DNA of 37,688 bases from Betaproteobacteria bacterium RIFCSPLOWO2_02_FULL_66_14 (GTDB taxonomy: Bacteria; Pseudomonadota; Gammaproteobacteria; Burkholderiales; SG8-39), in assembly GCA_001770475.1 (NCBI GenBank), contig MERB01000059.1:8955-46642 (forward strand), given 5' to 3'. The first letter of the stretch is position 1. Each line of letters starts with the position of its first letter. Shown one piece after another: positions 1-37,688 of this stretch. Both the position numbers and the translations under genes were made by a program. The notes below the pieces were generated by a model. The model did not search any database. It saw only the letters and a program-made list of their open reading frames with translations, and was not told where the DNA came from.

Positions 1-149
1 TCGCCGTAGATCGCCAGTCCCGAATGCTCCGCCCGGATTCCCGACGCGCGCGCCGCGTCTCCGGCGGTGGCGCCGTGCTCGAGTTCGAGCGTGACGGCTT
101 GGTGCCGATCCGGCCACGCGCAAACGACCTCAACCCGCAGCAGGCCCAT
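1..149 (-). CDS. rnfH: RnfH family (RatB-like) ubiquitin-fold protein, partial (C-terminus outside window)
   Basis: Reverse-strand reading from ATG at 149: [49 protein letters not shown], resembling RnfH N-termini; directly downstream of and overlapping ratA, the usual arrangement. Not in the ORF track because it runs off the window. Confidence 0.8.
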   Translation of the reverse strand, partial: MGLLRVEVVCAWPDRHQAVTLELEHGATAGDAARASGIRAEHSGLAIYG

Positions 150-573
150 CGAGTTGCGTCGCGCGCCGGGTGAACGCGTCCACCATCGTGTTCGCGATCT
201 GCTCGAACAGCGGGTCCAGGGCGCGCGCGAGCAGGCGGTTCGAGAACTCGTAGCCGAGCGAAAACTCGATCCTCGCCGCATGCCGTCCGAGCGGCTTGAA
301 TCGCCAGTGCGCGGAAAATCGCCGGAACGGCCCCTCGAGCAGTTTCATGTCGATCGATTCGTTTTCTCGATCGACGTTTTCGGTGGTAAAGGACTGCTTC
401 AGCCCGCGCAGCCCTGCAGTGAGCGTCGCCACCGTGCGATGCGGCGAGCGCTCGCGGACCTTCGCGGCGAGACACCAGGGAAGAAATTCCGGGTACGACT
501 CGATGTCCTGCACCAGTGCGTACAGTTCGGCTGCGGCGCACTCGACGATCGCCGACCGGCTGATGCGCTTCAT
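130..573 (-). CDS. ratA: RatA/COQ10-type START-domain protein (ubiquinone-binding / ribosome association toxin family)
   Basis: [34 protein letters not shown]... typical of the RatA/Coq10 family; divergent from smpB as in many proteobacteria. Confidence 0.9.
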
Positions 574-593
574 GGGAGAATTCCGCCCCTGCC

Positions 594-1037
594 ATGGCCA
601 TCGTCCAGAACCGCAAGGCGTTCCACGACTACTTCATCGAAGAGCGCTTCGAGGCCGGGCTCGTGCTCGAAGGCTGGGAGGTCAAGGCGATCCGCGCCGG
701 GCGCGCGCAGATCGGCGATGCCTACGTGATCGCCAAGGACAACGCGCTCTGGCTGATCGGCGCGCACGTCAGTCCGCTCACCACGGCCTCGACGCACGTC
801 AACCCCGACCCGACGCGCAGCCGCAAGCTGCTGTTGCATGGCGATCAGATCCGCCGCCTGCTCGGCCAGGTGAAGCAGCGCGGCTACGCATTGATCGCGC
901 TCGACCTGCACTACACCAAGGGGCGCATCAAGGCCGACATCGGACTGGCGCGCGGCAAGCTCAAGCACGACAAGCGCGAAGCCGAACGCGATCGCGAGTG
1001 GCAGCGGGAAAAACAGCGCACGCTGCGCAGTCGCTGA
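594..1037 (+). CDS. smpB: SsrA-binding protein SmpB
   Basis: [45 protein letters not shown]... [25 protein letters not shown]; classic SmpB motifs. Confidence 0.97.
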
Positions 1038-1059
1038 GCGGCGCCGCCTGCGGTTTTTT
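1026..1059 (+). terminator. Candidate intrinsic terminator after smpB
   Basis: CGCAG...GCGGCGCCGC...CTGCGG followed by TTTTTT (1054-1059), overlapping the smpB stop region. Stem judged by eye, no folding run. Confidence 0.4.
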
Positions 1060-1109
1060 CCCCGAACGTCTTCGCACGAAACTCTCCGCCTTTCGTCGAC
1101 GATCGTATT

Positions 1110-1910
1110 TTATCCGCGCGACGCAGCGCTGCCGGAAGCGCCGAGCTGCCTCGCGCGCTCGTAGAAGCAGATCGCCGCTGCCGCGGCGACGTTGAGCGAC
1201 TCGCCGCTTCCGGGCATCGGGATCGTGACCCCTTGCGTTGCCGCAGCCGCGAGCGCCGGGCTCACGCCCTGCCCTTCGCCGCCGAATATCCAGCCGACGC
1301 GGCCTCGCAGGTCTGCCTGCTCCAGCGGCAGCCCATCGCGCGCGACGGTACAGATGAGCGTGCCGCCGAAACGCGCGACCGCCTGGATCAGGTCCGCACT
1401 GCTGGCGATGCGAAGCGCGAATTGCGCCCCCATGCCGGCCCGCAGCGCCCTGGGCGACCACGCGTCGGCGCAGCCCGCCCCCAGCACCACGTCGGTCACG
1501 GCGAAAGCTGCCGCGCTGCGCAGAATCGCCCCCACGTTACCCGAGTCCTGCACGCCGTCGAGGAACACGCAGGCCGTGGAATCCCGCGGATCGAAGCTGC
1601 GCTCCGGCAGATCGATTTCGGCGGCGACGCCGACCGGGGTTTCGGTGTCGACGATCGCCGCGAACAGCGAATCGGACAGCACGATCGGCGGGCGCCCGTG
1701 GCGCGCGGCGAGCGCTGCGATTTCGCGTTTCGACTGCCCGCTTTCGCTGACGATCAGCGTCTGCAACCTGCCTCCGCCGTCGAGGCAAGCCGCGACCAGG
1801 TGCAGGCCTTCGATCATCGCGCGCCGCTCGATGCGGCGTGCGCGCCGCGATTCGCCGAGCTTGCGCCAGCGCCGCACGCGAGGGTTCTGACGCGACCCGA
1901 TGATGCTCAT
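1110..1910 (-). CDS. TrmH/SpoU-family RNA 2'-O-methyltransferase
   Basis: Start taken at ATG 1910 (MSIIGSRQNPRVRRWRKLGESRRARR...). SPOUT motifs: FLDGVQDSGNVGAILRSAAAFAV, WIFGGEGQGVSPAL, IPMPGSGESLNVAAAAAICFYE. The 373-aa ORF is an upstream over-extension. Confidence 0.92.
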   Translation of the reverse strand: MSIIGSRQNPRVRRWRKLGESRRARRIERRAMIEGLHLVAACLDGGGRLQTLIVSESGQSKREIAALAARHGRPPIVLSDSLFAAIVDTETPVGVAAEIDLPERSFDPRDSTACVFLDGVQDSGNVGAILRSAAAFAVTDVVLGAGCADAWSPRALRAGMGAQFALRIASSADLIQAVARFGGTLICTVARDGLPLEQADLRGRVGWIFGGEGQGVSPALAAAATQGVTIPMPGSGESLNVAAAAAICFYERARQLGASGSAASRG

Positions 1911-3193
1911 GCGGAATCGAGCGCGCAGGTGCGAAAGCCGGCGAACACGTCGGCGCGATCCGGGAGGAAGAAATTGCGGTAGGTCGAATAGGCGATCCGC
2001 GGAGAAGTCGCGAAGGCGCCGCCCCTGAGAACTTTGTGCGTCCCGAACCACGGCTCGGAGTATTCGCGGTAAGGGTCGGGTGAAAACCCGGGATAGGGAC
2101 CGAAGGGGCTTGCAGTCCATTCCCAGACGTTGCCGATCAGCTGCCGCACTCCCATGGCACTGTCGCCCTCCGGATACGCGTGCACGCTTGCCGGACAAGC
2201 GTGCTGCAGATTGGCGCGGCGTGGCGTCCACGGTTCGTCACCCCAGGGATGGCGGCGCCTGCGTCCGGCGATCGGGTCCCAGCTCGCGGCAAATTCCCAT
2301 TCCGCCTCGGTCGGAAGGCGGCGAGTGGCATAACGGCAATAGGCCCGGGCCTCGAACCAGTTCACGTGGGTTACCGGTTCGTCCGGCGGGAGATCGATCC
2401 AGCGATCGAATCGGCGCAGCTGCCACGCGCCGTGCCGCCGGTTCCAGTAAAGCGGTTGCCGCCGATCCGCCGACGCGAGCCAACGCCACCCCGATTCACA
2501 CCAGAGTTCGCGCCGTCGGTAGCCATCTGCTTGCACGAACGCGGCGAATTCCGCGTTGCTCACCGCGACTCGCGACAGGCGGAACGGCCGAACCCGCACC
2601 GGGTGCGCCCATTTCTCGTTGTCGAAGGCAAACACCGCCGATGGCGCTTCGCCCAGTTCCAGCGGACCGCCCGCGATCTCGGCGTCGCCCGCCCGGAGAT
2701 CGCCGATCGGATGCTCGGGAACCTCCAGCGCGGGCGCCTCGTAGCCAAGCGTCTGGCGCGTGTAGTGAAAGGCCTCGGCGTGCATGTCCTCGTGCCGGAC
2801 CGCGAGCCGCGCGAAGTACGCGTCGTCGCTGCTGCAGCGGGCGGCGAGCCGATCCTCGGTGCGCCTACGGACTTCCTCGCAATAGCGCAGGGTGGCGTCG
2901 AACTCCGGCAGCGGCAGCGTCCAGCGCGTCGCGTGCGGCACGGTGGCCGAGTTGTAGAGCCGGTCGGCCTCGGGCACAATCGATTCGCCTCTCGCGGCGG
3001 AGAACCGGTCTTCGTCGAGACGGCGCAGGCACCAGTACTCCTGAAACCAACCCACGTGACCCACTTCCCAGCGCGGCGGATTGACGATCGCGAGGCGAGG
3101 ACCGAACTCGCGCGCGCCTCCGAGATCGCGTACGAGAATCAGCATTCGCTCGCGCGCCTCGCGCAATTCGGTGGCCAGGGCGGCGCTCGTCAT
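1907..3193 (-). CDS. senA: EgtB-like nonheme iron sulfoxide/selenoxide synthase, probable selenoneine synthase SenA
   Basis: From ATG 3193: MTSAALATELREARERMLILVRDL... with DinB-like N-terminal His motifs (WEVGHVGWFQEYW; RHEDMHAEAFHYTRQTLGY) and C-terminal FGE-sulfatase domain (THVNWFEARAYCRYATRRLPTEAEWEFAA; GNVWEWTASPFGPYPGF; KVLRGGAFAT; RNFFLPDRADVFAGFRTC). Adjacent to a SenB-type glycosyltransferase, which favours SenA over EgtB. Confidence 0.85.
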   Translation of the reverse strand: MTSAALATELREARERMLILVRDLGGAREFGPRLAIVNPPRWEVGHVGWFQEYWCLRRLDEDRFSAARGESIVPEADRLYNSATVPHATRWTLPLPEFDATLRYCEEVRRRTEDRLAARCSSDDAYFARLAVRHEDMHAEAFHYTRQTLGYEAPALEVPEHPIGDLRAGDAEIAGGPLELGEAPSAVFAFDNEKWAHPVRVRPFRLSRVAVSNAEFAAFVQADGYRRRELWCESGWRWLASADRRQPLYWNRRHGAWQLRRFDRWIDLPPDEPVTHVNWFEARAYCRYATRRLPTEAEWEFAASWDPIAGRRRRHPWGDEPWTPRRANLQHACPASVHAYPEGDSAMGVRQLIGNVWEWTASPFGPYPGFSPDPYREYSEPWFGTHKVLRGGAFATSPRIAYSTYRNFFLPDRADVFAGFRTCALDSA

Positions 3194-3226
3194 GGTGATG
3201 ATCCAGTCTAATCGTTTGCACCGGCC

Positions 3227-4189
3227 GTGAAAATCGCGCTCGTCACGCCGGCGCGCGCCGGCGCCCGAAGCGGCAACCGCCACACGGCGCTTCGCTGGGC
3301 CGCGTTTCTGCGCGCTGCAGGGCATCGTGTCACGGTCGCGCAGGGGTGGCGAGCCGATGCGCCGACGGACATGATGCTCGCGCTGCACGCGCGCAGGAGC
3401 CACGCATCGATTCGCGCCTTTCATTCGGCGCACCCGTCGCGGCCCTTGGTTCTGGCGCTCACCGGAACCGACATCTACCGCGACGTCCGCAGCTCGCCGG
3501 AAGCACGCGCTTCGCTCGAAATGGCGAGCCGCTTCATCGTCCTGCAGCCGGAGGCGCTGCGTGAGCTGCCGCAGCGGCTTCGCGCCAGGGCCGGCGTCGT
3601 CGTCCAGTCGAGCGCGACGCGCCTGCGGCATGCGCCCGTGCGTCGCGGTTTTCGCGTCTGCGTGATCGGGCATTTGCGCGAGGAGAAAGATCCCCTGCGC
3701 GCGTTCGCGGCGCTGCCCTATTTGCCGCAGCACCTGGGGATCGAGCTGCTCCAACTCGGCGAGGCGCTCGATCCCGGTCTGGCACGGACCGCGCGATCGG
3801 CCACGCGAGCCGAACCCCGCTATCGCTGGCTCGGCGGACTGCAGCACGCGCGCGCCCTGCGCTGGCTCGCCTCGAGCCACGCGATGGTGATCAGCTCGAC
3901 CATGGAAGGCGGCGCCAACGTCGTTTCGGAGGCGATCCGGATCGGCGTTCCGGTGATCGCGTCCAGGATCCCCGGAAACGTCGGTCTGCTGGGCGCGGAC
4001 TATCCGGCGTATTACCGCACCGGGAACGAGCGCGCGCTGGCGTCTCTGATCCGACGCGCGGCGACGGACCGCCGCTTCTATGGCGGGCTGAAGGCGCGGA
4101 TTGCGCACCTTCGATCGATGGTTGCACCCGAATCCGAGGCGCGGATGCTGCTCAGGGCGCTATTTCGCGGCGATCGCGGCAGCGTTTGA
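3227..4189 (+). CDS. senB: Glycosyltransferase of the selenosugar synthase (SenB) type
   Basis: GTG start. MKIALVTPARAGARSGNRHTALRWAAFLRAAGHRVTVAQ... LALHARRSHASI, LVLALTGTDIYRD, FIVLQPEALRELP; GT4-like C-terminal part (STMEGGANVVSEAIRIGVPVIASRIPGNVGLLG). Matches recalled SenB-family motifs; adjacent to senA. Confidence 0.87.
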   Translation: MKIALVTPARAGARSGNRHTALRWAAFLRAAGHRVTVAQGWRADAPTDMMLALHARRSHASIRAFHSAHPSRPLVLALTGTDIYRDVRSSPEARASLEMASRFIVLQPEALRELPQRLRARAGVVVQSSATRLRHAPVRRGFRVCVIGHLREEKDPLRAFAALPYLPQHLGIELLQLGEALDPGLARTARSATRAEPRYRWLGGLQHARALRWLASSHAMVISSTMEGGANVVSEAIRIGVPVIASRIPGNVGLLGADYPAYYRTGNERALASLIRRAATDRRFYGGLKARIAHLRSMVAPESEARMLLRALFRGDRGSV

Positions 4190-4194
4190 ACGTT

Positions 4195-5088
4195 TCAGGT
4201 CGCGGCAAGGCGCGCCCTGCGGAATCCGATCCATTCGTTCGCAAGCAAGGCCCCCAATACCATGGCGGCGCCCGCGAGCGCCAGCTCGGTCGGCGTCTCG
4301 CCTACCCCGAGCCACACCCAGAGCGGCGCGAGGATGGTCTCGATGAGCGCCAGCAGCCCGATCTCGCTTGCAGGCAGGTAGCGCGTTGCGCGTGTCATCA
4401 GCACGCATCCGAGTCCGAGCTGGACGGATCCCATCGCGGCGAGAAGCGACACGTCGCGCACGCCCGCTTCGAGCGGAAACGCAAACGCTGCCGCCACCGC
4501 CACTGAAATCAGTCCCGCGACCATCACTGCGGGGATCATGTCGACCGTGGCGTGCATCCGGCGCAGGACCACGAGATTCAGTGCGAATGCGACCGGCACG
4601 CCGAGGGCGAGCAGGTTGCCGAGGCTGCGGCCGGCGTCCAGGCCGTCCGCGAACATGAGCACGATTCCGCAAAGCGCGGCCGCGATCGCGAGCCAGGTGC
4701 GCCGCGGGACGCGCTCGCGCAGGAAGATCCAGGCGAACAGCGCGGCGAAGAACGGCCCGGTGCTCATCAGCACGAACGTGTTCGCGGCCGTATTGCGCAT
4801 CAGCGAATGAATGAAGAAGAAGAACGTCGCCGCGAGCAGCGCCCCGGCGAGGATTCCGGCGCCGCCGACCGCCCTGACCCGCGACCACGCCGCGCCGCGG
4901 TACATCACCCACAGGGCGGCGGAGACGAACACGACCATGAACGCAGAGCGCCAGAAGACGATCTCCCAGCCGTCCGTGATGGCGACGCTGCGAACGAAGA
5001 TTCCGCCCGTACTCCAGCAGAGCGCGGCGGCGACCATCAGCAGAATGCCCTTGCGGCGTGCGGCCGCGGATTGAACGAGCGGTTCCAT
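4195..5088 (-). CDS. EamA/DMT-family permease
   Basis: MEPLVQSAAARRKGILLMVAAALCWSTGGIFVRSVAITDGWEIVFWRSAFM... multiple hydrophobic helices; ATG at 5088. Confidence 0.88.
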   Translation of the reverse strand: MEPLVQSAAARRKGILLMVAAALCWSTGGIFVRSVAITDGWEIVFWRSAFMVVFVSAALWVMYRGAAWSRVRAVGGAGILAGALLAATFFFFIHSLMRNTAANTFVLMSTGPFFAALFAWIFLRERVPRRTWLAIAAALCGIVLMFADGLDAGRSLGNLLALGVPVAFALNLVVLRRMHATVDMIPAVMVAGLISVAVAAAFAFPLEAGVRDVSLLAAMGSVQLGLGCVLMTRATRYLPASEIGLLALIETILAPLWVWLGVGETPTELALAGAAMVLGALLANEWIGFRRARLAAT

Positions 5089-5134
5089 GGCGGAATTGTA
5101 ACGAGCGGTTTGCCGCGAACCCCGGCGGCGCTGC

Positions 5135-5728
5135 CTATCCGCGCCCGGCCTCGAGCGTTCGGCGTACCGGCGCAAAGGACCTGCGGTGGACCTCGCAGGC
5201 GCCGAATTGCCCGAGCAGGCGGACATGCTCGCGTGTCGGATAACCCTTGTGGCGATCAAACCCGTAGCGCGGGAAGCGGGCGTGCAGGCGAAGCATTTCC
5301 GCGTCGCGCGCGGTCTTCGCGAGGATCGAGGCGGCCGAGATCGCCGGGTGCAGCCGGTCGCCGTCGACGATCGCGCGGACCCGGCCCTCGATCGGCGGAC
5401 GGTGGCGGCCGTCGACCAGCACTTCGTCCGGCCGCAAGGCAAGGCCTTCCACCGCGCGGCGCATCGCAAGCAGGCTTGCCTGCAGGATATTGAGACGATC
5501 GATCTCCTCCACGGTAGCGAAGGCGATCTGCCAGTCGAGGGCGCGGCCGCGGATTTCCTCCGCCAGGCGCGCGCGCAGCGCCGCGCTCAGCAGCTTGGAA
5601 TCGGCGAGCCCGATGATCGGCTGCGCGGCATCGAGAATCACGGCGGCGGCGAAGACCGGCCCCGCGATCGGGCCGCGCCCGGCCTCGTCGACGCCGCAGA
5701 TCGCGGCGCGCGATTCAGGCGCGTTCAC
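5135..5728 (-). CDS. rnhB: Ribonuclease HII
   Basis: GTG 5728: (M)[31 protein letters not shown]...[21 protein letters not shown]; overlaps the 3' end of lpxB. Confidence 0.95.
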
Positions 5729-6875
5729 CGTCGAGCACCCGCAGTACCGCATCGGCGGCCTTGCGGGCCGTGTCCTGGCGCAGCGTGCGATGAATTTCAT
5801 GGAATCGTTCGATCTGCCGGCGCTGCGCCTCCCCGTCTTCGAGAAGGCTCTTCACCGCCGCGGCGAGCGCCCCGGGGGTCGCCTCGCCCTGGACGAATTC
5901 CGGAATGAATTTCTCGCCCGCGAGGATGTTCGGCAACCCGATCTGCTTCAGGTAAATCATGCGACGCATCATCGCCCAGGTCACGGGCGACTGGCGATAC
6001 GCGATCACCATCGGCGTTTTGACGAGCGCCGCTTCGAGCGTCGCGGTGCCGCTTGCCACCAGCGCGACATCGGCCGCCGCGAGCGCTTCCTGCGAATGCC
6101 CGAACATCAGGGTCACCGCAAGCTCCCCGTCGCCGTGGCGGTGCAGCGCCTCTTCGAGCTGGGCGCGGGTCTCGCGCGTCGCGGTCGGGCAGACGAACGC
6201 AATTCCGGGCAGTTCCTGCTGCAGCAGACGCGCCGCGCGGACGAAGAGCTCACCCATGTAATGCAGCTCGGAGCGGCGGCTGCCGGGAAGCAACGCGATC
6301 ACGGGTCCCGATGCGGGCAGCCGAAGTTGCGCGCGCGCCTGCGCCCGGTCGCTTTCGAGCGGAATCACGTCGGCGAGCGGATGGCCGACGTAGGTCACGG
6401 GCACGCCGAGCTTCGCGTACAGTTCGGGTTCGAACGGGAACAGAGCGAGCAAATGCGTCACTGCGCGCGCGACGCGCCTGGCGCGCCAGGCGCGCCAGGC
6501 CCAGATCGACGGGCTGACGTAATGCACCGTGGGAATCCCGGATGCCTTGAGTCGGAGTTCGAGATCGAGATTGAAATCCGAGGAGTCGATGCCGATGAAC
6601 AGCGCGGGCCGCTCGTCGATCAGCTGCTGCGCAAGGGCCCTGCGCATCGCCGTGATCGCCCGGTACTGCCCGATCACTTCGGCGTAACCACGCACCGCGA
6701 GGCGATCGATCGAGTACAGGCTCCGCAGCCCCCGCTCGATCATCTTCGGGCCGCCGATTCCGGAAAACCGGATTCCGGGGCGTCGCGCGGCAAGCGCAGC
6801 CATCAGGTGAGCGCCGAGCAGGTCGCCCGAGGCCTCTCCGGCCACGATCGCTATGTGGGGCGCCGCCTCCGTCAC
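5715..6875 (-). CDS. lpxB: Lipid-A-disaccharide synthase
   Basis: GTG 6875: (M)[27 protein letters not shown]...FSGIGGPKM...[17 protein letters not shown]...[24 protein letters not shown]. Confidence 0.95.
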
Positions 6876-7645
6876 TACCGGATGATGCCGCGCGCCGACT
6901 TCTCGATGAACTCGGCGATTGCGCGCACTTCCGGATGCTCCGCTCCCAGGGCGGACAGTTCGCGCAGGGTATCCTGCTGCGAGTGTCCGGAGCGATAGAC
7001 CGTCCGGTAGGCGCGTTTCAGCGCCGCGATGGTCGCGGCCGGGAACCCGCGCCTGCGCAGACCCTCGCCGTTGATTCCGAAGGGCTTGGCCATATGGCCC
7101 GCCGCCTTCACGTACGGCGGCAGGTCGCGGTCGAGATAGGTGCTCATCCCGGTGAAGCAGTGCGCGCCGAGGTGCACGAACTGGTGCACCAGCGTGCCGC
7201 CGCCGAGAATCGCCCAGTCGCCGACCACCACGTGTCCCGCGAGCTGCGCCAGGTTGGCAAATACGGTGTGGCTTCCGACCTGGCAATCGTGCGCCAAGTG
7301 CACGTAGGCCATGATCCAGTTGTCGCTGCCCAGGCGGGTGACGCCGGCGTCCGCCGCGGTGCCTCGGTTGATCGTCACGAATTCCCGGATCGTGTTGTCG
7401 TCGCCGATTTCCACGCCGGTGTCCTCGCCACCGTACTTCTTGTCCTGCGGCTCGCCGCCGATCGAACTGAACGGATGGATGCGGTTGTTGCGGCCGATCC
7501 GGGTGCGCCCTTCGAGGACCACGTGCGCACCGACCCACGTGCCCTCCCCGATCACGACGTGCTCGCCAACCACCGAATACGCGCCCACCGAGACCTTCGC
7601 CCCGAGCTGCGCTCGCGGATGGATCCGCGCCGTCGCGTCGATCAT
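6875..7645 (-). CDS. lpxA: Acyl-ACP--UDP-N-acetylglucosamine O-acyltransferase
   Basis: ATG 7645: [71 protein letters not shown]; left-handed beta-helix hexapeptides. Confidence 0.97.
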   Translation of the reverse strand: MIDATARIHPRAQLGAKVSVGAYSVVGEHVVIGEGTWVGAHVVLEGRTRIGRNNRIHPFSSIGGEPQDKKYGGEDTGVEIGDDNTIREFVTINRGTAADAGVTRLGSDNWIMAYVHLAHDCQVGSHTVFANLAQLAGHVVVGDWAILGGGTLVHQFVHLGAHCFTGMSTYLDRDLPPYVKAAGHMAKPFGINGEGLRRRGFPAATIAALKRAYRTVYRSGHSQQDTLRELSALGAEHPEVRAIAEFIEKSARGIIR

Positions 7646-8100
7646 GCCTCTTTGGCGCCCACGGAGCGCATGGTGCAAAGGATCACGGCCTCGGTGACCA
7701 CGTTGCCATCAACCCGCGCAGTGCAGCTGAACTTCCACAGGCCGCGTTTTCTCGCCATGACCACCGCCTCGACGATCAGCTGGTCGCCCGGGATGACCGG
7801 ACGCTTGAAGCGGGCCTTGTCCACGCCCGCGTAGTAGTAAACCGAGTTCGCGTCGACCTCGTCACCGAGCGTGCGAAACGCGAGCACGCAGGCCGCCTGC
7901 GCCATCGATTCGAGGATCAGTACGCCGGGCATGATCGGGCGCCGGGGAAAGTGGCCCGGGAAATACGGCTCGTTCGCCGACACGTTCTTCAGCGCCACGA
8001 TGCGTTTGCCCGGCTCGCACTCCAGCACCCGGTCGACCAGCAGCAGCGGGTAGCGCTGCGGGAGCCTGTCCAGCACCTGGTAGATGTCCATGTCAGCCAC
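7642..8100 (-). CDS. fabZ: 3-hydroxyacyl-ACP dehydratase FabZ
   Basis: [67 protein letters not shown]. Start 8100 or 8091. Confidence 0.97.
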
Positions 8101-9130
8101 GCTTCGGATCCTCCACCTGCATCAGTTGGCGCTCGAGCTTGCGAACGCGCTCGGCGAGTTCGGCGAGATGACGCGCCAACGCCGCATTGCGGGTCCAGGA
8201 TTCGTGATCGTCGAACGGGTACATCCCGGTGTAGCGGCCGGGCCGCCGGATCGGCCGCGACACGACGGTGTCCGCAGACACGTGCGCGTCGTCGCAGACC
8301 GAAAGGTGTCCCAGCACGATCGATCCCGCGCCGATGGTGCAGCGGCGCCCGATTCGAACGCTGCCCGCGAGCCCGGCGCATCCGGCCATCGCCGTGTTGG
8401 CGCCGACGCGGCAGTTGTGACCGATCTGGATCTGGTTGTCGAGCTTGACACCGTCCTCGATGACGGTGTCCTCGATGGTTCCGCGATCGATGGTGGTGTT
8501 GGCGCCGACTTCCACGTCATCACCGATCACGACCGAACCGACCTGGGGAATTTTCAGCCAACGCTCGCCGTCGCGAGCGAAACCGAAACCGTCGGCCCCG
8601 ATGACGGCGCCGGAATGAATGATGGCGCGCTCGCCGATGCGGCATCCGGAATACACCACGACGGACGGATACAGCCGGCAGTGCGACCCGATCGAGACCC
8701 CGCTTCCGATGAAACACCCGGCGCCGATCCAGCAGCCGGCACCGATCGCTGCGCCGTCCTCGACCGTGACGCCGGCCTCGATTCGCGCGCTCGCATCCAC
8801 CCGCGCTCCCGGAGAGACGCTCGCGCCGGGGGCAATTCCGGGCTGCGCGACGGGCGACGGGTTGAGAAGCTGCGCAACCCGCGCAAAGCACAGGTACGGG
8901 TCGTCGCTCACGATTCGGGGAAGGTTCGTCTGGGCTTCGAATTCCGCACCGACGATCACTGCCGAAGCGCGCGTGCCCGCGAGCTGTCCTCGGTAGCGGG
9001 AGTTGGCGAGAAACGCGATCTCGCCCTCGCCGGCGCGCTCCAGCGTGCCGACCTGGCGGATCAGGACTCGCGCGTCGCCGACGAGCCGACCACCGAAACG
9101 CGCGGCGATCTCGTCGAGCGTGAGGCCCAT
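8093..9130 (-). CDS. lpxD: UDP-3-O-(3-hydroxymyristoyl)glucosamine N-acyltransferase
   Basis: MGLTLDEIAARFGGRLVGDARVLIRQVGTLERAGEGEIAFLANSRYRGQL...GADGFGFARDGERWLKIPQVGSVVIGDDVEVGANTTIDRG. Confidence 0.96.
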   Translation of the reverse strand: MGLTLDEIAARFGGRLVGDARVLIRQVGTLERAGEGEIAFLANSRYRGQLAGTRASAVIVGAEFEAQTNLPRIVSDDPYLCFARVAQLLNPSPVAQPGIAPGASVSPGARVDASARIEAGVTVEDGAAIGAGCWIGAGCFIGSGVSIGSHCRLYPSVVVYSGCRIGERAIIHSGAVIGADGFGFARDGERWLKIPQVGSVVIGDDVEVGANTTIDRGTIEDTVIEDGVKLDNQIQIGHNCRVGANTAMAGCAGLAGSVRIGRRCTIGAGSIVLGHLSVCDDAHVSADTVVSRPIRRPGRYTGMYPFDDHESWTRNAALARHLAELAERVRKLERQLMQVEDPKRG

Positions 9131-9131
9131 G

Positions 9132-9659
9132 TCATTTTGCGGGCGGCTTGCCTTCCAGGGTCTTGATCACCTTGTCGGTGATGTCGATGCGCGGGTTGGC
9201 GTACACCGCGTCCTGGAAAATGATGTCGTACTTCTCCTGCTCGGCGAGCGCGCGGATGGCGCGATTCGCCTGTTCGAGCACCTGGGCCAGCTCCTCGTTG
9301 CGGCGCTGGTTGAGGTCCTCCTGGAATTCGCGGCGCTTGCGCTGGAAATCCCGGTCCATGTCGCCGATCTCGCGCTCCCTGGTGCGGCGCTGGGTTTCGC
9401 TCCACGTGACCGAGTTCTTCTCCAGTTCCTCCTGCATCCGCTTGAGCTGGTCGGCCATGCGCGACAGTTCCTGGTCGCGCTTGGTGAACTCGGCCTCGAG
9501 CTTCTTCTGCGCGCGCTGGGCAGGCACCGAATCGCGCATGATGCGCTCGGTGTTGACGAAGCCGAACTTGCTCTGCGCGAACGCCGGCGCAGCCGCCAGC
9601 GCGAGCGCGAGCGAGGCGGCGACGGCAATCAGCGAGGGGGCGCTGCGAAATCTGGTCAT
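9132..9659 (-). CDS. skp: OmpH/Skp family periplasmic chaperone
   Basis: ATG 9659: signal peptide MTRFRSAPSLIAVAASLALALAAAPAFAQ, then SKFGFVNTERIMRDSVPAQRAQKKLEAEF coiled coil; between bamA and lpxD. Confidence 0.93.
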   Translation of the reverse strand: MTRFRSAPSLIAVAASLALALAAAPAFAQSKFGFVNTERIMRDSVPAQRAQKKLEAEFTKRDQELSRMADQLKRMQEELEKNSVTWSETQRRTREREIGDMDRDFQRKRREFQEDLNQRRNEELAQVLEQANRAIRALAEQEKYDIIFQDAVYANPRIDITDKVIKTLEGKPPAK

Positions 9660-9664
9660 CAAAG

Positions 9665-11950
9665 TCAGAATCCCGTGCCAAAAGTGAATTGTATACGCTG
9701 CACCCGGTCGATTCCGGCCTTGTCGTTCAGCGGCTGGGCCAGGGACAGCTTCAACGGACCGAATGGAGAGTTCCAGGACAGCGCCACTCCGGTCGAGAAC
9801 CGGAGTTCGCCCGGATCGATCTTCTGGTTCGCCGCATAGACCTGGCCGGCGTCGACGAAGACCGCCAGGCGCAAGGACTTGTCGGTTCCCGCGCCGGGCA
9901 GCGGAAACAGCAGTTCCGCGTTGCCGACGACCTTGCGCGTGCCGCCGAGCGAAGCGCCGGTGGTGTCCTGCGGTCCGAGCGACAGCGCGGTGTAACCGCG
10001 CACCGATCGGGGGCCGCCGGCGTAGTAGTTCTTGAAGAACGGGACCGGATCGCTGCCGATTCGCCGCGCAAATCCCAGGTCGGCGTTCAGCGCGAGCGTC
10101 AGGTTGCGAGTCAGCGGGTGGTACCACTGGTGAACCAGGCCGACGCGGTAGTAATTCAGGTTGCCCCCGGTGAGCTCGGTCGTGAGCGCGCTGAGCGAGC
10201 CTCGCGTCGTGAGGATCGCGCTGTCGCGCAGATCCCGCGTGATGCCGACCGTGCCTGTTGCGTAGTTGTACCTGGAGCCGAAGAGATTGGCGAAATTGAG
10301 GTACGAAAGCGGACTGGAATTGAACAGGTCCAGGCTGACGTGTTCGGCGCTGAGGCCGAAGGTCATGTACAGCTGCTCCGCGAGCGGATAGCCGAAACGG
10401 ACCCCTCCGCCGACCGAATTCGTCACGTACGCACCGGTCGACAGACTCGACGCGTCCGTCCTACGCTTGTGAACCTCGAACCCCTGGCTGATGCCGTCCA
10501 CCGTGTAATACGGGTTCAGGTAATTCAGGGCGTAAACCTGGTTGACCTTGCCGCTGTTGACCTGGGCAGAAATGAATTTTCCGCTGCCGAACACGTTGGC
10601 CTGCGAGACCGATCCGGAGACGATCAATTTGTCGACGCTCGAGAATCCGGCACCCAGCAAGAGCGCTCCCGTCGGTTTCTCCTCGACCGTGAAATTGACG
10701 TCCACCTGGTCGGTCGTTCCCGCAACCGGGGCGCTCTCTACGTTGACCTCCTTGAAATACTGCGTGCGGTCGATACGCTGCTTGGAGGCCTGGATCCGGG
10801 ACGCGTCATAGTACGCGCCCTCGAGCTGGCGCATTTCGCGCCGGACGACCTCGTCGCGCGTGCGCGAGTTGCCGGCCACGTTGATCCGGCGCACGTACAC
10901 GCGCCGGCCCGGATCGATCAGGACCGCGAACGAAACCGTGCGTTTGACGCGATCGAGTTCGGGCGCCGGGTTGGCATTGGCGAAGGCGTAGCCTTCGTTG
11001 CCCAGCCGGTCGGTGATCGCCTTCACCGACTCGGTCATGCGCTCGCGCGAGTAGACATCGCCCGGTTTGAGGTTGATCAGCTTTTCCAGCTCTTCCTTCG
11101 GCACCAGCATCTGGCCCGCGAGCTGGATCTCCCCGACGGTATAGCGCTCGCCCTCGGTGACGCTGATCGTGATGTAGATGTCGCGCTTGTCCGGGGTGAT
11201 CGAGACCTGCGTCGAATCGATGTTGAAGTCGAGGTAGCCGCGGTTCAGGTAGTGCGAGCGCAGGGTTTCGAGATCGGCCGACAGCTTCTGTTTCGAGTAC
11301 TGGTCGTTCTTGGTGTACCAGCTGATCCAGTTCGGCGGCCGCAGCACGAACAGGTCCAGCAGATCCTTTTCCCCGAATGCCTGTGCGCCCACGATGTTGA
11401 TCGAACGGATCTTGGAGACCTCGCCCTCTTTCACGGCAAAATTGATGCCGACGCGGTTGCGTTCGAGCGGCGTCACGGTCGTCTGCACCTCGGCCGCGTA
11501 CAGGCCGCGCGACAGGTACTGGCGCTTCAACTCCTGCTCCGCGCCGTCGAGCGCGCTGCGGTCGAAGATCCGTCCGTCGGCCAGGCCCATTTCGCGCATC
11601 ACCTTGCGCAAGGTGTCGGCGTCGAACTCCTTGACGCCCGAGAAGTCGACCCGCGCGATCGCCGGCCGCTCGTCCACCAGCACGACCAGCACGTCGTTCT
11701 CGACCTCGAGACGGACATCGCGGAAGAAACCCGTGGCGAACAGCGCGCGGATCGCCTGCTGCGCCTTTTCCTCGGTCATGGTCTCGCCCACCTTGACCGG
11801 GAGGTAGCTGAACACCGTTCCAGGCTCGGTCCTCTGAACCCCCTCGACCCGGATGTCGCGGACGACGAACGGCTGGAAGCCTTGCGCCAATGCGGCGCCC
11901 GCGGCGATCATGCCGAACGAGAGCCAGAGCAGCTTGCGGATCAGGCGCAT
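9665..11950 (-). CDS. bamA: Outer membrane protein assembly factor BamA
   Basis: 761 aa with signal peptide, POTRA repeats (FVVRDIRVEGVQRTEPGTVFSYLPV...) and C-terminal barrel ending RIQFTFGTGF. Confidence 0.97.
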   Translation of the reverse strand: MRLIRKLLWLSFGMIAAGAALAQGFQPFVVRDIRVEGVQRTEPGTVFSYLPVKVGETMTEEKAQQAIRALFATGFFRDVRLEVENDVLVVLVDERPAIARVDFSGVKEFDADTLRKVMREMGLADGRIFDRSALDGAEQELKRQYLSRGLYAAEVQTTVTPLERNRVGINFAVKEGEVSKIRSINIVGAQAFGEKDLLDLFVLRPPNWISWYTKNDQYSKQKLSADLETLRSHYLNRGYLDFNIDSTQVSITPDKRDIYITISVTEGERYTVGEIQLAGQMLVPKEELEKLINLKPGDVYSRERMTESVKAITDRLGNEGYAFANANPAPELDRVKRTVSFAVLIDPGRRVYVRRINVAGNSRTRDEVVRREMRQLEGAYYDASRIQASKQRIDRTQYFKEVNVESAPVAGTTDQVDVNFTVEEKPTGALLLGAGFSSVDKLIVSGSVSQANVFGSGKFISAQVNSGKVNQVYALNYLNPYYTVDGISQGFEVHKRRTDASSLSTGAYVTNSVGGGVRFGYPLAEQLYMTFGLSAEHVSLDLFNSSPLSYLNFANLFGSRYNYATGTVGITRDLRDSAILTTRGSLSALTTELTGGNLNYYRVGLVHQWYHPLTRNLTLALNADLGFARRIGSDPVPFFKNYYAGGPRSVRGYTALSLGPQDTTGASLGGTRKVVGNAELLFPLPGAGTDKSLRLAVFVDAGQVYAANQKIDPGELRFSTGVALSWNSPFGPLKLSLAQPLNDKAGIDRVQRIQFTFGTGF

Positions 11951-11953
11951 GGG

Positions 11954-13318
11954 TCAGCCGGACAACAGGCGGTTGAGATCGTTGTAGAAAGCAAACGCCA
12001 TCATGAACAGTAACAGCGCGAGGCCGACGCGCTGTCCGATCTCCATCGCCTTCTCGGACACTGGGCTGCCCCTGATGATTTCGACCGCATAATACATCAA
12101 GTGTCCGCCGTCGAGCAGCGGCACGGGCAGCAGGTTGAGCACGCCGAGGCTGACGCTGATGAGCGCAAGGAACGTGGCGTAGGAGATCCAACCCAGTTGC
12201 GCCGACTGCCCGGCGTAGTCGGCGATCGTCACCGGGCCGGAGAGATTCTTCCAGGACAGCTGACCGACCAGCATTCGACCGAGCATCTTCAGGCTGAACC
12301 AGGCAATGTCCGCGGTCTTTTCGGTCGCCTTCACGATCGCCGCCAGCGGCCCGTAGTGCACGCGCACCAGAATCTTCTCGGCATGCTCGGGCGGAACCAG
12401 CGGCGCGGCGCCGATGCGGCCCACGCGCTCGCTTCCCGCACCCACCGCGTCCGGAACGACCTCCAAGGATAGGGTCTGCTCGGCGCGTCGCAACTGCAGG
12501 CGAAGCGTCTTTCCCGGATGCTCGCGCACCGCCGCGACCAGGTCGTCCCATCGAGACACTGCGCGTCCGCCGGCGACCGTGATTCGATCGCCCTGCTGCA
12601 GCCCGGCACGCTCTGCCGCGCCGCCCGAAACCACCCTGCCGATCACGGGATCGAGCGTCGGGCGATGCAGCCGCAGGCCAATGCGCTCGAGCAGATCGCC
12701 TTCGACTTCGTCTGCCGGAAAGCTCGTCAGGTCGAGGCTCAACTTGGCGATGTCGCCACGCACGTCGGACACCTCGATCTGCATCGATTCCCGCTGCAAT
12801 GCGCCCTGCACCAGCCGCCAGCGCAACTCCTGCCAGGTCGCGATCGCATGGTCGTCGATGACGCGGACCGTGTCACCGGCGCGAAAGCCCGCAGCGCGCG
12901 CGATGCTCCCCGCCGGAGGGTCGGCGACGATCGGCCGCGCTTCCGGCAGGCCCTGGACGAAAAGCACCGCGTACACTGCGATCGCGAACAGGAAATTGAA
13001 CAGCGGCCCCGCGGCGACGATCGCGCTGCGCCGCCAGACGCTCTGCCGGTTGAACGCACGCGACAGCTCGTGCGCCGCGACCGGCGCCTCGCGTTCATCC
13101 AGCATCTTGACGTAGCCGCCGATCGGCACTGCACCGATCACCCATTCGGTGGCGTCGCGACCGATGCGCCAGGTCCACAGCGGCCGCCCGAAGCCGACGG
13201 AAAAACGCAGCACCCGGACATTGCACAGACGCGCCACCAGGTAGTGCCCGAACTCGTGCACCACGATCAGCAGAGCAAGCGCGACGAGAAACGCGAGGAG
13301 GGTTTGCAAAAGACTCAT
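11954..13318 (-). CDS. rseP: RIP metalloprotease RseP
   Basis: [44 protein letters not shown]... HEFGH zinc motif, PDZ regions, [13 protein letters not shown]. Confidence 0.96.
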
Positions 13319-14526
13319 GCCGCCTGGCTGCGGAACCTTTCCGCGAGGGTCGAGGCGGCCCGACGCGCGCCGGCGTCGGCCTCGAGAATCGCTTCCAGCG
13401 AACCGCTCGAACCGGACGCGGCGATCTCCATCGACCCGGCGATGACGCGCGCAATCTCGGTGAAGCGCAGCGATCCGGCGAGAAAGGCGCGCACCGCGAT
13501 CTCGTTGGCCGCGTTGAGCACCGCAGGCGCCGCCCCGCCCTTGCGCAAGGCTTCATAGGCAAGTTGCAGGCAGGGAAACCGCTGCAGATCCGGGCGCTCG
13601 AACGCGAGCTGGCCGATCGCGCCGAGATCGAGCGAGCGAACGCCCGACTCGATGCGTTCGGGAAACCCGAGCGCATGCGCGATCGGGACGCGCATGTCCG
13701 GATTGGACAACTGCGCCAGGACCGAACCGTCGACATACTCCACCAGCGAATGCACGATGCTCTGCGGATGCACCAGCACCTCGATGCGCTCCGCGTCGAG
13801 ATCGAACAGCCAGCGCGCCTCGATCACTTCGAGGCCCTTATTCATCATGGTGGCCGAATCGACGGAGATCTTTCGCCCCATGACCCAGTTCGGGTGCGCG
13901 CAGGCTTCGTCCGGAGTCACGCTTTCCAGCCGCGCAAGCGGCGCAGCGCGGAACGGTCCGCCCGAGGCCGTGAGCACGACGCGCCGCACCGAGGCGCGGG
14001 CCGGATCTGCGCCCGCGGCTTGCGGCAGGCACTGGAAAACCGCGTTGTGCTCGCTGTCGATCGGCAACAGCGTGGCGCCCGACGCCCGCACCGCCTGCAT
14101 GAAAGGCTCGCCCGCCATGACGAGCGCCTCCTTGTTCGCAAGCAGGATTCGCTTGCCGGCGCGGGCCGCCGCGAGTGCCGAACCGAGCCCCGCAGCGCCG
14201 ACGATCGCGGCCATCACCACATCGCAGTCGGGGTGGGCTGCGACTTCCCCGAGCGCCTTCGCGCCGAACAGCAGTTCGCCTGCGGAGGCGTCGGCGAAGT
14301 CCTTGCGCAGGGAGCGGTCCTCGGAGACGCCCGAAAGCACGGCGTAGCGCGGACGGTGGCGGCGGCAAAGCTCGAGCAGCGCTCCGGCCGAGGTGTGTGC
14401 GCACATCGCGAAAACGCGGTAGCGATCCGGATGGCGGGACACCACGTCCAGGGTGCTGGCGCCGATCGATCCGGTTGCGCCAAGGAGCGTCAAACGGCGG
14501 GTCCGCGCCGGCACGGTCAGGCTCAC
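13315..14526 (-). CDS. dxr: 1-deoxy-D-xylulose-5-phosphate reductoisomerase
   Basis: [32 protein letters not shown]...[16 protein letters not shown]...[14 protein letters not shown]. Confidence 0.97.
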
Positions 14527-15329
14527 GCAACCCCCGACCAGGCAATGAGGAACGCGCCGGCCGGAAGCACCGCGGTCGCGCTATCGATGCGGTCGAGCAC
14601 TCCGCCATGCCCCGGCAGGAGCGCGCCGCTGTCTTTCACGCCGGCTCGGCGTTTGACCGCAGACTCGAACAGATCGCCCAGCACGCTCAACGCACATAGC
14701 ATCGTGACCCCACCGAGATACGCAATCCAGGCCGCTCCGGCGACGTGCCGGCCCACCTCGGGCATGGCCCTGGAGAGGATGATAGCGTAGGCGAGCGCGC
14801 CCAGCGCCCCGCCGGCGACGCCTTCCCAGGTCTTGCCCGGGCTCACCGTCGGCGCGAGTCTCCGGCGCCCGAATGCCCGCCCGGCGAGGTATGCAGCGGT
14901 ATCGGCGATCCACACCAGACCGAGCAGCGCGAGCAAGAGCCCGGGCGGGAGCGTGGCCGCGGCGAGGCCTGCTGGAACGAGCACGATGAATCCCGCGGCG
15001 GCAATCCGGCCGCGCCAGTTCGCGGCAATGCCCCGGGCCAGAGATACGGGCACGGCCAGCAGCCAGAACAGCAGCGCAATCGCCCAAATCGGCGTTGCAG
15101 TCTGCAGTTCTCGAAACACGGCCATCGCCACCACCAGCGTCAACGCGCACGCGCCTGCGTACGCCAGGGCGATTGCGCCCCGCCATCCGGAGAGCCGCGC
15201 CCACTCGTGCGCCCCCAGCGCCACGATGACCGTGACCAGGGCCGCGAAGTGCAGCGGATCGAGAAGGAAAACCGCGGCGAAGAACGCCGCCAGCAGGACT
15301 GCGGCGGTCAGTGCCCGAAGCGCGAACAA
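14523..15329 (-). CDS. cdsA: Phosphatidate cytidylyltransferase
   Basis: Integral membrane; C-terminal CdsA signature ([36 protein letters not shown]). Start uncertain: TTG at 15329 ([17 protein letters not shown]) avoids overlapping uppS; the ORF track extends to 15440. Confidence 0.93.
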
Positions 15330-15333
15330 GCCG

Positions 15334-16131
15334 TCAGCCGCCCGCTGCGCGCGCGGGCGGTCGCGCCGCGGCGCGCGTCTCCTCCCCGAGCTGCTCGCTG
15401 GTGCGGCCGAAACGCCGCTCCCTCGCGCGATACCAGGCAAAGGCGGTTTCGAGCGCGGCTTCGTCGAAGTCCGGCCAGAGCAGATCGGTGAAATACAGCT
15501 CGGTGTACGCGAGCTGCCATAGCAGGAAGTTGCTCACGCGGCTCTCGCCGCCGGTTCGGACGAACAAGTCCGGTTCCGGCGCGTACGCCATCGACAGGTA
15601 AGGCGCGAGCCGACTCTCGGTGATCTCGTCGCGCTCCGCGACGTCCGGGTGCTCGCGACACAGTCGCGCGAACGCCTGGAGGATGTCCCACCGGCCGCCG
15701 TAGTTCGCCGCGATCGTCAGCGTCAGCCCCGTGTTGTTCTCGGTCAGACGCTCGCCCGATTCGACCAGCGACTGGATCTTCGGGTCGAAGCGCGAAGTGT
15801 CGCCGACGACGCGCAGGCGCACGCCGTTGCGATGCAGCTTGCGCACTTCGCTGGTCAGCGCCGCGATGAACAACTGCATCAGCAGCGCGACTTCATCCGC
15901 CGGCCGGCGCCAATTCTCGGTGCTGAAGGCAAACAGCGTCAGATACCGTACGCCGCGTTCGCTGCAGGCGCGCACCATGCGACGGACCGACTCGACGCCG
16001 CGCTGGTGCCCGGCGAAACGGGGCAGGCCCCGCTGCCGCGCCCAGCGGCCGTTGCCGTCCATGATGATCGCCAGATGGCTCGGAACGCTGCCGGGCACCG
16101 GCACGGTCCGGGTGCTGCTCGGATGGGTCAT
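15334..16131 (-). CDS. uppS: Isoprenyl transferase (undecaprenyl diphosphate synthase)
   Basis: [40 protein letters not shown]...[49 protein letters not shown]. Confidence 0.97.
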
Positions 16132-16141
16132 GGCGTCAGCA

Positions 16142-16702
16142 TCATACGGCCATCAGCTCGGCTTCCTTCTGCTGCAGCAGCTTGTCGATGTCCGTGACGT
16201 GCTGATCGGTCAGTTTCTGCACCTCGTCCTGCGCCCTGCGCTCGTCGTTTTCCGACACTTCCTTTTTCTTCAGGGCGTCTTTCAGGTGCTGGTTCGCGTC
16301 GCGGCGAAGGTTGCGGATCGCCACGCGAGCGTTCTCGGCTTCATGGCGCACGACCTTGATCAATTCCTTGCGCCGCTCCTCGGTGAGCGGCGGCATCGGC
16401 ACCCGGATCAGCTCGCCCTGCGCGGCGGGGTTCAGTCCGAGATCGGAGCTCCGGATCGCCTTTTCGATGGCGGGCGCCATCTTCTTCTCGAACGGCGTCA
16501 CCGAAATGGTGCGCGCATCCAGAAGCGTGATTCTGGCGATCTGGCTGATCGGCGTCGGCGTGCCGTAGTAATCGGCCACGACATGATCCAGCAGTCCGGT
16601 ATGCGCGCGCCCGGTGCGCACCTTGGCGAGGTCCGACTTGAAGGCCTCGATCGTCTTGTTCATCTTCTGGTCGGTGGTTTTCCTGAGTTCGACGACGTTC
16701 AT
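16142..16702 (-). CDS. frr: Ribosome recycling factor
   Basis: ATG 16702: [58 protein letters not shown]. Confidence 0.97.
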
Positions 16703-16719
16703 CGCTGCCGCTCCTCTTC

Positions 16720-17433
16720 CTAGACATGGACCAGGGTGCCCTCGTCTTCGCCGGAGACGACGCGGCGCAGGGCGTCCTGCTTGAAGATGTTGCATACATT
16801 GACCGGCAGTTTCTGGTCGCGGCACAGGGTGAGCGCGGTCGCGTCCATCACCTTGAGTTGCCGGCCGATCGCCTCGTCGAAGCTGACCCGGCTGAACCGT
16901 TGCGCCGCGGAGTCGCGCATCGGATCGGCAGTGTACACGCCGTCGACCTTGGTCGCCTTGACCACGATCTCGGCGCCGATTTCGCTGCCACGCAGGGCGG
17001 CGGCAGTGTCGGTGGTGAAGAACGGGTTGCCCGTGCCGGCGGCGAAAATGACGATCTTGCCTTCCTCGAGATAGCGAATCGCCTTGCCGCGGATGTAGGG
17101 TTCGACGACCTGTTCGATGTTGAGCGCGGACTGCACTCGCGCCGCGATGCCGGCGCGCCGCATCGCATCCTGCAACGCCAGCGCGTTCATCACCGTCGCG
17201 AGCATCCCCATGTAATCGGCCGTCGCGCGGTCCATCCCGGCCGCCCCCGGGGCGATGCCTCGAAAGATGTTGCCGCCGCCGATCACCACGCCGATTTCGA
17301 CGCCCATGCGGGCTACTGCGCCGATTTCGGCGACGATGCGATCGATCGTCTCGCGGTTGATGCCGTAGGGGTCGCCCCCCATCAGCGCTTCACCCGAGAG
17401 CTTGAGCAGAATGCGCTTGTACTTTGGCTGCAA
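16720..17433 (-). CDS. pyrH: UMP kinase
   Basis: [59 protein letters not shown]. Confidence 0.98.
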
Positions 17434-17454
17434 GTCCGGCTCCGGTGGTGGCGG

Positions 17455-18333
17455 CTAGCGTCCCCCGCCTGCCGCGGCCGCCACTTCGACCGCGAAATCG
17501 GTGGTCTTCTTGGCGAGCCCCTCGCCGACCACGAGAAAGCGGTATCCCGCGACGCGCGACTTCCTCGCCGCCAGCATTTTCCCGACCGTCTGCTTGTCGT
17601 CCTTGACGAACGGCTGGCCAAGCAGCGTGATTTCTCCCAGGAACTTGTTCAGTCCGCCCTCGACCATGCGTGCGACGATTTCGGGAGGCTTGCCGGATTC
17701 CCGGGCCCGCGCCTCGAGGATCTCGCGCTCGCGCGCGACGACCGTCTGCGGCACCTCGCTCCGGGACAGGTAGAGCGGTTTGGCGAACGCGATGTGCATT
17801 GCGACGTCCTTGCCGGCGTCCTCGGCACCGTCGTACTCCACCAGAACGCCGATCCGCGTGCCATGCAGGTACAGCCCGATCCGCGCGCCAGCCTCGATTC
17901 GTTCGAATCGCCGTACCGTGACGTTCTCGCCGATCTTCTGGACCAGCGCCTGACGGCGGGCCTCGACGGTCGTGCCGTCGATCGGCAGCGCGCCGAGCGC
18001 CGCCGCGTCGGCGGGGGCCGATTTCGCCACCACTTCCGCAAGCGCCCGCGCGAAGCCCACGAAATCCCCGTTCTTCGCGACAAAGTCGGTCTCGCAGTTG
18101 ATCTCGACCAACGCCCCGGTTCGCGCGTCGGCCGAAACCCAGGCGCCGATCACGCCCTCGGAAGCAATCCGCCCGGACGCCTTGTTCGCCTTGGCGCCGC
18201 TGCGGATGCGCAGGATTTCCTCCGCCTTCCCCAGATCGCCTCCCGATTCGGTGAGCGCTTTCTTGCACTCCATCATTCCGAGCCCGGTCATTTCACGAAG
18301 CTCTTTCACCAGGCCGGCGCTGATCTCTGACAT
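17455..18333 (-). CDS. tsf: Translation elongation factor Ts
   Basis: ATG 18333: MSEISAGLVKELREMTGLGMMECKKALTESGGDLGKAEEILRIRSGAKANKASGRIASEG. Confidence 0.97.
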   Translation of the reverse strand: MSEISAGLVKELREMTGLGMMECKKALTESGGDLGKAEEILRIRSGAKANKASGRIASEGVIGAWVSADARTGALVEINCETDFVAKNGDFVGFARALAEVVAKSAPADAAALGALPIDGTTVEARRQALVQKIGENVTVRRFERIEAGARIGLYLHGTRIGVLVEYDGAEDAGKDVAMHIAFAKPLYLSRSEVPQTVVAREREILEARARESGKPPEIVARMVEGGLNKFLGEITLLGQPFVKDDKQTVGKMLAARKSRVAGYRFLVVGEGLAKKTTDFAVEVAAAAGGGR

Positions 18334-18363
18334 GCTGCTTGATCTCCCTCGCAATTCAGGCTG

Positions 18364-18407
18364 AAAAAAAAGGGCCGAAGCCCCCTGCGCGATGCGGGTT
18401 CGGGCCC
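18364..18407 (-). terminator. Intrinsic terminator/attenuator between rpsB and tsf
   Basis: Minus strand just after the rpsB TAG: GGGCCCGAACCCGCATCGCGCAGGGGGCTTCGGCCCTTTTTTTT. Can form a compact GGGC-UUCG-GCCC hairpin or a longer GGGC(C)CGAA...UUCGGCCC hairpin, both followed by U8. Confidence 0.85.
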
Positions 18408-19154
18408 CTAGCCCCCGCTCGCTTCGTCGACCTCGACGAATTCGTCGCGCGATCCCGCGACCACCTCTTCCACGGCCATGGTGCGCCCTTCGAGCACCGC
18501 GTCGGCGATTCCGCGCGCATAGAGTCGGATCGCGCGACCCGAATCGTCGTTGCCGGGAATCACGTAAGAGATCCCTTCGGGCGTATGGTTCGTATCGACC
18601 ACGCCGACCACCGGGATTCCGAGCTTGGTCGCCTCGGCGATCGCGCCCTTCTGGTAGCCGACGTCGATCACGAACAGCGCGTCCGGGAGCCCCGTCAGGT
18701 CCTTGATTCCACCGAGCGAGCGCATCAGCTTGTCCATCTCGCGCTGAATGCCGAGGCCTTCCTTCTTGGAAAGTCTTTCGAGCGTTCCGTCCTGCGCCAT
18801 CTGCTCCATTTCCTTCAGCCGTTTGATCGACTGCTTGACGGTCTTGAAATTCGTCAGCATGCCGCCCAGCCAGCGGTGGTCGACGAAAGGCATGTTGCAG
18901 CGCAGGGCCTCTTCGCGAATGATCTCCCGTGCCTGTCGCTTGGTGCCAACGAACAGGACCACGCCCCGGTTCGAGGACAATTTACGCAGGAATTTGGTTG
19001 CCGCCTGGTACAACTCGAGAGTCTTCTCGAGATTGATGATGTGGATCCGGTTGCGGTGGCCGAAGATGTACGGGGCCATTCGCGGATTCCAATACCGGGT
19101 CTGGTGGCCGAAGTGAACGCCGGCCTCCAGCATTTGACGCATCGTCACTGACAT
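18408..19154 (-). CDS. rpsB: 30S ribosomal protein S2
   Basis: ATG 19154: [52 protein letters not shown]. Confidence 0.98.
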
Positions 19155-19310
19155 CGATAGCTCCTGTGCAGGGTTGATCACTGCCGCTGCGGCCTACCAG
19201 CGATTTCCGCGTTTGCGGAAACACCCTTACTGGCCGGGCGGGATAGTGCCCGCGAACAACTCGCGAGCCAGCCGAAAATTCTAGCATAATCAGCGTTTTT
19301 TACGCAGCCC
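19155..19310. promoter_or_regulatory. Divergent rpsB/map intergenic region with candidate overlapping promoters and structured rpsB leader
   Basis: Minus strand extended -10 TGC-TAGAAT (TAGAAT = 19283-19278); plus strand CATAAT (19285-19290) about 20 nt before map ATG. Leader hairpin TTTCCGC-GTTT-GCGGAAA at 19204-19221 and a GGGC...GCCC inverted repeat near 19235-19252. By eye only. Confidence 0.5.
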
Positions 19311-20111
19311 ATGCCAGTCAGTCTCAAGACCAGCGATGAAGTCGAGAAGATGCGCGTCGCCGGTCGTCTCGCCGCCGAGGTGCTCGATTACATCGAACCC
19401 CGGGTTCGCGCGGGCGTCAGCACGGCGCAGCTGAACGATCTGTGCCACGCCTACATGGTCGAGGTCCAGGGCACGATTCCCGCGCCCCTGAACTACGCCC
19501 CGCCCGGTTACAAGCCGTTCCCGAAATCGATCTGCACGTCGGTCAATCACCAGGTCTGCCACGGGATCCCGGGCGATCGCGTGCTGAAGACGGGCGACAT
19601 CCTGAACATTGACGTGACCGTCATCAAGGACGGGTATCACGGCGACAGCAGCCGGATGTACTTCGTCGGCGAGCCGAGCATCCAGGCGCGGCGCTTGGTC
19701 GACGCCACGTACGCCTGCATGTGGCGCGGGATCGAGCAGGTGCGGCCAGGAGCGCGCCTGGGCGACATCGGCGCGGCAATCCAGGGCTGCGCCGAGAGCC
19801 ACGGCTACTCCGTGGTGCGCGAGTTCTGCGGCCACGGCATCGGCCGCCGGTTCCACGAGGAACCCCAGGTGCTGCATTACGGTCGCCCGGGAACCGGGAT
19901 GGCGCTGGAGCCCGGAATGACGTTCACGATCGAACCCATGATCAACGCGGGCAAGGCCGCGATTCGCGAGCTTGCCGACGGCTGGACGATCGTCACCAAG
20001 GATCACAGTCTTTCCGCGCAATGGGAACACACGGTGCTGGTCACGGACCGCGGATACGAAGTCATGACGCTGTCCGCCGGCGCGCCGCCGCCACCGCCGT
20101 CGATGGCCTAG
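19311..20111 (+). CDS. map: Type I methionyl aminopeptidase
   Basis: MPVSLKTSDEVEKMRVAGRLAAEVLDYIEPRVRAGVSTAQLNDLCHAYM... HGIPGDRVLKTGDILNIDVTVIKDGYHGDSSRMYFVG; EFCGHGIGRRFHEEPQVLHYG. Confidence 0.98.
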   Translation: MPVSLKTSDEVEKMRVAGRLAAEVLDYIEPRVRAGVSTAQLNDLCHAYMVEVQGTIPAPLNYAPPGYKPFPKSICTSVNHQVCHGIPGDRVLKTGDILNIDVTVIKDGYHGDSSRMYFVGEPSIQARRLVDATYACMWRGIEQVRPGARLGDIGAAIQGCAESHGYSVVREFCGHGIGRRFHEEPQVLHYGRPGTGMALEPGMTFTIEPMINAGKAAIRELADGWTIVTKDHSLSAQWEHTVLVTDRGYEVMTLSAGAPPPPPSMA

Positions 20112-20127
20112 CGCGCCGCGGGCGATC

Positions 20128-22704
20128 GTGAGCGCAATCCCGCCGCCGGGCACCGCTGCGACGGAACGCTGGCGCGGCGAGTTGCGCGACGGCCGCAGCG
20201 CGCTGCGCGAGGCGCACGCCCGGGGCATGCGCCCGGCGCGGTTGCTGCGCCTGCATTCGCAGCTCATCGATCGCGTGCTGCGCGACCTCTGGCGCGAGAT
20301 CGCGCCGGTTGCCGACGGCGCGCTCGTCGCGACGGGCGGGTACGGGCGCGGCGAGCTGTTTCCCCATTCCGACATCGACCTGCTGGTCCTGCTCGCGCGC
20401 GAGCCCGCCACGGAGGAGCACGAACGCCTTGGACGCTTGATCGGGCTGCTTTGGGACATCGGTCTGGAAGCCGGGCACGGCGTGCGGACCGTGGAATCCT
20501 GCGTCGAGTCGGCGCGCGCGGACGTCACGGTGGAGACCGCGCTGCTCGAAGCGCGTTTCCTTGCCGGCAGCCGCAGCCTGTACCGCAGATTCGAGGAAAC
20601 CATGGCGCGGGCGCGCCACGCGGTGGACTTCCTTCGCGCCAAGCAGCTCGAGCAGGAGCAGCGGCACGCCAAGCATCAGGACACGCCGTTCGCGCTCGAG
20701 CCCAATCTCAAGGAATCCCCGGGCGGTCTGCGGGACGTGCAGGTGATCCGCTGGATTGCGCGGGCCAGCGGACTCGGCGAGCGGTGGCGCGATCTCGAGC
20801 GGCAGGGCCTTTTGCAGCGCGCCGAGGCGCTGCAGCTCGCACGCCACGAGGCGCTGCTCCAGGATCTGCGGATTCGCCTTCACTATCTCGCCGGGCGCCG
20901 CGAAGACCGCCTGGTGTTCGATTTCCAGAATGCGCTCGCCGAACAGTGCGGACTGCACGCGAGCGCCACCCGCCGCGCCGGCGAAAGGCTCATGCAGCGG
21001 TATTACCGCACCGCAAAAGGCGTCACCCAGCTCAACACGCTGCTGCTGCAGAATCTCGAGGCGGTGCTCGCGCCGCCGCCGGATTTTCCGCCGCGCCTGC
21101 TCAACGAGCGGTTCCAGGTGCGCGGGGAACTGCTCGAGGCGCGCGACGAGAGCGTGTTCGAACGCACGCCGACGTCGATCCTCGAGAGTTTCGTCCTCCT
21201 GCAGCAGCATCAGGATCTGCGCGGCATGACTGCCGCGACGCTGCGAGCGCTGTGGCGAGCCCGCAACCGCGTCAACGGCGCATACCGTCGCGACCCCGTG
21301 GCGCGACTGCTGTTCCTCGATTTCCTCCAGCAGCCGCGCGGCATCGTGCACCAGTCGCGGCGCATGAACCAGTACGACATCCTCGGCCGTTACCTGCCCG
21401 AATTCGGGCGCATCGTCGGTCAGATGCAGCACGACCTGTTCCACGTCTACACCGTGGACCAGCATATCCTGATGGTGCTGCGCAACCTGCGGCGCTTCAC
21501 GATGCCCGAGCTGGCGCACGAGTTCCCGCTCTGCAGCCAGCTGATGAGCGGCTTCGAGCGACGCTGGCTCATCTACATCGCCGCGCTTTATCACGATATC
21601 GCGAAGGGACGCGGCGGCGACCACTCCGAGCTCGGCGCCCGCGACGCGCGGCGATTCTGCCGTCGGCATGGGCTGTCCGCGGAAGACGCCGCGATGGTCG
21701 AATTTCTGGTTGCAGACCATCTGACGATGTCCAAGGTCGCGCAAAAGCAGGACGTCTACGACCCGGAGGTGGTGCAGAACTTCGCCACGCTCGTCGGAAG
21801 CGAGCGACGGTTGACCGCGCTTTACCTGCTGACGGTCGCCGACGTACGCGGCACCAGCCCGAAAGTGTGGAATGCGTGGAAGGCCAAGCTGCTGGAAGAC
21901 CTGTACCGCGCCGCCCGTCGCGTGCTGGCGGGCGAGGTGCCGCCGCGCGAAGCAGTGGTGGCGGAGAAACAGGCCGAAGCTGCGCGTCTACTGAGGCTGT
22001 ACGCCCTGTCGCCGCACGTCGAAGACGAACTCTGGTCGCAGCTCGACGCGCCGTACTTCCTGCGGCACGACGCGCAGGAAATCGCCTGGCAGACGCGCAA
22101 TCTGCATTTCCGGGTCCGGACCCCAACCCCGGTGGTCAAGGCCCGCCTCGCGCCGATGGGCGAAGGTCTGCAGGTGATGATCTATGCGCCGGACCGCGAA
22201 CGTCTGTTCGCGCGCATCTGCGGGTACTTCGAGCGCGCGGGGTTCAACATCGTCGAGGCAAAGATTCACACTACCCGCTACGGGTACGCGCTCGATACGT
22301 TTCTCGTGCTCGGCCAGGGTTCCGGGGTGCACTACCGCGACCTGATCAACCTCATCGAGCGCGGCCTCAGCGAGGAAATCGCCTCCAGGGACGACCTCGG
22401 GCCGCCGCGCTCGGGGCGGCTGTCGCGGCGCGTGCTGCACTATCCGATTTCTCCGGTGGTCGACATCCGTCCCGACGAACGCGGCACGTACCACGTGTTG
22501 TCGATCGTCGCCGCCGATCGTCCGGGATTGCTTTACGGCATCGCACGGGCGCTCACCGGACGTCACATCAACCTGCACTCGGCCAAGATCAACACCCTGG
22601 GCGACCGTGCCGAGGACGTGTTCCTGCTCTCCGGAACCGCGCTGGCGGACGCCAAGGACGTCCTCAGGCTCGAGCAGGAAATGCTCGAGGTGCTGCAGGT
22701 CTGA
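20128..22704 (+). CDS. glnD: [Protein-PII] uridylyltransferase/uridylyl-removing enzyme
   Basis: GTG start; 858 aa; GGYGRGELFPHSDIDLLVLL nucleotidyltransferase motif, HD domain (ALYHDIAKGRGGDHSELGA), two ACT domains at the C-terminus. Confidence 0.97.
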   Translation: MSAIPPPGTAATERWRGELRDGRSALREAHARGMRPARLLRLHSQLIDRVLRDLWREIAPVADGALVATGGYGRGELFPHSDIDLLVLLAREPATEEHERLGRLIGLLWDIGLEAGHGVRTVESCVESARADVTVETALLEARFLAGSRSLYRRFEETMARARHAVDFLRAKQLEQEQRHAKHQDTPFALEPNLKESPGGLRDVQVIRWIARASGLGERWRDLERQGLLQRAEALQLARHEALLQDLRIRLHYLAGRREDRLVFDFQNALAEQCGLHASATRRAGERLMQRYYRTAKGVTQLNTLLLQNLEAVLAPPPDFPPRLLNERFQVRGELLEARDESVFERTPTSILESFVLLQQHQDLRGMTAATLRALWRARNRVNGAYRRDPVARLLFLDFLQQPRGIVHQSRRMNQYDILGRYLPEFGRIVGQMQHDLFHVYTVDQHILMVLRNLRRFTMPELAHEFPLCSQLMSGFERRWLIYIAALYHDIAKGRGGDHSELGARDARRFCRRHGLSAEDAAMVEFLVADHLTMSKVAQKQDVYDPEVVQNFATLVGSERRLTALYLLTVADVRGTSPKVWNAWKAKLLEDLYRAARRVLAGEVPPREAVVAEKQAEAARLLRLYALSPHVEDELWSQLDAPYFLRHDAQEIAWQTRNLHFRVRTPTPVVKARLAPMGEGLQVMIYAPDRERLFARICGYFERAGFNIVEAKIHTTRYGYALDTFLVLGQGSGVHYRDLINLIERGLSEEIASRDDLGPPRSGRLSRRVLHYPISPVVDIRPDERGTYHVLSIVAADRPGLLYGIARALTGRHINLHSAKINTLGDRAEDVFLLSGTALADAKDVLRLEQEMLEVLQV

Positions 22705-22725
22705 GTCCCCGTCGGGATCCCCGGG

Positions 22726-23259
22726 TCAATCTTCGGGCGGCAGATCCTCGCCGGGGAAAAGCGCCTCGATGAATCCGAAGCGCGACAGGTCGCGCAGCCT
22801 CATCGGGTAAAGGATTCCGTCCAGGTGATCGCATTCGTGCTGCACCACGCGCGCGTGGAAACCCTGCACGCTGCGCTCGAACTTCGCGCCGCCCTCGTCG
22901 AACCCGGCGTAGCGCACGCTCGAGAAACGGGGCACCCAACCCCGCATTCCGGGCACCGAAAGGCAGCCTTCCCAGTCTTCGTTGATTTCTCCGGAGAGCG
23001 GCTCGATCCGGGGATTGATCAGCACCGTGTCCGGAACCTCCTCGGCCTGGGGGTAGCGCGGATTGGCGTGCACGCCGAAGATCACGACGCGCAGATTGAC
23101 CCCGATTTGCGGCGCCGCGAGCCCCGCCCCGTCGAGGTGCGTCATGGTGTCGCGCAGGTCGCCGAGAAGCGCCAGCAACCCGGGGGTTCCGAAGCGTTCT
23201 ACCGGGAGCGCTTTCCGCAGCAGCCTCGGATCGCCCATCCTCAGGACTTCGCGGATCAT
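22726..23259 (-). CDS. def: Peptide deformylase
   Basis: ATG 23259: [28 protein letters not shown]...[38 protein letters not shown] (all three PDF motifs). Confidence 0.97.
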
Positions 23260-23993
23260 CCGCCCGCCAGCCGCTCGATGATCTTGCGCACGCGCGCCAT
23301 CGCGCCCGCCAGCACGGCTTCGATCGCCTCGAGCGCGATGCGCTGCGCGCTGTCGCCGCGGCCGGCGGCGTAGTTCGCGACAACCGCGATCGCGGCGTAC
23401 TCGAGCGCGAGTTCCCGCGCCAGCGCGGCCTCGGGCATCCCGGTCATTCCCACCAGGTCGGCGCCGTCCCGCTCCAAACGCGTGATTTCGGCTGCCGTTT
23501 CCAGGCGCGGGCCCTGGGTTGCCGCATAAACGCAGCCATCGACGATCGATTCGCCGCAATCGCTGGCGGCGCGCAGGACACGCTCACGCAAACGGCCCGA
23601 ATACGGCTCGGTGAAATCGACGTGCGTCACCGCCATGCCCTTGCCTTCGAAAAACGTCGCTGCACGGCCCCACGTGTAATCGATGAGTTGGTGCGGTAGC
23701 GCGAGCGTACCGGGGACGAGATCGGGTCGAATGCCGCCGGCCGAGGCGATCGACACGATCGCCGTCGCCTGCACTTCGCGGAGCGCCCAGACGTTGGCGC
23801 GATAGTTGACTTCGTGCGGCGCAATCGTGTGTCCGTAGCCGTGGCGCGCGAGAAACACGAGCGGGCTTCCGCCCAGGCGGCCGAAGGTCAGCGGTCCCGA
23901 GGGCTCGCCAAACGGCGTCCGGACGGCCTTGCGGTCCGTCACTTCGAGGTTGGCCAGCTGGGACAGCCCGCTGCCGCCGATCACCGCGAGCAC
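23256..23993 (-). CDS. S-methyl-5'-thioinosine phosphorylase (MTAP/PNP family)
   Basis: GTG 23993: (M)[70 protein letters not shown]... [32 protein letters not shown] in the VANY segment (codon 23375-23373) rather than the Asp of MTAPs suggests a 6-oxopurine substrate. Confidence 0.83.
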
Positions 23994-23994
23994 T

Positions 23995-24543
23995 TCAACG
24001 CTCCCGCATGGCACGGATTTCCGGCAGGTTTCTCCACAAGCCCCGGGCGTCCATGCCGCAGCCGAATACGAAACGGTCCGGGATCCGCAGGCCGACGAAA
24101 TCCGCCGCGTAGGGCTTGGCCTCGGAGCGCAGCTTTTCGACCAGAACGGCGCTGTGAAAGCTCGTGGCTCCCAAACCGAGCACGCGATCGCGCAGGGCCT
24201 GCAGCGTCTGTCCGGCATCGAGGATGTCGTCGAGCGCGAGCACTGCGCGGCCGCGCACGCGATCCGACGGCGGCACTCTCCAGAGGAGTTCCCCGCCTCG
24301 TGTTTCCGCGCCATAACGCGTGGCGTCCGCGTAGTCGAGATCGAGCGGAAACCGCAGGCGCGGCAGCAGCTGCCCGGCAAACACGACGGCGCCGCGCAAC
24401 AGGATCAGCACCAGCGGGTAGCTTTGCCACAGCCGGGCGTGAACCTCTTCGGCGAGCCGCTGCACCGCGGTCTCGACCTCGACCGCGCTCGCGATCAGTT
24501 CGGACTCGGCGAGAAAATCCCAGGCTTCCCGGAGCGTCGCCAT
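23995..24543 (-). CDS. hpt: Hypoxanthine-guanine phosphoribosyltransferase
   Basis: PRTase motifs: LVLILLRGAVVFAGQLLPRL, VLALDDILDAGQTLQALRDRV; PDRFVFGCGMDARGLWRNLPEI. Confidence 0.9.
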   Translation of the reverse strand: MATLREAWDFLAESELIASAVEVETAVQRLAEEVHARLWQSYPLVLILLRGAVVFAGQLLPRLRFPLDLDYADATRYGAETRGGELLWRVPPSDRVRGRAVLALDDILDAGQTLQALRDRVLGLGATSFHSAVLVEKLRSEAKPYAADFVGLRIPDRFVFGCGMDARGLWRNLPEIRAMRER

Positions 24544-24567
24544 GACGCCGAGTATATCGGCCGCGCC

Positions 24568-27461
<2,894 letters not shown>

Positions 27462-28505
27462 TCAGGAGAACAGCCGCAGCGCCACCGCGCTGCCCGAATC
27501 GAAGCCCTGAGCGTCGAACATCGCCTTGACCGCGCCGAGCTGCAACTCGATCGCCGAGAATTCGCGCTCCTCGAGCGTGTGACCATTGTCGTCGACGAGT
27601 CGGCCTTCGAGCGACGCTGCCATCCTGCGGGCCGCCGAAGCCATGGCCTGAAAGGTTCGGCGCGTGTCGGGCGCGCGGGCGACGTCGAGCATGAACGAAA
27701 GCCCGGTGTCCGGCTCACCCTCCGCCTTCCCCGCAGCGAACGCGCCACCGTCACGACGTTCGACCGAAAAGAGAATCGTGTCGCCGTCGCCGCGGGCCGC
27801 GTACCGCCCATCCGCGCCCGGCGTGAGCCCTTCCGCCAGCGCCAGCGCGTGAATTCGGCCGGGGTCGAACCCGGCGCCCGCCCCGGACACCACGTGCACG
27901 ACGACCTGCACGTCGACGTCCTTGCAGAACCGATCCAGTTCACGCGCCCGATCCACTGCGACGCGGAGATCCGTCGCGCCGATCGTTGCACGGGTCGCCG
28001 CAGCGATGGTGTCGATGGCGGCGCGGAACTCGATCAGCTCGGCCTCGCCGATCGCACCTTCGCGAGTGACCAGCTGCAGCCCGGCCTTCAGCGCGAGCGA
28101 CGAGTCGCCGTTTCCCTGCGCCAGCGGAAACCACCGGGTTCCATCGGGCGAGTAGGCGAGGATCGCGCGCTTCGCAAACAGGTGTCCGAACGGTTTCCAG
28201 CGATCGCGCAGGCCGTCGGTCGCCGTCGGCGCGGCGAACGCCAGATCGACGACATAATCGACACGCGAATCCGGCATCGCGGGACGCCCCGCTTCCTCCG
28301 GCCGGGGCGTCGCGACGCGGCCTTCCGGCATTGGCGCGACCTTGCGTGCGGGCGCAGGCGCCTCGAGCAGTGCGTCGCCCGCCGGGGACCGGAAGGCAGC
28401 CTCCGCGTCACGCCGCACGCGGCGCTCCTGGATGCGGTTGTAGGCGAACACGCCGGCCACGACCAGCGCGCCGATCGCCAGCAGTGCAAGTTGAAGTTCG
28501 GTCAT
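27462..28505 (-). CDS. zipA: Cell division protein ZipA-like (FtsZ-binding C-terminal domain)
   Basis: MTELQLALLAIGALVVAGVFAYNRIQERRVRRDAEAAF N-terminal TM; C-terminal ZipA-like domain (GLSFMLDVARAPDTRRTFQAMASAARRMAASLEGRLVDDNGHTL); between smc and ligA. Confidence 0.85.
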   Translation of the reverse strand: MTELQLALLAIGALVVAGVFAYNRIQERRVRRDAEAAFRSPAGDALLEAPAPARKVAPMPEGRVATPRPEEAGRPAMPDSRVDYVVDLAFAAPTATDGLRDRWKPFGHLFAKRAILAYSPDGTRWFPLAQGNGDSSLALKAGLQLVTREGAIGEAELIEFRAAIDTIAAATRATIGATDLRVAVDRARELDRFCKDVDVQVVVHVVSGAGAGFDPGRIHALALAEGLTPGADGRYAARGDGDTILFSVERRDGGAFAAGKAEGEPDTGLSFMLDVARAPDTRRTFQAMASAARRMAASLEGRLVDDNGHTLEEREFSAIELQLGAVKAMFDAQGFDSGSAVALRLFS

Positions 28506-28536
28506 GTCGGGATCCCGGCGGCGGTTTCGACGGGCG

Positions 28537-31500
28537 TCAGGCCGCGAGTTCCTCGCGCAGGCGCAGCGCCTCCTCGATGTCCACGGCCACGACGCGCGAG
28601 ACTCCGGCTTCGGGCATCGTGACGCCGATCAGTTGAGCCGCCAGTTCCATCGTGATCTTGTTGTGCGTGATGAACAGGAACTGCGTCTGCGAAGCCATCC
28701 TGCGCACCAGTTCGCAGAAACGCGCGGTATTGGTGTCGTCGAGCGGCGCATCGACCTCGTCGAGCAGGCAGAAGGGCGCCGGATTGAGCTGGAAAATGGC
28801 GAACACCAGTGCGATCGCCGTGAGCGCCTTCTCCCCGCCCGACAGCAGGTGAATCGTGGTGTTGCGCTTGCCGGGAGGTTGCGCCAGCACCTGGACGCCG
28901 GCATCGAGAATTTCCTCGCCCGTCATGAGCAGCTTCGCCTCGCCTCCTCCGAACAGCGCCGGAAACAGGCTCCCGAAATGGCGATTCACGGCTTCGAACG
29001 TCTCGCGCAGCAGCTCGCGCGTCTCACGGTCGATTCGCCGGATCGCGTCCTGCAGCGTCTGCACCGCCTCCTCGAGATCGGTCGACTGGGCGTCGAGGAA
29101 GTTCTTGCGTTCGCTGGAGGTCTTCAGCTCGTCGACCGCGGCGAGGTTGACCGCGCCGAGTTCGCCGATCGCCTGCGCCAGACGCGAGATCTCGCCCTGC
29201 AGGGTCGTCGGTCTCGGCGCCCGCCCCGCGGCCTCTGAGAGAATCGTCTCGTCGGCTCCGCCCTCGAGCAGCTGATTCGCGAACTGATCCTGGTTGATCT
29301 GCGCCGCCTGCTCCTTGAGGCGAAAGTCGGCGATGCGGTCACGCAGCGGCCCGTTGAGGCGTTCGGCCTCGAGCCGCCGTTCCTCGAGTTCGCGCAACGC
29401 GCCGGAGGCCGCCTCGACGGCCTCGCGCGCGGCTGCCAGCGCCTGTTCGCAGGCGAGGCGCGCTTCGACTGCCGTGCCCAGCGTCTCGCGCAATCCCGGC
29501 AGGGGATCGACGGACAGTTCCTCCGCGAGCTGCACCGTCTCCGAATCGGCTTGCGAGATCTGCTGATCGATGACGCCCACGGCACTCTCGATCTCCGAGA
29601 TCTTTGAGGTGCACTCGCGGTCGCTGAACTGCGCGTCCTGTAGATCGCGTTCCGCTTGCTGCGTGGCGCGCCGCTGGGTCGCAAGCGCGGTTTCGGCCGC
29701 GGCCTGCGCGCTGCCCACGGATTCGAGCGCCGCGCGCTCCGCGGCGATCGCACTCTCGATCCGGGTAAGTTCTTCCCGGCCTTCCGCGAGGCGCTCTTCG
29801 TCCCGTCCCGATTCGAGGGCGAGTTCGGCAAGCTCGGCCTGGATCTGCGCGCTGCGCTCACGGAAACGCTCGACTGTCTGGTTGAGCCTCAGGCGTTGCA
29901 GTTCGGCGTCGTGACGCTCGGTATTGCGGGCTGCAAGCGCTGCACGCGCGTTCTCCAGAGCCTGCTGGCGTTCCATCACCTCCGCCTCGACTTGCGCCGC
30001 CGCCGCCCGCGAGGCTGCGTGCCGTCCCGCAAGCTCGCGGCAGCGCTCCTCGAGCGCATCGATTTCGGACTGGCGCGCGAGAATCCCGGCGTCCGCCGGA
30101 TCCGGGGCATGCAATCCGGCAGTGAAGCGTGTGAAACAGTCGCCGTTGCGATTCACCAGGATCGCGCCGGGCGGCAACTTGGCGCGCCGCGCAGCCTCGG
30201 GAATTGCGTCCGCCACGAACACGCCGGCGAGCCAGTCGTCGAGCGCGCCGCCGACGGCGGCGTCCAGCGCGTGCACATGGCTCGACAAGGGCTCGTAACC
30301 TTCCAATGCGGGGGGCGCTCCCGCGACGCCACGAGAGAACACGTTTGCCTTCACGGGCGGCCGATCCGCGGCGAGGGCGGCCCATGCCGCGGAATCCTCC
30401 AGCTGCAGTGCGTGCAACCGCTCGCGAAGTACCGACTCGACTGCGATTTCCCATCCGGCGTCGATCCGGATCTTCTGCCAGTAGCGCGGCAGGGCAGCCA
30501 GCGAGTGCTTGGCGAGCCATTCCTGCAACGGAGCATTCTCCTCCGCCGCGGCCTGAACCTGCTGCAGCGTCGCGAGCTGCGCTTCCGCCGCCGTGGATTC
30601 GCGGGCCGCGTCGGCGAGCGCGCTGGCACTCGCCGCGCGCCGTTCCTCCAGCGCCGAGACGGCATCCTGCATGCCGTTGAGATCGAGCAGCGTCGCCGCG
30701 AGCGCGGTATCGAGCGCAGCGACGCGACCGTCCGCGGCGGCGATCGAACCGGATTCGGGCGCCTGCAATCCGCGCAGCTCGCCCTCGAGCCGCTCGCGCC
30801 GCTGCACCAGCGAACGCAGGTTGTCCTCGGCGTGTGAGCACCTCGCCCGAGCAAGCTGAAGTGAACTTTCCGACCGCAGCAGTCGGCTGCGCGCCTCGTC
30901 CAGCCGTTCCTGCGCTCCGCGGTAGGCCTGCTCGGCACGCGGCAGGCGTTCGGTCTCCCGCGCCAGTCGCGACCCCAGCTCGACGACCCGTTGCTTCGCG
31001 CTGGCGGTCCGCACCACCCACAGGTGCAGCGATTGCGTGAGCTGCGCGCGTTGCTCCCGCCAGGACGCGAGTTGCGCGCGGCGTTCCGTGTGCCGGTTTT
31101 CGAGGCGCTGGCGGTTTTCCTCCAGGTGGCGCAGATCGGACTCGTGCCGCGCCACCTCGGAATTCGCGGCATACAGTGCGGCCTGCGCAGCATTCAGCGC
31201 ATCGCCCGCCTCGAAGTGCGACGAGCGTGCAGTCTCGATCCGGCTCTCGGTTTCGCGCAGGCGCGCCATGCCGGCCTCGAGCTCGATGCCGACGCGGGCG
31301 ATTTCGCCGGCGTGGCGTTCACGCTCGGCGGCTGCATCGCGGCGGCGCAGAAACCAGAGCAGATGCTGTTTGAGTTGCAGTTCCTGCTGGAACTCCCGGT
31401 ACTGGTTCGCGACCCGCGCCTGCGCGTCGAGCCGCTCGAGCTGTGAACCAAGTTCCTGCCGGATGTCGTTGACCCGCGCAAGATTGTCCCGCGTATCCCC

Positions 31501-32052
31501 GAGGCGGCTCTCGGTCTCCTTGCGGCGCTCGCGGTAGCGCGAGACCCCCGCCGCTTCCTCCAGGAACAGCCGCAGATCCTCGGGTTTCGCCTCGATGACG
31601 CGCTGGATCATCCCCTGCTCGATGATCGCGTAGGCGCGCGGACCGAGTCCCGTGCCGAGGAACATGTCGGTGACGTCCCTGCGCCGCACGTGCGTATTGT
31701 TGATGTAATAGCCGGACTCGCCGTCGCGCTGCAGCACGCGCCGCACCGAGATTTCGGCGTACTGGGACCACTGCCCGGCCGCACGACCGAGGGAATTGTC
31801 GAACAGCAGCTCGACGCTGGCGCGATTGAGCGGCTTGCGGTTGACCGAGCCGTTGAAGATCACGTCCTGCATCGAGTCGCCGCGAAGCGCCGCGGCACGG
31901 CTTTCGCCGAGCACCCAGCGAACCGCGTCGATGACGTTGGACTTGCCGCAGCCGTTCGGCCCGACCACGCCGACGAGATCGCCGGGCACGTGAATCGAAG
32001 TCGGGTCGACGAACGACTTGAACCCGGATAGCCTGATTTGCGTTAGACGCAC
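28537..32052 (-). CDS. smc: Chromosome segregation protein SMC
   Basis: GTG 32052: (M)RLTQIRLSGFKSFVDPTSIHVPGDLVGVVGPNGCGKSNVIDAVRWVLGE; long coiled coils and hinge; LLSGGEKALTAIALVFAIFQLNPAPFCLLDEVDAPLDDTN. Upstream extension to 32139 in the track is not supported. Confidence 0.97.
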   Translation of the reverse strand: MRLTQIRLSGFKSFVDPTSIHVPGDLVGVVGPNGCGKSNVIDAVRWVLGESRAAALRGDSMQDVIFNGSVNRKPLNRASVELLFDNSLGRAAGQWSQYAEISVRRVLQRDGESGYYINNTHVRRRDVTDMFLGTGLGPRAYAIIEQGMIQRVIEAKPEDLRLFLEEAAGVSRYRERRKETESRLGDTRDNLARVNDIRQELGSQLERLDAQARVANQYREFQQELQLKQHLLWFLRRRDAAAERERHAGEIARVGIELEAGMARLRETESRIETARSSHFEAGDALNAAQAALYAANSEVARHESDLRHLEENRQRLENRHTERRAQLASWREQRAQLTQSLHLWVVRTASAKQRVVELGSRLARETERLPRAEQAYRGAQERLDEARSRLLRSESSLQLARARCSHAEDNLRSLVQRRERLEGELRGLQAPESGSIAAADGRVAALDTALAATLLDLNGMQDAVSALEERRAASASALADAARESTAAEAQLATLQQVQAAAEENAPLQEWLAKHSLAALPRYWQKIRIDAGWEIAVESVLRERLHALQLEDSAAWAALAADRPPVKANVFSRGVAGAPPALEGYEPLSSHVHALDAAVGGALDDWLAGVFVADAIPEAARRAKLPPGAILVNRNGDCFTRFTAGLHAPDPADAGILARQSEIDALEERCRELAGRHAASRAAAAQVEAEVMERQQALENARAALAARNTERHDAELQRLRLNQTVERFRERSAQIQAELAELALESGRDEERLAEGREELTRIESAIAAERAALESVGSAQAAAETALATQRRATQQAERDLQDAQFSDRECTSKISEIESAVGVIDQQISQADSETVQLAEELSVDPLPGLRETLGTAVEARLACEQALAAAREAVEAASGALRELEERRLEAERLNGPLRDRIADFRLKEQAAQINQDQFANQLLEGGADETILSEAAGRAPRPTTLQGEISRLAQAIGELGAVNLAAVDELKTSSERKNFLDAQSTDLEEAVQTLQDAIRRIDRETRELLRETFEAVNRHFGSLFPALFGGGEAKLLMTGEEILDAGVQVLAQPPGKRNTTIHLLSGGEKALTAIALVFAIFQLNPAPFCLLDEVDAPLDDTNTARFCELVRRMASQTQFLFITHNKITMELAAQLIGVTMPEAGVSRVVAVDIEEALRLREELAA

Positions 32053-32201
32053 TGAATTTCGCGATACTGTCCGGATTGGGAGCGCGCGTAGCGCCGGGGG
32101 TAAACGGCGCGTGAGCGAGCCGCCCGCGCCGCGTCGCAACTGCGCGCCATGATAACATCACCGCGCACTGGTTCTCGCAGTCCGGACTCACTCATTTCCC
32201 G

Positions 32202-32570
32202 ATGCCGTCACGCCCTGCCAAGCGCCTGCAGACATTCCGCAACCCGTCGCCGGGACGCGATTACCGGATTCAGATGGAGCTGCCTGAATTCACCTGCCTG
32301 TGTCCGATCACCGGGCAGCCCGACTTCGCCACGCTCGGCCTGGAATACGTGCCGGATGCGCTGTGCGTCGAGTTGAAGTCGCTCAAACTCTACATCTGGT
32401 CGTACCGTGACGAGGGCGCGTATCACGAGGCGGTCACCAATCGAATCCTCGACGACCTGGTGCGCGCCGTGCGCCCTCGATTCATGCGTTTGACCGCTCG
32501 CTTCAACGTGCGGGGCGGAATTCACACCACGGTCGTGGCCGAGCACCGCAAACGGGGCTGGAGGGCGTGA
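32202..32570 (+). CDS. queF: NADPH-dependent 7-cyano-7-deazaguanine (preQ0) reductase QueF
   Basis: [63 protein letters not shown]...[15 protein letters not shown]; short unimodular QueF. Confidence 0.95.
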
Positions 32571-33760
32571 ACCCGCTGCTCGGGACGCTGCGGCCCTACC
32601 CGTTCGAAAGACTGCGCGCGCTGGTCTCCGGGTCGACCCCGAATTCGGCGCTCGCCCCGATCGACCTGTCGATCGGGGAGCCGAAACATCGGACACCGGA
32701 ATTCATTCGGGCCGCGCTCGCGGCTGCGCTGGACGGCCTGGCGGCCTATCCCGCCACGGCCGGGTTGCCGGCATTGCGCGAGGCCATCGCAGCCTGGCTG
32801 ACCGGCCGCCACCGCCTTTCCGGGATCGACCCAGCGACCCAGGTGTTGCCGGTGAACGGGTCCCGCGAGGCGTTGTTCGCCTTCGCCCAGTCGGTGATCG
32901 ATCCCGGCCGAGGCACTGCGCTCGTCGCCTGCCCGAACCCCTTCTATCAGATCTACGAAGGTGCTGCGCTGCTCGCCGGCGCGACGCCGGTGTTCCTCAA
33001 CGCCACACCGACCAACGGACACCGGGTGAATTTCGATTCGCTTCCCGAGCCGGTCTGGCGCAACGTTCAGCTCGTCTACGCCTGCACGCCGGCAAACCCC
33101 AGCGGCAGCGTACTGCGGCTGGAGGATTGGAAGCGGCTGTTCGAGCTTTCGGACCGGCACGGATTCGCCATCGCCTCCGACGAGTGCTACTCGGAGCTGT
33201 ACTACGACGAGGAGAATCCGCCCCTTGGCGCGCTCGAAGCCGCGCAACGCCTGGGGCGCGGGGGCTTTCCGCGCCTGGTCGTGTTCTCCAGCCTGTCGAA
33301 GCGCTCGAACGTTCCCGGGATGCGCTCCGGGTTCGTCGCCGGGGATGCCGCCTTGCTGAAGGACTTCCTGCTCTATCGCACCTACCACGGTTCGGCAATG
33401 GGCATCGCCGTGCAACGTGCGTCGATCGCCGCCTGGAGCGACGAGTCGCACGTGCGCGAGAACCGCCAGCGGTACGCGGCCAAGTATCGCGCGGTGCTGC
33501 CGCTGCTGCGCGGACCGCTTTCGGCCGAGCGGCCCGAGGGCGGCTTCTACCTGTGGCTTCGTACCCCGATCGACGACTGCGAATTCGTGCGTCTGCTGCT
33601 GCTTGACTATAATGTTCGCGCCTTGCCCGGCTCCTATCTTTCGCGCGCGGCGCATGGCGTGAACCCCGGCGCGAACTACGTGCGTGTCGCCCTGGTCGCG
33701 CCACTCGACGAATGCGTGGAGGCCGCCGGGCGACTGGCGCAACTCGCTGCGAGGTTCTGA
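32567..33760 (+). CDS. dapC: Succinyldiaminopimelate transaminase (PLP fold-type I)
   Basis: GTG start; [22 protein letters not shown]...[52 protein letters not shown]; directly precedes dapD. Confidence 0.92.
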
Positions 33761-33761
33761 C

Positions 33762-34583
33762 GTGGAGGAGGCGAAGGCGATCATCGAGCGGGCCTGGGAG
33801 AACCGGGCGCAACTCGGCGCGGCGACCGCGCCGCCGGAGACGCGCTCGGCGGTCGACGAAGTCATCGCCGGACTGGATTCCGGGCGGCTCCGCGTCGCCG
33901 AGAAGACCGCGGCAGGCTGGGTGACGCACCAGTGGATCAAGATGGCGGTGTTGCTGTCGTTCCGCCTCGAGGACAACCGGATGATGCCGGGCGGAGCGAC
34001 GCGCTACTACGACAAGGTGCCGGGAAAGTTTGCCGCCTACGACGAGGCGGCGTTTGCCGCGGGCGGTTTCCGGGTCGTTCCGCCGGCGATGGCGCGGCGC
34101 GGCGCGTTCATCGGCCGCAACGTCGTGCTCATGCCTTCCTACGTGAACATCGGGGCGTACGTGGACGAAGGCACGATGGTGGACACCTGGGCCACCGTCG
34201 GCTCATGCGCCCAGATCGGCCGCAACGTCCACCTTTCTGGCGGCGTCGGCATTGGCGGTGTGCTCGAGCCGATCCAGGCGGGTCCGGTGATCATCGAAGA
34301 CAATTGTTTCATCGGGGCGCGCTCGGAAGTCGTCGAAGGCGTCGTCGTCGAGGAGAACAGTGTCATTTCCATGGGCGTGTTCATCGGGCAGAGCACGCGG
34401 ATTTTCGACCGGGCGAGCGGCGAGATCCTGTACGGTCGGGTGCCGGCGGGATCGGTGGTCGTCGCCGGATCGCTGCCCGCGCCCGACGGCCGCTACAGCC
34501 TGTATTGCGCCGTCATCGTCAAGCGGGTGGACGCGAAGACGCGCGCCAAGACCAGTCTCAACGAATTGCTGCGCGGTGACTGA
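33762..34583 (+). CDS. dapD: 2,3,4,5-tetrahydropyridine-2,6-dicarboxylate N-succinyltransferase
   Basis: GTG 33762: (M)[18 protein letters not shown]...[24 protein letters not shown]...YDKVPGKFA; hexapeptide repeats. Confidence 0.96.
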
Positions 34584-34613
34584 GTCCATTCCACGAATGC
34601 AGCGGAGGCCGTT

Positions 34614-37688
<3,075 letters not shown>

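Follow-up and report, generated by a model that had tools for sequence, protein, structure and literature searches.

The closest described counterpart of the locus studied here is the sen locus of Variovorax paradoxus DSM 30034, in which senC is clustered with senA and senB. In the original discovery, the search for sen loci started from the neighborhood of selD (PMC9814287). Also comparable are OvsA of Halomonas utahensis, a selenosugar-using selenoxide synthase of the ovoselenol pathway, and EgtB of Mycolicibacterium thermoresistibile (4x8b), an ergothioneine sulfoxide synthase.

We analyzed a 37,688-nt stretch of DNA (the window) on contig C59 of Betaproteobacteria bacterium RIFCSPLOWO2_02_FULL_66_14, whose draft genome (2.43 Mb, 62 contigs) is 86.6% complete, which limits negative statements about its gene content. 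According to curated models, the window encodes orthologs of V. paradoxus SenA and SenB with the same catalytic residues, and the same route through selenophosphate, a selenosugar, and hercynine would apply. In contrast to V. paradoxus, no senC lies beside the pair, and selD is unlinked, next to mnmH. We estimate a probability of about 0.9 that positions 1907–4189 encode the dedicated half of a pathway to the selenium antioxidant selenoneine, the other half being shared housekeeping.

Gene organization of the senA/senB locus

The pair and its immediate neighbors are arranged as follows:

1110–1910, minus strand: spoU-type rRNA/tRNA methyltransferase, downstream of senA; a neighbor in many related loci
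1907–3193, minus strand: senA-type gene (selenoneine synthase), 428 aa; DinB-like and FGE-sulfatase domains
3194–3226, no strand: divergent intergenic gap between the senA and senB start codons, 33 bp
3227–4189, plus strand: senB-type gene (selenosugar synthase), 320 aa; GTG start; Se-glycosyltransferase, GT-B
4195–5088, minus strand: EamA/DMT-family transporter, convergent with senB; 59 bits with TIGR00950, under the cut-off
5135–5800, minus strand: RNase HII (rnhB), conserved at the senB-side end of the site

The senA and senB frames are both intact and, as an earlier note on this DNA had described, start head to head, here 33 bp apart; a promoter scan of this gap gave no match to a sigma-70-like promoter. 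The senA stop overlaps the ATG of the spoU-type methyltransferase in the sequence ATGA at 1910–1907, a detail absent from the earlier note. Given this overlap, the two genes are probably co-transcribed. Core genes surround the pair, as had also been claimed: RatA and SmpB, the spoU-type methyltransferase, RNase HII, LpxB, LpxA, FabZ, LpxD, Skp, BamA, and RseP, all named from sequence.

Among all the loci examined, the EamA transporter separates senB from rnhB in this genome only, and thus is probably not part of the selenoneine pathway. We considered it as a selenoneine exporter and dropped the idea for the same reason.

SenB retains its donor and catalytic residues

The earlier reading depended on the product of 3227–4189 lying within the SenB family, and it does: the NCBIfam SenB model TIGR04348 scores 397 bits against a cut-off of 300 (4e-119). 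The nearest solved structures are four SenB entries (8k5u, 8jjn, 8jjq, and 8fbx; ~1e-64, best 4e-64), and the next match in the PDB, not a SenB, follows at 2e-5. Residues N17, T20, R151, K154, E227, and E235 correspond to V. paradoxus N20, T23, R155, K158, E231, and E239, of which N20, T23, K158, and E231 (PMC10891094) and R155 and E239 (PMC10702425) have been named as donor/catalytic residues. All six are invariant in an alignment of 16 sequences, in which the EGGAHV motif commonly has the form found in the window SenB, EGGANV.

SenA differs from EgtB and OvsA in its binding residues

The product of 1907–3193 scores 500 bits with the NCBIfam SenA model NF041186 (cut-off 420; 6e-150) and stays under the cut-offs of the EgtB model TIGR03440 (330 vs 360 bits) and the OvoA model (150 vs 400 bits). 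It contains an FGE-sulfatase domain and matches DinB_2 weakly. The three histidines proposed earlier as iron ligands of a DinB/FGE-sulfatase enzyme, H46 (in GHVGWFQ) and H134 and H138 (in HEDMH), make up the predicted three-His non-heme iron site and are invariant among 20 aligned SenA sequences.

The iron site and the overall fold are shared with EgtB, and with 330 bits to TIGR03440 the gene could be read as an ergothioneine sulfoxide synthase that adjoins a glycosyltransferase by chance. We regard this as scarcely credible. Besides passing the SenA cut-off and not that of EgtB, the protein scores in the range of SenA-type proteins (below 360 with the EgtB model), whereas true EgtBs of its relatives reach 408–600. 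Its pairing with SenB is conserved, and its binding residues are changed: where EgtB has the thiol-substrate Arg (PRASR) and Gln (HEHQH), the window protein carries His and Met, as does the whole SenA/OvsA clade. The column labels of these two positions are presumably one off the published EgtB numbering. In a tree of 75 rows, in which the OvsA row was rebuilt from the 8ux5 alignment and represents the triple mutant described there, the window protein, V. paradoxus SenA, and H. utahensis OvsA share one clade of 58 rows (100/99). This clade is separate from that of EgtB, where placement of the window protein would have counted against the earlier note.

The same tree leaves OvsA to be considered: the 9-row subclade of the window protein is firm, and its deep branching relative to V. 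paradoxus SenA and OvsA is not. OvsA is also the best PDB match by both sequence and fold, slightly ahead of V. paradoxus SenA, so that an OvsA-type selenoxide synthase, which would couple the selenosugar with histidine instead of hercynine and lead to ovoselenol, had to be tested. OvsA, too, relies on a SenB-type selenosugar, which counts for this alternative. The fold is no guide to identity: an AlphaFold model (pLDDT 88.6, pTM 0.89) gave TM-scores of 0.89 with OvsA, 0.86 with EgtB, and 0.78 with SenA, which do not discriminate between them, and V. paradoxus SenA lacks a stretch that the window SenA keeps.

The substrate-binding residues do separate the two. Y378, N407, and F408 of the window protein, invariant across the 20 SenA sequences, align to OvsA positions 401, 430, and 431, which are M, Q, and A in the wild-type enzyme (8u41), so that the window protein departs from the histidine type at all three. 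The PDB description of 8ux5 presents OvsA M401Y/Q430N/A431F as a hercynine-binding variant with selenoneine-biosynthetic activity. Furthermore, the WFQE and YSxPWF motifs are common to the window protein and V. paradoxus SenA, whereas OvsA has FFYE and STLQF; no small-molecule N-methyltransferase lies beside the gene, and the genome encodes EgtD. An OvsA-type activity is thus very improbable. With the OvsA and EgtB identities rejected on residues and profile scores, we conclude from sequence comparison that the window protein is a SenA with hercynine as its predicted substrate.

Residues 305–353 of the window SenA form the stretch of ~40–50 residues that is missing in crystallized V. paradoxus SenA and kept in EgtB and OvsA as well; the best-studied SenA is therefore a shortened member of the family.

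Selenophosphate and hercynine sources are encoded elsewhere in the genome

The earlier note had found neither senC nor egtD near the pair and had proposed that selenophosphate and hercynine come from unlinked genes, a proposal that required both sources to exist in the genome. A whole-genome search revealed one canonical selD over the cut-off (424 bits), on contig C13 beside mnmH (tRNA 2-selenouridine synthase), and one egtD, likewise over its cut-off (398 bits), on contig C7; neither selD/senC nor egtD was found on the contig of the window. All four genes thus occur in one genome. Since selD is unlinked and sits beside mnmH, the pair would work like a three-gene senABC cluster without being one.

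In this 86.6% complete genome we found no separate EgtB, the sole TIGR03440 match being the SenA gene itself, and no SelB over the cut-off. SenA is therefore the only hercynine user found in the genome, and, with a single SelD, MnmH and SenB are the known selenium users found. Three genomes of the same genus (G002, G003, and G004) likewise encode SenA, SenB, SelD, and EgtD without EgtB.

By analogy with characterized homologs, SelD would supply selenophosphate, which SenB would combine with a UDP-sugar (most likely UDP-GlcNAc) to give a selenosugar. EgtD would trimethylate histidine to hercynine, which SenA, a putative non-heme iron/O2 enzyme, would join to the selenosugar; the resulting selenoxide would break down and then be reduced to selenoneine. 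The single SelD would feed both MnmH and SenB; in these bacteria, one enzyme may provide the selenium for both selenoneine and tRNA selenouridine.

SenA and SenB might instead work on sulfur, with thiophosphate and a thiosugar leading to ergothioneine by a sugar route; the earlier note had raised sulfur sugars as an example of a differing substrate preference. SenB takes thiophosphate weakly, with a 10–20-fold discrimination against it (PMC10702425), and 8k5i is a structure of SenA with thioglucose. The active-site residues of the window proteins do not bear out such a shift: those of SenA are of the hercynine/selenoneine type, and those of SenB are unchanged. The presence of a canonical selD also argues against it, as does the co-occurrence of SelD with SenA in a survey of this genome and 60 relatives. 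SelD is found in 25 of the 26 genomes with SenA over the cut-off vs 24/35 others (p = 0.009, with SelD fusions counted as SelD), and EgtD, in favor of the selenoneine pathway, in 26/26 vs 19/35 (p = 2e-5), both by Fisher tests that ignore shared ancestry. We therefore hold the sulfur route to be highly unlikely, and the selenoneine route remains the preferred reading.

The selD-unlinked layout is the commonest among relatives

In the same survey, in which adjacency and orientation were read by hand, senA and senB are adjacent in 24 genomes and divergent in every one of them. Seven of them (G006, G010, G030, G039, G046, G057, and G029, the last counted over a contig break) have a SelD-family gene no more than a few kb from the pair. 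In the other 17, the window included, there is no selD beside the pair, although several contigs are short and linkage past a few kb could not always be judged. All 17 encode EgtD and a SelD-family gene elsewhere, canonical in 14 and solely an oxidoreductase–SelD fusion in three (G024, G035, and G051). The locus, which the earlier note had taken to be unusual, is an ordinary instance of the known selenoneine module in the arrangement usual for related bacteria. With selD unlinked in the majority layout, a search for sen genes next to selD would miss many probable selenoneine producers.

The site itself recurs across a further set of 80 loci drawn from GTDB genomes, in the order smpB, spoU-type methyltransferase, senA, senB, rnhB, and lpxB. 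Of 50 divergent gaps compared, most measure 4–100 bp, and the median is 68 bp. The Burkholderiales-type pairs from metagenome-assembled genomes (MAGs; for example, L113, L115, L116, L123, L129, L172, and L188) share the orientation and short gap of the window; the methyltransferase follows senA wherever the contig reaches, no selD is within reach, and rnhB and lpxB lie past senB in most, the window alone having EamA inserted. Unlike in proteobacteria, senA and senB are often co-directional in Acidobacteriota, Poribacteria, Latescibacterota, and Gemmatimonadota. The neighborhood of selD recurs as well, with mnmH beside it in 26 of the 34 loci checked.

SenB genes in genomes where no SenA was found

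Sulfuricella sp. T08 (G064 and G049, apparently one genome; locus L005) encodes SenB, SelD, and an OvoA-type protein, and in this 100% complete genome we found no SenA-type protein over the cut-off and no EgtD. The catalytic residues of its SenB are intact in the 16-sequence alignment. SenB and SelD occur without SenA or EgtD in ten more genomes (G063, G068, G069, G072, G078, G086, G088, G089, G090, and G091), most of them MAGs without stated completeness that were reached through their SenB loci. The SenB genes for which neither partner was found in the genome are, besides L005, L122, L134, L135, L144, L156, L171, L174, L179, L183, and L184; several occupy the same spoU-flanked site, with senA missing. 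An OvoA-type protein of 714–878 aa accompanies SenB, with no SenA over the cut-off, in G049, G065, G078, and G089.

In these genomes SenB may be a relic, or the selenosugar may be used differently; their SelD may serve mnmH only. A broader model, which we consider unlikely, would make SenB a selenosugar hub instead of a step in a single pathway, with one housekeeping SelD feeding both senA/senB and tRNA selenouridine; if true, there would be a further selenometabolite, either the selenosugar itself or something made from it. Inspection by eye of the genes around six SenB loci that have no senA next to them revealed no common partner gene. Most Thiobacillus-type loci that had appeared to be SenB-only were set aside, as SenA was found elsewhere in the genome; absence beside senB alone therefore means little.

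Two loci are less clear-cut. L034 (G052:C2:205522-206529) encodes a SenB-like protein of 229 bits, under the cut-off; its gene is flanked by fabI-like and thymidylate synthase-like genes in a small, 99% complete genome in which SenA and EgtD were not found. At L015 (G020), SenB is divergent with SelD beside it and has no adjacent SenA; another contig of that genome encodes a SenA-like protein of 381 bits, under the cut-off and without a match to the EgtB model, that is possibly a divergent SenA.

SelD fusion proteins

Loci L213 (G039), L214 (G029), L210 (G024), L211 (G035), and L212 (G051) each encode a long protein whose C-terminal part is a SelD domain, and such a fusion is the only SelD homolog in four SenA-positive genomes (G024, G035, G051, and G039). 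By architecture they would correspond to the NCBIfam oxidoreductase/SelD-related fusion (TIGR04369); NCBI's model names such proteins SelD-related, not SelD. In the fusions, the active-site motif of SelD reads GGCGAK, with its Cys and Lys retained. The fusions may stand in as the SenC of these pathways. In two genomes the fusion lies beside senB, and in G039 it forms one cluster with senB, senA, and egtD.
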